From positions 992,001 to 1,056,000 of the forward strand of contig NZ_AP018052.1 of assembly GCF_002356355.1 (NCBI RefSeq): a stretch of 64,000 nt of DNA. The letters run 5' to 3'. The stretch is from Thiohalobacter thiocyanaticus (GTDB lineage Bacteria > Pseudomonadota > Gammaproteobacteria > Thiohalobacterales > Thiohalobacteraceae). A program made the translations under genes and the position numbers. Of the stretch, positions 1 to 64,000 are shown in pieces. Under the pieces are notes generated by a model. It saw only the letters and a list, made by a program, of their open reading frames with translations, did not search any database and had not been told where the DNA came from. Position 1 is the first letter of the stretch. Every line of letters begins with the position of its first letter.

Positions 1-702
1 CCGCCCCAGGTTCAACTCCACCGCCGCGCGCAGTCTGGCCAGGTCGAAGTTGTCCAGCAGCACGATATCGGCGCCGGCGGTGATGGCCGCTTCCAACTGA
101 TCCAGATTCTCCACCTCGATCTCGACGGGCAGGCTGTGGTGCAGGCGCCGCGCCTGGGCGATCGCCGCGGCAATCGAGCCGGCCGCGGCGATGTGGTTCT
201 CCTTGATCAGGATGCCGTCGTACAGCCCCAGCCGGTGGTTGTGGCAGCCGCCGCAGCGCACGGCGTATTTCTGGGCGTGACGCAGGCCCGGCAGGGTCTT
301 GCGGGTGTCCAGCAGGCGCACCGGCAGGCCGGTCGCCGTATCGGCGTAGCGCCGGGCCAGGGTGGCGGTGCCGCTCAGGGTCTGCAGCAGATTGAGCGCG
401 GCGCGCTCGCCGGTGAGCAGGCCGCGTGCCGGGCCCTGCAGCCGGCACAGGGGCTGGTCCGGCTCGACCCGGTCGCCGTCGGCGGCCAGCCAGTCGATGC
501 GGATACGGTCATCGACGGCGGCGAACACGGCATTGACCCAGTCCCGGCCGCACAGCACCGCCGGCTCGCGGCTGATGATGCGGGCCCTGGCCTCAGCGGT
601 TTCCGGAATCAGCGCAGCGGTGAGATCGCCGCCGCCGACGTCTTCCTCCAATACCCGCCGCACCAGGGCGTGGACCTGTTGGTCGAGGGCTTCCAGGCGC
701 AT
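1..702 (-). CDS. nadC: Nicotinate-nucleotide pyrophosphorylase (quinolinate phosphoribosyltransferase), 3' end cut by window
   Basis: The enzyme converts quinolinate and PRPP to nicotinate mononucleotide, CO2 and PPi in cytoplasmic de novo NAD synthesis. The frame is open from an ATG at 702 to base 1 (234 codons; the family is usually about 280), so the C-terminus lies outside. The translation starts [18 protein letters not shown] and carries the family signature [20 protein letters not shown] followed by [17 protein letters not shown], which holds the basic substrate-binding residues. The barrel end ([14 protein letters not shown], then IVLLDNF) is also typical. A GGAGG lies about 11 bases before the ATG. 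The NAD pathway appears again at nadD (51.9 kb). Confidence 0.93.
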
Positions 703-733
703 GTGGTTTCGTTGCCTCCGGTAGTTTGTGGAA

Positions 734-940
734 GTGAGGAGTGAGGAGAATAGCCGGATGGCGGCGGACATTCCCACCTTCGCCGTCATCCCCGCGCAGG
801 CGGGGATCCATCACCCGCTGCGGTCCCTGGATCCCGGCCTGCGCCGGGATGACGGAGGATGCAGGCCGGGGTAAACGCAGTATTTCCGGCCCCGGGCTGG
901 CGGCCCTTGTACCGCCTGTGCTTTTGTTCCTCCTTACTCC

Positions 941-944
<4 letters not shown>
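734..944. repeat. Nested inverted repeat: outer GTGAGGAG arms around a GTCATCCCCGC hairpin pair
   Basis: The inner part (783-855) is a near-perfect inverted repeat of about 27-base arms, each arm being itself a small hairpin of the type GTCATCCCCGCGCAGGCGGG. It lies between outer arms GTGAGGAGTGAGGAG (734-748) and its complement with one mismatch (930-944). The right outer arm overlaps the last codons and stop of the AGCS transporter gene. This is the first of several nested repeat sites in the window. Nothing coding is seen in the gap. Confidence 0.7.
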
Positions 945-2302
<1,358 letters not shown>

Positions 2303-2365
2303 GGCTGTATCCCGCGCTTGTATACCCAATCATTGCATAAATTGCGGCTGTTACACCTGCTACAC

Positions 2366-2416
2366 CTGCTACCGTCATCCTCTGCTACCGTCATCCCCGC
2401 GCAGGCGGGGATGACG
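2366..2416. repeat. Tandem 15-mer plus GTCATCCCCGC hairpin
   Basis: Two copies of CTGCTACCGTCATCC (2366-2380 and 2382-2396) run into a perfect hairpin with 12-base arms (2389-2400 and 2405-2416) and a 4-base loop. The hairpin is a single half-unit of the same family as the pair at 783-855. It lies upstream of the AGCS gene. Confidence 0.7.
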
Positions 2417-2569
2417 AGAAGCAGGTTCCGGCTGGACTGCACTTTGGGTGAATTCCAGCCACGGGGCAGATATACCGGAATTGATCTGAAAATACAGGCC
2501 TTCACGTGTATGTGCTGATTTTATTATGCAAATGTCAGTCTATTGCCTGTATGCCGGGCTGATGCCGGC

Positions 2570-3097
2570 TTATCGGGGCAACGGCCTGAGTATGAGCCGG
2601 TCGCCGCGCTGGGTAAACTCCAGGCGCCTGAGCACGCTCATGCCGAGCAGGATGTCCTCGGAGCGGTAGCTGGGGTTGATGCTGGCGCGCACGTCCCGTA
2701 CCACCAGATCGCCGATGGCCAGTTCGTCGAGGCGGGTCAGGTAGCCGGTGGTGAAGCCGTTGGCGGTCTGGTAGCGAACGGCGCGGCCGCGCTCCAGCCC
2801 CAGTCGGGCGGCGATGTCGGCGGGAATGGCGACGTCCGAGGCGCCGGTGTCGATCATGAAACGCACCGGCTGGCCGTTGATCTCGCCGCTGGTGACATAG
2901 TGGCCGTAGTCGTTGCGTCTGAGCACGATTTCGGTGGCGCCGTCCGGGCCGCTGCGGCTGATCACCTGCTGGTTGGGGTTGTGGCGACGCTCGAGGTAGC
3001 CGTTGAACAGCCAGGTGAGCAGACCCAGGGCCAGGATCCAGGCCAGGATGATCATCCCCTTGCCGAGGCGCGGGGGTGAGGGAGAGGGCGGATTCAT
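2570..3097 (-). CDS. Membrane-anchored retropepsin-like aspartic protease (clan AA, TIGR02281-type)
   Basis: The product is about 175 residues: a short Pro-rich N-terminus, one membrane segment (residues 14-32, MIILAWILALGLLTWLF) and then a retropepsin-like domain with the active-site motif D83-T84-G85 in FMIDTGASDVAIP. The partner motif ILLGMSVLRRLEF near the C-terminus is also typical. One such domain is half of a pepsin, so the active form should be a homodimer, here facing the periplasm. The ATG at 3097 is chosen because the family usually begins just before the membrane segment. Upstream in-frame starts at 3112 and 3127 are possible, and a TATAAT (3107-3112 complement) argues that transcription may begin close by. 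The substrate is unknown. Confidence 0.85.
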   Translation of the reverse strand: MNPPSPSPPRLGKGMIILAWILALGLLTWLFNGYLERRHNPNQQVISRSGPDGATEIVLRRNDYGHYVTSGEINGQPVRFMIDTGASDVAIPADIAARLGLERGRAVRYQTANGFTTGYLTRLDELAIGDLVVRDVRASINPSYRSEDILLGMSVLRRLEFTQRGDRLILRPLPR

Positions 3098-3337
3098 GCC
3101 GCCATTATACATTGCGACCGCTGGCATGCCGATCGGCTGTGGCCGCCGCGTCTGCTGATCTGAGTCAACACGTACTCATCCCGTTTCACTGACAATCCTG
3201 CCTGGTCCCGACTGGCGCTGACGCGTGCCGCGGCAGGCGCGCCGGGATGGGCCGGGGCCGGTCTGGTACAATCGTGCCGGTAGGGCCGTCATAGGGCCTG
3301 TCCGCATCGCCCGGCGCGAACGCCGCAACCGACGAGG

Positions 3338-4078
3338 ATGAGCTTGAAACCACACCTGCTGGCCTTCGCCCGAACCCTGCGCGACAGCCTGCGCGATCTG
3401 GCGCCGATCTTCATCGTGATCGCCTTCTTTCAGCTGGTGGTGCTGCGTCAGCCCATTCCGGAACTGGAACAGATCCTGTTCGGGAGCCTGCTGGTGGTGG
3501 TGGGCCTGACCCTGTTCGTTCAGGGCCTGCGGTTGGGGCTGTTCCCGGTGGGCGAGAACATGGCCTATGCCTTCGCACGCAAGGGCAGTGTCACCTGGCT
3601 GCTGCTGTTCGCCTTTGCCCTGGGATTCGGTACCACGGTGGCGGAACCGGCGCTGATTGCGGTGGCCAGCAAGGCCAGTGCAGCTGCCGCCGAGGCGGGG
3701 CTGGTGACCGACAGCGAGGCCGCGCGCTATGCTTATGCCTGGGGGTTGCGCATCACTGTGGGCCTGGCCGTGGGCGTGGCGCTGGTTGTCGGCGTGCTGC
3801 GCATACTCCGCGGCTGGCCGATGCATGTCATGATTACCGCCGCCTATCTGCTGATGGTCGCCATCACGCCCTTCGCGCCGCGTGAGATCATGGGCATCGC
3901 CTATGATTTCGGCGCCGTGACGACTTCCGAAATCACCGTGCCGCTGGTTGCTGCGCTTGGCGTCGGGCTGGCATCGTCGATCACCGGCCGCAATCCCCTG
4001 GTCGACGGCTTCGGTCTGGTGGCCTTTGCATCGGTGATGCCGATGATCTTTGTCATGGTCTACGGGATACTGGGATGA
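3338..4078 (+). CDS. DUF1538 family membrane protein (first copy)
   Basis: A 246-residue polytopic inner-membrane protein of the DUF1538 family (PF07556), of unknown function. It has about seven hydrophobic segments. The conserved stretches are [19 protein letters not shown] near residues 95-115 and [22 protein letters not shown] followed by [18 protein letters not shown] near the C-terminus. Both recur in the next gene, so the two proteins are homologous and probably form a heteromeric complex. Its stop overlaps the start of the second copy in ATGA. The operon continues with a PII-like and a CBS protein, which suggests transport controlled by a nucleotide or metabolite. Translation starts at an ATG after GACGAGG. 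Confidence 0.88.
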
Positions 4079-4869
4079 TCGAGATCCTGAATACAGGCCT
4101 GCGGGTGTTGCTGGTGGCGCTACTGGATATCCTGCCCATCATCCTGGTGCTGGTGGTATTCCAGTGGCTGGCCATACGTCGGCCGTTCCCGAATCTCAGG
4201 CGCACGGCGCTGGGATTTGTCTATGTGGCGCTGGGGCTGGTGATCTTCCTCGAAGGCCTGGAACTGGCACTGTTCCCGCTCGGTACCCTGATGGCGGATC
4301 AGTTGACCGATGCGAGTTTTATCTTCGGTGCGCAGACCCCGCCTGCAGATGTAGACTGGAAGGATTATTATTGGGTTTACATCTTCGCAGTGGCGTTGGG
4401 ATTCACCAGCAGCATCGCCGAACCTGCGGTGATTGCCGTGGCCATGAAGGTGCGTGATGTTTCCGGCGGCACCATCAGCCTGTGGGGGCTACGCCTGGTG
4501 GTGGCCCTGGGCGTGGCGCTCGGCCTGATCGTGGGCACGGTGAAGCTGGTGACCGGCCTTCCGCTGCATTATTTCATGATCCCGGCCTACCTGCTGCTGA
4601 TTGTGCAGACCTGGCTGGCTCCGCGCAGTATCATCCCGATAGCGTACGACTCCGGTGGGGTTACGACATCGATCGTCACGGTGCCGTTGGTGACAGCGCT
4701 GGGCCTGGGACTGGCGGAGGCGATACCTGGCCGCAGCCCCTTGCTGGACGGCTTCGGTCTGGTGGCCTTCGCCTGTCTGTTCCCGATCATGACCGTGATG
4801 GGCTATGCACAACTCAGTGTTTATTCTGCCCGGCGCGCGGGCCACGGCTCCGAATCCAGAGGAAATTGA
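4075..4869 (+). CDS. DUF1538 family membrane protein (second copy)
   Basis: A 264-residue paralogue of the preceding protein, starting inside its stop codon (ATGA at 4075-4078). It keeps the same blocks: [41 protein letters not shown] and [17 protein letters not shown]. The repeated acidic/proline AEP motif and the Thr-Thr-Ser motif lie in or next to membrane segments and could line a translocation path; this is inference. In other bacteria DUF1538 also occurs as a fused double domain, consistent with the two products working together. Only three bases separate its stop from the PII-like gene. Confidence 0.88.
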
Positions 4870-4872
4870 CCG

Positions 4873-5223
4873 ATGCATTTCAAATTGCTGATTGCACTGA
4901 TTGAGGATGACAGGACCGACGCCGTCATGGATGCCGCCCGCGAGGCCGGGGCGACCGGCGCGACCATCATCAGCAATGCCCGCGGCGAGGGGCTGAAGGA
5001 GGCCAGGACCTTCTTCGGCCTGAGCCTCGAAACCCAGCGCGATGTGCTGCTGTTCCTGGTCGAGGAACATCTGAGCCGGCCCATCCTGGAGAAGATCGCC
5101 GAGGTCGGGGAGTTCGAGAGCAAGCCCGGCCAGGGCATTGCCTTTCAGGTCGATGTGGAGGACGCCGTGGGCGTCACCCAGCAGATCCGCAGTCTCAGTC
5201 CAGTCGTGGAGGACAAGCTATGA
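4873..5223 (+). CDS. PII-like signalling protein linked to DUF1538
   Basis: A 116-residue protein with the size and strand pattern of PII (GlnB) trimers. It opens MHFKLLIALIEDD, has a loop where PII carries its T-loop (SNARGEGLKEARTFFGL), and then a B-loop-like segment KPGQGIAFQVDVEDAVGV resembling the PII nucleotide-binding turn. The uridylylated Tyr and the usual GRQKG of classical PII are absent, so it is a divergent PII-like member. PII-like proteins bind adenyl nucleotides or related ligands and dock on membrane transporters; here the natural partners are the two DUF1538 proteins encoded just before it. It overlaps the CBS gene by four bases. Confidence 0.8.
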   Translation: MHFKLLIALIEDDRTDAVMDAAREAGATGATIISNARGEGLKEARTFFGLSLETQRDVLLFLVEEHLSRPILEKIAEVGEFESKPGQGIAFQVDVEDAVGVTQQIRSLSPVVEDKL

Positions 5224-5627
5224 ACCGGCAGCCGCTGATACAGGTACGGGATGTCATGAAGCAGCAGTTCGACATGGTCGACGGCATGATGACCATCTCC
5301 GAAGCCCTGGAGAAGATGAAGCATGTCGAGACCAAGGCCCTGCTCGTGGACAAGCGCCATGAAAACGACGAGTACGGCATGCTGCTCATTTCCGACATTG
5401 CCCGGCATGTGCTGGCCAAGGACCGCTCGCCGGACCGGGTCAACGTCTACGAAATCATGGCCAAGCCCGTGGTCAGCGTCGACCCGGCCATGGACATCCG
5501 CTACTGCGCCAGACTGTTCGAGCGCTTCGATCTGTCACGCGCGCCGGTGATCGAGGCCGGTCGGGTCATCGGCATCGTGAGTTTCACCGATATGGTGCTG
5601 CGGGGATTGCTCCGCCAGGCGGAATAA
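5220..5627 (+). CDS. CBS domain-pair protein
   Basis: A 135-residue protein made of two CBS motifs (roughly residues 8-60 and 72-130), giving one Bateman module. The first contains VRDVMKQQFDMVDGMMTISEALEKM and the second VYEIMAKPVVSVDPAMDIRYCARLF, ending VIGIVSFTDMVLRGLL. Such modules bind adenine nucleotides and regulate a partner. It is the last gene of the DUF1538-DUF1538-PII-CBS operon, joined to the PII-like gene by an ATGA overlap. Two separate nucleotide-sensing proteins in one operon with a transporter-like pair suggest energy-status control; the ligand cannot be inferred. Confidence 0.85.
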   Translation: MNRQPLIQVRDVMKQQFDMVDGMMTISEALEKMKHVETKALLVDKRHENDEYGMLLISDIARHVLAKDRSPDRVNVYEIMAKPVVSVDPAMDIRYCARLFERFDLSRAPVIEAGRVIGIVSFTDMVLRGLLRQAE

Positions 5628-5630
5628 AGT

Positions 5631-5650
5631 GCCGCCTGGCGGGAGGCGGC
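5631..5650 (+). terminator. Hairpin after the DUF1538 operon (weak terminator candidate)
   Basis: GCCGCCT / AGGCGGC form a 7-base stem with a 6-base loop four bases after the CBS stop codon. No T-run follows, so rho-independent termination is doubtful. Confidence 0.35.
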
Positions 5651-5834
5651 CTCCTGTACAGGCCCATGGCCACACCATTGACCTCGGGCGGGTAGGTTTC
5701 GGTCACCCGGCCGATCGTGAGTTGTTGTGCCATGGGCAGGGCATGCGGATGCCGGGATACGGTGCACTGTGGCGCAACTCTGTGACCACAGCTTGACACA
5801 GGGGTGAGGTTCCAATGACTCCTGACCGCGCAGG

Positions 5835-5852
5835 CTGTCATTTATCTGTAAT
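5835..5852 (+). promoter_or_regulatory. Pho box upstream of phoB
   Basis: CTGTCAT-TTAT-CTGTAAT fits the PhoB binding consensus of two 7-base CTGTCAT repeats separated by 4 bases, with one mismatch. TGTAAT at 5863-5868 lies ten bases downstream, the usual place for the -10 of a Pho-box promoter, where PhoB replaces the -35 contact. The phoB ATG follows at 5898. This indicates autoregulation of phoBR under phosphate limitation. Confidence 0.82.
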
Positions 5853-5897
5853 ATTCTTGCGTTGTAATGCCTGAGAATGCAGGAAATGGTCAAGTAA

Positions 5898-6587
5898 ATG
5901 AATTTCAGGGTCCTGATAGTTGAAGACGAGCCTGCCATCCGCGAGATGGTGGCCTTCGCGCTGGAGCGTGCCGGGTTCCAGTACCGGGAAGCCGAAACCG
6001 CCGGCGCGGCCCAGGTCGCCATCGCCGACGAGCAGCCGGATCTGATCCTGCTCGACTGGATGCTGCCGGATATGACCGGCATCGACCTGGCGCGGCGGAT
6101 CAAGAAGGATGAACTCTCGGCGGCCATCCCCGTCATCATGCTCACCGCCCGCGGCGAGGAGGAGGACAAGATCCGTGGCCTGGACGCCGGCGCCGACGAC
6201 TATGTCACCAAACCCTTCTCGCCGCGCGAACTGGTCGCGCGCATCAAGGCCGTGCTGCGCCGCAGCCGCGGTGAGGAAGCCGACCAGATCCTGGAGGTCG
6301 AGGGACTGATGCTGGATCCCGTCGGGCATCGTGTCAGCGTCGGCGGTGAGGCCCTGGAAATGGGGCCGACTGAGTTCCGTCTGCTGCATTTCTTCATGAC
6401 CCACCCCGAGCGCGTGTTCAGCCGCAGCCGCTTGCTCGACAGTGTCTGGGGGCGTAACGTCTACGTCGAGGAACGCACCGTGGACGTGCATATCCGGCGC
6501 CTGCGCAAGGCCCTGTCCGCCCATGGTCATGACCGGTTGATCCAGACGGTCCGCGGTGCCGGTTATCGGTTCTCGACACAGGTATAG
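5898..6587 (+). CDS. phoB: Phosphate regulon response regulator PhoB
   Basis: A 229-residue OmpR-type response regulator. The receiver domain (1-120) has the acidic pocket E9-D10, phosphoacceptor Asp53 in [14 protein letters not shown], Thr in MLTARGEE and Lys in [11 protein letters not shown]. The C-terminal winged helix (130-229) carries [15 protein letters not shown] and VRGAGYRF. Phosphorylated by PhoR when phosphate is scarce, it binds Pho boxes; two sets are visible here, before phoB itself and before pstS. An AGGAAA lies about 12 bases before the ATG. phoR starts three bases after the stop. Confidence 0.96.
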
Positions 6588-6590
6588 GCA

Positions 6591-7925
6591 TTGTTCAATC
6601 CCTGGGCTGACGAAGCGTGGGTGGTGGCTGCACTGCTGGTGGCGGCGCTGGGTACTGGCCTGCTGCTGGGACAGCCGGTCGTTCTGGTGCTGTTGCTGCT
6701 GCTGGTCGTGTTGGCCTATCTTGCCTGGCAGCTGCGCAATCTGCGTCTGCTGCAGCGCTGGCTGGAGGAGGGCCGGCGCTTCCAGCCGCCGGAATCGGTT
6801 GGCGTCTGGGGCGATGTTTTCCAGGGGATTTATCGCCTGCAGCAGCGCAATCGCAAGCGCAAGCGCAAGTTGCGCAAGATGCTCAAGCGGTTCCAGGAGG
6901 CGACCGAGGCGCTCCCGGATGCCACGGCAGTGCTCACACAGGACGACGAGATCGAATGGTGGAACCCGCCGGCAGCCGGCCTGCTCGGGTTGAGCTATCC
7001 CCGGGATATCGGTCAGCGCATCGGCAACCTGATCCGTCACCCGGACTTATCCGGGTATCTGCGCGGTGGGGAATACGAAGGCGATGCGGTCGAATTGTCG
7101 TCGCCGGTCGATGAGCATATCCGCCTGTCGCTGCGCATCGTGCCCTATGGCAAGAATTATCGCCTGCTGATTGCGCGCGATATCACCCGGCTTCAGCAAC
7201 TGGAGCAGATGCGGCGGGATTTCGTGGCCAATGTCTCGCATGAACTGCGCACCCCCCTCACCGTGGTCTGCGGCTATCTGGAGACGCTTGAGGAGGAATG
7301 TGGCCGCGGGGAGCCGGAACTGCAGAAGATCATCGCCACCATGCGGGAACAGAGCGAGCGCATGCAGCGTATCGTGGATGATCTGCTGATGCTCTCACGC
7401 CTGGAGACCGAGCGCGTCAGCGAACAGCCTGAGCCGGTCAATGTGGCGGCGATGCTGGCCCAGGTCTGTGAGGACGCCAGACGCCTGAGCGGCCCCGAGC
7501 ATCATCAGATCCGGCTCGAGGCCGATGCCGGCCTGTGGCTGCGCGGGAACGACAATGAGTTGCGCAGCCTGTTTTCCAATCTCGTCTTCAATGCCGTGCG
7601 CTATACGCCGGGGGGCGGGGAGATTACGGTCAAATGGTTCTGCGATGACAGCGATGCCGTATTCGAGGTTGCCGATAGCGGCATCGGGATCGCCGAGCAT
7701 CATCTCTCCCGTCTGACCGAGCGCTTCTACCGTGTCGATACCGGCCGTTCCCGTGCCCGCGGCGGCACCGGCCTGGGGCTGGCCATCGTCAAGCACGTGC
7801 TTCTGCGTCATGGTGGGCGACTGGAAATAGACAGCCGGCTGGACGAAGGCAGCACTTTCCGGGCCCGCCTCCCGGCCGCGCGTGTGGTGCGCACAGGCCG
7901 GGAACCCACCGGCGGATCGCTGTAA
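6591..7925 (+). CDS. phoR: Phosphate regulon sensor histidine kinase PhoR
   Basis: A 444-residue inner-membrane kinase. Two hydrophobic segments at residues 10-45 form the short PhoR-type anchor with no large periplasmic domain. A charged linker (RNRKRKRKLRKM) and a PAS domain (about 95-200) follow. The HisKA domain has the phosphorylated His217 in NVSHELRTPLTVV, and the ATPase domain has N box (FSNLVFNAVRYTP), G1 (DSGIGIA) and G2 (GGTGLGLAIVKHV). The start is TTG at 6591, three bases after phoB; no better in-frame ATG precedes the membrane segments. Its last codons and stop lie inside the Pho-box array serving pstS. Confidence 0.95.
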   Translation: MFNPWADEAWVVAALLVAALGTGLLLGQPVVLVLLLLLVVLAYLAWQLRNLRLLQRWLEEGRRFQPPESVGVWGDVFQGIYRLQQRNRKRKRKLRKMLKRFQEATEALPDATAVLTQDDEIEWWNPPAAGLLGLSYPRDIGQRIGNLIRHPDLSGYLRGGEYEGDAVELSSPVDEHIRLSLRIVPYGKNYRLLIARDITRLQQLEQMRRDFVANVSHELRTPLTVVCGYLETLEEECGRGEPELQKIIATMREQSERMQRIVDDLLMLSRLETERVSEQPEPVNVAAMLAQVCEDARRLSGPEHHQIRLEADAGLWLRGNDNELRSLFSNLVFNAVRYTPGGGEITVKWFCDDSDAVFEVADSGIGIAEHHLSRLTERFYRVDTGRSRARGGTGLGLAIVKHVLLRHGGRLEIDSRLDEGSTFRARLPAARVVRTGREPTGGSL

Positions 7926-7969
7926 CAAAGCGGTAACAAAACCGTCACCCTCGTGTCATCCTCTGACCG
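7920..7969 (+). promoter_or_regulatory. Tandem PhoB half-site array upstream of pstS
   Basis: Five heptamers resembling CTGTCAT follow each other with an 11-base period: CTGTAAC (7920), CGGTAAC (7931), CCGTCAC (7942), GTGTCAT (7953) and CTGACCG (7963, one base short of register). This amounts to two overlapping Pho boxes and a degenerate fifth site. The first heptamer contains the phoR stop codon. The pstS ATG is at 8043, leaving space for a -10 and leader. PhoB binding as tandem dimers is known to give strong pst activation. Confidence 0.78.
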
Positions 7970-8042
7970 CAGAATCTCTCCTCATGATGTCTGACATCGG
8001 GTTTTCCACATTTTCATCTGCAACCATCCGAGGAGTGATTCA

Positions 8043-9014
8043 ATGCATCCCTTCAGCAAGCTGATTACGGCCATGGGCCTGGCCGGCGCCTTCGTCATGG
8101 GCACGGCCGGCGCCGCCGATCTCGACCCCAACCTGACGGAATACGAAAAATCCAGCGGCGTGTCAGGTAACCTGTCCAGCGTGGGTTCCGACACCCTGGC
8201 CAACCTGATGACCCTGTGGGCCGAGGAGTTCAAGCGCGTGTACCCCAACGTCAACATCCAGATCCAGGCCGCCGGTTCCTCCACCGCGCCTCCGGCCCTG
8301 ACCGAAGGGACCTCCAACATCGGTCCGATGAGCCGCAAGATGAAGGACAAGGAGATCGAGGCATTCGAGCGCCGCCACGGCTACAAGCCCACGCCGATCC
8401 GGGTGGCCATCGACGCCTTGGCGGTATTCGTGCACAAGGACAACCCGATCGAGGGCCTGAGCATCCCGCAGGTCGATGCCGTGTTCTCCTCCACCCGCAT
8501 GTGCGGCGCCGCCGGCGACGTCAACACCTGGAGCGATCTCGGCCTGACCGGCGACTGGGCCAACCGTCCGGTGCAGCTCTACGGCCGCAACTCGGTCTCC
8601 GGTACCTATGGCTACTTCAAGAAGGTTGCCCTGTGCAAGGGTGACTACAAGAATACTGTCAACGAACAGCCGGGCTCGGCGTCGGTGGTGCAGTCGGTGA
8701 CCACCTCGATCAACGGCATCGGCTATTCCGGTATCGGCTACAAGACCTCCGGCGTCCGTGCCCTGCCCATCGCAGCGAAGGACGGTGGCGAGTTCGTGGA
8801 AGCCACGGCGGACAACGCCATCGCCGGCAAGTATCCGCTGGCGCGCTTTCTCTACGTCTACGTGAACAAGCACCCGAACAAGCCCCTGCCCCCGCTGGAG
8901 CGTGAGTTCCTGAAGCTGGTGATGAGCAAGGTCGGCCAGCAGGTGGTGGTCAAGGACGGCTATTACCCGCTGCCCGCCAAGGTGGCTGAGCAGGAGCTGG
9001 AAAAACTCAAGTAA
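8043..9014 (+). CDS. pstS: Phosphate ABC transporter substrate-binding protein PstS
   Basis: A 323-residue periplasmic phosphate-binding protein. Residues 1-24 form a signal peptide ending AGAA before [11 protein letters not shown]. The phosphate-binding loops are recognisable: [36 protein letters not shown] and [20 protein letters not shown] precedes the ATG. The gene follows phoR and has its own Pho boxes and terminator. The permease and ATPase genes pstC, pstA and pstB do not follow and are not in the window, so this copy is either a solitary high-expression PstS or is split from a pst operon elsewhere. Confidence 0.94.
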
Positions 9015-9048
9015 TACGCAAACGCTCCGGTCAGGGACGACTGGTAGG

Positions 9049-9080
9049 CGGCCTCCGGCGACGGAGGCCGTTTTTCTTTT
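9049..9080 (+). terminator. Rho-independent terminator after pstS
   Basis: CGGCCTCCG and CGGAGGCCG (9049-9057 and 9062-9070) make a perfect 9-base stem with GCGA loop, followed by TTTTTCTTTT. The T-run touches the stop codon of the convergent PilZ gene. Confidence 0.92.
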
Positions 9081-9396
9081 ATGCCGCGGTGATCATGTAG
9101 CGCAGGGCATAGAAGTCGCTGTAATCGACGTGGCGCAGCATCAGGCCCACGCCTTCGTCGCTGCCGTGCACCACATAGGCCGGCATCCGGTGTTCGTGCG
9201 TCCGGGTCTGGCCCTCGGAGACGAAGCTCACCTGCAGTTCCGCTTCCACCGGCAGTTCGGCGCCGTGGGTGCGCACGAACATCCCTTCCAGGCTGATGTC
9301 CCGGGTGCGGCCCATGATGGTGCCAACCGGCGGATAGTACAGGGCGACATCCATTTCGATCGGTTTGCGTTCACTCCAGCGTTGTTCGATGGGCAT
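9079..9396 (-). CDS. PilZ domain protein (c-di-GMP receptor)
   Basis: A 105-residue stand-alone PilZ domain. It carries the two c-di-GMP contacts RWSER (RxxxR, residues 6-10) and DISLEG (DxSxxG, about 33-38). The remaining strands end GLMLRHVDYSDFYALRYMI. It should be a cytoplasmic c-di-GMP effector; the large GGDEF-EAL protein at 15-17.8 kb is a candidate source or sink of that messenger in the same window. It is convergent with pstS, and its stop codon overlaps the T-run of the pstS terminator. Confidence 0.9.
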   Translation of the reverse strand: MPIEQRWSERKPIEMDVALYYPPVGTIMGRTRDISLEGMFVRTHGAELPVEAELQVSFVSEGQTRTHEHRMPAYVVHGSDEGVGLMLRHVDYSDFYALRYMITAA

Positions 9397-9689
9397 GGTC
9401 CCTCCCGGCTGTTGTCTGCTGGAAATCTGTCAATGATCGATGAAAAAGCAATTTTGATGCCAATAAGTTAAGAAATTGCAGCGCAGATCCTGTCTGGTTG
9501 TCCGTCATGCCTGCGCCGGCCCGGACGGCGCCGGGCATCGGCGGACATGGGGCGGGGATCACGCATCCGCTGTCCTTAACTCTAGCCGGCTTGCGGGGTA
9601 TGTCCATCAGCCGCCGGGGATTGCCCAATCTGGCCTCGACCGCCGGGATGACGGTATGATGCGGCATCGGAATCGTAAAGGGACCAGGC
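9397..9689. other. Intergenic gap between PilZ and ppx
   Basis: The gap holds a degenerate hairpin of the GTCAT...GCCGGG family at about 9499-9548. No convincing promoter with both boxes was found; TATGAT at 9655-9660 is a possible -10 for ppx. Confidence 0.4.
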
Positions 9690-11201
9690 ATGCCGTTTGA
9701 GGCCGAACAGAATCCCTCCGCCCCCGCGGCCGAGGCCGATACCATCGCTGCCGTCGACCTCGGTTCGAACAGCTTCCACATGATCGTCGCCAGCCAGGAC
9801 AACGGGCAGCTCAAGGTGCTGGACCGGCTGCGCGAGCCGGTGCGCCTGGCCGCGGGCCTGACCCCCGAGCACCGTCTGAGCGACGAGGCGCGCGCCCGCG
9901 CCCTGGCCTGCCTGGAGCGCTTCGGCCAGCGCCTGCGCGAATTTCCCTCCGGCGCGGTGCGGGCGGTCGGCACCAACACCCTGCGCCGCGCCAACCGCGA
10001 CGGCGCCTTTCTGGAACAGGCCCGCCAGGCCCTGGGTCATCCGATCGAGATCATCTCCGGTGTGGAGGAGGCGCGCCTGATCTACCAGGGCGTGAGCCAC
10101 AGCGTGGCCGCGGAGCCGGGACGGCGGCTGGTGTTGGATATCGGCGGCGGCAGCACCGAACTGATCGTCGGTGAGGGTTTTCTGCCCCTGTACATGGAAA
10201 GCCTCTATATGGGCTGTGTCTCCATGAGCCAGCGTTTCTTCCCGGACGGGGAGATCACCAAGGAAGGCATGCGCCGCGCCGTCCTGGCCGCTCAGCTGGA
10301 ATTCCGGCCGGTGCGGGCGCGGATTCGCAGTCTGTCCTGGCAGAGCGAGACGGGGGCCTCGGGGACAATCAAGGCGATCCGGGAAATCGTCATCAATGAG
10401 GGCTGGTCGGAGCAGGGCATCACTTATCAGGCGCTGAAGCGGCTGCGCAAGGCGCTGCTTGCCGCCGGCCATGTCGACCGACTGAATCTGAAGGGATTGT
10501 CCGACGAGCGCCGCCCGGTGCTGGCGGGCGGCTTTGCCATTCTGTTTGCCGCGTTCGAGGTGCTGAAGATGAAACGCATGAACGTCTCTACCGGTGCGCT
10601 GCGCGAAGGCCTGATGCTGGATCTGCTGGGACGTATGCGCCACGAGGATATCCGCGAGGCGACGATCGCGGCGATGGCGCAGCGCTACCAGGTGGATACC
10701 GAACATGCCCAGCGGGTGGAGCAGCTGGCACTGGCCTTCTTCGAACAGGTCCGGGGCTGCTGGGGCCTGAATGAGCAATGGCAGCAGTGGCTGCACTGGG
10801 CGGCCTGCCTGCACGAGGTGGGACTGATCATCGCGCACAGTCAGTATCACAAGCACGGCGCCTACCTGATCCAGCATTCGGATATGGCCGGCTTCTCGCT
10901 CGGCGAGCAGGCCCGGTTGGCCAGTCTGGTGCGCGGGCACCGGCGCAAGCTCAACAAGGAACTGTGGAAATCACAGCCGCCGCAGATGCTCTACATCACC
11001 CTGCTGCTGCGTCTGGCGGTGCTGTTGCAGCGGGGGCGGTCGGACCGGCTGCCCGCTGATCTGGCACTGGTCTGTGCCCCCGAAGGTATCTCGCTGCAGT
11101 TTCCCTCCGGCTGGCTGGAGGCCCATCCTCTGACCCGTGCCGGACTGGAAGAGGAACAGAACTACCTGGCCGCGGTGGGACTGCGGCTTGATTTCACCTG
11201 A
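9690..11201 (+). CDS. ppx: Exopolyphosphatase (Ppx/GppA family)
   Basis: A 503-residue phosphatase of the ASKHA fold that removes terminal phosphate from inorganic polyphosphate. The two ATPase-like phosphate loops are AAVDLGSNSFHMIVA (about 24-38) and VLDIGGGSTELIVGEG (about 148-163). The C-terminal half is the HD-like helical domain, with LHWAACLHEVGLIIAHSQYHKHGAYLI. AAGGGA lies about 9 bases before the ATG. The length fits long Ppx/GppA proteins. GppA (pppGpp hydrolysis) is an alternative, but placement beside phoBR-pstS favours polyphosphate. No ppk is visible. Confidence 0.92.
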   Translation: MPFEAEQNPSAPAAEADTIAAVDLGSNSFHMIVASQDNGQLKVLDRLREPVRLAAGLTPEHRLSDEARARALACLERFGQRLREFPSGAVRAVGTNTLRRANRDGAFLEQARQALGHPIEIISGVEEARLIYQGVSHSVAAEPGRRLVLDIGGGSTELIVGEGFLPLYMESLYMGCVSMSQRFFPDGEITKEGMRRAVLAAQLEFRPVRARIRSLSWQSETGASGTIKAIREIVINEGWSEQGITYQALKRLRKALLAAGHVDRLNLKGLSDERRPVLAGGFAILFAAFEVLKMKRMNVSTGALREGLMLDLLGRMRHEDIREATIAAMAQRYQVDTEHAQRVEQLALAFFEQVRGCWGLNEQWQQWLHWAACLHEVGLIIAHSQYHKHGAYLIQHSDMAGFSLGEQARLASLVRGHRRKLNKELWKSQPPQMLYITLLLRLAVLLQRGRSDRLPADLALVCAPEGISLQFPSGWLEAHPLTRAGLEEEQNYLAAVGLRLDFT

Positions 11202-11230
11202 AGCCTTGCCTCCCCGTGGCCACTGCCTGG

Positions 11231-11250
11231 GGACGGTGCCGGCACCGTCC
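11231..11250. repeat. Perfect 20-base palindrome between convergent ppx and DoxX genes
   Basis: GGACGGTGCC is followed directly by its reverse complement, without a loop. It sits midway in the 65-base gap between two converging genes and may act as a two-way stop signal, though no T-run follows on either strand. Confidence 0.55.
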
Positions 11251-11266
11251 GGTCTGCATGCCGTCT

Positions 11267-11860
11267 TCAGCGCCCGATCCTGCGGGCGATCCAGAAATCC
11301 AGACTGGCGTAGCGGCCGGCGCCGGTGAAGAACAGCACCAGCAGCATGATGAAATAGGTGGCGGCGAATTCGATGCCGTTCTTCAGGACGGTAATGCTGC
11401 CGGCCTCCGTCAGCCAGCTGTAATTGCCATGTTCACGCAGGATATCCCGGGCCATATCACGCCGCTCCACGGCGTCTTCGATCAGGTCCGTGCGCCACTC
11501 CCAGGGTACGGTCAGTTCCGTTTCCGGCAGTACGTGCCAGCCATTGTCCCAGTGTGCGGTGGCGGCGGCCACGATCATGGTGAACATGAGCGGAATGGCG
11601 GCCCAGCGGGTGGCGAGGCCGATCAGGAGCAGGATGCCGCCGACCAGTTCGCTCAGGACGGCCAGGTAGACCATCAGTTCCGGCGCCGGCATGCCGAGCC
11701 AGGCGAACCATTGGGCGACATTGTCCACATTTGCCAGCTTGTTGCTGCCTGCCAGGATGAAAATGGGCGCGAGAAACAGCCGCAGGGCCAGCGGGGCAAT
11801 GAAATCCAGGGCGCGGGTACGGTCGAGCAGGTTCTGCAGACGCAGCATCAGTTGCAGCAT
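11267..11860 (-). CDS. DoxX family membrane protein of the bufferin/Hvf copper-peptide operon (HvfX/GigT-like)
   Basis: A 197-residue DoxX-family inner-membrane protein with four hydrophobic segments. Typical blocks are LALRLFLAPIFILAGSNKL and VLSELVGGILLLIGLATRWAA. Between the third and fourth segments it has an insertion (DNGWHVLPETELTVPWEW... to about residue 155) typical of DoxX proteins found next to DUF692 enzymes. The ATG at 11860 has AAGGAGAA at ideal distance. It is the fourth gene of the operon hvfA-B-C-X, 130 bases after hvfC. In related loci (gigPABT of Cupriavidus, hvf of Haemophilus) a DoxX protein completes the set; its biochemical role is unsettled. Confidence 0.88.
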   Translation of the reverse strand: MLQLMLRLQNLLDRTRALDFIAPLALRLFLAPIFILAGSNKLANVDNVAQWFAWLGMPAPELMVYLAVLSELVGGILLLIGLATRWAAIPLMFTMIVAAATAHWDNGWHVLPETELTVPWEWRTDLIEDAVERRDMARDILREHGNYSWLTEAGSITVLKNGIEFAATYFIMLLVLFFTGAGRYASLDFWIARRIGR

Positions 11861-11990
11861 GGCTGTTCTCCTTGTTTTACGGGTTGCGTGACGACAGGCA
11901 GGGAATGCGCACCCCTGCAAATACTGTACTGTCCGGTCCATATTTATGGAAGACGAATCGGGATCGGAGCCAGGCATGGGTATTCCGATA

Positions 11991-12770
11991 TCAGTCTGTA
12001 GTGTGGGGGCTGTGGAGGATCCGCCGGTGCTGCCAGTCGGCCAGGATGCCGCGGCCGCCGGTAATGACCACGTCGGGCTCGGAGTGCCCGAGTTCGACGG
12101 TGATCTGTTCCAGCGCCTGGCGGGCGGTGTAGCCCGGGTCGCCGGCACGCTCCAGCAGCAGCGCCAGCAGCCGCGCACTCACCGCATTGAGTTCGATGAA
12201 GCGTACCTCATCGTCCGGATCGCGATACAGCAGCAGGTAGGTCGGTGCCGGCGGTGGTGCGTCGGGCTGGTAATCGGGGCCGATCCGGTGGACCGGAAAG
12301 CGGTAGCTGAAGGGCCAGGCCAGCGGCGAGACCTGCAGCGGCGTATCGAGCAGTCCGGCATCAGTGATGCCGGCCGCCGGGGGGAGTTGCTCGTCGGCGA
12401 CCGACAGCGCCAGCTCTGCCCATTCGTAATGGGCCAGTTCATACAGGAAGGGCGGATCCCCGGCATGGGCATCGCGGCTGTGTTCCAGATAGGTCAGGAA
12501 CTCGCGCGGGATATCGAGAAAATAGGGCGAATGGCAGCGGTGCCGGACCAGAAAGTCGCGCATCATCTCCTGCCACTGCGCCTCCGGCAGCAGTTGGTGG
12601 AGCACGGGCAGGGTTCCGGCCAGAAAGCTGCTGATGTTGTTGATGAACAATTCGCGATAGATCGCCATGCGCCGATCTTCCACATCGGCGGGTGCGGGCT
12701 GATGCGCCGGATCGCGGATATGCGCGGCGAAGGCGAACTGGGTGGCCTGGAAATCACCGGTCTCAGCCAT
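11991..12770 (-). CDS. DUF2063 protein, RiPP maturation partner (HvfC/BufC-like)
   Basis: A 259-residue protein of the DUF2063 family. The N-terminal half is the helical DNA-binding-like domain (FAAHIRDP, then [28 protein letters not shown]). The C-terminal half is a mixed domain resembling RiPP precursor-recognition modules ([37 protein letters not shown]). DUF2063 proteins form a complex with the DUF692 enzyme and help bind its peptide substrate. The ATG at 12770 overlaps the stop of the DUF692 gene by eight bases, which implies translational coupling. A longer open frame upstream is only a shadow of hvfB. Confidence 0.9.
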
Positions 12771-13632
12771 GCTCGGCTCCGGCCGGGGCTGAGGCCGGTT
12801 GAGCCCCGGCGTGTCTGCGCTGCAGGTCCAGGATATGGTCCAGTTCACCCAGCAGCTGCGGCAGCGGCGGTATGTTGAAGTCGCGCTCCAGCAGGGTCGG
12901 GATGACGCCGAAGCGGGCGTAGGTCTTGTCCAGCAACGCCCACACCGGATCGATGACATCGGCACCATGGGTATCGACGATCAGGTCCTCGGCCTCGTTG
13001 TAGTGGCCGGCGACATGGATGTAGGCGATGCGCCCGGGGTCGACCCGGGCGAGAAAGGCCTCGGGGTCATAGCCGTGATTGACGCTGTTGACGTAGATGT
13101 TGTTCACGTCCAGCAGCAGGTCGCAGTCGGCCTCCTCCAGGACGGCGTTGATGAATTCGATCTCGCTCATCTCCTGCTGCGGTGCGGCATAGTAGGAGAC
13201 ATTTTCCACCGCGATGCGGCGTTCCAGGATGTCCTGGGTACGGCGGATGCGCTGCGCCACATGGTGGATGGCGGCTTCGGTGAAGGGGATGGGCATGAGG
13301 TCATAGAGATGCCCGTCGTCGCTGCAATAGCTCAGATGCTCGGTGCAGCAGCGTATCCTGTGTTCATCCAGGAAACGCCTGGTCTTGTGAATGAGGGCCT
13401 CATCCAGCGGTGCGGGTCCGCCGAGTGACAGCGACAGGCCGTGGGTGACGAAGGGATAGCGCTCGGTGAATTCGCGCAGCTGTCGACCGAAGCGGCCGCC
13501 CACGCCGATCCAGTTCTCCGGGGCCACCTCCATGAAGTGCACCTGTTCGGGGGAATGGTCCGCGAGCGGACCCATCAGGGTCCGCCGCAGTCCCAGTCCG
13601 GCGCCGGTGATAGGATAGCTTGCCGAACTCAC
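12763..13632 (-). CDS. DUF692 multinuclear non-heme iron oxygenase (MNIO), RiPP peptide maturase (HvfB/BufB-like)
   Basis: A 289-residue TIM-barrel enzyme of the DUF692/MNIO family. Members use two or three iron ions and O2 to convert Cys residues of a precursor peptide into oxazolone-thioamide or thiooxazole groups that bind copper. Candidate metal ligands are in family positions: H64 (FVTHGLSLS), E98-H99 (TEHLSYCS), E143 (VENVSYY), D175 and N177 ([10 protein letters not shown]), H206 and H210 (IHVAGHY), D220 and H222 (VDTHGADV). The start is GTG at 13632, 12 bases after the precursor gene. The substrate is almost certainly the EGKCG protein encoded immediately upstream. Confidence 0.93.
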
Positions 13633-13644
13633 GGGGCCAGTCCG

Positions 13645-13965
13645 TTACTGGTTACCGCCGCACTTGCCTTCACCGCACTTGCCTTCGGCCTTGTCCTTCT
13701 TGCCGCCGCACTTGCCTTCACCGCATTTGCCCTCGGCCTTGCCCTTCTTGTCCTTGTCGCAGTTCTCGCGGTCCTTGTCCTTCTTGCCGCCGCACTTGCC
13801 TTCGCCGCATTTGCCCTCGTGGGCATCGGCCACCATATAGCCGGAGGCGAGTTCGGCCTGCTGGAAGGGGTTTTCCGCTGCGCCGACGCTGCCGGCGGCG
13901 AGGCTGGCGGCAAAGGCGGTGCCGATGGCGAGTGACAGGGGCTTGCGGTTGGAATGCTGTGACAT
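13645..13965 (-). CDS. EGKCG-repeat copper-peptide precursor (HvfA/bufferin-like RiPP)
   Basis: A 106-residue secreted precursor. Residues 1-29 are a signal peptide (SLAIGTAFAASLAAGSVGA). A conserved lead-in (ELASGYMVADAH, 38-49) is followed by three blocks EGKCGEGKCGG at 50-60, 78-88 and 94-104, giving six EGKCG motifs. Lys/Asp-rich linkers separate them, one with a seventh Cys (RENC, Cys69). In the Haemophilus HvfA and bufferin families the central Cys of each EGKCG is modified by the DUF692 enzyme and the peptide binds copper in the periplasm. The ATG at 13965 has GGAGG eight bases away; a start at 14001 would bury the signal peptide. The three near-identical blocks point to internal duplication. 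Confidence 0.92.
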   Translation of the reverse strand: MSQHSNRKPLSLAIGTAFAASLAAGSVGAAENPFQQAELASGYMVADAHEGKCGEGKCGGKKDKDRENCDKDKKGKAEGKCGEGKCGGKKDKAEGKCGEGKCGGNQ

Positions 13966-14104
13966 GGTCGTACCTCCAGTTGTCTTGTTGTGCCGGCTCA
14001 TGGGAGCCGGTCGGGTCTTCAGCGCCGGCCGGGCCGGAACTGCATTGCATGTGACCCGCGATGGCGGATAAAGGTTCCATCGGATTTCGGGCCACTTTCA
14101 GTGA

Positions 14105-14131
14105 AGACAGCCGCCGGGAGTCACGGTTCCC
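14105..14131 (-). promoter_or_regulatory. Possible ECF-sigma promoter of the copper-peptide operon
   Basis: Read on the minus strand, GGGAACC (14131-14125) and GTCT (14108-14105) are separated by 16 bases, in the style of ECF sigma promoters. A second TGGAACC lies at 14079-14073. DUF692 operons elsewhere are often ECF-controlled. No sigma or anti-sigma gene is visible here, so this is tentative. Confidence 0.25.
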
Positions 14132-14162
14132 GGATTATCGTAAATATGGACCGATCAGTCCA

Positions 14163-14810
14163 CTAGGGCCTTTCGACCGGCTCTGACTTGTGCCGGTACT
14201 CGCACAGATCATGGATCAGACAGCCCGGACAGCGCGGCCGGCGTGCGGTGCAGGTATAGCGACCGTGCAGGATCAGCCAGTGGTGCGCGTTCCTGAGATA
14301 GGGTTCGGGCACGACCTTGAGCAGTTTTTTTTCGACCTGCAGCACGGTCTTCCCGGGGGCGATGCCGGTGCGGTTGGCCACGCGGAATATATGAGTGTCG
14401 ACGGCGATGGTCGGTTCACCGAAGGCAGTATTGAGGATCACGTTGGCGGTCTTGCGCCCCACGCCGGGCAGGGCCTCGAGTGCCTCGCGCTCGCCCGGTA
14501 CCCGGCCGCCGTGCCGCTCGGCCAGGATGCGGCAGGTGGCAATGATGTTGCTGGCCTTGCTGTTGTACAGGCCGATGGTCCTGATGTGCCGCTTCAGACC
14601 TGCCTCGCCAAGTTCGAGCATGGCCTGAGGGGTGCGGACCTGGCGAAACAGGGCGGCCGTGGCCTGGTTCACACTGCGGTCGGTGGCCTGGGCGGAGAGG
14701 ATCACCGCGATCAGCAGCTGGAAACGGTTGCCGTAATGCAACTCGGTGGTCGGGTCGGGGTTGGCTTCCTGGAAGCGCTTGAAAATGGCCTCGCGCTTGG
14801 ACTTGTTCAT
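14163..14810 (-). CDS. nth: Endonuclease III
   Basis: A 215-residue DNA glycosylase/AP lyase that removes oxidised pyrimidines. The helix-hairpin-helix LPGVGRKTANVI has the catalytic Lys120, and Asp138 follows in IAVDTHIFRVANR. The [4Fe-4S] ligands are Cys-x6-Cys-x2-Cys-x5-Cys in CTARRPRCPGCLIHDLC. The start MNKSKREAIF aligns with the E. coli start MNKAKR, although no strong ribosome site is seen. In many gammaproteobacteria nth follows rnfE directly; here the same-strand order is kept but a 3-kb gene on the other strand lies between. Confidence 0.95.
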   Translation of the reverse strand: MNKSKREAIFKRFQEANPDPTTELHYGNRFQLLIAVILSAQATDRSVNQATAALFRQVRTPQAMLELGEAGLKRHIRTIGLYNSKASNIIATCRILAERHGGRVPGEREALEALPGVGRKTANVILNTAFGEPTIAVDTHIFRVANRTGIAPGKTVLQVEKKLLKVVPEPYLRNAHHWLILHGRYTCTARRPRCPGCLIHDLCEYRHKSEPVERP

Positions 14811-14992
14811 TTTTAACTCATTGATTTCAAGATGCTGTTGCACGGTATTGTACTGGAGCCGGGATGGATTGCGATGATCGGGAATGAATGCCGTCAAGAA
14901 TTCGTCTATTTTTGATAGAGCCCCGGCTGATTCAGACGACTCGGGCAGGGCCGCATACACATCGCCCCGGCGGCGGTCCGGCTGGCAGACTT

Positions 14993-17845
14993 ATGAGTAC
15001 GGAATCGGATTATTTTTCCAACCTGCATGCCTTCCCGGAGGAAAGTGCACTGGCCCCGGCACTGGCGGCGGCGGACATCCAGACCTGGGACTGGGATCCG
15101 GCCAGCAGCCGCATGCGCTGGTCGGCCCGGGACGGGGGCCGCCCCGGCCCCGCCACGTACCAATCCTTCCTCGGCCAACTCCATCCGGCCGACCGTCAGC
15201 GGGTCGTGGACGCAATCGAGGCGGCCCTGGGCGGCGGTCAGACCCTGTATGTGGAGTACCGCAGCCTGCCGGAGGCGGGGACACCGCGCTGGTTTCTGCT
15301 GGCGGGCAGTCCGATCCGGGACCGCCAGGGGCGGGTGCAACGGATGGTCGGCATCTGCCAGGACATCACCGACTATCACGATGCCATTGCCCGGCTGCGC
15401 CGTCGCGAACTGCGCCACAGCGAGGCCGAGGCCCTGGTGCACCTGGGCAGCTGGGAGCTCGATGTCCGCACCGGCATGGCGGCCTGGTCGGATGAGGAAT
15501 ACCGGCTGCTCGGATATCAGCCCGGCGCGGTCCGACCCAGCTACCAGAAATTCCTGGACGCGGTGCACCCCGAGGACCGCGCGACCATGGTGCTGGAGAT
15601 CGAACGTGCCCTGCAGGGGGATGCGGATCTGTATCGGGTCGAGCACCGGGTCGCGCTGGCCGATGGCGGCGAGCGCCACGTGCTGCAGCAGGGCCGGGTC
15701 AGTTTCGATGCCGAGGGCCGACCGGCCCGCCTGATCGGCACCACGCTGGATATCACCCACCGGGTGCAGGCGGAAAAGGCGCTGCAGGATTCGCGTGCCC
15801 AGTGGGACCACATCATGGATTTCTTCGAGGACGCTGTGTATGTGGTGGACCTCGATGACCGCGTCGTGCGTGCAAATCGCGCCTTCTACGAACTTACCGG
15901 CCTGACCGCCGAGACCGCCCTCGGCCGCAGCATCATGGATATCATGCATCCCCACGGTGAGCCGGTGCCCTGCCCGGTGTGCCAGGCCCGGCAGCGGCGG
16001 CGGGACACGCTGGTGACCCTGGAGGCCGATCATCCCGACAACCGGTTCGGCCGTCCCATCGAGATCATGGTGCGCATGATCCGGGGTTCGGACGGCGAGA
16101 TCAGTGCCGTCCTGATGGCCCTGCGCGATCTGACCCGCACCCGCGCGACCGAGGACGAGTTGCGGCGCCTCAACGCCCACATCCGGCTGCTGATGGAGTC
16201 GGCCGGCGAGGGCATCTACGGCATCGACCGTCAGGGGCGCTGTACCTTCATCAACAGCGCAGCGCTGCGCATGCTGGGACTGGAGCGGGACCAGGTGCTG
16301 GGCCAGCCCATCCAGACGCTGATCCGATGCGAAACGGACGGCGAGGCGGCGGCGGCCGACGACGACGCGCTGGTGTTCAGCGTCATGGCCAGCGGCCGTG
16401 GAGGGCGTTCCGAGGCCGAACTGCTGCGGCGCAGCGACGGCGAGTGTTTCCCGGTGGAGTACTCGGCCTATCCGACCGCCGAGAACGATCAGGTCACCGG
16501 TGCCGTGGTGGTGTTCCGGGACGTGACCGAAGCGCGCGAACTGAACCGCAGGATGGACTACCTGGCCACCCACGATGCCCTGACGGGCCTGGTCAACCGC
16601 CATGCCTTCGAGCAGCGCCTGCGCCGGGCGCTCGAGGCGTCGAACCGCCACGGCAGCGAGCATGTGCTGTGCTACCTGGATCTGGACCAGTTCAAGGTGG
16701 TCAACGATACTTGCGGCCATGTCGCCGGCGATGAACTGCTGCGCCAGCTCAGCACCCTGCTGCACGAGCGCATCCGCCACACCGATATGCTGGGGCGGCT
16801 GGGCGGCGACGAATTCGGCGTGCTGCTGGAGGATTGCCAGACCGGGGAGGCGCTGCGTATCGCCCAGGAACTGGCGCGCACTGTGCAGGAATTCCGCTTC
16901 ATGTGGGAGAACAAGACCTTCTCGCTGGGCGTGAGTATCGGCCTGGCCGCCATTGACCGTTCCACCCGCGATGTCGGTACGGCGCTGGCCCAGGCCGATG
17001 CCGCCTGTTACATGGCCAAGGAGGCCGGACGCAATCGCATCCACCTCTACCAGCGCGACGATGTGGAGACGGCGCAGCGTCACGGCGAGATGCAGTGGGT
17101 CTCCCGTCTGCAGGAAGCGCTGGCGCAGGACCATTTCTGCCTGCGCTATCAGATTATTGAGCCGACAAGCGGCGCTGCCGAAGGGCTGCATTGCGAGATG
17201 CTGGTCGCGCTGTGCAATCGCGGCGCCGAAATGATACCGCCGGGCGCCTTCCTGCCGGCGGCGGAGCGCTACAACCTGATGCCGGCCATCGACCGCTGGG
17301 TGGTCAATGCCGTGCTGGACTGGCTGCAGGCCAGCCCCGGGGTGCGGGAGCAACTGGCGCTGTGTTCCATCAACCTGTCCGGCACCTCGCTCAGCGACGA
17401 GGAGTTCCACGGCTTCCTGGTCCGTCGTATCCGGGCCAGCGGCGTGCCCGCGCAGATGCTGTGCTTCGAGATCACCGAAACCGCTGCCGTCACCAACCTG
17501 AGTGCGGCCATCCGCCTGATCCGGGAACTGAAACAGCTGGGCTGCCGCTTCGCCCTGGACGATTTCGGCAGCGGCATGTCGTCGTTCGGCTATTTGAAGG
17601 AACTGCCGGTGGATTACCTGAAAATCGACGGCGCCTTCGTCAAGGACATCCTCAATGATCCGGTCGACCGGGCAATGGTCACGGCCATCCGTGACATCGG
17701 CCATGTCATGGGCATCCGCACCATCGCCGAGTTCGTCGAAAGCGAGGCCATCCGCGCGGTGCTGCAGGAGATCGGGGTGGACTACGTGCAGGGCTACGGT
17801 GTGGCCTGGCCGCAGCTGCTGCCGCCGGCGGGCGAGCCGCTGTAG
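14993..17845 (+). CDS. Multi-PAS GGDEF-EAL protein (c-di-GMP turnover)
   Basis: A soluble protein of about 950 residues with four PAS/PAC units (roughly 15-125, 150-260, 275-390 and 400-520), a GGDEF domain (525-690) and an EAL domain (700-945). The cyclase motif GGDEF is intact at 604-608. In the phosphodiesterase domain the signature reads CEMLVAL (E735) rather than EAL. The other metal and catalytic positions look kept: SINLSG, FEITET, ALDDFGSG, DYLKIDGAF, IAEFVES and VQGYG. No membrane segment or signal peptide is evident, so it senses a cytoplasmic cue. PAS 3 contains a Cys pair (CPVC) that might bind metal or react to redox. The start MSTESDYF is preferred; the open frame runs 35 codons further up without family-like sequence. 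Confidence 0.9.
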   Translation: MSTESDYFSNLHAFPEESALAPALAAADIQTWDWDPASSRMRWSARDGGRPGPATYQSFLGQLHPADRQRVVDAIEAALGGGQTLYVEYRSLPEAGTPRWFLLAGSPIRDRQGRVQRMVGICQDITDYHDAIARLRRRELRHSEAEALVHLGSWELDVRTGMAAWSDEEYRLLGYQPGAVRPSYQKFLDAVHPEDRATMVLEIERALQGDADLYRVEHRVALADGGERHVLQQGRVSFDAEGRPARLIGTTLDITHRVQAEKALQDSRAQWDHIMDFFEDAVYVVDLDDRVVRANRAFYELTGLTAETALGRSIMDIMHPHGEPVPCPVCQARQRRRDTLVTLEADHPDNRFGRPIEIMVRMIRGSDGEISAVLMALRDLTRTRATEDELRRLNAHIRLLMESAGEGIYGIDRQGRCTFINSAALRMLGLERDQVLGQPIQTLIRCETDGEAAAADDDALVFSVMASGRGGRSEAELLRRSDGECFPVEYSAYPTAENDQVTGAVVVFRDVTEARELNRRMDYLATHDALTGLVNRHAFEQRLRRALEASNRHGSEHVLCYLDLDQFKVVNDTCGHVAGDELLRQLSTLLHERIRHTDMLGRLGGDEFGVLLEDCQTGEALRIAQELARTVQEFRFMWENKTFSLGVSIGLAAIDRSTRDVGTALAQADAACYMAKEAGRNRIHLYQRDDVETAQRHGEMQWVSRLQEALAQDHFCLRYQIIEPTSGAAEGLHCEMLVALCNRGAEMIPPGAFLPAAERYNLMPAIDRWVVNAVLDWLQASPGVREQLALCSINLSGTSLSDEEFHGFLVRRIRASGVPAQMLCFEITETAAVTNLSAAIRLIRELKQLGCRFALDDFGSGMSSFGYLKELPVDYLKIDGAFVKDILNDPVDRAMVTAIRDIGHVMGIRTIAEFVESEAIRAVLQEIGVDYVQGYGVAWPQLLPPAGEPL

Positions 17846-17855
17846 TATCGCGGCA

Positions 17856-18539
17856 TCAGGCCGTGGCGGCCTCGCCGGCCGCCGCGCGCAGCGGTCGCCG
17901 GGCGCGGCGCCGGTCGATGATGTTCTTCACCGCGATGATCAGCCCCAGGCCGATGAAGGCCCCGGGCGGCAGTACCGCCAGCAGGAAGCCGCGATAATCC
18001 TCGACCAGGGTCAGCGACCAGTTGGCCGCGAACTCCCCGAACATCAGATGGGCCTGGGCGAACAGGGTGCCCTTGCCGACGATCTCGCGCAGCGCCCCGA
18101 GCGTGACCAGCACGGCGGTGAAGCCCAGCCCCATCGCCAGCCCGTCGGTGAAGGCCGCGCGCAGCCGGTTCTTGGAGGCGAAGGCCTCGGCCCGGCCGAT
18201 GATGGAGCAGTTGGTGACGATCAACGGGATGAAGATGCCGAGGATCAGGTACAGGTCGTGGAACCAGGCGTTCATGCTGATCTCGATCACGGTCACCGTC
18301 GAGGCGATCACCAGCACGAACACCGGGATGCGCACCTCGGGCCGGACCAGCTTGCGGATGGCGGAGACCACCGAGTTGGAGATGATCAGGGTCAGGGTGG
18401 TGGCAATGCCCAGCCCCAGGCCGTTGATGAAGGTGGTGGTCACGGCCAGCAGCGGGCACAGTCCCAGCAGCTGTACCAGGGCCGGGTTGTTGTTCCACAG
18501 GCCGTTGCGGGCGATTTCGGGATAGCTGGTGTCAGTCAT
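17856..18539 (-). CDS. rnfE: Rnf electron transport complex subunit RnfE
   Basis: A 227-residue integral membrane subunit, homologous to RnfA and NqrD. Typical blocks are [33 protein letters not shown] and [20 protein letters not shown]. The latter holds the Cys that, with its RnfA counterpart, coordinates the intramembrane Fe-S centre. The ATG at 18539 overlaps the rnfG stop by eight bases. It is the last gene of the rnfABCDGE operon, whose product couples ferredoxin:NAD+ electron transfer to ion movement, or in enterics resets SoxR (rsx). Confidence 0.95.
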
Positions 18540-19191
18540 CGTCGGGCTCGTCGCTGGGTGTCCGGCCGGCGGCCTCGGGTCGGGCGAAGACCTCCGTCGG
18601 GTGGGCGTCGAAGTATAGCAGTGTGCGGCGGATGGCGTTGACCACCGCCCGCGGCGTGATGGTCGCCCCGGTGAACTGGTCAAAGGCGCCGCCGTCGCGC
18701 CGGACGGTCCAGCGCTGCGCCGGCGGATCGCCGAGGCTGCGCCCGACAAAGCCCTGGATCCAGTCGGAACGCCCGGCCTCGATGGCGTCGCCCAGCCCCG
18801 GCGTTTCCCGGTGCGAGAGCACGCGTACGCCGGTGATCACGCCGGTGACGTCGATGCTCACCAGCAGCCGGATGCGGCCATTGTAGCCGTCCGGCGCGAC
18901 AGTGGAGAACACCGCCGCCACCGGCATCCCCTGCATGCGCGCCCGGTAGACGGTCACCGGTTCGTCGATCCCGAAGGCCGGGTCACGGACCTCGATGCGG
19001 TCCTCCAGCAACGCATTGTCGTAGCGTTCGGGGTTGATCACCTGGTTGAGATGCCGACGCAGCACCTGACGCTCGTTGCGCTCGATCTGCTCCCGGCTCT
19101 GCTGGTAGGTGACAGCCACCAGACTGGTGCCGATGGCGGCAAAGGCGAACAGCAGCACCCCGGTGAGCAGGATGTGGCGGTAGCTGCTCAC
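18532..19191 (-). CDS. rnfG: Rnf complex subunit RnfG
   Basis: A 219-residue subunit with one N-terminal membrane anchor ([20 protein letters not shown]) and a periplasmic FMN-binding domain. The flavin attachment motif is FTGATIT, in which the second Thr carries covalent [16 protein letters not shown] is also characteristic. The start is GTG at 19191 within the rnfD stop (GTGA overlap), with AGGAG upstream. Confidence 0.95.
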
Positions 19192-20222
19192 TTGCGCTCC
19201 TGGCCGTAGACCCGGGGCTGGGTGTAGTAGTCGATGGTCGGTACGGCCATGTTCATCAGCAGCACGGCGAAGGCCACGCCGTCGGGGTAACCGCCCCAGG
19301 CCCGGATGATGTAGATCAGGATGCCAATGCCGGCGCCGTAGAGCAGCCGTCCGCGCGGCGTGGTGCTGGCCGAAACCGGATCGGTGGCGATGAAGAAGGC
19401 CCCCAGCATGGCCGCGCCGCTGAACAGGTGAAACAGCGGTGAGGCGTAGGTATCGCTGTCGACGGCATAGAACAGCAGTGCCATGACGAACAGTCCGCCC
19501 AGCACGCCGGCCGGGATCTGCCACTGGATGGTGCCGCGATACAGCAGCCAGCCCCCGCCCAGCAGAAAGCCCAGATTGACCCACTCCCAGCCATAGCCGC
19601 CGATGTCGCCGAAGCGGGGACCGGCCTGGATCTCGGTCAGGGTCAGACCCAGGCCCAGCTGGGTCTTGATGGTGTCCAGGGGCGTGGCCATGCTGATGGC
19701 GTCCACGCTGACGTTGGCGGGCAGGCTGCCCAGCAGCGACCAGGCCAGGGTGTCCACCAGCGACAGCTGCACCTCGGCCAGGGCCTGCGGCGGGGCCCAC
19801 AGGGTCATTTCGCGCGGGAAGGAGATCAGCAGCACGACATAGCCGACCATGGCGGGATTGAAGGGGTTGTAGCCGAGTCCGCCATAGAGCTGCTTGGCGA
19901 TGACGATGGCGAACAGGCCGCCGATGACGGGTATCCACCAGGGGGCGAAGGGCGGCAGGGTCAGTGCCAGCAGCAGGGCGGTCAGGGCCGCGCTGCCGTC
20001 GGCCAGGGTGGCGCGCACCGGACGCCGGCGCAGACGCAGCACGGCGGCCTCGGCGCCGATGCAGGTGGCCAGGGCCAGCACCAGGTTGATCAGCACGCCC
20101 CAGCCGAAGAACCACCAGGCCATGAGCAGTCCCGGGACGGCGGCCAGCATGACGCCGCGCATCAGCCTGCCGACGTGCGCGGGGCCGGACAGGTGGGGCG
20201 AGCTGTAGGTGCGGAATTCCAT
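19188..20222 (-). CDS. rnfD: Rnf complex subunit RnfD
   Basis: A 344-residue polytopic membrane subunit, homologous to NqrB. The covalent FMN site is in DAISMATPLDTIK, where SMAT replaces the more usual SGAT but keeps the acceptor Thr. GLGYNPFNPAMVGYVVLLISFP and DPVSASTTPRGRLLYGAGIG are family blocks. It starts four bases after the rnfC stop and overlaps rnfG by four. Confidence 0.95.
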   Translation of the reverse strand: MEFRTYSSPHLSGPAHVGRLMRGVMLAAVPGLLMAWWFFGWGVLINLVLALATCIGAEAAVLRLRRRPVRATLADGSAALTALLLALTLPPFAPWWIPVIGGLFAIVIAKQLYGGLGYNPFNPAMVGYVVLLISFPREMTLWAPPQALAEVQLSLVDTLAWSLLGSLPANVSVDAISMATPLDTIKTQLGLGLTLTEIQAGPRFGDIGGYGWEWVNLGFLLGGGWLLYRGTIQWQIPAGVLGGLFVMALLFYAVDSDTYASPLFHLFSGAAMLGAFFIATDPVSASTTPRGRLLYGAGIGILIYIIRAWGGYPDGVAFAVLLMNMAVPTIDYYTQPRVYGQERK

Positions 20223-20226
20223 CGTC

Positions 20227-21843
20227 TCAGTCGTTCCTGTCCGGGGGCGGGGCGGTGCTGGCGTCCGCGGCCTGACGCTCGGTGCCGGTCACCTGCTTCT
20301 TCGCCTGTGCCCGCTCCAGCGCGGCCTGGATGGCGGCCTGCTTGCTCTTGTCATCGCCCTCGCGCACGGCCTTCTTCTTCTGCTTGAGGCGTTCGGCGCG
20401 CTCGCGTTTTTCCCGCTCCAGCCGCTCCTGCCGGGATTCGTGACGCTGGCGGGCGATGTCGGCCTTGATGCGATCGTGCTCCTGGGCCCAGATCTCGGTC
20501 TTGGCGAAGCGGTAGTACTGCACCAGCGGGATCTGGCTGGGGCAGACATAGGCGCAGCAGCCGCATTCGATGCAATCGAACAGGTTGTAGTCCTGGGCCT
20601 TGTCGAAATCCCGGGCATGGGCGTACCAGTACAGCTGCTGCGGCAGCAGCTGCGCCGGGCAGACGCGTACGCACTCGCCGCAGCGGATGCAGGGCAGCGG
20701 CGGCTGCGGCGGCGGCAGCTCAGCGCGGGTGGTGGCCAGCAGGCAGTTGGTGGTCTTGATCACCGGCAGGGCGTCGCTGGTCAGGGCGAAGCCCATCATG
20801 GGCCCGCCCATGAGCATGCGGTCCACCCCCGGGCTGTAGCCGCCGCAGGCCTCGATCAGGTGATGCATGGGGGTGCCGATGCGCACCTCCAGGTTGGCCG
20901 GCTCGCGCACACCGGCGCCGGTGACGGTGACGATGCGTGAGATCAGCGGCTCGTTGTGGTGGATGGCATGATAGACCGCCGCCACCGTGGCCGGGTTCTG
21001 GCAGACCACGCCGATGTCGGCCGGCAGACTCTGGCTGGGTACCTCGCGCCCGGTCAGGATCTGGATCAGCTGCTTCTCGCCGCCGGACGGGTACAGGGTG
21101 GGGATGGCCACCACCCGGATGTTGCCCAGCCTGGGGTCGGCGGCCAGGGCCTGGTCCAGGGCGGCGATCGCCTCGGGCTTGTTGTCCTCGATCCCGATCA
21201 CGCAGGTGGATACCCGCAGGGCATGCATCAGGATGTGGGCGCCCTCGATGATCTCCCGCGGGCGCTCGCGCATCAGCATGTCGTCGCAGCTGATGTAGGG
21301 TTCGCACTCGGCACCGTTGATGACCAGCAGGTCGATCGGCTTGTGCGGGCCCGGATTCATCTTGATGAAGGTGGGGAAGCCGGCGCCGCCCATGCCGACG
21401 ATCCCGGCGCGGCGGATGCGGTTGCGCAACTCGCTCGGATCCAGGCTGCGGTAGTCGGCGTGGGGCTCGCCGGCGACCGGGGTGTCGTCGCCGTCGCTGT
21501 CGATGACGATGGCCGGCGCGCTCAGTCCGGACGGGTGGGGCACGGGATGGTCGCCGATGTCGATGACCCGGCCTGAGGTCGGGGCATGCACCGGCACGCT
21601 GACATAGCCCTCGGCGCGGGCGATCAGCTGGCCCTTCCTGACCCGGTCGCCGACCTCGACCTCCGCCCGGGCCGGTTCGCCGATGTGCTGCTGCAGCGGC
21701 AGGATCAGCCGCGGCGGTACCGGCAGGGTGCGCACCGGCGTCGCCGTCGCCGCCGCCTTGCAGTCGGGCAGCGTCAGCCCGCCGTGGAAATGATGCAGGC
21801 GGGACAGGTCCAGACGTTCATGTTTGCGCTCGGTGTCAGCCAT
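20227..21843 (-). CDS. rnfC: Rnf complex subunit RnfC
   Basis: A 538-residue peripheral subunit that binds NADH/FMN and two [4Fe-4S] clusters. It has an N-terminal biotinyl-like barrel, the nucleotide-binding glycine loop [14 protein letters not shown] and the acidic [16 protein letters not shown]. The ferredoxin motifs are [12 protein letters not shown] and [13 protein letters not shown]. The C-terminal tail is a short Lys/Glu/Arg-rich helix, much shorter than the long repeat tail of E. coli RsxC. The ATG at 21843 overlaps the rnfB stop by eight bases; 21852 is an alternative. Confidence 0.95.
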
Positions 21844-22420
21844 CGGCGGCACTCCGCTCGGCGATATCGATGCGGCGCTCGTCCGGCGCGGGCCACTTCC
21901 ACTGATTGATGTCCTCCGGCACCGGCACCATGTCGATGCAGTCCACCGGGCAGGGCTCGATGCACAGTTCGCAGCCGGTGCACTCTTCGGCGATCACCGT
22001 GTGCATGTGCTTGGCCGCGCCCAGGATGGCGTCCACCGGGCAGGCCTGGATGCACAGGGTGCAGCCGATGCAGACCTGTTCGTCGATTACCGCGACGCGC
22101 CTGCCCTTGTGCTCGCCATGCTCGGCCTCGTTCAGGGGGATGAAGTCGCGTCCCAGCAGGTCGGCCAAGGCGCGGATGCCGGCCTCGCCGCCGGGCGGGC
22201 ACTGGTTGATCTCGGCCTCGCCGGCGGCGATGGCCTCGGCGTAGGGGCGACAGCCGGCGAAGCCGCACTGGCCGCACTGGGTCTGGGGCAGGATGGCGTT
22301 GATCTGGTCGACCACCGGATCGGATTCCACCTTGAAGCGGATGGCGGCATAGCCCAGCAGCAGGCCGAACAGGGCGGCCAGCACGCCCAGGGCGAGCACG
22401 GCACTGAGGATGCCCGTCAC
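21836..22420 (-). CDS. rnfB: Rnf complex subunit RnfB
   Basis: A 194-residue Fe-S subunit. An N-terminal membrane helix is followed by the [16 protein letters not shown] cluster domain and two ferredoxin motifs, [16 protein letters not shown] and [16 protein letters not shown]. It probably accepts electrons from ferredoxin. The start is GTG at 22420, overlapping the rnfA stop in GTGA. Confidence 0.96.
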
Positions 22421-22995
22421 TTGACCAGCCCCGTGAAGCCCATGAAGGCCAGCGACATCAGCCCGGCCGTGATCAGCGCGATGGACGCCCCCTGGAAGGG
22501 CGCTGGCACATCGGCCGCCGCCACCCGCTCGCGGATGGCGGCGAACAGTATCAGCACCAGGGAGAAGCCGACCGCGGCGCCGAAGCCGTAGACGGCCGAC
22601 TCCATGAAACCGTGGTGCTGCTGCACGTTGAGCAGGGCCACGCCCAGCACCGCGCAGTTGGTGGTGATCAGCGGCAGAAAGATGCCCAGTACCTGGTACA
22701 GCAGCGGGCTGGTCTTGTGCACCACCATCTCGGTGAACTGCACCACCACGGCGATGACCAGGATGAAGGTGATGGTGCGCAGGTATTCCAGCCCCAGCGG
22801 GGCCAGCAGGTATTCATTGGCCAGATAGCTGCAGATCGAGGACAGGGTCAGCACGAAGGTGGTGGCCAGGCCCATGCCGGTGGCCGTTTCCAGTTTGCGC
22901 GACACCCCCATGAAGGGGCACAGCCCGAGGAACTTCACCAGGACGAAGTTGTTCACCAGGACGGTGCTGATCAGGATCAGGAGGTATTCGGTCAT
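22417..22995 (-). CDS. rnfA: Rnf complex subunit RnfA
   Basis: A 192-residue membrane protein with six helices, the first gene of the rnf operon. Typical are [28 protein letters not shown] and [20 protein letters not shown], whose cysteines pair with RnfE to hold an Fe-S centre in the membrane. All six rnf genes are kept in the order A-B-C-D-G-E with overlaps or gaps of no more than four bases. Confidence 0.96.
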
Positions 22996-23092
22996 AGCGT
23001 ACAGGGTAAAGGCTGCCGCGGGTGGATAACAGTGACTGCGGCTGGGGTTTCAGGCCCAATACCGCAGCGATTCAGGGGTATGGTCGCCCGCT

Positions 23093-23098
23093 ATTATA
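23093..23098 (-). promoter_or_regulatory. Possible -10 box for the rnf operon
   Basis: TATAAT on the minus strand lies about 100 bases before rnfA in the 149-base gap after metG. No matching -35 is seen 16-18 bases upstream, so either an activator is needed or rnf is read through from metG. Confidence 0.3.
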
Positions 23099-23144
23099 AC
23101 GAGCCTGCCCGTCGGGTGGGGCGGGGCGCACTGATTCAGATCAA

Positions 23145-25202
23145 TCACTTCACCTTCATGCCCGGCTGCGCGCCGCTGTCCGGATTGAGGATGAACAGGT
23201 CGCGGCCGCCGGGGCCGGCTGCCAGTACCATGCCTTCGGAGACGCCGAAGCGCATCTTGCGCGGGGCCAGGTTGGCCACCATCACCGTCAGCCGGCCTTC
23301 CAGCTGCTCAGGCGCGTAGGCCGACTTGATGCCGGCGAACACGGTCCGGGTCACGCCGTCCAGGTCCAGGGTCAGCCGCAGCAGTTTGTCGGCCCCCTCG
23401 ACCTGCTCGGCCCGGGCGATGCGGGCCACGCGCAGGTCCACCCTGGCGAAATCGTCGAAGGCGATTTCCGGGGCGATGGGATCCTTTGCCAGCGGGCTGT
23501 CGGCGGTCGGGGTGGCCTGTTCCGCCTGTTTTCCGGGCTCGGCGGCCATATCCGCCTGCGATTGTTCGAGCATGGCTTCCACCTCCTTCGGTTCGATGCG
23601 GGTCATCAGGTGCTTGAAGGCATTGACCCGGGTCGGGACCTGCTCCAGATCGTCCCAGCACAGGTCGCGGTCCAGCCCGAACAGTTCGCGCGCCACGCGG
23701 GCGGCGGTCGCCGGCAGCACCGGGGCGAGATAGATGGACAGGACGTAGAAGGCGTGCAGGGTGCGCGAGCAGACCCGCTGCAGCTCGCTGCGTCGGCTCT
23801 CGTCCTTGGCCAGGATCCAGGGCTTTTCGGCATCGAAGTACTCGTTGACCTCGTCGGCGATCTGCATGATCCGGCGCATGGCCTCGCCGTAGCGGCGGTT
23901 CTTGTAGGCCTCGGCGATCAGGTGTTCGCCGCCCTTGACCCCTTGCCAGTAGTCTTCGTCGCCGAACTGGGCCGCAGGCGCGAGTTCACCGTCGAAGTGT
24001 TTGGTCAGGAAGCCCGCCGCGCGGCTGGCGATGTTGACGTACTTGCCCACCAGGTCCGAGTTCACCCGCTGGATGAAGTCCTCCAGGTTGAGGTCGATGT
24101 CGTCGATGCCGTCGGAGAGCTTGGCGGCGAAATAGTAGCGCAGCGCCTCGGGATTGAGGTGATCGAGATAGGTGCGCGCCTTGATGAAGGTGCCGCGGGA
24201 CTTGGACATCTTGGACCCGTTCACGGTGAGAAAACCGTGGCAGAACACCTTGGTCGGGCGGCGCAGCCCGGCGCCTTCGAGCATGGCGGGCCAGAACAGG
24301 GTGTGGAAATAGGCGATGTCCTTGCCGATGAAGTGATACAACTCGGTCTCCGAGTCCTTCTGCCACCAGTCATCGAAGTCCAGGCCGGCCTTCTCGCATA
24401 GCTGTTTGAAGCTGGCCATGTAGCCGATGGGGGCGTCCATCCACACATAGAAGAACTTGCCGGGGGCATCCGGTATCTCGAAACCGAAGTAGGGGGCGTC
24501 GCGGGAGATCTCCCAGTCCTTGAGCCCGCCCTCGAACCACTCGTTGAGCTTGGCGGCGATGGCCGGCTGCAGCTGGCCGCCATGGGTCCAGGCGCGCAGC
24601 GACTGCTCGAAGTGGCCCAGGTCGAAGAAATACTGCTCGGTGTTCTTCATCACCGGGGTGGCGCCGGACAGGGCGGAGACCGGGTTCTTCACCTCGGAGG
24701 GTTCATAGGTGGCGCCGCACACCTCGCATGAATCCCCGTACTGATCCTCGGCGCCGCAGCGCGGGCAGGTGCCCTTGATGAAGCGGTCCGGCAGGAACAT
24801 CTGCTCCTGCGGGTCGAAGGGACGCTGGATGGTGCGGGTGTGGATGTGGCCGGCCTCAAGGTTGGCCAGGTAGATCCGGCTGGCGAGCGCGCGGTTCTCC
24901 TCCGAATGGGTGCTGCCGTAGTTGTCGAAACCGATCGAGAAGCCGGCGAAATCGGCCTGATGTTCTTCCGCGACCCGGGCGATCAGCGCCTCGGGGCTGA
25001 CGCCCTCGGCCCGGGCGCGCAGCATGATCGGGGTGCCGTGGGCATCGTCGGCGCAGACGTACCAGCACTGGTGGCCGCGCAGCTTCTGGAACCGCACCCA
25101 GATATCGGTCTGGATGTACTCGACCAGGTGCCCCAGGTGAATCGGTCCGTTGGCGTAGGGCAGGGCACTGGTGGCCAGGATTCGGCGCGGGCTGTCTGAC
25201 AT
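23145..25202 (-). CDS. metG: Methionyl-tRNA synthetase
   Basis: A 685-residue class I synthetase that charges tRNA-Met. The HIGH motif is [11 protein letters not shown] and the KMSKS motif [11 protein letters not shown]. The zinc knuckle reads [18 protein letters not shown]. The C-terminal OB-fold dimerisation/tRNA-binding domain is present ([20 protein letters not shown] to the end). The ATG at 25202 has AGAGG upstream; the open frame extends 21 codons further without conserved sequence. It precedes rnfABCDGE on the same strand and faces away from mrp. Confidence 0.97.
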
Positions 25203-25451
25203 GGGTACCTCTGGGTGCGGCGGGGCGCTCCGCCCGGTGCGGAACGCCCTCAAAACCTTGTGCATTCTGGGTTATAGCGCGAGCGAGGGCGAATTATGAC
25301 ATATTAGCCCGCCAGCGTGGCCGCAACCGGTGCCGGCGGGCGGGAGCCAGAGACAGGTCCCCGGCATTTTGGGTAGAATACGCGGCCAGATCATCGGGGT
25401 GTCCGGACAGCCGGGCGCCTGAATCCAGAAGCATTCGGAGGTTGAACGGAT

Positions 25452-26543
25452 ATGGCTGAGGCAACCCAGGCGCAAATCGAGACCGCGCTGAAAGACTACG
25501 TCGATCCCTACATGGAAAAGGATCTGGTCAGCGCGAAGTGCATCAAGGACATCGCTGTTGACGGCGGCAGGGTCACCATCGACGTGGTGCTGGGCTTCCC
25601 GGCCAAGGGTTACGAGGACGAGCTCAAGACCGGCCTGGCCGAACTGGCCGGCAAGGTCGAGGGCGTCAGCGACGTGACCGTGAACATCTCCACCAGCATC
25701 GTCTCCCATGCCGTGCAGAAGGGCGTGGAGCCGATCAAGGGCATCAAGAACATCATCGCCGTGGCCTCCGGCAAGGGCGGCGTGGGCAAGTCCACCACCG
25801 CCGTCAACCTGGCCCTGGCCCTGGCCGCCGAGGGCGCCAGCGTGGGCGTACTGGACGCCGACATCTACGGCCCCAGCATGCCGCGCATGCTGGGCGTGCA
25901 CGGCCAGCCCGAGTCCAAGGACGGCAAGACCCTGGAGCCCATGGTCGCCCATGGCGTCCAGGCCATGTCCATCGGTTTCCTGGTCGACGAGGAGACGCCG
26001 ATGATCTGGCGCGGCCCCATGGTCACCCAGGCGCTGCAGCAGCTCCTGAACGACACCAACTGGGCGGAACTGGACTACCTGGTCATCGACCTGCCGCCGG
26101 GCACCGGCGACACCCAGCTGACCCTGGCCCAGCAGGTGCCGGTCAGCGGCGCGGTCATCGTCACCACCCCCCAGGACATCGCCCTGCTGGACGCGCGCAA
26201 GGGCCTGAAGATGTTCCAGAAGGTCGAGGTGCCGGTGCTGGGCATCGTGGAGAACATGAGCATCCACATCTGCAGCAATTGCGGTCACGAGGAGCACATC
26301 TTCGGCGAGGGCGGCGGCCAGCGCATGTCGGAGCAGTACGATGTCGACCTGCTCGGCGCCCTGCCGCTGGATATCCGCATCCGCGAAGAGACCGACAACG
26401 GCAAGCCCACCGTGGTGGCCGAGCCGGAGGCGCGCATCTCCCAGATCTACCGTGACATCGCCCGGCGCACCGCGGCCCGGCTGTCGACCCAGGCCAAGAA
26501 CTACGCGGCCAAGTTCCCCAAGATCGTCATCCAGAACAACTGA
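25452..26543 (+). CDS. apbC: Mrp/ApbC family Fe-S cluster carrier ATPase
   Basis: A 363-residue P-loop protein that carries and inserts [4Fe-4S] clusters. An N-terminal DUF59/MIP18-like domain (1-90) precedes a Walker A of the deviant type [10 protein letters not shown] (106-115). The cluster-binding pair is Cys274 and Cys277 in [12 protein letters not shown]. The acidic [11 protein letters not shown] and DLPPGTGD motifs are standard. A GGAGG is found nearby upstream, and TAGAAT at 25374-25379 is a possible -10. The metG / mrp divergent pair is common in gammaproteobacteria. Fe-S targets in the window include Rnf, Nth and MiaB. Confidence 0.95.
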
Positions 26544-26567
26544 TCGGCAGGGGAAGTCGCCACAGGA

Positions 26568-26601
26568 CCGGCCCGGAGGTTATACTCTGGGCCGGTTTTT
26601 T
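26568..26601 (+). terminator. Rho-independent terminator after apbC
   Basis: CCGGCCC and GGGCCGG (26568-26574 and 26589-26595) form a 7-base GC stem with a 14-base loop, followed by TTTTTT. The loop contains TTATACT, which could also serve as a -10 for dcd. Confidence 0.8.
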
Positions 26602-26640
26602 GTGGGCGGTCTTTTCGTATCGCAAGAGAAGTCAAACAAC

Positions 26641-27207
26641 ATGAGTATCAAATCCGACAAGTGGATCCGCCGCATGGCGGAACAGGAAGGCATGATCGAG
26701 CCCTTCGTGCCCGGCCAGGTGCGTGAGCACGAGGGCGAGCGGATCATCTCCTACGGAACCTCCAGCTACGGCTACGATATCCGCTGCTCGGAAGAGTTCA
26801 AGATCTTCACCAATATCAACTCGGCCATCGTCGATCCCAAGGACTTCTCCGCCGACAGCTTCGTCGATGTCACATCCGACGTCTGCATCATCCCGCCCAA
26901 TTCCTTCGCCCTGGCGCGCACGGTGGAGTACTTCCGCATCCCGCGCAACGTGCTGACCATCTGCCTGGGCAAGTCCACCTACGCCCGCTGCGGCATCATC
27001 GTCAACGTCACCCCGCTGGAGCCGGAGTGGGAGGGTCATGTGACACTGGAGTTCTCCAACACCACCCCGCTGCCGGCCAAGATCTACGCCAACGAGGGGG
27101 TGGCCCAGGTGCTGTTCCTGGAATCCGACGAGGTCTGCGAGACCTCCTACCGGGATCGCGGCGGCAAGTATCAGGGCCAGCGCGGGGTGACCCTGCCCAA
27201 GGCCTGA
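26641..27207 (+). CDS. dcd: dCTP deaminase
   Basis: A 188-residue trimeric enzyme that deaminates dCTP to dUTP for thymidylate synthesis. The length equals that of typical Dcd. Conserved blocks are [57 protein letters not shown] and [11 protein letters not shown], which contain the catalytic Glu and the nucleotide-binding residues. The ATG at 26641 starts [13 protein letters not shown], the standard family start. Confidence 0.96.
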
Positions 27208-27240
27208 GCCTGGTTATGTGAAGCGTCAGAACACCTGAAT

Positions 27241-27390
27241 CGCAAAGGCGCGGAAGGCGCGAACAAATGGTTTCATAAAACCACTCCACGCCCGCTTCAA
27301 TACCTTAACGCAATGACGGTAACGGCAGTGACGTCCGCTATCTGGCCATGATCGGGTTTATCCCTTCGCGCGCCTTCTGCGCCTTTGCGG
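27241..27390. repeat. 150-base inverted-repeat element (CGCAAAGGCGC arms)
   Basis: Arms of about 23 bases, CGCAAAGGCGCGGAAGGCGCG at 27241 and a near-complement at 27365-27390, enclose about 100 bases without coding signal. The arms are purine-rich on one strand and belong to the same general type as the outer arms at 31621-31829. Confidence 0.6.
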
Positions 27391-27400
27391 TCCAGTAGTT

Positions 27401-28552
27401 TCAGGCCGATTTCTGCTTCAGGCGCTCGTTCTCGTTGAATACCGACAGGTACTGCCCTTCCATGGCGGCGTATTTGCGCTCCAGCGCGTTGAGTGCCTTC
27501 TCCTTGGCCAGCAGCTGATTCTCGAATTCCCGGATCTTCTCGCTGGACTGCTCCGCGGCGAAAAGCTCCTGGCTGTGCAGGATCGAGATGTGTTCCTGCA
27601 GGAAGCGGTTTTCCTGCTCCAGCCGGTCCATGGTCTGGGCCATGTCGGCATTCTTCCGGGCCAGCTGCTGCAAGGCCTGCCGGAGCCGGTTCTTGTCGTT
27701 GAGTTCGAGCTGCAGCGAGTCGATCTCCAGCATCAGTTCGTTGATGCGCGATTTCTGACCGACGATGATGTCGCGGACCTGCGCCATCTCGCTTTCGATG
27801 TGCATGACCATATCGGACATGCTCTCCACGGCGCCCTTGTCCTCGGGCCGGGGCGGCAGTCCGCTGCGGTTGCTGACGCCGGCCTGCAGCATGATGCTGC
27901 GCAGCTGCTTGTCCACGTGTTCCAGCATCTCGCCCATGGAGATGTTTTCCGCCCGCAGCCGCTCGAGCATCTGCTGCATTTCGGGCGACTGCATCTCGAC
28001 CGGAATGGTGCGGGTGATCTCCTCGTGGACCTGAAGATTGAGTTCCTGGGAATCGCTCAACTTCTGCTTGAGGTCGAAGAACATGGTCTTGAAGGTCTCC
28101 AGGTTCTCGACCCGGTTGCCGTACTGCTCGACCCGCTCCTGCAGGGACTGGATCAGTTCCTCCCTGACAGCGATGGCACTGGCGGTATCGTCCCCGGGTG
28201 GGCTGGGCAGGGCCTGGAGCAGGGTGTCCCAGAACAACTCATGGTCGGGGGTGCTGCGGTCCCAGGCGGCGCGTTCGGCCTCCAGCAGCCGCAGGCGCAA
28301 TTGCAGCAGCCGGATACCGGCCGGCGAGCTGACGCCGTCGCTGCTCATCTGCCCGAGGCGGGTGCGGGTGCGGTTGATCTGGGCCTGGAGAAATTCACTC
28401 CAGTCGGTGGCGGTAGCGCCGGCCTCACCACCGAGACCGCTGCCCAGCGCGCGCTGCAGGCGCTGATTCTGGCGATACAACACCCCCACGATCACCATCA
28501 GGACGATGATGATTTCGAGCAGACCGAGTAGCCAGAGCAGCAGATTTGTCAT
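27401..28552 (-). CDS. Unknown membrane-anchored coiled-coil protein
   Basis: A 383-residue protein not recognised as a named family. Residues 1-27 (LLLWLLGLLEIIIVLMVIVGVLY) form a single N-terminal membrane anchor. The rest is hydrophilic and strongly heptad-like, with long predicted coiled coils at about 120-240 and 255-380 (for example RINELMLEIDSLQLELNDKNRLRQAL). There is no signal cleavage site, no Cys-rich or catalytic motif, and the body should lie in the cytoplasm. Such proteins may tether or scaffold other factors, but no partner is indicated: neighbours are dcd (convergent) and ppc (same strand, 186 bases upstream). Codon use matches its neighbours, which supports a real gene. Confidence 0.75.
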   Translation of the reverse strand: MTNLLLWLLGLLEIIIVLMVIVGVLYRQNQRLQRALGSGLGGEAGATATDWSEFLQAQINRTRTRLGQMSSDGVSSPAGIRLLQLRLRLLEAERAAWDRSTPDHELFWDTLLQALPSPPGDDTASAIAVREELIQSLQERVEQYGNRVENLETFKTMFFDLKQKLSDSQELNLQVHEEITRTIPVEMQSPEMQQMLERLRAENISMGEMLEHVDKQLRSIMLQAGVSNRSGLPPRPEDKGAVESMSDMVMHIESEMAQVRDIIVGQKSRINELMLEIDSLQLELNDKNRLRQALQQLARKNADMAQTMDRLEQENRFLQEHISILHSQELFAAEQSSEKIREFENQLLAKEKALNALERKYAAMEGQYLSVFNENERLKQKSA

Positions 28553-28654
28553 GATCTGCGCTCAGTCGGATGCGGTGGGCTGTACTACTCCCTGCTTGTG
28601 GATGATGCGCCGGGCCATGCGCCAGGGTGCCTCCGGACACGGGTGCGGGGTGTC

Positions 28655-28680
28655 GGAATGTCAAATGTAGTTCACATTCC
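28655..28680. promoter_or_regulatory. Inverted repeat GGAATGT-N12-ACATTCC before the coiled-coil gene
   Basis: Perfect 7-base arms with a 12-base spacer lie about 100 bases before the start of the coiled-coil gene. TTGACA overlaps it on the minus strand (28664-28659) but no -10 is found at proper spacing. It could be an operator or a transcript hairpin. Confidence 0.3.
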
Positions 28681-28737
28681 ACTTATCGGAAGGTGGGCGC
28701 CCGGCTTTAGAAACCCCTTATGCAGTGTGGCAAAGAG

Positions 28738-31554
28738 TCAGCCGGTATTGCGCATCCCGGCGGCGATGGCGTTGATGGAACGCAGCAGCGGGTCGCGCCA
28801 GGCCTCACGGTCGGCCTCGCCCAGCGACTCATTGCGGTAGCGCTTGAGCAGGGTGACCTGGATGTGGTTCAGCGGGTCCAGGTACGGGTCGCGCCGGCTC
28901 AGCGACAGGTGCAGCGAGGGCGTTTCCTCCAGCAGCAGCTGGATATCGGCGATGTTCAGGACCTGGGTCAGGGTGCGTCGGAACTCCTCGCGGATGGTGT
29001 CATAGATGTGCGCGGCCTGATCCGGGTCATGGGCCAGGCGGGTGTATTCCCGGGCGATGTCGAATTGCGCCTTGAACAGCGACATCTGGATGTTGCTGAG
29101 CAGGGCGCGGAAGTAGGGCCACTCCCGGTACATGGTCTGCAGCTTGGCCAGCCGGTTGGGGTCGTTGTTGCGCCACTGTTCCAGTGCCGAACCCAGGCCG
29201 TACCAGGCCGGCAGGGTATGGCGCGACTGGGCCCAGCCGAACACCCAGGGGATGGCGCGGATCGATGACTTGGAACGGTTGGCCTTACTGCGGTGGCTGG
29301 GCCGGGAGCCGATGTTGAGCAGCCCGATCTCGTCGACCGGACAGACCTCGTAGAAATAGTCCAGGAAGCCCTCGGTGCGGTCGGTCAGTTCACGGTAGAC
29401 CGCCTCACCCGTCCGGGTCAGGGCGTCCATGATGCCCAGGTAGTCCTCGCGATCATGGGGGACTTCCTGGACCACGCAGCGGCTGGCCTTCATCAGGCCG
29501 GTCAGGCCCATGGTCAGCTCGTAGACGGTGGTCTCGAGCTGGCTGTACTTGTAGGACAGCACCTCACCCTGCTCGGTGAACTTGATCTGGCCGTGCACCG
29601 TACCCGGCGGCTGCGCCAGGATGGATTCGTGGGTGGGACCGCCGCCGCGGCCGATGGTGCCGCCGCGGCCGTGGAACAGCCGGCAGTCCACGCCCAGCTC
29701 GGTGGTCATGCGGATGATCTTCTTCTGCGCCTCGTACAGGTTCCAGCTGGAGGCGACGATGCCGCCGTCCTTGCAGGAGTCGGAGTAGCCCAGCATGATC
29801 TCCTGCTGGTTGCCGGAGGCGGCGAGCAGGGCGCGGTAGGTGGCATTGTTGAGCAGCGCCTGCAGCACCTCCTCGACGTGGGACAGGTCCTCGATCGTCT
29901 CGAACAGGGGGCTGATGCGGATGCGACAGTGCCAGTCGCCGTTGTTCCTTCCGGCCAGGCGGTTGAGCCAGGCCAGGTACATCACCTCCATCACGTGGCT
30001 GGCGGTGTGGGTCATGGAGATGACGTAATTGCCGAAGGCGTTGGGGCTGATCTCGTCCTGCATGCGCTGCATAACGTCGAACACCGCCAGGGTCTCGCGG
30101 GTGGATTCGCTGTAACTGTCCGGCGCCAGCCGCGGCGGCGCGCCGGCGGCGATCCGCTCGGCCAGACACTGCAGCCGGCCGGCCTCGTCCAGGGCGTTGT
30201 AGTCGGCGCCCTCGAGCGCCTGCAGGATCTCGGCCACGGCCTCGGTGTGGCGGGTCGATTCCTGGCGGATGTCGAGTTGCAGCAGGAAGAAGCCGAAGGT
30301 CTCCACCAGCCGGATCAGGTCCTGCAGCTTGCCATCGGCGATGCGGGCATCCCCGTGGCTGACGAGCGAATCCCGGATCAGGCACAGATCGCTCAGCAGT
30401 TCCTGTTCGTGAAGGTAGCGGTCCTCGCAGCCGGGGCAGTCCGTCTCGTCCGCCTCCAGCTTGGCATTGAGCAGGGTGAGGTTCTGACGCAGCCGGTAGC
30501 GCATGACATAGAGCTTGCGCCGATAGGGTTCGTGCTCGAAGCGGTGCGGATGGTCCCGGAATGCGCTGTCGCCGTAGCGCTTGACGTCCTCGGCCAGCGC
30601 GGCGCTGAACTCGGGCGTCGGTGTGATCAGGTTGCTGGAATGGGTCAGCAGGTGGCGCAGCGCGTCCAGCCGGCGCATGTAGCAGATCACCGCCTCGCGC
30701 ATGTGCAGGTGCAGCGCCATCTCGGTGGTTTCGGGCTTGACGAAGGGATTGCCGTCCCGGTCGCCGCCGATCCAGGAACCGAAACGCAGCAGGGTCGGCG
30801 TGTTGACCGGTTGTCCTTCCAATTCCTCGCCGTAGGTGCGGCGGATGGACTTCTCCAGGTTGCGATAGAGCGTAGGGATGGCCTCGAACAGGCTTTCGCG
30901 GAAGTAGAACAGGCCGTGGCGGATCTCGTCGACCACCCGCGGACGGTGGGTGCGCACCTCGTCGGTCTTCCACAGGATCTGGATCTGGCTCTCCAGTTCC
31001 CGGATAACCTCCTGGCGCTGTTCCCGGTTCAGGCGCTGGTCGAGCTGCTCGCTGACCACGAAGATGCGGCGCAGCGCCTCCATGATGGTGCGGCGCTTGG
31101 ATTCGGTCGGGTGGGCCGTGAACACCGGCAGGTACAGGGTCCGGTCGAGCAGGGTCTGGAGCTGGTCCGGGCCGATGCCCTGCTCGCGGAACTGGCGCAG
31201 GGTGTCGTCGAAGGAACCCAGCCACAGGCGCTTGCCGGTGCTGACCTCGCGCCGGCGCTGGCGGTGCTGGAAGGCCTGCTCGGCGATATTGACCAGGCTG
31301 AAGTAGACATTGAAGGCGCGCACCACGTGGGTGAGGATGGCCGGGTTGAGCTGGTCGATCATCCGCATCAGGCGGCTGCGCAGCTTCGGGTCGTCGACCT
31401 TGCGCAGGCGGATGAAGCCCTTGCGCAGGGTCTCCACCGCGTCCAGCACCTGACCGCCTTCCTGATCGCGCAGCACGTTGCCGAGCAGGCTGCCCAGCAG
31501 GCGCACGCGGGCGCGGAGTTCCTTGTCGCGGGGTTGATCGATCATGGCCCACAT
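28738..31554 (-). CDS. ppc: Phosphoenolpyruvate carboxylase
   Basis: A 938-residue enzyme that carboxylates PEP to oxaloacetate, replenishing the TCA cycle. The two signature regions are VFTAHPTESKRRTI (catalytic His) and the glycine-rich LFHGRGGTIGRGGGPTHESILAQ. The C-terminus ends AAGMRNTG, the near-universal ending of PEPC. The frame opens with ATG at 31554 (MWAMIDQ); an ATG three codons later (31545) is equally likely, and neither has a clear ribosome site. It is a single gene with a repeat-rich upstream region. Confidence 0.96.
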   Translation of the reverse strand: MWAMIDQPRDKELRARVRLLGSLLGNVLRDQEGGQVLDAVETLRKGFIRLRKVDDPKLRSRLMRMIDQLNPAILTHVVRAFNVYFSLVNIAEQAFQHRQRRREVSTGKRLWLGSFDDTLRQFREQGIGPDQLQTLLDRTLYLPVFTAHPTESKRRTIMEALRRIFVVSEQLDQRLNREQRQEVIRELESQIQILWKTDEVRTHRPRVVDEIRHGLFYFRESLFEAIPTLYRNLEKSIRRTYGEELEGQPVNTPTLLRFGSWIGGDRDGNPFVKPETTEMALHLHMREAVICYMRRLDALRHLLTHSSNLITPTPEFSAALAEDVKRYGDSAFRDHPHRFEHEPYRRKLYVMRYRLRQNLTLLNAKLEADETDCPGCEDRYLHEQELLSDLCLIRDSLVSHGDARIADGKLQDLIRLVETFGFFLLQLDIRQESTRHTEAVAEILQALEGADYNALDEAGRLQCLAERIAAGAPPRLAPDSYSESTRETLAVFDVMQRMQDEISPNAFGNYVISMTHTASHVMEVMYLAWLNRLAGRNNGDWHCRIRISPLFETIEDLSHVEEVLQALLNNATYRALLAASGNQQEIMLGYSDSCKDGGIVASSWNLYEAQKKIIRMTTELGVDCRLFHGRGGTIGRGGGPTHESILAQPPGTVHGQIKFTEQGEVLSYKYSQLETTVYELTMGLTGLMKASRCVVQEVPHDREDYLGIMDALTRTGEAVYRELTDRTEGFLDYFYEVCPVDEIGLLNIGSRPSHRSKANRSKSSIRAIPWVFGWAQSRHTLPAWYGLGSALEQWRNNDPNRLAKLQTMYREWPYFRALLSNIQMSLFKAQFDIAREYTRLAHDPDQAAHIYDTIREEFRRTLTQVLNIADIQLLLEETPSLHLSLSRRDPYLDPLNHIQVTLLKRYRNESLGEADREAWRDPLLRSINAIAAGMRNTG

Positions 31555-31620
31555 CGCCGTCTGCTGCCCAAAAGAACGCGCATTATACCTGAGTGGTCTC
31601 CGGCTGACAGGGGCGGCATC

Positions 31621-31829
31621 AACGCAGAGGACGCGGAGGCGCGGAGAAAACAGAGAATTGCCGGGTGTGGTATGCAGGTCGGGTTAGCCCGCAGGGCGTA
31701 ACCCGACGCCTGTCCTCGTGCCTGTCGGGTTACGCTGCCGCTAACCCGACCTACGTGCCTGCACGCTTATGTAGATTCTTTGATTTCAATAACTTTGCGC
31801 CTCTGCGTCTTTGCGTTCTCTGCGTTTCC
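31621..31829. repeat. Nested repeat: CGCAGAG/CGCAAAG outer arms around a GTCGGGTTAG palindrome
   Basis: The outer arms (31621-31654 and about 31793-31827) are imperfect complements of the CGCAGAG...GCGCGGAG type. Between them lies the palindrome AGGTCGGGTTAG (31676-31687) ... CTAACCCGACCT (31741-31752), each side again a small hairpin. The gap between ppc and glgA holds nothing else recognisable. Confidence 0.65.
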
Positions 31830-31849
31830 ATTACCACGGCCGGATAGGA

Positions 31850-33301
31850 TCACCGCCCGCCCAGGGCGGTTTCGTAGAGTTGCAGATACTCGGCCGCGCT
31901 GCGCTTCCAGCTGAAGTCCTGGCGCATGGCGGTCTGGACCAGTTGCTTCCATGCCTGTGTCTGCGGATACAGGTGGAGGGCGCGACGCAGTGCCTCGGCC
32001 AGGGCCGCCGGTGTGGCCTCGTTGAACACGAAACCGGTCGCCGTGCCTGCAGCGCGGGCCGTCGCGTCGGCGTCGATCACGGTGTCGGCCAGGCCGCCGG
32101 TGCGCCGGACCACCGGGAGGGTGCCGTAGCGCAGGCTGTAGAGCTGGTTCAGTCCGCAGGGTTCGAAGCGCGAGGGCATGACGAACATGTCCGCGCCGGC
32201 TTCGATGCGGTGCGCCAGGGCCTCGTCATAGCCCAGACGCAGACCGATCTTGTCCGGGTGTTCGGCCTGCAGCGCCTGCAGCCGGGCCTCCAGTTCCGGC
32301 TCGCCGCTGCCCAGCAGCACCAGCTGCGCCTCCCCGGCCAGCACCTGCGGCAGGCAGTCCAGCAACAGGTCGATGCCTTTCTGGGCCACCAGCCGGCCGA
32401 TGTGGGCGAGCAGCGGAATCTGCGCCTGCTCCGGCAGGTCGAACTCGCGCTGCAGCGCGGCCTTGTTCGCGGCCTTGCCGGCCAGCGAGCGGCCGTTGTA
32501 GGGGTGCGGCAGGTGGGGGTCCTGGTTCGGATTCCAGATGCGGTAGTCGGCGCCGTTGAGGATGCCGCGCAGCCGGTCCGCGCGGATCTGCAGCAGGCCT
32601 TCCAGGCCGCAGCCGAAGGCCGGGGTCCGGATCTCCTCGGCGTAGGTCGGGCTGACGGTGGTGATCCAGTCGGCGAACACCAGCCCGCCCTTGATGAAGG
32701 AGAACTGGTTGTGGAATTCCAGCGCATGCAGGGACCACCAGTGTCCGGGCAGGCCAAGATCGCGGAACGTCTCCCATGCGAACAGTCCCTGGTAGGCCAG
32801 GTTGTGGATGGTGAACACGGTGGCCGGCCGCTTCGGCTCGAGGCTCAGCAGCGCCGGCACCAGGCCGGTTTGCCAATCGTTGCAGTGCACCAGGTCGGGC
32901 TGCCAGTCCAGGCCGGCCCGGTCCAGGGCCAGTTCGACCACGCTGCGGGCGAAGGCGTGGAAGCGCTGGGCATTGTCCGGCCAGTCCTGCCCGTCCGGGC
33001 CCAGGTAGGGATTGCCGGGGCGGTCGAAGTATTCCGGGATATCCACCAGCCAGACCCGCAGGCGGCTGTCGGGCAGCCGGGTTTCGTGCAGCTGCACCGG
33101 AACCGTGCAGCCCGGGGGCTGGATCAGGGCCAGGGTTTTGACCCCGGGCAATTGTTGCGTCACGCTCTGGTAGGCGGGCAGTACCAGGCGCACGTCGTGG
33201 CGCTGGTTCTTCAGCGCCCGGGGCAGTGCTCCGGAGACGTCGGCCAGGCCGCCGGTCTTGATCAGGGGGTGAACTTCGCTGCTGGCGAAGAGGATCTTCA
33301 T
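31850..33301 (-). CDS. glgA: Glycogen synthase (ADP-glucose type)
   Basis: A 483-residue GT5 glucosyltransferase that extends alpha-1,4-glucan from ADP-glucose. The N-terminal KTGGLADVSGALPRAL contains the ADP-glucose-binding Lys. The C-terminal domain has the PSRFEPCGLNQLYSLRYGTLPVVRRTGGLADTV signature with the catalytic Glu. The ATG at 33301 (MKILFASSEVHPLIKTGG) matches the family start and has GAAGG nine bases upstream. It lies back to back with gnd-zwf-pgi, linking glycogen and glucose-6-phosphate metabolism. Confidence 0.95.
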   Translation of the reverse strand: MKILFASSEVHPLIKTGGLADVSGALPRALKNQRHDVRLVLPAYQSVTQQLPGVKTLALIQPPGCTVPVQLHETRLPDSRLRVWLVDIPEYFDRPGNPYLGPDGQDWPDNAQRFHAFARSVVELALDRAGLDWQPDLVHCNDWQTGLVPALLSLEPKRPATVFTIHNLAYQGLFAWETFRDLGLPGHWWSLHALEFHNQFSFIKGGLVFADWITTVSPTYAEEIRTPAFGCGLEGLLQIRADRLRGILNGADYRIWNPNQDPHLPHPYNGRSLAGKAANKAALQREFDLPEQAQIPLLAHIGRLVAQKGIDLLLDCLPQVLAGEAQLVLLGSGEPELEARLQALQAEHPDKIGLRLGYDEALAHRIEAGADMFVMPSRFEPCGLNQLYSLRYGTLPVVRRTGGLADTVIDADATARAAGTATGFVFNEATPAALAEALRRALHLYPQTQAWKQLVQTAMRQDFSWKRSAAEYLQLYETALGGR

Positions 33302-33372
33302 CACGGTCTGCCTTCTCGGTTGGCGGTTCGGTTTCATCCGCAGGGGTAAATAATGCAAGAGGAGCGCCAGTT

Positions 33373-34281
33373 ATGCGATTGGCAATGATCGGCCTGGGCC
33401 GCATGGGCGGCAACATGGCCCGCCGCCTGCGTCGCGGCGGCATCGAGGTGGTCGGTTACAACCGCAGCCGGGAGGTCGTCGATACCCTGGCCGCCGAGGA
33501 AGGCCTGATCCCGGCCGATTCCCTGGCCGATGCCGTCAGCCGGCTTGCCGCGCCGCGGCTGGTCTGGCTGATGCTGCCCGCCGGCGCGGTGACCGAATCC
33601 CATCTGGAGCAGTTGTCCGATCTGCTGGAGGCCGGCGATATCGTCATCGACGGCGGCAATGCCAACTACCATGACAGCCAGCGTCGCGGCGACCGGCTGG
33701 CCGAACGGGGCATCCACTTCGTTGATGCCGGTACTTCGGGCGGCATCTGGGGTCTGGACAACGGCTATTGTCTCATGGTCGGCGGCGAGGCGGCCGCCAT
33801 CGAGGCGCTTGCCCCCGCCCTGAAAGCGCTGGCTCCGGCGCCGGACCGTGGCTGGGCCCATGTCGGCCCGGTGGGGGCCGGGCACTTCACCAAGATGGTC
33901 CACAACGGCATCGAGTACGGCATGATGCAGGCCCTGGCCGAGGGCCTGGCCCTGCTCAGGGGCAAGGAGGAATTCGGGCTGGACCTGGCGCAGATCAGCG
34001 AGTTGTGGCGCCACGGCTCGGTGGTGCGCAGCTGGCTGCTGGATCTGAGCGCCGAGGCCTTGCAGCAGGACCAGGACCTGGCCGACATCGCGCCGGTGGT
34101 GGCCGATTCCGGCGAGGGCCGCTGGACCGCCGTCGAGGCCATCGACCAGGGCGTGGCCCTGCCGGTGATCAGCCTGGCCCTGGCCATGCGCTTTGCCAGC
34201 CAGGACGAGACCGGCTATGCCAACCGCCTGCTGGCCATGATGCGCAATGCCTTCGGCGGCCATGCGGTGGAGAAGCGCTGA
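33373..34281 (+). CDS. gnd: 6-phosphogluconate dehydrogenase, short (GndA/YqeC) type
   Basis: A 302-residue decarboxylating dehydrogenase that makes ribulose-5-phosphate. It is the short form; the classical enzyme has about 470 residues. The Rossmann start is MIGLGRMGGNMARRL, and the loop after strand 2 reads YNRSREVV. NR at this position is usual for NADP+ use, whereas many short enzymes prefer NAD+. The substrate-binding segment is DAGTSGGIWGLDNGYCLMVGG and the catalytic Lys lies in GAGHFTKMVHNGIEYGMMQA. It heads the run gnd-zwf-pgi; zwf follows 30 bases later. Confidence 0.93.
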   Translation: MRLAMIGLGRMGGNMARRLRRGGIEVVGYNRSREVVDTLAAEEGLIPADSLADAVSRLAAPRLVWLMLPAGAVTESHLEQLSDLLEAGDIVIDGGNANYHDSQRRGDRLAERGIHFVDAGTSGGIWGLDNGYCLMVGGEAAAIEALAPALKALAPAPDRGWAHVGPVGAGHFTKMVHNGIEYGMMQALAEGLALLRGKEEFGLDLAQISELWRHGSVVRSWLLDLSAEALQQDQDLADIAPVVADSGEGRWTAVEAIDQGVALPVISLALAMRFASQDETGYANRLLAMMRNAFGGHAVEKR

Positions 34282-34311
34282 ATCAGCTTTGGCGGACAGA
34301 CAGGACGACAC

Positions 34312-35793
34312 ATGACCGAGAGCTGCACCTTTGTCATCTTCGGCGCCACCGGCAACCTGGCGCAGAACAAGCTGCTGCCGGCACTGTATCACCTGGAGCA
34401 GGCGGGCCGTCTGCCCGCGGACATGCGGGTGCTCGGGGTGGGGCGACGCGATTGGGACGATGCGGGCTGGCGTAAGGTGGTGCAGCAGGACCTGGAGTCA
34501 CGCGCCCGCGGCGGGCTGGATGCGGAGTTGTTCGCCCGTTTCAGTGAGCGGCTGGATTTCTTTCAGGGCGACCTCAATGACACCGCCATCTACGCCAGGC
34601 TGAAGGAGCGGCTGGAAAGCGGCGGCCGTTATCCGGGCAATATCGCCTTCTACATGGCCATCAGCCCGGCCGATTTCGGTGTGGTCAGCCATGAACTGGC
34701 CGCCGTGGGCCTCAACAACGGGGCCGACGGCTGGCGCCGGGTGGTGATCGAGAAGCCCTTCGGCTCGGATCTGGAAAGCGCCGAGATCCTGGATCGGCGC
34801 CTGCACCGGGACTGGGGCGAGCACCAGCTCTACCGCATCGATCATTATCTCGGCAAGGGCACCATCCAGAACATTCTGGTGTTCCGCTTCGCCAACCTGA
34901 TGCTGGAACCGCTGTGGAACCGCAACTACATCGACCATGTGCAGATCACCCACGCCGAGTCGCGCGGCATCGAGCAGCGTGCCGGCTACTATGACGCCGC
35001 CGGCGCGCTGCGCGACATGGTGCAGAGTCACCTGCTGCAGATGCTCACGCTGGTGGCGATGGAGCCGCCGGCGAGTCTGGATGCGGACTCCCTGCACGAC
35101 GAGAAGGTCAAGGTGCTGCGTTCCATCCGTCCCATTGCGCAGAGTGCGGTGCACGCTCACGCCTTTCGGGCCCAGTACACCCGTGGCTCGGTGGGCGGTG
35201 AAAAGGTGCCCGGTTATCTGGAAGAGGCGGGCGTACCCGCCGACAGCAGCACCGAGACCTACTGTGCCCTGCGGCTGTTCATCGACAACTGGCGCTGGCG
35301 TAATGTGCCCTTCTACCTGCGTACCGGCAAACGCCTGGCCGCAAACAATTCCATGATCAGCATCCGTTTCAAGCATCCGCCGCAGCAGTTGTTCCGCGAG
35401 ACCCACATCGATCGGCTGGAACCCAACTGGCTGCTGATGAATATCCAGCCCAACGACTGTCTGCGCCTGGAACTGCAGGTCAAACAGCCGGGGCTGGAGC
35501 TGCTGACCGAAACCCAGCGCCTGGATGCCGCCAGCTGTGGCCTCGCCGAGGCCGGTATCGATGCCTACGAGGCGTTGCTGCTGGACGTGATGGAGGGAGA
35601 CAGCTCCCTGTTTCTGCGCTACGACGAGGTTCAGTGGGCCTGGCGGGTGGTCGACCCGCTGCTCAAGGTCTGGGCCATGGAACGCGATTACATCCACACC
35701 TACCCGGCCGGCAGCTGGGGTCCGCCCGAGGCCAACCGCCTGTTCCTGCGCGAGGACCAGGACTGGCGCAATAGGCTGGAGACGGATGGCTGA
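34312..35793 (+). CDS. zwf: Glucose-6-phosphate 1-dehydrogenase
   Basis: A 493-residue enzyme for the first oxidative pentose-phosphate step. The coenzyme fold reads [20 protein letters not shown], and the active-site peptide is [21 protein letters not shown]. Other blocks are [13 protein letters not shown] and [19 protein letters not shown] precedes the ATG. No 6-phosphogluconolactonase (pgl) lies beside it. Confidence 0.96.
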
Positions 35794-35799
35794 AGCCGG

Positions 35800-35882
35800 G
35801 TAGGATGGGTGGAGCGCAGCGCAACCCATCATGACGCGTTGAGTCGATGGGTTGCGGCGCTATGCGCCTTCACCCATCCTAC
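35800..35882. repeat. GTAGGATGGGTG palindromic repeat
   Basis: Twelve-base perfect arms (35800-35811 and 35871-35882) with internal hairpins (GCGCAGCGCAACCCATC / GATGGGTTGCGGCGC). It has the same plan as the GTCGGGTTAG family but with a different core, and lies between zwf and pgi. Confidence 0.65.
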
Positions 35883-35886
35883 GTGA

Positions 35887-37566
<1,680 letters not shown>

Positions 37567-37609
37567 CAACCGATCAGGATAATAATGGGAACAGCAGAAG
37601 GGGAGGGGT

Positions 37610-38116
37610 ATGAATACGGAGGATCCCTGGTCCGCGGTACACGGGGCAGTTCGACGGCATCCGGAATACGAGCAGGGCTGCCGGCACCTGGCGGCCGGCG
37701 ACGCCGCCGCCGCGGCCGCCTGCTTCGAGACAGCCGAGCAGCAGTCCGCACCGGATGACGTCTACAGCAACCTCTATACTGCCGCCCGCGGCTATGCCCG
37801 GGCGCTGCTCAATGACCCCGCTGCCCTGAACCTGTGCCGGAGCGCCGCCCGTGCCGAGCGCTACGACGGCGATGTCCACGAGTACCTGGCCAAGGCCGAA
37901 CTGCACCTGCAGCACCGCAAGCAGGCCTGCGAGGCCATTGTCCGCGGCCTGCGGGCCGATCGTACCCACGCCGGCTTGCGCCAGCTGCGCCGGCAGATGG
38001 GCATTCGCCGGCCGCCGGTACTGGGTTTTCTCAGCCGTGACAATCCGCTCAACCGCCTGATCGGCCGGCTGACCTACCGCCGCGGGGCCGGCCGGTCCGG
38101 CCCCCGCAAAAAATGA
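37610..38116 (+). CDS. Unknown small TPR-like protein
   Basis: A 168-residue soluble protein without a recognised family. The sequence is helical with TPR-like pairs (YEQGCRHLAAGDAAAAAACFETAEQ, then VHEYLAKAELHLQHRKQACEAIVRGLRAD). A basic C-terminal tail follows (RRGAGRSGPRKK). An AGGGGAGGGGT lies just before the ATG, a good ribosome site that supports translation. Its stop codon abuts the -10 box of rnpB, so the two are packed head to tail. Confidence 0.72.
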   Translation: MNTEDPWSAVHGAVRRHPEYEQGCRHLAAGDAAAAAACFETAEQQSAPDDVYSNLYTAARGYARALLNDPAALNLCRSAARAERYDGDVHEYLAKAELHLQHRKQACEAIVRGLRADRTHAGLRQLRRQMGIRRPPVLGFLSRDNPLNRLIGRLTYRRGAGRSGPRKK

Positions 38117-38122
38117 TATACT
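38117..38122 (+). promoter_or_regulatory. -10 box of rnpB
   Basis: TATACT lies about eight bases before the inferred 5' end of the RNase P RNA. A good -35 is not obvious. Confidence 0.5.
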
Positions 38123-38130
38123 TCGCGGTT

Positions 38131-38480
38131 CGAGTCGGCCGGGCAGTCGCGGGGATCCACGGGATCCTCGAGGAAAGTCCGGGCTCCACAGGGCAGGGTG
38201 CCAGGTAACGCCTGGGGGGCGCGAGCCTACGGAAAGTGCCACAGAAAACACACCGCCGATGGCCCACGGGCACAGGTAAGGGTGAAAAGGTGCGGTAAGA
38301 GCGCACCGCGCGGGTGGCAACACGCCGCGGCAGGGTAAACCCCACCCGGAGCAAGACCAAATAGGGAGGCCAGGATGCGGCCCGCATCGCCTCCGGGTAG
38401 GTCGCTTGAGACAGCCGGTGACGGCTGTTCCAGAGGAATGACTGTCCCCGACAGAACCCGGCTTACAGGCCGGCTCGATT
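38131..38480 (+). ncRNA. rnpB: RNase P RNA (class A)
   Basis: The catalytic RNA that matures tRNA 5' ends. The conserved core elements appear in order: GAGGAAAGTCCGGGCTCC near 38171, the AGTGCCACAGAAA segment near 38234, GAGCAAGACCAAATAGGG near 38350, and ACAGAACCCGGCTTACAGG near 38450. The 5' CGAGTCGGCC pairs with 3' GGCCGGCTCG to close helix P1, which sets the ends at about 38131 and 38480. The length (about 350 bases) is usual. The open frames crossing it are not genes. Confidence 0.95.
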
Positions 38481-38488
38481 TGACTCGC

Positions 38489-38580
38489 CCGTCATTGCGA
38501 GGAACGAAGTGACGCGGCAATCTCGTCCACGTTGCCGCATAACGAGATTGCCACGCCGCTGAAGCGGCTCGCAATGACGG
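38489..38580. repeat. GTCATTGCGAGGAACGAAG palindromic repeat
   Basis: Thirteen-base perfect arms CCGTCATTGCGAG (38489-38501) and its complement (38568-38580) enclose a second pair, CAATCTCGT / ACGAGATTG. This is a widespread type of bacterial intergenic palindrome. It follows rnpB directly and precedes miaB. Confidence 0.75.
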
Positions 38581-38610
38581 TCAATTTTTACCCGGATACG
38601 TTGAGTATCA

Positions 38611-39975
38611 ATGCCAGGCAAAGTCTACATCCGCACCATGGGGTGCCAGATGAACGAGTACGATTCGGCGCGCATCGCTGACGTGCTGGCGGCCTCCCAT
38701 GGCCTGGACAAGACCGACCGGCCCGAGGAGGCCGATGTCCTGCTGCTCAACACCTGCTCCATCCGCGAGAAGGCGCAGGAGAAGGTCTTCTCCCAGCTGG
38801 GGCAGTGGAAGACCTGGAAGGCCGAACGCCCGGAACTGGTCATCGGCGTCGGTGGCTGCGTGGCGAGCCAGGAGGGCGAGGCCCTGCGTGAGCGCGCGCC
38901 CTATGTGGATCTGGTATTCGGGCCGCAGACCCTGCACCGCCTGCCGGAGATGCTCACCGCCGTGCGCCGCGAACGGGCGCCGGTGGTGGACATCTCCTTC
39001 CCCGAGATCGAGAAGTTCGACCGCCTGCCCGAGCCGCGCGCCGAGGGCCCGACCGCCTTCGTTTCCATCATGGAGGGCTGCAGCAAGTACTGCAGCTTCT
39101 GCGTGGTGCCCTACACCCGCGGCGAGGAGGTCAGCCGGCCCTTCGACGACGTCATCGCCGAGGTCGCCGTCCTGGCCGCCCAGGGCGTGCGCGAGGTCAA
39201 CCTGCTGGGCCAGAACGTCAATGCCTACCGCGGGCCTATGCACGACGGCGAGACCGCCGACCTGGCCCTGTTGATCAGCTATGTGGCCGCCGTCGACGGC
39301 ATCGAGCGCATCCGCTACACCACCTCGCATCCGCTGGAGATGAGCGACAGCCTGATCCAGGCCTATGCCGAGGTGCCCGAACTGGTCAGCCACCTGCACC
39401 TGCCGGTGCAGAGCGGTTCGGACCGTATCCTGGCGCAGATGAAACGCAAGCACACGGCACTCGAATACAAGGCCATCATCCGCCGGCTGCGCGAGGCGCG
39501 GCCGGACATCAGCATGTCCTCGGATTTCATCATCGGCTTTCCCGGCGAGACCGATGCCGACTTCGAGGCCACCATGCAGCTGATCGAGGACATCGGCTTC
39601 GATCATTCCTTCAGCTTCATCTACAGCGCGCGTCCCGGCACGCCGGCCGCTTCGCTGCCCGACGATGTCGATATGGCCACGAAGAAGGCCCGCCTGGCCC
39701 GGCTGCAGCAGCGCATCAGCGAGATGGCTGCGCAGATCAGCCGCGATATGGTCGGGACGGTGCAGCGTATCCTGGTCGAGGGACCCTCGCGCAGGGATCC
39801 GGCGCAGCTGGCCGGGCGCACCGAGAACAACCGGGTGGTGAACTTCGACGGCGCGGCCGATCTCCCCGGTCGGTTCGTCAACGTCCGCATCACCGAGGCG
39901 CTGCCCAATTCGCTGCGGGGCGAGTTCGTCGCGCTGGCCGAAGACACGGCCGCTGATGTCGCCAACTGGATGTAA
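38611..39975 (+). CDS. miaB: tRNA-2-methylthio-N6-dimethylallyladenosine synthase
   Basis: A 454-residue radical-SAM methylthiotransferase acting on A37 of tRNA. The N-terminal UPF0004 domain has cysteines at [19 protein letters not shown] and GGCVAS. The radical-SAM triad is Cys157, Cys161 and Cys164 in [19 protein letters not shown]-terminal TRAM domain follows. It is first in miaB-ybeZ-ybeY-corC-lnt, the E. coli order. Confidence 0.97.
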
Positions 39976-40010
39976 CGCCCGCCCCTGCCTGTCATTGCAT
40001 ACCGACCGTC

Positions 40011-40994
40011 TTGACCCAGAAACCCAAAGCCTGTGATTTCCTGCTGGAACCGCCCGACAACGAGCGGCTGGCCAGTCTGTGCGGTCAGTTCGATCAGCAC
40101 CTGCGCCAGATCGAGCGCCGGCTGGGGGTGGAGATCAACAACCGCGGCAACCAGTTTCATGTCATCGGCGAGGGCCGGGCCCCGGAGGTTGCCGGCGATG
40201 TACTGCGCCATCTCTATGCCGAGGCCGAGGGCCGGATCCTGACCCCGGCCGAGGTGCATCTTGCCCTGCAGCAGGCCAATGCCGAACTCGAGGCCGAGCC
40301 CGAGGCGGAGCAGGTCGCCGAGGTGCGCATCCGCACCCGCAGCGGCACCATTCATGGCCGCGGGACGAACCAGCGCCAGTACCTGGCCTGCATCCGTGAC
40401 CACGATCTGAGCTTCGGTATCGGCCCGGCCGGCACCGGCAAGACCTACCTCGCCGTGGCCAGCGCCGTTGCCGCACTGGAACAGGAGCAGGTGCGGCGCC
40501 TGATCCTGGTGCGCCCGGCAGTGGAGGCCGGCGAGCGGCTGGGTTTCCTGCCCGGCGATATGGCGCAGAAGGTCGACCCCTACCTGCGCCCGCTCTACGA
40601 CGCCCTGTACGAGATGCTGGGCTTCGACAAGGTGAGCAAACTGATCGAGCGCCAGGTGATCGAGGTTGCCCCGCTGGCCTTCATGCGCGGGCGCACCCTG
40701 AACGAGTCCTTCATCATCCTGGACGAGGCCCAGAACACCACGGTGGAGCAGATGAAGATGTTCCTCACCCGCATCGGCTTCGGCTCCACCGCCGTGGTCA
40801 CCGGCGACGTCACCCAGGTGGACCTGCCGCGAGGCACCGTCTCCGGTCTGCGCCACGTGGTCGACGTGCTCAAGGAGGTCGAGGGCGTGAGCTTCACCTT
40901 CTTCAGCGCCCGCGACGTGGTGCGCCATCCACTGGTGCAGCGCATTGTCGCCGCCTATGCCCGCCAGGACCCGGCGGGCGGAGAGGGCGCGTGA
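40011..40994 (+). CDS. ybeZ: PhoH-like ATPase YbeZ
   Basis: A 327-residue P-loop protein of the PhoH family, a partner of the YbeY endoribonuclease. Walker A is [13 protein letters not shown] and Walker [12 protein letters not shown]. The N-terminal KH-like region and the central [11 protein letters not shown] segment are typical. It starts with TTG at 40011 and has no good ribosome site, so translation may be weak or the real start a few codons later. It ends in a four-base overlap with ybeY (GTGA). Confidence 0.94.
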
Positions 40995-41473
40995 GCGCGG
41001 CCGCGGTATCGCAACCGGCCCTGGTGCTGGACCTGCAGATCGAGACCGGCGCCGGCGATGTGCCGTCCGCGGCCGATTTCCAGCGCTGGGCCGAGGCCGC
41101 CTGGCGCGGCGACGGGGGCGCGGAACTGACCCTGCGCCTGGTTGACGAGGCCGAGAGCGGCGAACTGAATCAGGCCTATCGGGGCAAGGAAGGGCCCACC
41201 AATGTGCTGTCCTTCCCGGTCGACGCCGCCGAACTGCCCGGCCTGGAGCTGCCGCTGCTGGGCGATCTGGTGATCTGCGCCCCGGTGGTTGCGCGCGAGG
41301 CCGCCGGCCAGGGCAAGACCGCCGAGGCCCACTGGGCCCATATGGTGGTGCACGGCATGCTGCACCTGCAGGGCTACAATCACCTCGAAGCGGCCGAGGC
41401 CGAGGTGATGGAAAGGCTTGAAACCGACATCCTGCGCCGCTTAGGCTATCCCGACCCTTACCGGGAGGAGTGA
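40991..41473 (+). CDS. ybeY: Endoribonuclease YbeY
   Basis: A 160-residue zinc-dependent RNase for rRNA maturation and quality control. The metal motif is His121-x3-His125-x5-His131 in [27 protein letters not shown] and LLGDLVIC are family blocks. It begins with GTG inside the ybeZ stop. Confidence 0.95.
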
Positions 41474-41484
41474 AGTGTTCAAGA

Positions 41485-41661
41485 GCGCCACGGAATACAC
41501 GGAAAGCACGGACAATTTCATTATTGCTTGGTAGGTCGGGTTAGCGCAGCGTAACCCGACAGGTTCGGCGCCAATGTCGGGTTACGCCCTGCGGGCTAAC
41601 CCGACCTACATATGGTGGGACAATTTTTATTTGTCCGTGCTTTCCGTGTATTCCGTGGCGC
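41485..41661. repeat. Nested repeat: perfect 31-base outer arms around a GTAGGTCGGGTTAGC palindrome
   Basis: The outer arms (41485-41515 and 41631-41661) are perfect 31-base complements of the type GCCACGGAATACACGGAAAG. Inside them lies the palindrome GTAGGTCGGGTTAGC (41531-41545) and its complement (41595-41609), each half also a small hairpin. It separates ybeY from corC. Related outer arms occur at 50375 and 54152. Confidence 0.85.
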
Positions 41662-41736
41662 ATTTGACTTTAAGGGATCAGATCACAGTTTATTCCCCTG
41701 GATGAGCTGTCATGTGTTCCCTGACCTGAAACGACA

Positions 41737-42615
41737 ATGAGCGAAGACCGATCTAGCAACGGTTCCACCCAGCGCAACTGGTTCGAGCGCATCAGCCAGG
41801 TGCTGCTGGGGGAGCCGAAAGACCGTGAACAACTGGTGGAGTTGCTGCGCGATGCCCAGGCGCGCAACCTGCTGGATGCCGATGCCCTGGCCATGATCGA
41901 GAGTATCCTGCAGGTCTCCGAGATGCAGGTGCGCGACATCATGATCCCGCGGGCACAGATGGTGGTGGTGCGCCGCGACGCCTCGCTGGAGGAGATCCTG
42001 CCGACCATCATCGACTCCGGCCACTCCCGCTTTCCCGTGATCGGCGAGAACCGCGACGAAGTGGTCGGTATCCTGCTGGCCAAGGACCTGCTGCGCTATC
42101 GTATCCAGCCGGAGGAGGCGTTCAGCATCCGCGACAGCATGCGGCCGGTGGTCTTCATCCCCGAAAGCAAGCGGTTGAACGTACTGCTCAAGGAATTCCG
42201 TCTCAGCCGCAACCACATCGCCGTGGTGGTGGATGAGTACGGCGGTGTCGCCGGCATGGTCACCATCGAGGACGTGCTGGAGCAGATCGTGGGCGAGATC
42301 GCCGACGAGCACGACATCGAGGAAGGCGTGTTCATCCTGCAGCGCTCCGAGACCAGCTACATGGTTAAGGCGCTGACTCCGATCGAGGATTTCAACGAGT
42401 ATTTCGGCACCGACTTCAGCGACGAGGAATTCGACACCGTCGGCGGCCTGGTCGCGCACGAGTTCGGTCACCTGCCCAAGCGCGGTGAGTCGGTGGTGAT
42501 GGGACGTTTCGTGTTCAAGGTCACCCGCGCCGATAACCGCCGCATCCATCTGCTGGCCCTGGATATCCGGGAGGAAGCCGATACCCCGGTCATGACGGGG
42601 CCGGGCGGGGCATGA
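41737..42615 (+). CDS. corC: CorC/YbeX family CBS-domain protein
   Basis: A 292-residue protein: two CBS motifs (about 65-190, beginning VRDIMIPRAQMVVV) and a C-terminal transporter-associated CorC/HlyC domain (YMVKALTPIEDFNEYFG... to the end). It binds ATP, is implicated in magnesium/cobalt efflux, and as YbeX in ribosome metabolism. It overlaps lnt by four bases (ATGA). Confidence 0.94.
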   Translation: MSEDRSSNGSTQRNWFERISQVLLGEPKDREQLVELLRDAQARNLLDADALAMIESILQVSEMQVRDIMIPRAQMVVVRRDASLEEILPTIIDSGHSRFPVIGENRDEVVGILLAKDLLRYRIQPEEAFSIRDSMRPVVFIPESKRLNVLLKEFRLSRNHIAVVVDEYGGVAGMVTIEDVLEQIVGEIADEHDIEEGVFILQRSETSYMVKALTPIEDFNEYFGTDFSDEEFDTVGGLVAHEFGHLPKRGESVVMGRFVFKVTRADNRRIHLLALDIREEADTPVMTGPGGA

Positions 42616-44180
42616 ACCCGGTTGAGCCGGGCGGCACAGACGCGCGACCGTCCGCAGGGGGAGCGGGTATGCGGCCCTGGTGGATATCCCTGCTGGCGCT
42701 GGCCGCCGGCGCTGCGCTGCCGCTGGCCTTTGCCCCCTTTTCCATCGCTCCCCTGGCCATCCTTCTGCCGGCCCTGTTGCTGGCCCTGTTGCCGGAGCGG
42801 CGCCCCCGCCGCGCCCTGGGTCTGGGCTACCTGTTCGGCCTCGGCTGTTTCGGCGTCGGGGTCAGCTGGGTCCATATCAGCATTCACGTGTTCGGCGGTA
42901 CGCCCCTGGTTGCCGCGATCCTGGTCGCCGCGCTGTTGGTGGCCTTTCTCGCCCTGTTTCCCGCGCTGGCCGCCTGGCTGACAGTGTGGCTGGCGCCACT
43001 CGTCGGTTGGCCGCGCTACCTGCTCGCGGCACCGGCGGCCTGGGTGCTGTCGGAATGGCTGCGCGGATGGCTGTTCACCGGCTTCCCCTGGCTGCTGGCC
43101 GGCTACACTCAACTCGATACGCCCCTGGCCGGCTATGCGCCGGTACTGGGTGTCCATGGCGTCGGGCTGCTGCTGCTGGTGACTGCGGGTGCCCTGGCGG
43201 CCGGTATCCGCAGCCGGCGGACCGGCCAGCGTGTGCTGCTGCTGGCGCTGGTGATGGGGGTGTGGCTCGGCGGGAGTCTGCTGCGACATCACGACTGGAC
43301 CCGTGCCGTCGGTGAACCGCTGGAAGTCAGCCTTGTCCAGGGGAATATCGCCCAGGACCGCAAGTGGCAGGAGACCTGGCAGCGGGCCACGCTGGCGCGC
43401 TATCTTGAATTGAGTCGCCGGGAGTGGAGTGATCCTGCACGGGAAGTGGATCTGGTGGTCTGGCCGGAGACCGCCATCCCGGCTTTTTATCACCAGATCG
43501 AGGACGGATTTCTGCGCCAGCTGCGCCGCGAAAGCCGGCAGGCCGACAGCGAATTTCTGACCGGCATCCCGGTGCTGGATCGCGAGCAGTGGGCCTATTA
43601 CAACGCCGTCATGCGAGTGGGTGCTGAGGACAGCTTCTATTTCAAGCGTCACCTGGTGCCCTTCGGTGAATATCTGCCGCTGCGCCAGTGGCTGGGCACC
43701 CTGCTGCAGGTGATGCCGCTGCCGGTGGCCGATTTCAGTTCCGGCGGGGCGCAGCAGCCGCTGCTGCGGGTCGCCGGGCATCCGGTGGGCGTGTCGATTT
43801 GCTACGAGATCATTTTCGGAACCGAATTGCTCGCGACCCTGCCCGAGGCACGACTGCTGGTCAATGTCAGCAACGATGCCTGGTTCGGCGACTCGCTGGC
43901 CCCGCACCAGCATCTGCAGATGGCGCGGATGCGGGCGCTGGAGGCCGGCCGCGAACTGCTGCGCGCCACCAATACCGGGATCTCGGCCGTGATCGATCAC
44001 CGCGGCCGGCTGCGGGAGCGCGGCCCTCAGTTCGAGGTCGCCGTGGTGCGGGCCTCGGCCCAGCCCCGGGAGGGGGCGACGCCTTATGTGCAGCGCGGTG
44101 ACCTGCCCGTGCTGCTGCTGGTCGCCGGCATGCTGGCGCTCGGGTATGCTGTCCGCAACGGGTACAAGCCGGAACCATGA
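42612..44180 (+). CDS. lnt: Apolipoprotein N-acyltransferase
   Basis: A 522-residue inner-membrane enzyme that adds the third acyl chain to lipoproteins. Several N-terminal membrane helices (20-210) precede a nitrilase-fold periplasmic domain. The catalytic Glu is in VVWPETAIPAF, the Lys in SFYFKRHLVPFGEY and the Cys in VSICYEIIFG. The start at 42612 overlaps the corC stop; an ATG at 42669, closer to the first helix, is an alternative. LptE in this window is one of its substrates. Confidence 0.95.
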   Translation: MNPVEPGGTDARPSAGGAGMRPWWISLLALAAGAALPLAFAPFSIAPLAILLPALLLALLPERRPRRALGLGYLFGLGCFGVGVSWVHISIHVFGGTPLVAAILVAALLVAFLALFPALAAWLTVWLAPLVGWPRYLLAAPAAWVLSEWLRGWLFTGFPWLLAGYTQLDTPLAGYAPVLGVHGVGLLLLVTAGALAAGIRSRRTGQRVLLLALVMGVWLGGSLLRHHDWTRAVGEPLEVSLVQGNIAQDRKWQETWQRATLARYLELSRREWSDPAREVDLVVWPETAIPAFYHQIEDGFLRQLRRESRQADSEFLTGIPVLDREQWAYYNAVMRVGAEDSFYFKRHLVPFGEYLPLRQWLGTLLQVMPLPVADFSSGGAQQPLLRVAGHPVGVSICYEIIFGTELLATLPEARLLVNVSNDAWFGDSLAPHQHLQMARMRALEAGRELLRATNTGISAVIDHRGRLRERGPQFEVAVVRASAQPREGATPYVQRGDLPVLLLVAGMLALGYAVRNGYKPEP

Positions 44181-45214
44181 CCGCAGCCGATTTTCTCAAA
44201 CATCACGACGCCTTTGCCGGTGCCTTCACTGACGGGCTCAAACAGATGCTGCAGCATGAAGGGCTCGGCCCCTTCATCCTGGTGCTGGCCAACGCCACGT
44301 TCGACCCCGATATCTACGCCGAACTGAAGGCGCCGCTGAAAAGCCGGTTTGACCGCCTGCGGGAGGATCTGCGTGAGCGTTTCGCCAGCGGGCGCGACGG
44401 CGAGCAGATCGAGGAGGATCTGCTGGTCTTTCTCAAGATGGCCCTGATCGGCTTCGAAGGCCTGCAGCCGACCCGTTTTCGCGACGAGGGTCCCTGGCGT
44501 CTGCAGTTCAATCACCTGCGTTCCTTCCGGCCCCGGCGCATCACCACCGAGGTGCCCAAGGAAATCATCTCCCCGTTCAATTCCAACGCCTTCAATTTCA
44601 ATCGGCCGTTCCTGCAGAAGGAATGCTTCTGGGCGGGGGAATTGCTGGGGCGGCGCGTGGACCTGTATTACAACAAGTATCCCTTTGCGCCGCTGCACGG
44701 CCTGTGGGTGCTGGACCGCAATGCCGGCAAGCCGCAGTTCCTTACCCGCGAGGATCACGACTATGTCTGGTCGCTGGCGGCGGAACTGGGTGAGGCGGTT
44801 CCGGGGATGCTGTTCGGGTATAACAGTTACGGTGCCTACGCCTCGGTGAACCACCTGCATGTGCAGGGTTTCGTCGAACCGGACGGTATGCCGGTCATGC
44901 GTGAACAGTGGGCGCATCACGGCGGCGACATGGAGTACCCGGCCGAGGTGCGCTATTGCGCGCGACGCGAGGAAAGCTGGGACTGCCTGACCGGGCTGCA
45001 TGCCGATGAACAGCCCTTCAATGCCCTGTTCGTCCCCGGCGGCAGTTACCTGTTTCCGCGTCGCAAGCAGGGCACGGTGGAGGTGCCGGCCTGGAGCAGC
45101 GGCCTGACCTGGTTCGAGCTCGCCGGCGGGTTCATCGTCTCCAATCACGAGGACTTCGAGCGGCTGGACGCGACCGCTCTGCAGCAGGAGTTGGAGCGGG
45201 TAGTGCCGGACTGA
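44177..45214 (+). CDS. HIT/GalT-superfamily protein, probable nucleotide-sugar or dinucleotide phosphorylase
   Basis: A 345-residue cytoplasmic protein with a histidine-triad signature H226-L-H228-V-Q230 in ASVNHLHVQGFV. HxHxQ is the motif of the GalT / Ap4A-phosphorylase / GDP-hexose phosphorylase branch of the HIT superfamily, where the middle His is nucleotidylated. A preceding block ITTEVPKEIISPFNSNAFNFNRP and YYNKYPFAPLHGLWVLD resemble nucleotide- and substrate-binding parts of that branch. The gene overlaps the lnt stop by four bases, so it is co-transcribed with miaB-lnt, which is not an E. coli arrangement. The substrate is not deducible. Confidence 0.78.
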   Translation: MTAADFLKHHDAFAGAFTDGLKQMLQHEGLGPFILVLANATFDPDIYAELKAPLKSRFDRLREDLRERFASGRDGEQIEEDLLVFLKMALIGFEGLQPTRFRDEGPWRLQFNHLRSFRPRRITTEVPKEIISPFNSNAFNFNRPFLQKECFWAGELLGRRVDLYYNKYPFAPLHGLWVLDRNAGKPQFLTREDHDYVWSLAAELGEAVPGMLFGYNSYGAYASVNHLHVQGFVEPDGMPVMREQWAHHGGDMEYPAEVRYCARREESWDCLTGLHADEQPFNALFVPGGSYLFPRRKQGTVEVPAWSSGLTWFELAGGFIVSNHEDFERLDATALQQELERVVPD

Positions 45215-45229
45215 ATCCTTTATGCAGTC

Positions 45230-45321
45230 CCGTAGGTCGGATTAGCGCAGCGTAATCCGACAGGCGGCGGAGCGTTGCAGCGGGCGTCGGATTACGCCCT
45301 GCGGGCTAATCCGACCTACGG
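45230..45321. repeat. CCGTAGGTCGGATTAGC palindrome
   Basis: Perfect 17-base arms (45230-45246 and 45305-45321), each half also a small hairpin (GTCGGATTA...TAATCCGAC). It lies between the convergent HIT-like and zinc-ribbon genes, without outer arms. Confidence 0.8.
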
Positions 45322-45330
45322 AACCGCCTT

Positions 45331-45852
45331 TTATTGCTTCGCACGGACGAAGCTGGTGGCATAGCATTTCGGGCAGGGCGGGATGTGCCCCGGCTCGCTG
45401 AAGTGCAGTTCCTCGCCGCAGGATTCGCAGCGTAGCACCCCGGGGCCGGTGACCTCGCCCGTGTGGTAGGTCTGGGCCTCGTGCATACGGGCCTCGAACT
45501 CGGCCAGCTCGATGCGGGTGCGGTCGGCCACGGTGAGCATCTTCTCGAACAGCCGGCGCTCGATCTGGCCGATGTCGAATTTCAGCCAGGCGCCGAACTC
45601 GTTGCCGGTCTGCTCCAGGTAGCTGGCCGCGTCTTCCATGTCGCGTTTCAGGTAGGCGGCCACCCGTTCGGCCTCCTCGCGGGTCAGTTCGCCCAGTTCG
45701 ATCGCGCGTTCCTTGGCCCGCTCCAGGTTCTGCTCCAGGGTGGGGATGGCGTGTTCCTCGGCCTCGTCGATGGCGGCCTGGACCCGGTCCATCATGCGGT
45801 GGTAGGCCTGGACAAGCTTTTCGCCGGGGCCGGAGGGCTGGGAATCTGACAT
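45331..45852 (-). CDS. ybeL: DUF1451 zinc-ribbon protein (YbeL-like)
   Basis: A 173-residue protein: a long acidic coiled-coil N-terminus (QAYHRMMDRVQAAIDEAEEHAIPTLEQNL...) and a C-terminal zinc ribbon with two Cys pairs, CESCGEEL and CPKCYATSF. The family is DUF1451, of unknown function. E. coli ybeL likewise faces away from leuS. The ATG at 45852 (MSDSQPSG) is preferred, with GGAG about 12 bases before it. Confidence 0.88.
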   Translation of the reverse strand: MSDSQPSGPGEKLVQAYHRMMDRVQAAIDEAEEHAIPTLEQNLERAKERAIELGELTREEAERVAAYLKRDMEDAASYLEQTGNEFGAWLKFDIGQIERRLFEKMLTVADRTRIELAEFEARMHEAQTYHTGEVTGPGVLRCESCGEELHFSEPGHIPPCPKCYATSFVRAKQ

Positions 45853-45920
45853 GTCGGGTTTTCTCCGTAGTAACAGGGACGGGTCCGAATGGCACTTGCC
45901 TGAGCCGGATTCCATCCTCT

Positions 45921-48745
<2,825 letters not shown>

Positions 48746-48757
48746 ACGAGGAATGAT

Positions 48758-48791
48758 GTAGCTCGGGTTAGCGCAGCGTAACCCGAGCTAC
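48758..48791. repeat. GTAGCTCGGGTTA hairpin
   Basis: Perfect 13-base arms with an 8-base loop (GCGCAGCG), a single hairpin half-unit of the GTCGGGTTAG family. It lies between leuS and lptE. Confidence 0.8.
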
Positions 48792-48820
48792 GGCCTTCAC
48801 GCTGATAAACAGGATCTTCC

Positions 48821-49330
48821 ATGACCCGATCCCATCACCTGCCGACCGTTCTAGTCCTGCTGCTGGCCCTGACCCTGTCCGCCTGCGGCTTCCAGCTGCG
48901 CGGCCAGGCGAACCTGCCACCCGAAATGGCGCGCACCCAGATACAGGGGCTGAGCGAGTACAGCGATCTGGGCCGCGACCTGCGCCGGTTGCTGGAAGGA
49001 TCCGGCGTGCAGGTGGTGCCATCCGCGGAACAGGCCACGGCCATCCTGGATATCATCACCAACCAGGCCGGCCGCCGGGTGCTGTCGGTGCAGGCCGGCG
49101 GCAAGGTGCAGGAATACGAACTGATCCAGCGGCTGGTGTTCAGCGTGCGTACCACCGACGGGCGGCTGCTGCTCGAACCCCAGGAACTGGAACTGGCCCG
49201 GGAGTACCTCTACGACCGCTTCGATCCCCTGGCCAGCGGCAGCCAGGAAGGCGAGATCCGGGCCGAGATGCGCCGCGACATCACTCAGCTGCTGATGCTG
49301 CGGCTGCAGGCCCTCGGCAGCGACGGCTGA
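48821..49330 (+). CDS. lptE: LPS assembly lipoprotein LptE
   Basis: A 169-residue outer-membrane lipoprotein, the plug partner of LptD in LPS export. The lipobox LSAC has the lipidated Cys22, followed by GFQLRGQANLPPEM, the usual LptE start of the mature chain. The remainder keeps the LptE length and strand pattern. It is separated from holA by two bases. Confidence 0.93.
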   Translation: MTRSHHLPTVLVLLLALTLSACGFQLRGQANLPPEMARTQIQGLSEYSDLGRDLRRLLEGSGVQVVPSAEQATAILDIITNQAGRRVLSVQAGGKVQEYELIQRLVFSVRTTDGRLLLEPQELELAREYLYDRFDPLASGSQEGEIRAEMRRDITQLLMLRLQALGSDG

Positions 49331-49332
49331 CC

Positions 49333-50367
49333 ATGCAACTCAGGCCCGAACAACTCGCCACCCATCTCAAGCAGGGACTGGCGCCGGTCTATCTGCTCTG
49401 GGGCGAGGAGACCCTGGTCGCGCAGGAGGCGGCCGATGCCATCCGCGCGGCAGCCCGGGCCGGGGGCTATGTGGATCGGGAGGTGTTTCATGCCGAGTCC
49501 GGTTTCGACTGGGGCCGGCTCGGCGAGGCCGCCAGCGCCCTGTCGCTGTTCGCCGACCGACGCATCCTGGAACTGCGCATCCCCTCCGGCAAGCCCGGAG
49601 ACGCCGGCAGCAAGGCCCTGACGGCCTACACCCGGTCCCTGCCCCCGGATACCCTGTTGCTGGTCATCTGCGGCAAGCTCGAGGCCGCCCAGCGCCGGGC
49701 GAAGTGGTTCAAGGCGCTGGAGGACGCCGGCGTGTCGCTGGCCGCCTGGCCGATCGATGGCCGCCAGCTGCCGCGCTGGATCGGCCAGCGCCTGCAGCGG
49801 GCGGGCCTGACCGCCGAGCCGGAGGCGGTGCAGATGCTGGCCGAGCGGGTCGAAGGCAATCTGCTGGCCGCGGCCCAGGAGGTGGACAAGCTGGCGCTGC
49901 TCTACCCCGGCGAGCAGCTGGATGCGGCCCGGGTCGCCGAGGCGGTCTCCGACAGCGCCCGATTCGATGTCTTCGGCCTGGTCGACACGGTTCTGGCCGG
50001 CCAGGGCGAACGCGCCGTGCGCATGCTCGCCGGCCTGCAGCAGGAGGGGGTGGAGCCGGTGCTGGTGAACTGGGCCCTGACCCGCGAACTGCGCAGCCTG
50101 GAGGCCATGGGCTGGGCCCTGGCCCATGGTGAGTCGCTGGCTGCGGTGCAGGGCCGGTTCCGGGTGTGGAAGAACCGCCAGGCGGTGATCGGCCAGGCCC
50201 TGCAGCGGCACCGGCTGCCGGCCTGGTACGGCTTCCTGCGTCGCAGCGCCCGCATCGACCGCATCATAAAGGGTCAGGCCGCGGGCAACCCCTGGGATGA
50301 ACTGGTACAATTGGCCTTGGATCTGGCGGGCCGGCCGCTCGGGCTGACCGAGGGCAAGACCGCCTGA
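49333..50367 (+). CDS. holA: DNA polymerase III subunit delta
   Basis: A 344-residue clamp-loader subunit. The N-terminal degenerate AAA+ domain reads PVYLLWGEETLVAQEAADAIR, and the characteristic WPIDGRQLPRWIGQRL and AERVEGNLLAAAQEVDKLALLY follow. The C-terminal collar domain has AWYGFLRRSARIDRIIKG. It follows lptE by two bases, the common lptE-holA pair. Confidence 0.95.
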   Translation: MQLRPEQLATHLKQGLAPVYLLWGEETLVAQEAADAIRAAARAGGYVDREVFHAESGFDWGRLGEAASALSLFADRRILELRIPSGKPGDAGSKALTAYTRSLPPDTLLLVICGKLEAAQRRAKWFKALEDAGVSLAAWPIDGRQLPRWIGQRLQRAGLTAEPEAVQMLAERVEGNLLAAAQEVDKLALLYPGEQLDAARVAEAVSDSARFDVFGLVDTVLAGQGERAVRMLAGLQQEGVEPVLVNWALTRELRSLEAMGWALAHGESLAAVQGRFRVWKNRQAVIGQALQRHRLPAWYGFLRRSARIDRIIKGQAAGNPWDELVQLALDLAGRPLGLTEGKTA

Positions 50368-50374
50368 GATCATG

Positions 50375-50526
50375 GCCACGGAATACACGGAAAGCACGGA
50401 CAGGTCGAATGCCGTAGGTTGGGTTAGCCCGTAGGGTGTAACCCAACATTCAGACCGCATTCGTTGGGTTACGGCGCTGGCGCGCCTAACCCAACCTACA
50501 GCTGGAAACGCGTGCGATTCCGTGGC
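50375..50526. repeat. Nested repeat: GCCACGGAATACACGG outer arms (right one truncated) around a GTAGGTTGGGTTAG palindrome
   Basis: The left outer arm (50375-50402) is the same sequence as that at 41485. The right one is reduced to ATTCCGTGGC (50517-50526). The inner palindrome has 14-base perfect arms (50414-50427 and 50486-50499) with TTGGGTT instead of TCGGGTT. It separates holA from proA. Confidence 0.8.
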
Positions 50527-50568
50527 GGATTGGTTTTTCCAGCAGCAGACAGGACCCCGTACCGCAGG

Positions 50569-51852
50569 ATGAACGCCACCCCCGAATCCCTTGCCCCCGA
50601 CGTTGCGACCTACATGCAGCGGGTCGGCGAGCAGGCCCGTGCCGCCGCCCGGCTGCTCAGCCGCTCCGACACCGCGGCCCGCAACAATGCCCTGCATGCC
50701 ATCGCCGAGGCCATCGAGGCCGCGACCGATACCCTCAAGGCTGAGAACGCCCGTGATCTCGAGGCCGGGCGCGAACGCGGCCTGGACGCGGCCCTGCTGG
50801 ACCGGCTGGAACTGACCGATGACCGGATTGCCGCCATGGCCGAGGGCCTGCGCCAGATCGCTGCGCTGCCCGATCCGGTCGGGGCCGTCAGCGATCTCAA
50901 TTACCGGCCCAGCGGTATCCAGGTCGGACGCATGCGGGTGCCGCTCGGGGTGATCGGCATCATCTACGAATCCCGGCCCAATGTGACCGCCGACGCCGCC
51001 GCCCTGTGCCTGAAGTCGGGCAACGCCGCCATCCTGCGCGGCGGCTCCGAGGCGCTGCATTCCAACCAGGCCATCGCCGCCTGCATCCGCATCGGCCTGG
51101 GCCAGGCCGGCCTGCCGGGTACGGCAGTGCAGGTGATCGAGACCGCCGACCGTGCCGCCGTGGGCGAACTGCTGCGGATGAAGGACTGTGTCGATGTCAT
51201 CGTGCCGCGCGGCGGCAAGGGCCTGATCGAACGGGTGAGCGAGGAATCCCGCATCCCGGTGATCAAGCACCTGGACGGGATCTGCCACGTCTACATCGAC
51301 GACCGCGCGGATCCGGACAAGGCCTATGCCATTGCGCTCAACGCCAAGACCCAGCGCTACGGCACCTGCAACACCATGGAGACCCTGCTGGTGCATGCGG
51401 ACATCGCCGAATCCATCCTGCCGCGGCTGGCGCGAGCCTATCGGGAAAAGGGCGTGGAGTTGCGCGGCTGCGAGCGCACCCGCGCCGTCCTCGACGGCAT
51501 CAGCGCCGCCAGCGACGCCGACTGGGACACCGAGTACCTGGCGCCGATCCTGGCCGTGCGGGTGGTGGATGATCTGGACGCGGCCATGGACCACATCGCC
51601 GCCCATGGCTCGCAGCACACCGACGCCATCGTCACCGAGGACTATGCCCGCGCCCGGCGCTTCCTGCGCGAGGTCGATTCCAGTTCGGTGATGGTCAACG
51701 CCTCCACCCGCTTCGCCGACGGCTTCGAATACGGGCTGGGCGCGGAGATCGGCATCAGTACCGACAAGCTGCATGCCCGCGGCCCGGTGGGGCTGGAGGG
51801 CCTGACCACGCTCAAGTTCGTCGTCCTGGGCGACGGCCAGGTGCGCAGTTGA
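50569..51852 (+). CDS. proA: Gamma-glutamyl phosphate reductase
   Basis: A 427-residue NADPH-dependent reductase in proline synthesis, of the aldehyde-dehydrogenase fold. The catalytic Cys is in [50 protein letters not shown] is the coenzyme-binding region. The ATG at 50569 ([20 protein letters not shown]) gives the usual length. The kinase gene proB is not adjacent. Confidence 0.96.
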
Positions 51853-51886
51853 GTCAGTCCACGATGCCCAGTTCCGACGGCCAGGC

Positions 51887-52510
51887 ATGATCGGCGTCTA
51901 CGGCGGCACCTTCGATCCGGTTCACTATGGTCACCTGCGCACCGCCCTGGAGGTGCAGGAGCAACTCGACCTGGAGGCCATGCTGATGCTGCCGGCCCGG
52001 GAACCCCCCCATCGTGATCCACCGCAGGCCTCCCCCGAGGCGCGCCGCGACATGCTCGCGCTGGCCCTGCAGGGGCAGGACCGGCTGGTGCTGGACGGGC
52101 GTGAACTGGAGCGCCCCGGTCCCTCCTATATGGTCGACACCCTGGAATCCCTGCGCGCCGAGCACGGTGACTGCCCGCTGGGTCTGGTACTGGGCGAGGA
52201 CGCCTTCGGCGGCCTGGACGGCTGGGACCGCTGGGAGCGCCTGACCGAACTGGCGCACCTGCTGGTGATGGCCCGTCCGGGCGGGGGGCGTCCGGCGGGC
52301 GCGCCGGCCCGGCTGTTGACCGAGCGGGGCGTGGATGATGCCGCGCGTTTGAAAAGCCGCCCGGCCGGTCTTATATATCAGATCGAGGTCACCTCGCTGG
52401 CGATTTCCGCCACCGCCATTCGCGCCCAGCAGGCCGCCGGGCGCAGCAGCCGTTATCTGCTGCCCGATGCCGTGCTCGAATATCTGCAGGCCAACCGTCT
52501 GTATTGTTGA
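51887..52510 (+). CDS. nadD: Nicotinate-nucleotide adenylyltransferase
   Basis: A 207-residue nucleotidyltransferase that makes deamido-NAD from NaMN and ATP, two steps after NadC. The motif GGTFDPVHYGHLRTA holds the catalytic (H/T)xGH element, and the C-terminal ISATAIRAQQAAGRSSRYLLPDAV the ISSTxIR motif. It starts the group nadD-rsfS-rlmH-maf. Confidence 0.95.
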   Translation: MIGVYGGTFDPVHYGHLRTALEVQEQLDLEAMLMLPAREPPHRDPPQASPEARRDMLALALQGQDRLVLDGRELERPGPSYMVDTLESLRAEHGDCPLGLVLGEDAFGGLDGWDRWERLTELAHLLVMARPGGGRPAGAPARLLTERGVDDAARLKSRPAGLIYQIEVTSLAISATAIRAQQAAGRSSRYLLPDAVLEYLQANRLYC

Positions 52511-52535
52511 ATCCCCAAGCCCACAGGTAAACCGC

Positions 52536-52907
52536 GTGACTGAAACCCTCTCCACCGAATCCCTCAAGACCCTCGTCGTTCAGGCCATGGAGGACATGAA
52601 GGCCCAGGACATCAGCATCATCGATGTGCGCGGACTGACCTCGGTGACCGACTACATGGTCATTGCCAGCGGAACCTCCGACCGCCACGTCCGGTCCATC
52701 TCCCAGAACGTCATCGATGAATCCAAGCAGCAGGGCCTGCGCCCGATCGGCGTGGAGGGCCAGGACAGCGGCGAATGGATCCTGGTCGACCTGGGCGACG
52801 TGGTGGCTCATGTGATGCTGCCGCGGGCGCGTGCCTTCTACAACCTGGAGAAGCTCTGGAGCGCCGGCGGCGAGGGCGAGGCCGCCACCCATCTGCAGAG
52901 CGTATGA
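52536..52907 (+). CDS. rsfS: Ribosomal silencing factor RsfS
   Basis: A 123-residue protein that binds L14 (uL14) and blocks subunit joining in starvation. Typical stretches are DISIIDVRGLTSVTDYMVIASGTSDRHVRSIS and GEWILVDLGDVVAHVMLPRARAFYNLEKLW. The start is taken as GTG at 52536 with AGGT upstream, giving the family length. An in-frame ATG at 52467 lies inside nadD. Confidence 0.93.
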   Translation: MTETLSTESLKTLVVQAMEDMKAQDISIIDVRGLTSVTDYMVIASGTSDRHVRSISQNVIDESKQQGLRPIGVEGQDSGEWILVDLGDVVAHVMLPRARAFYNLEKLWSAGGEGEAATHLQSV

Positions 52908-52921
52908 CGCGGTAGGCCCTG

Positions 52922-53392
52922 ATGCAGATTCATCTGCTGGCCGTCGGCACCCGGATGCCGGCCTGGGTGGAGGCGGGCTTCAGCGAATATGCCAGGCGTC
53001 TGCCGCATGAATGCCGCCTGAAACTGGTCGAGATCGCGCCTGCGAAACGCGGCCGCAACCCCGATCTGGAACGCATCCGCCGCGAGGAGGGCGAACGCCT
53101 GCTGGCGGCGGTGCCCCGGGATGCGACGGTGATCGCCCTTGAGGTCGGCGGCAGGGCCTGGAACACCGAACAGCTGGCCGACCGGCTGCGCGGCTGGCTG
53201 CAGGATGGACGCGACCTGGCGCTGCTGGTCGGCGGTCCGGACGGCCTGTCCGCCGCCTGCCGTGAACGTGCCGAGCTGCAATGGTCCCTCTCGCCCCTGA
53301 CCCTGCCGCACCCGCTGGTGCGGGTGGTGCTGGCCGAGCAACTCTATCGCGCCTGGAGCCTGGTCAGTGGCCATCCCTATCACCGGGCCTGA
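52922..53392 (+). CDS. rlmH: 23S rRNA pseudouridine-1915 N3-methyltransferase RlmH
   Basis: A 156-residue SPOUT methyltransferase. The SAM knot is in LALLVGGPDGLSAACRERAELQWSLSPLTLPHPLVRVVLAEQLYRAW, and the C-terminus HPYHRA is nearly invariant. It lies directly after rsfS, as in E. coli. Confidence 0.96.
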   Translation: MQIHLLAVGTRMPAWVEAGFSEYARRLPHECRLKLVEIAPAKRGRNPDLERIRREEGERLLAAVPRDATVIALEVGGRAWNTEQLADRLRGWLQDGRDLALLVGGPDGLSAACRERAELQWSLSPLTLPHPLVRVVLAEQLYRAWSLVSGHPYHRA

Positions 53393-53404
53393 GGGGGGAT
53401 ACTC

Positions 53405-53986
53405 ATGATCCTGCTGGCGTCCGCCTCGCCCCGCCGCCGGGAACTGCTGAACCAGCTCGGGGTGCCCCACCGTGCCGTGCCGGTGGACATCGACGAGACG
53501 CCGCTGCCGGGCGAGCCGGTCGAGGCGCTGGTCTGTCGACTGGCGCTGGACAAGGCACGTGCCCTGGCAGCAAAAACCGTTGCTGAACTGCCGGTGCTGG
53601 GTGCCGATACCCTGATCAGCCTCGACGGCCGGCCCCTGGGCAAGCCGGCCGACCGCGCCGACGGTATGGCCATGCTGGCGCAGCTGTCCGGGCGCGAACA
53701 CGAGGTGCTCAGCGCCGTGGCCCTGGTCGTGGGCGGGCGCGAGGCGCTGCGCCTGAACCGTAACCGGGTGCGCTTTCGTGAACTGGAACCCGCCGAGTGC
53801 GCGGCCTACTGGACCACCGGGGAGCCGGCCGACAAGGCCGGGGCCTATGCCATCCAGGGGCGGGCGGCCATGTTCGTCAGCCGTCTCGAGGGCAGTTACA
53901 CTGGCGTAATGGGTCTGCCCCTGTTCGAGACCGCGGAGTTGCTGCGCGAGGCCGGCGTGGCGCTGCTCGAGTTGGGAGATTCGTAA
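53405..53986 (+). CDS. maf: Maf nucleotide pyrophosphatase (YhdE-like)
   Basis: A 193-residue pyrophosphatase of the Maf/Ham1 fold that hydrolyses dTTP/UTP and modified nucleotides. The N-terminal motif is LLASASPRRRELLNQLG, the acidic LGADTLISLDGRPLGKP follows, and the DKAGAYAIQGRAAMFVSRLEGSYTGVMGLPL block is characteristic of the YhdE group. Maf beside rng matches the E. coli yhdE-rng order. Confidence 0.93.
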   Translation: MILLASASPRRRELLNQLGVPHRAVPVDIDETPLPGEPVEALVCRLALDKARALAAKTVAELPVLGADTLISLDGRPLGKPADRADGMAMLAQLSGREHEVLSAVALVVGGREALRLNRNRVRFRELEPAECAAYWTTGEPADKAGAYAIQGRAAMFVSRLEGSYTGVMGLPLFETAELLREAGVALLELGDS

Positions 53987-53993
53987 AGAACCG

Positions 53994-54180
53994 CTGCGGA
54001 ATCGCCGTGAAAAACACAACCTTGTAGGTTGGGTTGGGTGCATTAGCGCCGTAACCCAACAAACGCGGCCTGAATGTTGGGTTACGCCCTCCGGGCTAAC
54101 CCAACCTACGAGGTTCGGTGCGGGTATGGAAGCAGCCGGGAAAACGGATACTGTCCGTGTTTTCCGTGTGATTCCGTGGC
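53994..54180. repeat. Nested repeat: GTAGGTTGGGTT palindrome with GCCACGG-type outer arms (left one decayed)
   Basis: Perfect inner 12-base arms (54024-54035 and 54098-54109). The right outer arm (54152-54180) reads TGTCCGTGTTTTCCGTGTG and onward to CCGTGGC. The left counterpart (about 53994-54020) is visibly decayed. It separates maf from rng. Confidence 0.7.
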
Positions 54181-54208
54181 AAAGGGGTTTTGATTCAATG
54201 GAAACTGC

Positions 54209-55660
54209 ATGAGTGAAGAGATACTGATCAACGTCACGCCGCAGGAGACCCGCGTGGCCATGGTCGAGAACGGCGTGCTGCAGGAAGTCTTCATCGAGCG
54301 CGAACGCAGCCTGGGCCTGGTGGGCAACATCTACAAGGGCGTGGTGTGCCGGGTGCTGCCCGGGATGCAGGCCGCGTTTCTGGACATCGGCCTGGAACGG
54401 GCCGCTTTCCTGCATGCCTCCGACATCGCGACCCGCGATGCCGAGTCCGAAGGGGCGAGCACCATCAGCCAGCTGCTGCGCGACGGCCAGGAGCTCATGG
54501 TGCAGGTGATCAAGGACCCGCTCGGCACCAAGGGCGCACGCCTGACCACCCATATCACCATCCCCTCGCGCTATCTGGTGTTCATGCCCTATGCCACCAA
54601 CGTCGGGGTGTCGCAGAAGATCGAGGATGAGACCGAGCGCCAGCGCCTGAAGCAGGTGGTGCTCGATGATGCCGGTGATGAGGGGCTGGGCTATATCGTG
54701 CGCACGGCCGCCGAGGGTGTGCCCGATGCGGCGCTGCGTTCGGACATGGCCTTCCTGCGCCGGCTGTGGGGTGCGATCCAGGAACGCGGCCGCCAGGCCG
54801 GTGCCGGCGAGATGGTCCACGAGGACCTGCCCCTGAGCAAGCGCGCCCTGCGCGACCTGGTCGGGGTGGAGGTGGAGAAGGTGCGGGTGGACTCGCGCGA
54901 GACCCATGCCAGCCTGGTGCGTTTCGGGGAGCAGTTCGTCCCCGAGGTGGTCGAACGGCTGGAATACTATCCGGGCGAGCGGCCCATCTTCGATCTCTAC
55001 AGCGTTGAGGACGAGATCCAGCGCGCGCTGGATCGCAAGGTGCAGCTGAAGTCGGGCGGCTATCTCATCATCGACCAGACTGAGGCCATGACCACCATCG
55101 ACGTCAACACCGGCGCCTATGTGGGCCATCGCAACCTGGAAGAGACCATCTTCAAGACCAACCTGGAGGCGGCCCAGGCCATCGCCCGCCAGCTGCGCCT
55201 GCGCAACCTGGGCGGGATCATCATCATCGACTTCATCGACATGTCCGACGAGGACCACAAACGCCAGGTGCTGCGCGCGCTGGAGCGCCACCTGGAACGC
55301 GACCACGCCCGCAGCCACATCAGCGAGGTCTCCAGCCTCGGCCTGGTGCAGATGACGCGCAAGCGCACCCGTGAGAGCCTGGAGCATGTGCTGTGCGGCG
55401 TCTGCCCCACCTGCAACGGTCGGGGTTCGCTGAAGACGCCCGAGACCGTGGTCTACGAGATCTTCCGCGAGATCCTGCGCGAGGCGCGCCAGTACGATGC
55501 CGAACAGCTGCTGGTGCTGGCCGCGCACGAGGTGGTGGATCTGCTGCTGGACGAGGAGTCCACCAGCCTGGCGGAACTGGAATCCTTCATCGGCAAACCG
55601 ATCAAGTTCCAGGTCGAATCCCTCTATACCCAGGAACAATATGACGTCGTGCTCATGTAG
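54209..55660 (+). CDS. rng: Ribonuclease G
   Basis: A 483-residue endoribonuclease that matures the 16S 5' end and degrades mRNA. The N-terminal S1 domain has LVGNIYKGVVCRVLPGMQAAFLDIG. Catalytic Asp residues lie in TIDVNTGAYVG and IIIDFIDM, and the zinc-link is CGVCPTCNGRG. RNase E would carry a long disordered C-terminus, which is absent. Confidence 0.96.
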   Translation: MSEEILINVTPQETRVAMVENGVLQEVFIERERSLGLVGNIYKGVVCRVLPGMQAAFLDIGLERAAFLHASDIATRDAESEGASTISQLLRDGQELMVQVIKDPLGTKGARLTTHITIPSRYLVFMPYATNVGVSQKIEDETERQRLKQVVLDDAGDEGLGYIVRTAAEGVPDAALRSDMAFLRRLWGAIQERGRQAGAGEMVHEDLPLSKRALRDLVGVEVEKVRVDSRETHASLVRFGEQFVPEVVERLEYYPGERPIFDLYSVEDEIQRALDRKVQLKSGGYLIIDQTEAMTTIDVNTGAYVGHRNLEETIFKTNLEAAQAIARQLRLRNLGGIIIIDFIDMSDEDHKRQVLRALERHLERDHARSHISEVSSLGLVQMTRKRTRESLEHVLCGVCPTCNGRGSLKTPETVVYEIFREILREARQYDAEQLLVLAAHEVVDLLLDEESTSLAELESFIGKPIKFQVESLYTQEQYDVVLM

Positions 55661-55693
55661 TGGCGGGACGCTGCGGAACCGGGATCTCCCTGC

Positions 55694-58600
55694 ATGCTGA
55701 AACGGGCCACGCGGCTGGTATGGTATGGCGTCGCCGCGCTGCTCATCCTTGCGGCGCTGCTGCTCAGTATCGCCCGACTGGTGCTGCCGCTGCTGGATGA
55801 CTATCACGACGAACTCCAGCAGTGGCTCACCCAGCGGGTCGATCATCCGGTGCGCATCGAGCGGCTGGACCTCGGCTGGCACGGTCTCGGGCCGGACCTG
55901 CGGCTGCTCAACACCCGCCTCTACGATCGCAGCGGCGAGGAGGTGCTGCTGCGGCTGGAGGAACTGCGCATCGGCATCGACCTGTGGCGTTCCTGGCGCC
56001 AGGGCCGGCTGGTCAGCAATCGCATCGCCCTGCAGGGCAGTGAACTGAACCTGATCCGACGCGAGGACGGACGCATCGTGCTGCGCGGGCGTGAACATGC
56101 CACCCCCATCCTCAATCCGCTTACGCTGGCCGCCGAACAGCCGCGGATCGCACTGACGGATGTCACCCTGGGCTGGGAAGACCGCTACCTGGGGCATCCG
56201 CGGGTGGTGTTCCGCGACATCGCCCTGCGCATGCGCAACCGCGGTGAGCGGCATCAGTTACACCTTCAGGCCAGGCCGGCCGCCGCCCTCGGGCAGACGC
56301 TGGAATTGCAGGCGGACCTGGTGCTGCCGCCCGGGCAGCGCGAACGCTGGCATGGCCGCCTGTATCTGAATGCGCAGGGTTTCATGCTGCGTGAGTGGCT
56401 CGGCTGGTACCTGTCCGATCGCTGGTATGCCGGCGGGGTGCTGGATGCGCGCCTCTGGCTCACGCTGACGGGGGGGCGGATCGAGGCCGCGCAGGGTGAA
56501 CTGGCCGTCCACCTGCCCGTGCTCTCCAGCCGCGAGCGGGCCGCCCCGCTGCTTGCCGGCAACCGGCTGGCGACCCGGCTGCTATGGAATCGCACCGGTG
56601 CGGCCTGGCGGCTCAGCCTGGATGCGTTGGAACTCATCCAGGCCGACCGGAGCTGGCCGCGCACCGGGCTGACGCTGGCCATGGCGCCGCCGGACGCTGA
56701 TGGCCGTCGGCTGCAGCTGGCGCTGGATGCGTTGCCGCTGGAACTGCTGCAGCCGGTACTGCCGCTGCTGGGGGAGGCCGCCGGCACGTCGCTGGATCTT
56801 ACGGCGTTGAGTCCGCAGGGCTGGGTACGCGATCTGCAGCTGGGGGGCGAACGCCGCAGCGGGCGCTGGCATGACCTGCGCTTCAAGGCCCGACTGGAAG
56901 CGCTGGCCTGGCAGCCGCAGGTGCGCCTTCCGGGCCTGAGCGGGCTGAACGCCAGTCTGATCGGCAGCCCGGAGCGGGGGGAAATCGAACTGGAACTGAC
57001 GGATGGCCGTCTGGCCGCGCCGGCATTGTTCCGCGATGCCCTCCCGATCGGGCGCCTGGCCGGGCGGCTGCGTTGGCAGCAGGAGCCGGACGGTCTGCAG
57101 CTCTACAGCGAACGCTTCGCCCTGGCCAATGCCGATCTCGGCGCCCGCGGACAGCTGCGCCTGCAGCTGTCGCGCGATGGCGCTTCACCGCACCTGAGCC
57201 TGCAGGCGGAGATCGAACGCGGCGATGCGGCCGCGACCGGACGCTACCTGCCTGCCGGCATCATGCCGGAGAAGACGGTGCGCTGGCTGGACCGGGCCAT
57301 CGTCAGCGGCCGCATCACCACGGGCCGGGTCGATTTCCACGGCCGGCTGGCCGACTTCCCCTTCGCACAGGGCGCGGGCCGGATGGAGATCCGCGCCCGT
57401 GTGGATGACGCCATCCTCGACTATCACCCCGACTGGCACCGCATCGAGGAACTCGACGCCGAACTGGTCTTCATCAACCAGGGCATGCACATCGAGGCGG
57501 TCGACGGTGCCATCCTCGGGACCCGCCTGGCGGAAGTGAGCGCCGATATCCCCGACCTCAAGCGCAGCCGCCTGCGCGTCCAGGGGCAGGTGCGCGGTCC
57601 GCTGGCCGACATGCTGCGCTTCGTGCAGGACAGCCCCCTGGCCCGGCGCGGTTATGACCTCGGCCAGCTGCAGGCCGACGGCCAGGCCGGGCTGGCGCTG
57701 GACCTGGACCTGCCCCTGCGGCGTACGCATGGCGGTCCGGCGCGAGTGGCCGGCCGGCTTGAGCTGCAGGACAACCGCCTGGTCCTGCCCGCGCGGGACC
57801 TGGCCCTGGAGGCGCTCGACGGGCGCATCGACTTCACCGACACCCGGGTCAGCGGCAGCGGGCTCCAGGCCAGGCTGTGGCAGACACCGGTGCGTCTGGA
57901 TCTGGCACCGCATCCGGACACGCCCGGCCTGACCCGGGTCCGGCTGGCCGGCCGCCTGCCATTGCTGGAGCGGCTGGGGCGGGTGCATCCGCCGCTGGCG
58001 CGGTACCTGACGGGACAGTCCGACTGGCGTATCCAGCTGGATGTCGGCCGCCAGGCCGAAGGCTACCCGCTGTGGATCGAGTCCGAGCTGGAAGGCATCG
58101 GCATCGATCTGCCGTCGCCCCTGTCCAAGCCCGCCGATGCAACCCTGCCGCTGCGGCTGCAGACGCGGATCCAGGCACAGGGCAGCGGGCCGCTGTACCT
58201 GCGCCTGGGTGACCTGCATGCTGCGCTGGAATTGAGCGATGCGGCCGAGGGGCCGCTGCAGCTGCGCCGCGCCATGCTGCGCTTCGATGCCGGCGCGGCC
58301 GAACTGCCCGACGGCCCCGGGCTGGAGTTGCATGGCCGCTTCGATACCCTGTCGGTGCCGGCCTGGCGCGCGGTGTTCGCAGCCGCCGGCAAGGACGCGG
58401 CGCTGCCCGCGCTGGACCTGCGCGAGGCCGCGCTCGAAGTGGGCCGGTTGAGGCTGTTCAATCAGAGCCTGGCCGACGTCAGCCTGCAGGCCCGGCCGGT
58501 GCTCGGCGCCTGGCGCATCGATGTCGACGGTCCGGACATCGCCGGGCGGATCGCCGTGCCCCGCGGCGATTCCCCGCTGCCGCTGGATCTGGACCTGGAT

Positions 58601-59497
58601 CGCCTGGTATTGGCGCGCGGCGGCATCGACGGGGCCGGTGCGGACCTCGATCCGGCCCGGTTGCCGCCGCTGGATGTCGATATCCGGGACCTGACCTATG
58701 GGAGCCTCGACCTGGGTCGGGTGCAGCTGCGCAGTCAGCCGCTGGCCTACGGCATGGAGGTGGAATCCATCCGCATCGAGGGCGGCTGGCTCAGGCTCTC
58801 GGCGCAGGGCAACTGGACCCTGCGCCAGGGGCGCGAGGCCTCGCGCTTCGATATCGAACTGCAAGGCAGCGACCTGGGTCGGATGCTGACCGCCTTCGGC
58901 TACAGCGGCAATGTCGAGGGTGGCGCGACCCATGGCCAGATCAACGCCAACTGGCCCGGCGCCCCCATGGATTTCGCCCTCAAGGCGGTCGAGGGTACGC
59001 TCGATCTGCGCATCGGTCCCGGGCAGCTGGTCAAGCTGGAGCCCGGCGCCGGGCGGGTGTTCGGCCTGCTCAACCTGCATGCGCTGCCGCGCCGGCTCAC
59101 CCTGGATTTCTCCGACCTGTTCAAGCGCGGCTTCGCCTTCGACCGCATCGAGGGCAGCTTCACCCTGATCGATTCCAACGCCTATACCCAGGACCTGGTC
59201 ATCCAGGGGCCGTCGGCACGCATCGATATCTCCGGCCGCATCGGCCTGGCCGAGCAGGACTACGACCAGCTGGTCACGGTCACGCCGGAGGTCACCGGCG
59301 GCCTGCCCATCGCCGGCGCCATCGCCGGCGGCCCGGCCGTGGGCGCGGCCCTGTTCCTGGCCGATCGGCTGCTGGGCCGGCAGTTCGAGGAAATGGCCAG
59401 CTACCAGTATGCGGTGACCGGCAGTTGGGAGGATCCAGTGTTCCGGCGTCTGAACCGGGAAGAGCCCGGGGCGGCCCCGGCCGGGACCGCGCCATGA
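55694..59497 (+). CDS. yhdP: YhdP family AsmA-like protein
   Basis: A 1267-residue protein: one N-terminal membrane helix (WYGVAALLILAALLLSIARLVLPLL) and a very long periplasmic beta-rich body of DUF3971/AsmA type ending in an AsmA_2 domain (GYSGNVEGGATHGQINANWPG). YhdP and relatives span the periplasm and move phospholipids to the outer membrane. The length is that of E. coli YhdP (1266). It follows rng by 33 bases. Confidence 0.95.
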   Translation: MLKRATRLVWYGVAALLILAALLLSIARLVLPLLDDYHDELQQWLTQRVDHPVRIERLDLGWHGLGPDLRLLNTRLYDRSGEEVLLRLEELRIGIDLWRSWRQGRLVSNRIALQGSELNLIRREDGRIVLRGREHATPILNPLTLAAEQPRIALTDVTLGWEDRYLGHPRVVFRDIALRMRNRGERHQLHLQARPAAALGQTLELQADLVLPPGQRERWHGRLYLNAQGFMLREWLGWYLSDRWYAGGVLDARLWLTLTGGRIEAAQGELAVHLPVLSSRERAAPLLAGNRLATRLLWNRTGAAWRLSLDALELIQADRSWPRTGLTLAMAPPDADGRRLQLALDALPLELLQPVLPLLGEAAGTSLDLTALSPQGWVRDLQLGGERRSGRWHDLRFKARLEALAWQPQVRLPGLSGLNASLIGSPERGEIELELTDGRLAAPALFRDALPIGRLAGRLRWQQEPDGLQLYSERFALANADLGARGQLRLQLSRDGASPHLSLQAEIERGDAAATGRYLPAGIMPEKTVRWLDRAIVSGRITTGRVDFHGRLADFPFAQGAGRMEIRARVDDAILDYHPDWHRIEELDAELVFINQGMHIEAVDGAILGTRLAEVSADIPDLKRSRLRVQGQVRGPLADMLRFVQDSPLARRGYDLGQLQADGQAGLALDLDLPLRRTHGGPARVAGRLELQDNRLVLPARDLALEALDGRIDFTDTRVSGSGLQARLWQTPVRLDLAPHPDTPGLTRVRLAGRLPLLERLGRVHPPLARYLTGQSDWRIQLDVGRQAEGYPLWIESELEGIGIDLPSPLSKPADATLPLRLQTRIQAQGSGPLYLRLGDLHAALELSDAAEGPLQLRRAMLRFDAGAAELPDGPGLELHGRFDTLSVPAWRAVFAAAGKDAALPALDLREAALEVGRLRLFNQSLADVSLQARPVLGAWRIDVDGPDIAGRIAVPRGDSPLPLDLDLDRLVLARGGIDGAGADLDPARLPPLDVDIRDLTYGSLDLGRVQLRSQPLAYGMEVESIRIEGGWLRLSAQGNWTLRQGREASRFDIELQGSDLGRMLTAFGYSGNVEGGATHGQINANWPGAPMDFALKAVEGTLDLRIGPGQLVKLEPGAGRVFGLLNLHALPRRLTLDFSDLFKRGFAFDRIEGSFTLIDSNAYTQDLVIQGPSARIDISGRIGLAEQDYDQLVTVTPEVTGGLPIAGAIAGGPAVGAALFLADRLLGRQFEEMASYQYAVTGSWEDPVFRRLNREEPGAAPAGTAP

Positions 59498-59531
59498 CCG
59501 GCCCTGCCCCGGCCTGTGATATGCTGCACCC

Positions 59532-59894
59532 ATGAGAACGGCAATAACCCTTTTGTTTCTGATACTTCCCTTTGCCGCCGTCCCCGCCGCCCCCATGTAT
59601 GTTATGTCGGCGGAGCAATGGATGCGGCCGCGTCAGGGGGCGGATCTGCTCGCCGATGAGCGCCTGCGCGAACTGGTGCTGGGGCTGGACGAGCAGCCCG
59701 GCAGCCGCCTGCAGATCCATTACCCCGGCGGCGAGGCCGGGGGGCTGTGGGCGCATGAACTGCGCAGCTGGTTGATCGCGCTCGGGGTGCCGGGCGCGCG
59801 GATTGAACTGGCACCGGGCGGGGTACAGGCTGCCGCCCTGGGTGTCGAATTGCTAACCGGCCAAGCGGCCGATTCGATGGAGCCGTCGCAGTGA
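59532..59894 (+). CDS. Unknown small secreted protein
   Basis: A 120-residue protein not recognised. The first 20 residues (MRTAITLLFLILPFAAVPAA) form a signal peptide. The mature chain includes MYVMSAEQWMRPRQGADLL and IHYPGGEAGGLWAHELRSWLIALGV, suggestive of a small alpha/beta fold, with no Cys. The gene ends in a four-base overlap (GTGA) with the nitrilase-family gene, so the two are coupled. The start lacks a clear ribosome site. Confidence 0.68.
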   Translation: MRTAITLLFLILPFAAVPAAPMYVMSAEQWMRPRQGADLLADERLRELVLGLDEQPGSRLQIHYPGGEAGGLWAHELRSWLIALGVPGARIELAPGGVQAAALGVELLTGQAADSMEPSQ

Positions 59895-60715
59895 CGCAAG
59901 TGGCAAGTATCCAGATGGCCTCCGGGCCCAACGTCAACGCCAATCTGCTCGAGGCCGAGCGCATGATCGAGGAGGCGGCGAAGCAGGGTGCCGAACTGGT
60001 CGTACTGCCGGAGAACTTCGCCATCATGGGCGTGCACGAGACCGACAAGGTCGAGCAGCGCGAGGCGCCGGGCGAGGGGCCGATCCAGGAGTTCCTGTTC
60101 CGTCAGGCCAGGCGCCACAAGCTGTGGCTGGTCGGCGGCACCATTCCGCTCGAGGCCTCGGTCCCGGACAGGATCCGCGCCGCCTGCCTGCTGATCAACC
60201 CGGAGGGCGAGCAGGTCGCGCGCTACGACAAGATGCACCTGTTCGACGTGGAGGTGGTCGGCAGCGGCGAGAAGTACACCGAGTCCGAAACCATCGAACC
60301 GGGCAATGACATCACGGTGGTCGACACCCCCTTCGGCCGGCTGGGCCTGTCGGTGTGCTACGACCTGCGCTTCCCCGAACTCTACCGGGTGATGCTGGAC
60401 CGGGGCGTGGAGATCCTGGCCGTGCCCTCGGCCTTCACCGCGCTGACCGGCAAGGCGCACTGGGATGTGCTGGTGCGCACCCGCGCCATCGAGAACCTGT
60501 GCTATGTGATCGCCTCGGCCCAGGGCGGCTATCATCTGAACGGGCGCGAGACCTGGGGCGATTCCATGATCGTCGATCCCTGGGGCACGGTGCTCAAGCG
60601 CCTGCCGCGCGGCCCCGGCGTGATCATGGCGAAGCTTGACCGCGGCTATCTGGAGTCCACCCGGCGGCTGTTTCCAAGCATCGAGCATCGCCGGATCAAG
60701 TGCAGTGAAGTATGA
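59891..60715 (+). CDS. Carbon-nitrogen hydrolase (nitrilase superfamily)
   Basis: A 274-residue cytoplasmic amidase-like enzyme. The catalytic triad is Glu41 (VVLPENFAIMG), Lys114 (RYDKMHLFDV) and Cys156 (LSVCYDLRFPELYR). The best fit is the Nit1/YafV-like branch that hydrolyses deaminated glutathione or omega-amides. It starts with GTG at 59891, inside the preceding stop. The pair with the small secreted protein lies between yhdP and tldD, which are adjacent in E. coli. Confidence 0.93.
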   Translation: MTQVASIQMASGPNVNANLLEAERMIEEAAKQGAELVVLPENFAIMGVHETDKVEQREAPGEGPIQEFLFRQARRHKLWLVGGTIPLEASVPDRIRAACLLINPEGEQVARYDKMHLFDVEVVGSGEKYTESETIEPGNDITVVDTPFGRLGLSVCYDLRFPELYRVMLDRGVEILAVPSAFTALTGKAHWDVLVRTRAIENLCYVIASAQGGYHLNGRETWGDSMIVDPWGTVLKRLPRGPGVIMAKLDRGYLESTRRLFPSIEHRRIKCSEV

Positions 60716-60741
60716 ATCCATAAAGTTTGGAACCTCTCTAG

Positions 60742-60877
60742 CCCGTCATCCCGGTACCGGCCTGCGCCGGCACAGGCTCCGGCCGGGATCCAGATACCAC
60801 GGCGGTTACTGGATTCCGGCCTGCGCCGGAATGACGGGAGACAGGACGTAGGTCGGGTTAGCGCAGCGTAACCCGAC
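60742..60877. repeat. GTCATCCCGG palindrome followed by a GTCGGGTTA hairpin
   Basis: A pair of hairpins of the GTCATCC family (60742-60838, arms CCCGTCATCCCGG and CCGGAATGACGGG) is followed at 60852-60877 by GTCGGGTTA-loop-TAACCCGAC, a half-unit of the second family. The two families sit side by side upstream of tldD. Confidence 0.75.
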
Positions 60878-60917
60878 AAATCACTGGTCCATTTGCAACA
60901 ACAGGATTGACACCTCC

Positions 60918-62366
60918 ATGAGTCAAACCCCACTCGACACCGCCCGCCGCTTCCTGCTGGAGCCGGCCGGCATCGGCGACAACGATCTCGGCACCGTGCT
61001 CGACAGCATGCTGGGCCACAGCATCGACTTCGCCGACCTGTACTTTCAGTCCACCCGCTTCGAGTCCTGGGTGCTGGAGGACGGCATCGTCAAGGAAGGC
61101 AACCACAGCGTGGAGCAGGGCGCCGGCGTGCGCGCCATCAGCGGCGAGAAGAGCGGCTTCGCCTATTCCGACGAAATCATGCTGCCGGCATTGATGCAGG
61201 CCTCGGGCGCGGCCCGCGCCATCGCCGGCCCCGGCGGCAGCGGTGCCGTGCGCGCCTGGGAACCCACCGGGGTGTCGGAGTTGTACCGCCCGCTGGACCC
61301 GCTGGAAACGCTGAGCGCTGACGACAAGGTGGCCCTGCTCAAGGAGATCGATGCCGAGGCCCGGCGCCAGGACCCGCGCGTGGATCAGGTGGTGGTCAGC
61401 CTGGCCGGTGTGCACGAGGTGGTGCTGGTCGCCGCCAGCGACGGCACCCTCGCCGCCGACGTGCGCCCGCTGGTGCGCATGAACGTCAGCGTCATCGCCC
61501 AGCAGAACGGCCGCTACGAGCAGGGCAGCTCCGGCGGCGGCGGCCGCGGCGGCTTCGATATCCTCACCACCGACGGCCGTGCCCTGTGGCACGCCCGCGA
61601 GGCGGTGCGCCAGGCGCTGACCAACCTGGAGGCGGTCGAGGCCCCGGCCGGCCACATGACCGTGGTGCTCGGCCCCGGCTGGCCCGGCGTGCTGCTGCAC
61701 GAGGCCATCGGCCACGGCCTGGAGGGCGACTTCAACCGCAAGGGCACCTCGGCCTTCTCCGGGCGCATCGGCGAGAAGGTCGCCTCCGAGCAGTGCACCG
61801 TGGTCGACGACGCCACCCTCGCCGGACGCCGCGGCTCGCTGCAGATCGACGACGAGGGGGTGCCGGCCCAGTGCACCACCCTGATCGAGAACGGCGTGCT
61901 CAAGGGCTACATGCAGGACAAGATGAACGCCCGCCTGATGGGCGTGGCGCCCACCGGCAACGGCCGGCGCGAGTCCTACGCCCACCAGACCATGCCGCGC
62001 ATGACCAACACCTACATGCTGCCCGGCAAGTACGATCCCGCCGAGATCATCGCCTCGGTGGACAAGGGCCTGTACGCCGTCAACTTCGGCGGCGGCCAGG
62101 TGGACATCACCTCCGGCAAGTTCGTCTTCTCCGCCAGCGAGGCCTACCTGATCGAGAACGGGAAGATCACCGCCCCGGTCAAGGGCGCGACCCTGATCGG
62201 CAACGGCCCTGACGTGCTCACCCGCGTGGACATGGTCGGCAACGACCTGGCGCTGGATATGGGCGTGGGCACCTGCGGCAAGGAAGGCCAGAGCGTGCCG
62301 GTCGGCGTGGGCCAGCCCACCCTGCGGGTAGCGGGCCTGACCGTGGGCGGGACGAGCGCGTCATGA
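60918..62366 (+). CDS. tldD: Metalloprotease TldD
   Basis: A 482-residue zinc protease subunit of the TldD/TldE pair, which removes leader peptides of some RiPPs and degrades unfolded peptides. The HExxxH motif is His261-Glu262...His266 in [45 protein letters not shown] near the C-terminus is characteristic. TldE (pmbA) is not in the window. AGGATTGAC lies upstream of the ATG. Confidence 0.96.
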
Positions 62367-62367
62367 G

Positions 62368-62390
62368 GGGTTCCGCCAAGGGTGGAACCC
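62368..62390 (+). terminator. Hairpin after tldD
   Basis: GGGTTCCGCC and GGTGGAACCC form a 10-base stem with one mismatch and a 3-base loop, two bases after the tldD stop. No continuous T-run follows, only TTTCGTTT 18 bases on. Confidence 0.4.
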
Positions 62391-62660
62391 TGCATGGACG
62401 TTTCGTTTAAAGCCTGTTGCGTCGGGTATCGAGGGTTTGAACGAACCGCTAGTCCATATCCTGGGTTAGGGGGCTATAAGTCGCTGAGACTTGAGAGGGA
62501 TTTGTCCTTCGGAAAGGAGCCGAACATCCAACAGGAAACCCCGGCGGATGCGTAGACTCGCCGCTGAATTCAGCGCCAGGCAGCCTGATGCGACTGTCAG
62601 AAAAATTTACATCAACTGTGGAAGTTGAGATCATAGTTATTGAAACTCAATTAGTTATAA
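62391..62660. other. Gene-free stretch with falling GC content
   Basis: No gene or known repeat is seen. Two dyads lie before the candidate sigma-54 site and could bind its activator: TGTCAGAAAAATTTACA (62595-62611) and TCAACT-N5-AGTTGA (62612-62628). Base composition turns AT-rich from about 62600. Confidence 0.35.
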
Positions 62661-62663
62661 TTA

Positions 62664-62679
62664 TGGTATTATTTTTGCG
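62664..62679 (+). promoter_or_regulatory. Candidate sigma-54 (-24/-12) promoter of the PEP-CTERM gene
   Basis: TGGTATTATTTTTGCG has GG and GC exactly ten bases apart (62665-62666 and 62677-62678), as in the TGGCAC-N5-TTGC consensus. Transcription would start near 62690, 39 bases before the ATG. PEP-CTERM genes are known to be controlled by the PrsK-PrsR system with RpoN. Confidence 0.55.
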
Positions 62680-62728
62680 TGAATCGTGATTCAGCATTTC
62701 AAAATCAAGTAAAAAAAGGAAACTTATA

Positions 62729-63214
62729 ATGAAAAATATCATGGCTTTTCTGGGGCTTTTTGTTTCTGGTTTCGCCAACGCAGGCTTGATTCAAATAACT
62801 GCTGAATCAATCAGCTCAGGTGAATTAGGGTGGTTCGTCGTTGACGATGCTGTATTGGCTGCCGACACAAGCTTGGTGGCATCACAGTTCTATGATTATG
62901 GTTGGCATGATCCGCTCAGCGGTATTTCAATTACTCCTGCGGATGTTATAGGTGACACAGGTGTCACTTATTTCGGGCTGATTGGAGGTGATTGGACGGT
63001 CACAGGGGGTGGCGGTGATTCGCTTACAACGGCGACAAGTGCATTATGGGTTGCCGATACTTACTATGTGCAGTTCACCGGTTACAGCGATTACCGTGAT
63101 GTTACCTGGAGCACTACCGACTACACTGCTACGGTATCAGAGCCTGCGAGTATTGCGCTCTTGGCTCTCGGCCTGGCAGGTCTCGGCCTCTCCAGGAGAA
63201 AGAAATTGGTTTAA
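62729..63214 (+). CDS. PEP-CTERM sorting domain protein
   Basis: A 161-residue exported protein with a signal peptide (MKNIMAFLGLFVSGFANAG) and a C-terminal sorting tripartite signal: EPAS motif (VSEPAS in place of the usual VPEPAS), hydrophobic helix IALLALGLAGLGL and basic end SRRKK. Exosortase (EpsH/XrtA) recognises such tails and the protein is moved to the surface or exopolysaccharide. The middle part is Gly/Thr/Ser/Tyr-rich without a known domain and without Cys. AAGGAAA precedes the ATG. The gene is clearly richer in AT than the rest of the window, suggesting transfer. No exosortase is visible here. Confidence 0.85.
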   Translation: MKNIMAFLGLFVSGFANAGLIQITAESISSGELGWFVVDDAVLAADTSLVASQFYDYGWHDPLSGISITPADVIGDTGVTYFGLIGGDWTVTGGGGDSLTTATSALWVADTYYVQFTGYSDYRDVTWSTTDYTATVSEPASIALLALGLAGLGLSRRKKLV

Positions 63215-63239
63215 TCAACCATGTTGCATGGTTGCGAGA

Positions 63240-63267
63240 AGCCTCGGTGTGAATCGGGGCTTTTTTT
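63240..63267 (+). terminator. Rho-independent terminator after the PEP-CTERM gene
   Basis: AGCCTCG and CGGGGCT (one G-T pair) form a 7-base stem with an 8-base loop, followed by a run of seven T. Confidence 0.85.
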
Positions 63268-63469
63268 ATGCCTGACATAAGGTTGCGGCAGATCTTCAGG
63301 GGTGAGCCTGGTGTTGCAGAATCGTCGAAATCGATACGATCTCCGGAGCCGGAGAATATTTACTGCTAATATTCTGACTGATGGCCTGTCTCGCGCCAGT
63401 ACGTGTGAGAGCTTCCCGGGTCTCCGGGGTGATTCCATCCCGACCCATCGCCGGAGTCGTCATACCGCC

Positions 63470-63802
63470 ATGAAAAAATGCAGGACATGTAATGCCGAAT
63501 TGAGTTGCATCGGTAAAATTGAGCCGGACACGTTATGGCTGTCGACAAAGCGGCCTTCTCTGAGCCCTTTTGCCGGGATCGGGTATTTTGCCGTTTTTCT
63601 TCTGGGCGGTTTGCTGATTGCGCAACCGCTCTGGGAATCTCATCTGATCTGGGCGGGTCTGATCGTCGCTGTCTGCGGTGGTCTCGGTGCCTACCTTTGG
63701 AAACGGCCGCGCAACTACTATCGATGCACTCAATGCGGTTCGGAATTCTACGACGACATAGTGTTGCGGCGAAAAACCGGCTCAGGGTGCAGTTGCCGCT
63801 GA
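63470..63802 (+). CDS. Unknown small membrane protein with zinc-ribbon-like Cys pairs
   Basis: A 110-residue protein from the ATG at 63470. Cys pairs lie at the N-terminus (KKCRTCNAELSC) and after the membrane part (YRCTQCGSEFYDD), which could fold together as one zinc ribbon. Two hydrophobic segments (about 34-50 and 58-75) form a membrane hairpin between them. The C-terminus has SGCSCR. No family is recognised. Support comes from the Cys pattern and hydrophobicity; no strong ribosome site is seen. Confidence 0.6.
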   Translation: MKKCRTCNAELSCIGKIEPDTLWLSTKRPSLSPFAGIGYFAVFLLGGLLIAQPLWESHLIWAGLIVAVCGGLGAYLWKRPRNYYRCTQCGSEFYDDIVLRRKTGSGCSCR

Positions 63803-63843
63803 TATTGAGCCTGTTGATTTCATAACCCTGATGTGTGCAGGTC

Positions 63844-64000
63844 ATGATGCTTGGTATCCCCGGCAGGGCGTTGGTGATCTGGATGGGAATCCTCGTCCTG
63901 GCGGTTTTTAATGGCCTGCTGCGCGAAGCCGTCCTTCTCCCGATGCTGGACCAGCCCCTGGCGCTCATCCTCAGCGGTATTCTGCTCTCCGTTCTGATCC
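63844..64000 (+). CDS. Membrane protein, 3' end cut by window
   Basis: An open frame from ATG at 63844 (a second ATG follows) to the window end, 52 codons. It encodes two hydrophobic segments (ALVIWMGILVLAVFNGLLRE, then LALILSGILLSVLI). A GCAGG precedes the start. The family cannot be named from this fragment. Confidence 0.5.
   Translation, partial: MMLGIPGRALVIWMGILVLAVFNGLLREAVLLPMLDQPLALILSGILLSVLI

Follow-up and report, generated by a model that had tools for sequence, protein, structure and literature searches.

Conserved operators suggest that a CifR-like TetR repressor controls the EGKCG captophorin (hvf) locus of Thiohalobacter

MNIO loci are known in the tens of thousands; where control of related clusters has been reported, it lies with ECF sigma factors and RpoS. 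The locus analyzed here lies in a 64-kb stretch of the Thiohalobacter thiocyanaticus genome (64,000 nucleotides, hereafter the window) and raises two questions, namely, to which branch of this group it belongs and what turns it on. The initial annotation had described a complete bufferin/Hvf-type copper-peptide operon of four genes, for a precursor, a DUF692/MNIO oxidase, a DUF2063 partner, and a DoxX protein. All four are indeed present on the minus strand, with Pfam and NCBIfam support.

hvfA, 13645..13965, minus strand: 106-aa captophorin precursor of the EGKCG type with a Sec-type signal sequence at the N terminus, NCBIfam NF050137 over cut-off
hvfB, 12763..13632, minus strand: MNIO (DUF692) maturase, 289 aa, GTG start; Pfam PF05114, NCBIfam HvfB
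hvfC, 11991..12770, minus strand: DUF2063 and RRE-type partner (PME type 1), 259 aa; Pfam DUF2063 and NGO1945_C
hvfX, 11860-11267, minus strand: DoxX-family membrane protein, 197 aa; Pfam DoxX, NCBIfam HvfX

The family matches of these genes are far beyond chance. Pfam returned E-values of 1.6e-105 for HvfB (MbnB_TglH_ChrH), 7.3e-26 for HvfC (DUF2063), and 1.6e-24 for HvfX (DoxX). NCBIfam scores were 440.7 bits for HvfB (cut-off, 360), 316.8 bits for HvfC (cut-off, 142), 203.3 bits for HvfX (cut-off, 80), and 40.6 bits for the precursor against the HvfA repeat-domain model NF050137 (cut-off, 19.5); against the strict HvfA equivalog NF050188, the precursor fell below the cut-off (39 vs 95 bits). 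Judged by sequence, each of the four Hvf proteins is an intact member of its family. The endonuclease III gene nth (ending at 14163) lies upstream of hvfA, whose ATG is preceded by a GGAGG ribosome-binding site; the start of hvfC overlaps the end of hvfB (window 12763-12770), and a Ppx/GppA gene on the plus strand (9690-11201) is convergent with the hvf genes.

A 25-nt inverted repeat is common to the gap between hvfC and hvfX and the promoter of hvfA. The following elements are predicted there.

Operator O1 (predicted), 14147..14162, minus strand: hvfA promoter, TGGACTGATCGGTCCA; conserved in three genomes, outgroup matrix score 26.5 bits
Operator O2 (predicted), 11925..11940, minus strand: hvfC-hvfX gap, TGGACCGGACAGTACA; conserved in three genomes, outgroup matrix score 22.4 bits
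hvfABC promoter (predicted, sigma-70 type), 14134..14162, minus strand: TGGACT - 17 - GATAAT, from a consensus scan

Both operators are kept in all three Thiohalobacter genomes, one of which is an incomplete MAG, and the 12-mer that they have in common occurs nowhere else in the 3.23-Mb genome. O1 overlaps the predicted promoter, as expected of a repressor site. The promoter agrees with the consensus at 9 of 12 positions and is plausible, if statistically weak alone (1 found vs 0.6 expected in shuffles). The interval drawn at first ends at 14131, short of the hvfA operator and the predicted promoter (14134-14162). Because O2 lies in the hvfC-hvfX gap, where it would mark a second regulated promoter, the four hvf genes probably form two transcription units, hvfABC and hvfX. 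The four genes in a row described initially thus stand, and the single unit probably gives way to two.

The ~160 nt separating the hvfA start from its predicted promoter (window 13966-14133) also contain a box, GCGGGTCACATGCAATGCAG.TCCGGCCCGGCCGGC, which is conserved in 3/3 Thiohalobacter genomes, not obviously coding, and without an Rfam match. Over the window, Rfam found no known riboswitch at the operon, its sole match being bacterial RNase P RNA class A at 38131-38481.

The initial annotation had left the regulator as an inference; genome comparison now points to a TetR repressor encoded elsewhere. A CifR-like TetR gene is located 0.58 Mb from hvf (G000:C1:1587374-1587961; TetR_N, 1.5e-13; TetR_C_13, 1.6e-13), with orthologues of 93-97% identity in 3/3 genomes of the genus. 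The same palindrome, with small differences, stands before tetR and again behind it, ahead of the next gene, which encodes an AhpD/carboxymuconolactone-type, peroxidase-related protein; this arrangement is found in all three genomes. In this genome, exact copies of the 15-mer GGACTGATCGGTCCA are confined to the promoters of hvfA and tetR. CifR of Pseudomonas aeruginosa reportedly represses cif. This protein is a close solved relative over nearly the full length (PDB 6nsn, 6nsr, and 6nsm; 3.5e-24 against 6nsn) and shares the cysteine of its RGCLV motif, which aligns with TetR Cys106 and is replaced by Ser in 6nsm. Cys106 is invariant in 13 orthologues. Unlike CifR, the Thiohalobacter TetR has an AhpD-like gene as its neighbor.

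TetR orthologues of other organisms are 44-58% identical. Most have a similar palindrome ahead of their own gene or close behind it, and at least ten other organisms show the palindrome at their TetR-AhpD loci. An outgroup matrix was built from 17 sites around TetR orthologue genes, picked by eye, with the Thiohalobacter sequences left out. Across the 64-kb window, this matrix ranked the hvfA site first (26.5 bits) and the hvfX site second (22.4 bits), followed at a distance by a position scoring 9.0 bits. The hvfA/hvfX sites of the two congeners scored 26.5/25.0 and 19.7/24.2 bits, and no position in 3.23 Mb of simulated sequence reached 19.6 bits. When the whole genome was searched with a sequence-only model, the best match was the tetR-AhpD gap and the next best was hvfA, with O2 coming out weaker in this search (10.1 bits in the window). 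The genome-wide search also matched position 890551, within a long reading frame, probably by chance. Taken together, these observations lead us to consider it quite probable that the captophorin locus is repressed at two promoters by the CifR-like TetR, a switch that is newly predicted and well supported in this genus. A TetR regulator is not named in the surveys of MNIO loci compared here; the operator evidence puts a name to a specific repressor, two promoters, and one co-regulated gene.

The operator is not a general feature of hvf clusters, as it was not found at 37 hvf/MNIO loci outside the genus (best matrix score, 13.7 bits). Because it is also missing from the hvf promoters of those outside genomes that carry a TetR orthologue, the TetR-hvf link appears to be lineage specific. 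Two betaproteobacterial-looking MAGs (L172 and L173) have the operator 60-80 nt ahead of an ECF sigma gene, with an hvf operon 3-6 kb past that gene; the promoter of this hvf operon is without the operator. Neighbors of the TetR orthologues include AhpD-like, peroxiredoxin-like (L124), and DsrE2 (L172 and, by sequence, also L173) genes. Also encoded in L173 (5733-5960), and in L128 and L130 as well, is a 75-aa protein (MSISDIMIHIDQSLNTEAR...) without a Pfam or NCBIfam match; it follows an operator and adjoins the AhpD-like gene close to the TetR orthologue.

Other regulators were considered for the palindrome. IscR-type and MerR/CueR-type motifs have spacing and half-sites unlike those of the hvf palindrome, and these readings were dropped, as the TetR orthologue sites match instead. 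The RND-efflux TetR of L086 was rejected as an hvf regulator: its palindrome is longer and has another core, and it scored 13.6 bits, a value reached 6 times in simulated sequence. This TetR gene (L086:3308-3964) is divergent from an RND efflux operon, with a perfect, genus-conserved palindrome, TTGGACTGGACCGTCCAGTCCAA, in the gap (3990-4014). A second pair of TetR and peroxidase-related genes (L087:3361-4628) is flanked by TTGACCGGTCAGTCTA-type palindromes ~680 nt apart, and a similar pair of sites was seen at L088 (G003:C50).

How might such a switch work, and what would it sense? In the scheme that we infer, HvfB and HvfC would convert the six EGKCG cysteines of HvfA into 5-thiooxazoles with a loss of 4 H each, and the modified peptide would be exported by Sec and bind several Cu(I) in the periplasm, with HvfX helping at the membrane and Cys69 remaining a free thiol. 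TetR would leave the DNA once its Cys106 or its pocket meets a thiol-reactive compound, and its release would allow joint production of the copper buffer, the thiol-peroxidase-like protein, and the DoxX protein. The Haemophilus influenzae hvf cluster is RpoE2 controlled under HOCl stress (PMC7907618), and P. aeruginosa depends on its AhpD-like RclX to withstand HOCl (PMC7950407). In light of these HOCl-linked systems, the invariant Cys106, and the neighbor genes of the orthologues, the signal is probably thiol reactive, be it an oxidant, an electrophile, reactive sulfur, or copper. We see the chances as even for the broader proposal that a copper peptide under a single-Cys TetR, shared with an AhpD-like gene, belongs to a thiol/reactive-sulfur/oxidant regulon and not to a copper-sensing one, with a TetR-family operator placed elsewhere before an ECF sigma gene near hvf. 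If true, thiol stress, and not copper itself, can be the cue to which a copper-binding peptide is wired.

A narrower version, in which the operon and its TetR are the same and the signal is reactive sulfur (polysulfide or persulfide), would tie copper buffering to sulfur/thiocyanate oxidation. Thiohalobacter oxidizes thiocyanate with a copper enzyme (PMC6504805), the TetR has one invariant Cys, and the gene for the sulfur carrier DsrE2 adjoins the TetR-AhpD genes in two MAGs; however, no DsrE2 gene lies directly beside the Thiohalobacter tetR, and we regard this version as possible and somewhat unlikely. Alternatively, this could be an ordinary captophorin operon induced by copper or gold, its palindromes serving a copper regulator or having no regulatory role. 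Captophorins do bind copper (PMC13097082), and related GIG operons respond to gold and copper (PMC5413113). Nevertheless, the palindrome is the same as that at the TetR-AhpD loci of the ten or more other organisms noted above, and a matrix made from TetR-AhpD sites only picked out the hvf sites as the top two of the window, leaving a copper regulator improbable in our view and the TetR switch as the preferred reading.

The type of the locus is best judged against the closest known systems. The fontiphorin cluster of Fontimonas thermophila (fonABC) and the oxazolin cluster of H. influenzae (hvfABCX) likewise combine an EGKCG precursor that carries a signal sequence with an MNIO and a DUF2063-RRE partner. 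Oxazolin also includes a DoxX gene; the Fon cluster is without one, whereas the Thiohalobacter locus has hvfX. Oxazolin is under the ECF sigma factor RpoE2, in contrast to the two predicted TetR operators here. The bufferins Buf1 (DUF2282) and Buf2, including the Legionella GIG operon, share the precursor-MNIO-DUF2063-DoxX order and a likely copper role but have other precursor families and, in Buf1, sigma/NrsF regulators. That the locus is a bufferin operon proper (Buf1 or Buf2), as the gene order, the related MNIO, and a sub-cut-off BufB match might suggest, is scarcely credible and is refuted by the precursor type: the MNIO falls below the NCBIfam BufB cut-off (269.1 vs 310 bits), the Pfam search of the precursor matched no family and hence not DUF2282, the EGKCG repeats also disfavor a Buf2 precursor (Buf_6/12Cys), and the genome has a single MNIO gene. 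Of the original "bufferin/Hvf-type" label, the Hvf part is borne out by NCBIfam and the bufferin part is not. By sequence, the locus is an EGKCG captophorin/oxazolin cluster, of a large known family, and, the regulation aside, a normal member of it.

The active site of HvfB fits this placement. H64, H99, E143, N178, H206, D220, H222, and D251 are invariant across 31 sequences (alignment with 3bww and 30 relatives); the iron ligands and the catalytic Asp of this HvfB-type MNIO are intact, and the loss of DUF692 metal ligands, named initially as a finding that would count against the assignment, was not seen on alignment. In FonB, Arg15/Arg16 and Phe250 set Lys-Cys specificity, and the Asp-Phe residues are tied to catalysis (PMC13097082). 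R16/R17 and D251-F252 of HvfB match these residues by motif; the fontiphorin and oxazolin MNIOs have the same ligands and the same Arg-Arg and Asp-Phe residues. The H. influenzae MNIO requires each of N175, D242, and H244 for activity (PMC13419390), and these should match the conserved LDVNN and VDTHG motifs of HvfB.

The precursor itself, whose signal sequence was recognized by eye, has EGKCG motifs at residues 50, 55, 78, 83, 94, and 99, forming three EGKCGEGKCGG blocks, and seven Cys in all, with Cys69 outside EGKCG. This agrees with the motif count and stray cysteine reported initially; a special status of the six motifs in three blocks does not survive comparison. In relatives, EGKCG-type precursors encoded at the corresponding position have, for the most part, 2 to 11 exact motifs, oxazolin has six modified Cys (PMC13419390), fontiphorin has seven, which become 5-thiooxazoles at a cost of 4 H each (PMC13097082), and published precursors reach 58 Cys (PMC12452194), so that six motifs are normal for the family and the three-block architecture is not unusual. 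Within the genus, the count is 6 here and 8 and 7 in two congeners, the eight-motif precursor having four regular blocks; block number appears to drift through repeat gain and loss. Of the modifications first listed (oxazolone/thioamide or thiooxazole), the older assignment has since been revised in print to 5-thiooxazole, so that each motif loses 4 H, for the EGKCG class (PMC13097082, PMC13419390). With six motifs at 4 H each, HvfA would be expected to change in mass by about -24 Da.

The cysteine outside EGKCG sets the Thiohalobacter precursor apart from fontiphorin and oxazolin. Cys69 is absent from the precursors of both congeners, which rules it out as a conserved residue and marks it, by sequence, as a species-level oddity. 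It is followed directly by Asp (REN-C-DKD), and because FonBC does not process a Cys preceding a charged residue (PMC13097082), Cys69 likely stays unmodified; this gives indirect support to the initial proposal for this residue. In the precursors encoded upstream of hvfB at three other loci (L007, L013, and L025), EF-hand-like stretches such as VDADKDGRVSQAEF lie between the EGKCG motifs.

Follow-up and report, generated by a model that had tools for sequence, protein, structure and literature searches.

A dispersed family of two-armed intergenic elements in Thiohalobacter thiocyanaticus and its association with GxxExxY genes

What is the perfect inverted repeat that lies between ybeY and a corC-like gene in Thiohalobacter thiocyanaticus? 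The window analysed here is a stretch of 64,000 nucleotides of contig NZ_AP018052.1 (positions 992,001 to 1,056,000), which had been predicted from its letters to hold a pair of 31-base arms enclosing a second palindrome. Both were confirmed, at the coordinates given in Table 1. The arms are exact complements with 115 bases between them, and when the comparison is extended to 41479-41667, 35 of 37 arm positions are complementary. The element is intergenic, and its 189 bases, taken as a single strand, fold with -128.9 kcal/mol (z = -15.4). The enclosed palindrome pair is of the GTAG-type REP, a name that follows PMC3733652; Rfam gave matches on the element only below the gathering score, and these lie over the REP (naRNA4). 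The 24-base core of the arm occurs in three copies in the window, compared with none in 100 shuffles. In the whole genome (3.23 Mb), there are 79 + 80 copies with up to 3 mismatches, while the reversed pattern, used as a control, gives 0 + 0. Because of these core counts, in the window against shuffles and in the genome against the reversed pattern, a chance origin of the arms is excluded.

Table 1. Positions of the element, its neighbours, and other arm-bearing elements in the window.
Feature	Position	Strand	Remarks
ybeY, upstream neighbour	40991..41473	+	
Left outer arm	41485..41515	+	three CACGGA units at 41489, 41498, 41507; 9-bp spacing
Interior cargo	41516..41630		reversed in G307; unrelated interior in its place in G308
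GTAG-type REP palindrome pair within outer arms	41531..41609		41531-41545/41595-41609 with 41549-41561/41575-41587
Right outer arm	41631..41661	-	exact reverse complement of left outer arm
corC-like gene, downstream neighbour	41737..42615	+	best model NF011675, score below model cut-off
Second element, CGCAGAG-dialect arms	31621..31826		arms 31621-31646 / 31801-31826, 81% complementary; GTAG-type REP enclosed
Related element	50377..50527		left arm intact (50377-50400), REP inside, right arm a remnant (about 50517-50527)
REP and right arm only	54018..54178		right arm about 54154-54178, CACGGA units on - strand

The feature at 41485-41661 belongs to a large family, with about 80 members in the genome. 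A scan for pairs covered 391,011 bases, the window and 20 stretches picked around listed copies, and accepted inward-facing neighbouring half-sites less than 600 bp apart. It gave 52 pairs with 21 to 487 bp between the cores; in the unfiltered list of half-sites, a left arm on the plus strand is likewise followed by a right arm on the minus strand, apart from some single arms. Most interiors are REP-type palindromes, 49 of the 52 containing one or more of five palindrome motifs; of the other three, one holds a GxxExxY gene, one is a spacer of 21 bp, and one a stretch of 180 bp. Several unrelated palindrome families are enclosed overall, showing that the outer and inner parts are separate families, as had been proposed. 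They do not always occur together with identical boundaries, since only 21 of the 52 elements hold a GTAG-type REP, and a single compound element was rejected because the interiors vary. Variants in one arm are often mirrored in the partner arm, and left and right arms are more alike within an element than between elements (39 orthologous elements; 2 of 5000 permutations reach this likeness). The arm unit can also expand in tandem, as in a long CACGGAATC run at G299:C1:2673794-2673907. Elsewhere in the window, the arms at 31621..31826 are of the type found around the GxxExxY gene of locus L063. More GTAG-type REP units are present at 31669-31759, 45224-45327, 48751-48798, 54018-54115, and 60848-60862, mostly not within CACGGA arms.

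Has the element been inserted recently? MITEs are short, occur in many copies, and have terminal inverted repeats, and the family of 41485-41661 shares these properties. The site is occupied in all three genomes of the genus. The element is missing there in seven readable genomes of other genera, which are too diverged to define the junction; in an eighth genome, L138, the site is not visible. For orthologous comparison, we used G308, which is T. thiocyanaticus Hrh1. Both flanks of 51 of the 52 pairs are found in it (41 in fetched regions and 10 by a flank query; element 50 has one flank only). None of the 51 sites is empty: 48 have paired arms of the CACGGA family, two have a degenerate arm (elements 13 and 52), and one has an element of the CGCAAAG dialect (46). 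The outer ends of the arms agree between the species even at sites with differing interiors, for example 24 and 29, and at 15 such sites the arms are more like their orthologs than like other arms (74 of 5000 permutations reach this). No target duplication was seen by eye in the aligned flanks. We rejected a recent MITE insertion because none of the 51 orthologous sites is empty. The original prediction had attributed the perfect match of the arms to recent insertion, gene conversion, or functional constraint; the last two were rightly named, while the first, and with it a recently inserted miniature element, is not supported. If a transposase, of the DDE or another type, mobilised a classical MITE family in trans and REPs had inserted inside, this would account for the size, the terminal inverted repeats, the copy number, and the lack of the element at this site in other genera. 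However, within the genus all 51 orthologous sites are filled, the interiors are not conserved, the flanks lack a visible duplication, no matching DDE transposase was found in a non-exhaustive search, and the gene with matching ends is GxxExxY (see below). We consider such a family improbable.

The interiors at these fixed sites have changed. At 41485-41661, the interior of the sister genome G307 is reversed (115/120 aligned in reverse vs 90/112 forward), and that of G308 is unrelated. Judged by the sequence next to the arms, the 48 comparable interiors fall into 20 that are the same in G308, 7 that are inverted (elements 15, 16, 25, 34, 37, 39, and 44), and 21 that are different, with thresholds taken from 2,256 non-orthologous pairs (99th percentile); the different class may include diverged members of the same class, as elements 49 and 51 are on the threshold and 49 is the same by another measure. 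By that other measure, 14 of 41 sites are the same and 2 are inverted; 21 are unclear, and at 4 no pair was recognised. Between species, then, both orientations occur at one site in 7 of 48 cases and at the site of 41485-41661 itself. In invertible DNA elements, the orientation of the interior changes between inverted repeats. Our elements resemble these in having the interior in both orientations at one site, as compared between species, but they occupy many dispersed sites and their interiors are also replaced. We know of no dedicated invertase at these arm sites. At L067, L077, and L084, interiors of G000 resemble those of neighbouring non-orthologous sites of G308 (6 and 7, 28 and 29, and 45 and 47, respectively); from their sequences, it looks as if cargo had moved between nearby elements.

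Which gene has ends that match the arms? The genome has one Y1 transposase gene above the cut-off, and GTAG-type REPs lie inside many of the elements, so outer arms related to REPs and moved by a resident RAYT could be imagined. However, the arms are three direct units with no REP palindromes, and RAYT as the mover was rejected because the ends around the Y1 gene differ from the outer arms. We regard a compound of this kind as scarcely credible. The Y1 gene, the one clear gene of its type in the genome, lies at L064 between 29-bp inverted repeats (1357-1385 and 2153-2181) that begin AAAGGGGTCGG and are not GTAG REPs, an arrangement like the TIRtrons described in PMC3733652. A gene with matching ends, for which the original prediction had suggested a search, was found, but it is a GxxExxY gene, of the PD-(D/E)XK superfamily, and not a RAYT or classical transposase. 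The genome contains three GxxExxY genes (TIGR04256; PF13366), which score 137-146 bits against a TIGR04256 cut-off of 35, and all three are enclosed by inverted arms of one design in three dialects. The gene at L062, between accB and accC, has the arms of the dispersed CACGGA family; those of the remaining two are of the GCCAAG and CGCAGAG types and share the design.

The same arrangement was seen in other organisms. The searches of the genome, phylum, and family gathered 45 loci, including the three described above, and 33 of the 43 scorable loci have arms that reach a score of 14, where shuffled pairs have a median of 9.5 and a 95th percentile of 19. This score is also reached by 54 of 76 scorable loci in a second, independent set drawn from many phyla, compared with 2 of 64 shifted windows and 15.8% of random pairings across loci of like dialect. 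This set consists of 80 named loci and is biased to this GxxExxY subfamily because they are the best 80 of at least 486 relatives. Among its members, judged by record title, are Desulfobacterota, Chloroflexota, Planctomycetota, Acidobacteriota, Pedobacter, Treponema, and methane-cycling archaea. The loci below the threshold, 22 of 76 and 10 of 43, have weaker arms in some cases and none in others. Typical arm units are CACGGAAnn, CACAGACnnA, CGCAGATnAA, and CGCGAATnAA, with a spacing of 9 or 10. Arm similarity and protein similarity are correlated over 52 loci (Spearman 0.37; 0 of 2000 permutations). All 9 genomes of the CACAGAC dialect have such arms with at most 2 mismatches, as against 0 of 18 others; in some of the nine, the matches lie together on a single contig, where they probably mark the GxxExxY locus.

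At the level of whole genomes, we counted three-fold CRCRRAR repeats, a pattern that covers 9-bp spacing and some dialects only. Among 299 genomes of the phylum, it is present in 37 of 57 with GxxExxY above the cut-off vs 22 of 242 without (p = 6.5e-18). These counts control for relatedness only in part, and they include as copies the arms that flank GxxExxY itself. Within family f33, the figures are 35 of 45 and 10 of 29 (p = 2.7e-4), and outside it the association is weak (2 of 12 vs 12 of 213; p = 0.17). One draft genome, G301, has 66 arm copies and no detected GxxExxY. The gene itself occurs in some recurrent settings. GxxExxY elements lie in the trp operon at L063, L117, L127, and 13 loci among L087-L113. 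In the family of the window, the order is trpE-GxxExxY-trpG-trpD, complete in L063 and L127, and in the 13 loci from the phylum search GxxExxY comes directly after trpD; the strand is always that of the operon. In L297 and L308 (Chloroflexi), there is a biotin-carboxylase-like gene within 3 kb upstream of GxxExxY, and L308 also has an accB-like gene. Distant GxxExxY genes are on 8 plasmid records. No GxxExxY match was found in phage records, and the defence and phage libraries gave weak matches only.

What kind of protein is GxxExxY? The D...ExK residues and the PD-(D/E)XK fold are supported by alignments and a structural model, the fold being assigned by prediction. The AlphaFold2 model (120 aa, pLDDT 96.4) matches SSO0001 (E 5.9e-4; Z 9.8) among many PD-(D/E)XK proteins, and lower matches include Holliday junction resolvases (2wiw, E 3.9e-3; 1gef, Z 7.7); a family missing from the match list is not thereby excluded. 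A search by sequence found no convincing solved relatives. The structural matches indicate a shared fold only; the protein is probably DNA-cutting. Between G000 and G308, dN is 0.067 and dS is 0.356, which points to selection on the protein sequence. The G308 protein (L238) has Gly at the near-invariant catalytic Asp, and the arms of the G308 elements persist.

A GxxExxY gene lies between accB and accC in G000, G307, G308, G299, G305, and the MAG of L239 (accB was assigned by TIGR00531, and accC was recognised from sequence only). In G308, the gene has 88% nucleotide identity to that of G000, with flanks of 89% and 93%. In G307, its identity is only 69%, with flanks of 96% and 93%, and thus the whole element has been exchanged at the fixed accB-accC site, in the line of either G307 or G000. 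Homing endonuclease elements cut the allele that lacks the element and copy themselves in, and homing endonucleases of PD-(D/E)XK type exist, such as I-Bth0305I, which is a weak structural match to the GxxExxY model. The two have in common the superfamily and the exchange of a whole gene-bearing element at a fixed site, and the exchange, as read from these identities, is compatible with homing-type copying. However, the GxxExxY element is bounded by arms that are common to about 80 dispersed elements, and it does not lie in an intron or intein.

Could the host alone account for these changes? General recombination or template switching might maintain the likeness of old inverted repeats and shuffle them, with GxxExxY as a passenger, just one interior among many. 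Repeats of about 30 bp can undergo inversion and exchange without a dedicated enzyme, the interiors are very diverse, and the elements of G308 have survived although its protein lacks the catalytic Asp. Inversion and exchange could therefore be the work of host recombination, and this is the main rival explanation for the dynamics. However, it leaves the association of gene and arms unexplained: a random passenger is not expected between arms at 54 of 76 loci, in many phyla and in different dialects, when 2 of 64 shifted windows give such arms, nor is it expected that all three genes of one genome have arms, each in its own dialect. As an account of the whole, we consider it rather unlikely. 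A transcribed RNA hairpin or terminator that acts on mRNA stability in operons would fit the very stable fold, the mirrored arm variants, and the many elements close behind a stop codon. It does not explain the GxxExxY association, the dialects, the inversion, or the exchange of interiors, and we think it very improbable as the primary function; an RNA role may be a secondary effect.

We suggest instead, with somewhat better than even confidence, that these elements form a system like RAYT/REPIN with an unrelated nuclease, in which a resident GxxExxY gene is accompanied by dispersed ends carrying exchangeable and invertible cargo. The element at 41485-41661 would be a non-autonomous copy of an intergenic element with two arms, in which three 9-10 bp units make up each arm and mark an end, and the cognate gene would be GxxExxY, coding for a small protein of PD-(D/E)XK fold between arms of the same design. 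Most likely, GxxExxY would bind the arm units and nick or cut at the units or at a cruciform that the arms can form. If the two arms of an element were repaired from each other, the interior would flip; if they were repaired from the arms of another element, it would be replaced. Repair of this kind would keep the arms in position and closely matched and yet let the cargo turn over, which here consists of REPs from other families. The association of GxxExxY with the arms is strong; the enzymatic mechanism, with arm recognition, cleavage, repair, and movement to new sites, is inferred.

RAYT/REPIN systems (REPtrons) combine a resident nuclease gene, next to which its repeat lies, with dispersed inverted pairs (PMC3116915, PMC8049555). 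As described in those papers, the pairs have a variable spacer and can form hairpins, and the gene is long kept at a fixed site; the elements described here are the same in these respects, with the L062 gene flanked by the repeat of the dispersed pairs at a site shared by six genomes. By contrast, the enzyme here belongs to TIGR04256/PF13366, with a PD-(D/E)XK fold rather than HUH/Y1, the arms are three 9-10 bp units rather than REP palindromes, and the interiors are long and foreign and change orientation. Because the enzyme and the repeats are unrelated, the GxxExxY system is not a member of RAYT/REPIN and only works like it. In the TIRtrons, as they appear in PMC3733652, a nuclease gene also lies between long inverted repeats that form dispersed families; TIRYT, however, is a tyrosine transposase, whereas here the gene is GxxExxY and the arms are periodic.

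In the open-access literature, we found no paper that links GxxExxY to repeats and none on its function, although a curated model exists; other publications or supplements may contain an earlier mention. In that literature, GxxExxY is reported as the neighbour of a reverse transcriptase gene (PMC8934634) and occurs in a paper on an algal virus genome, and PF13366/TIGR04256 occurs in an algal genomics paper. Six arm sequence strings matched unrelated papers only. Passages of papers on multicopy sequences of Geobacter and Pelobacter (PMC2996986, PMC3543383) contain no such repeats, which their supplements could list. The link between GxxExxY and repeats thus appears to be new, as judged from the association evidence and this literature.

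That the gene is paired with mirrored arms in many bacteria and in some archaea is a hint of a genome-resident repeat system that has so far gone undescribed. More tentatively, and as a possibility to which we give a little less than even weight, GxxExxY proteins could be the enzymes of undescribed, phylum-spanning, genome-resident mobile elements in bacteria and archaea. They would act on inverted arms built from three units with roughly helical spacing and would spread, flip, and swap cargo between fixed intergenic sites, with lineage-specific dialects of protein and arm. The fixed sites are places at which inversion and cargo exchange can be measured, and the dialects allow recognition to be put directly to the test. 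For GxxExxY, a widespread family, a tie to its own repeat population would supply a substrate. If true, this would account for intergenic repeats with a 9-10 bp period, which form a common class, and would add an unrelated type of enzyme to the RAYT/REPIN way of life.
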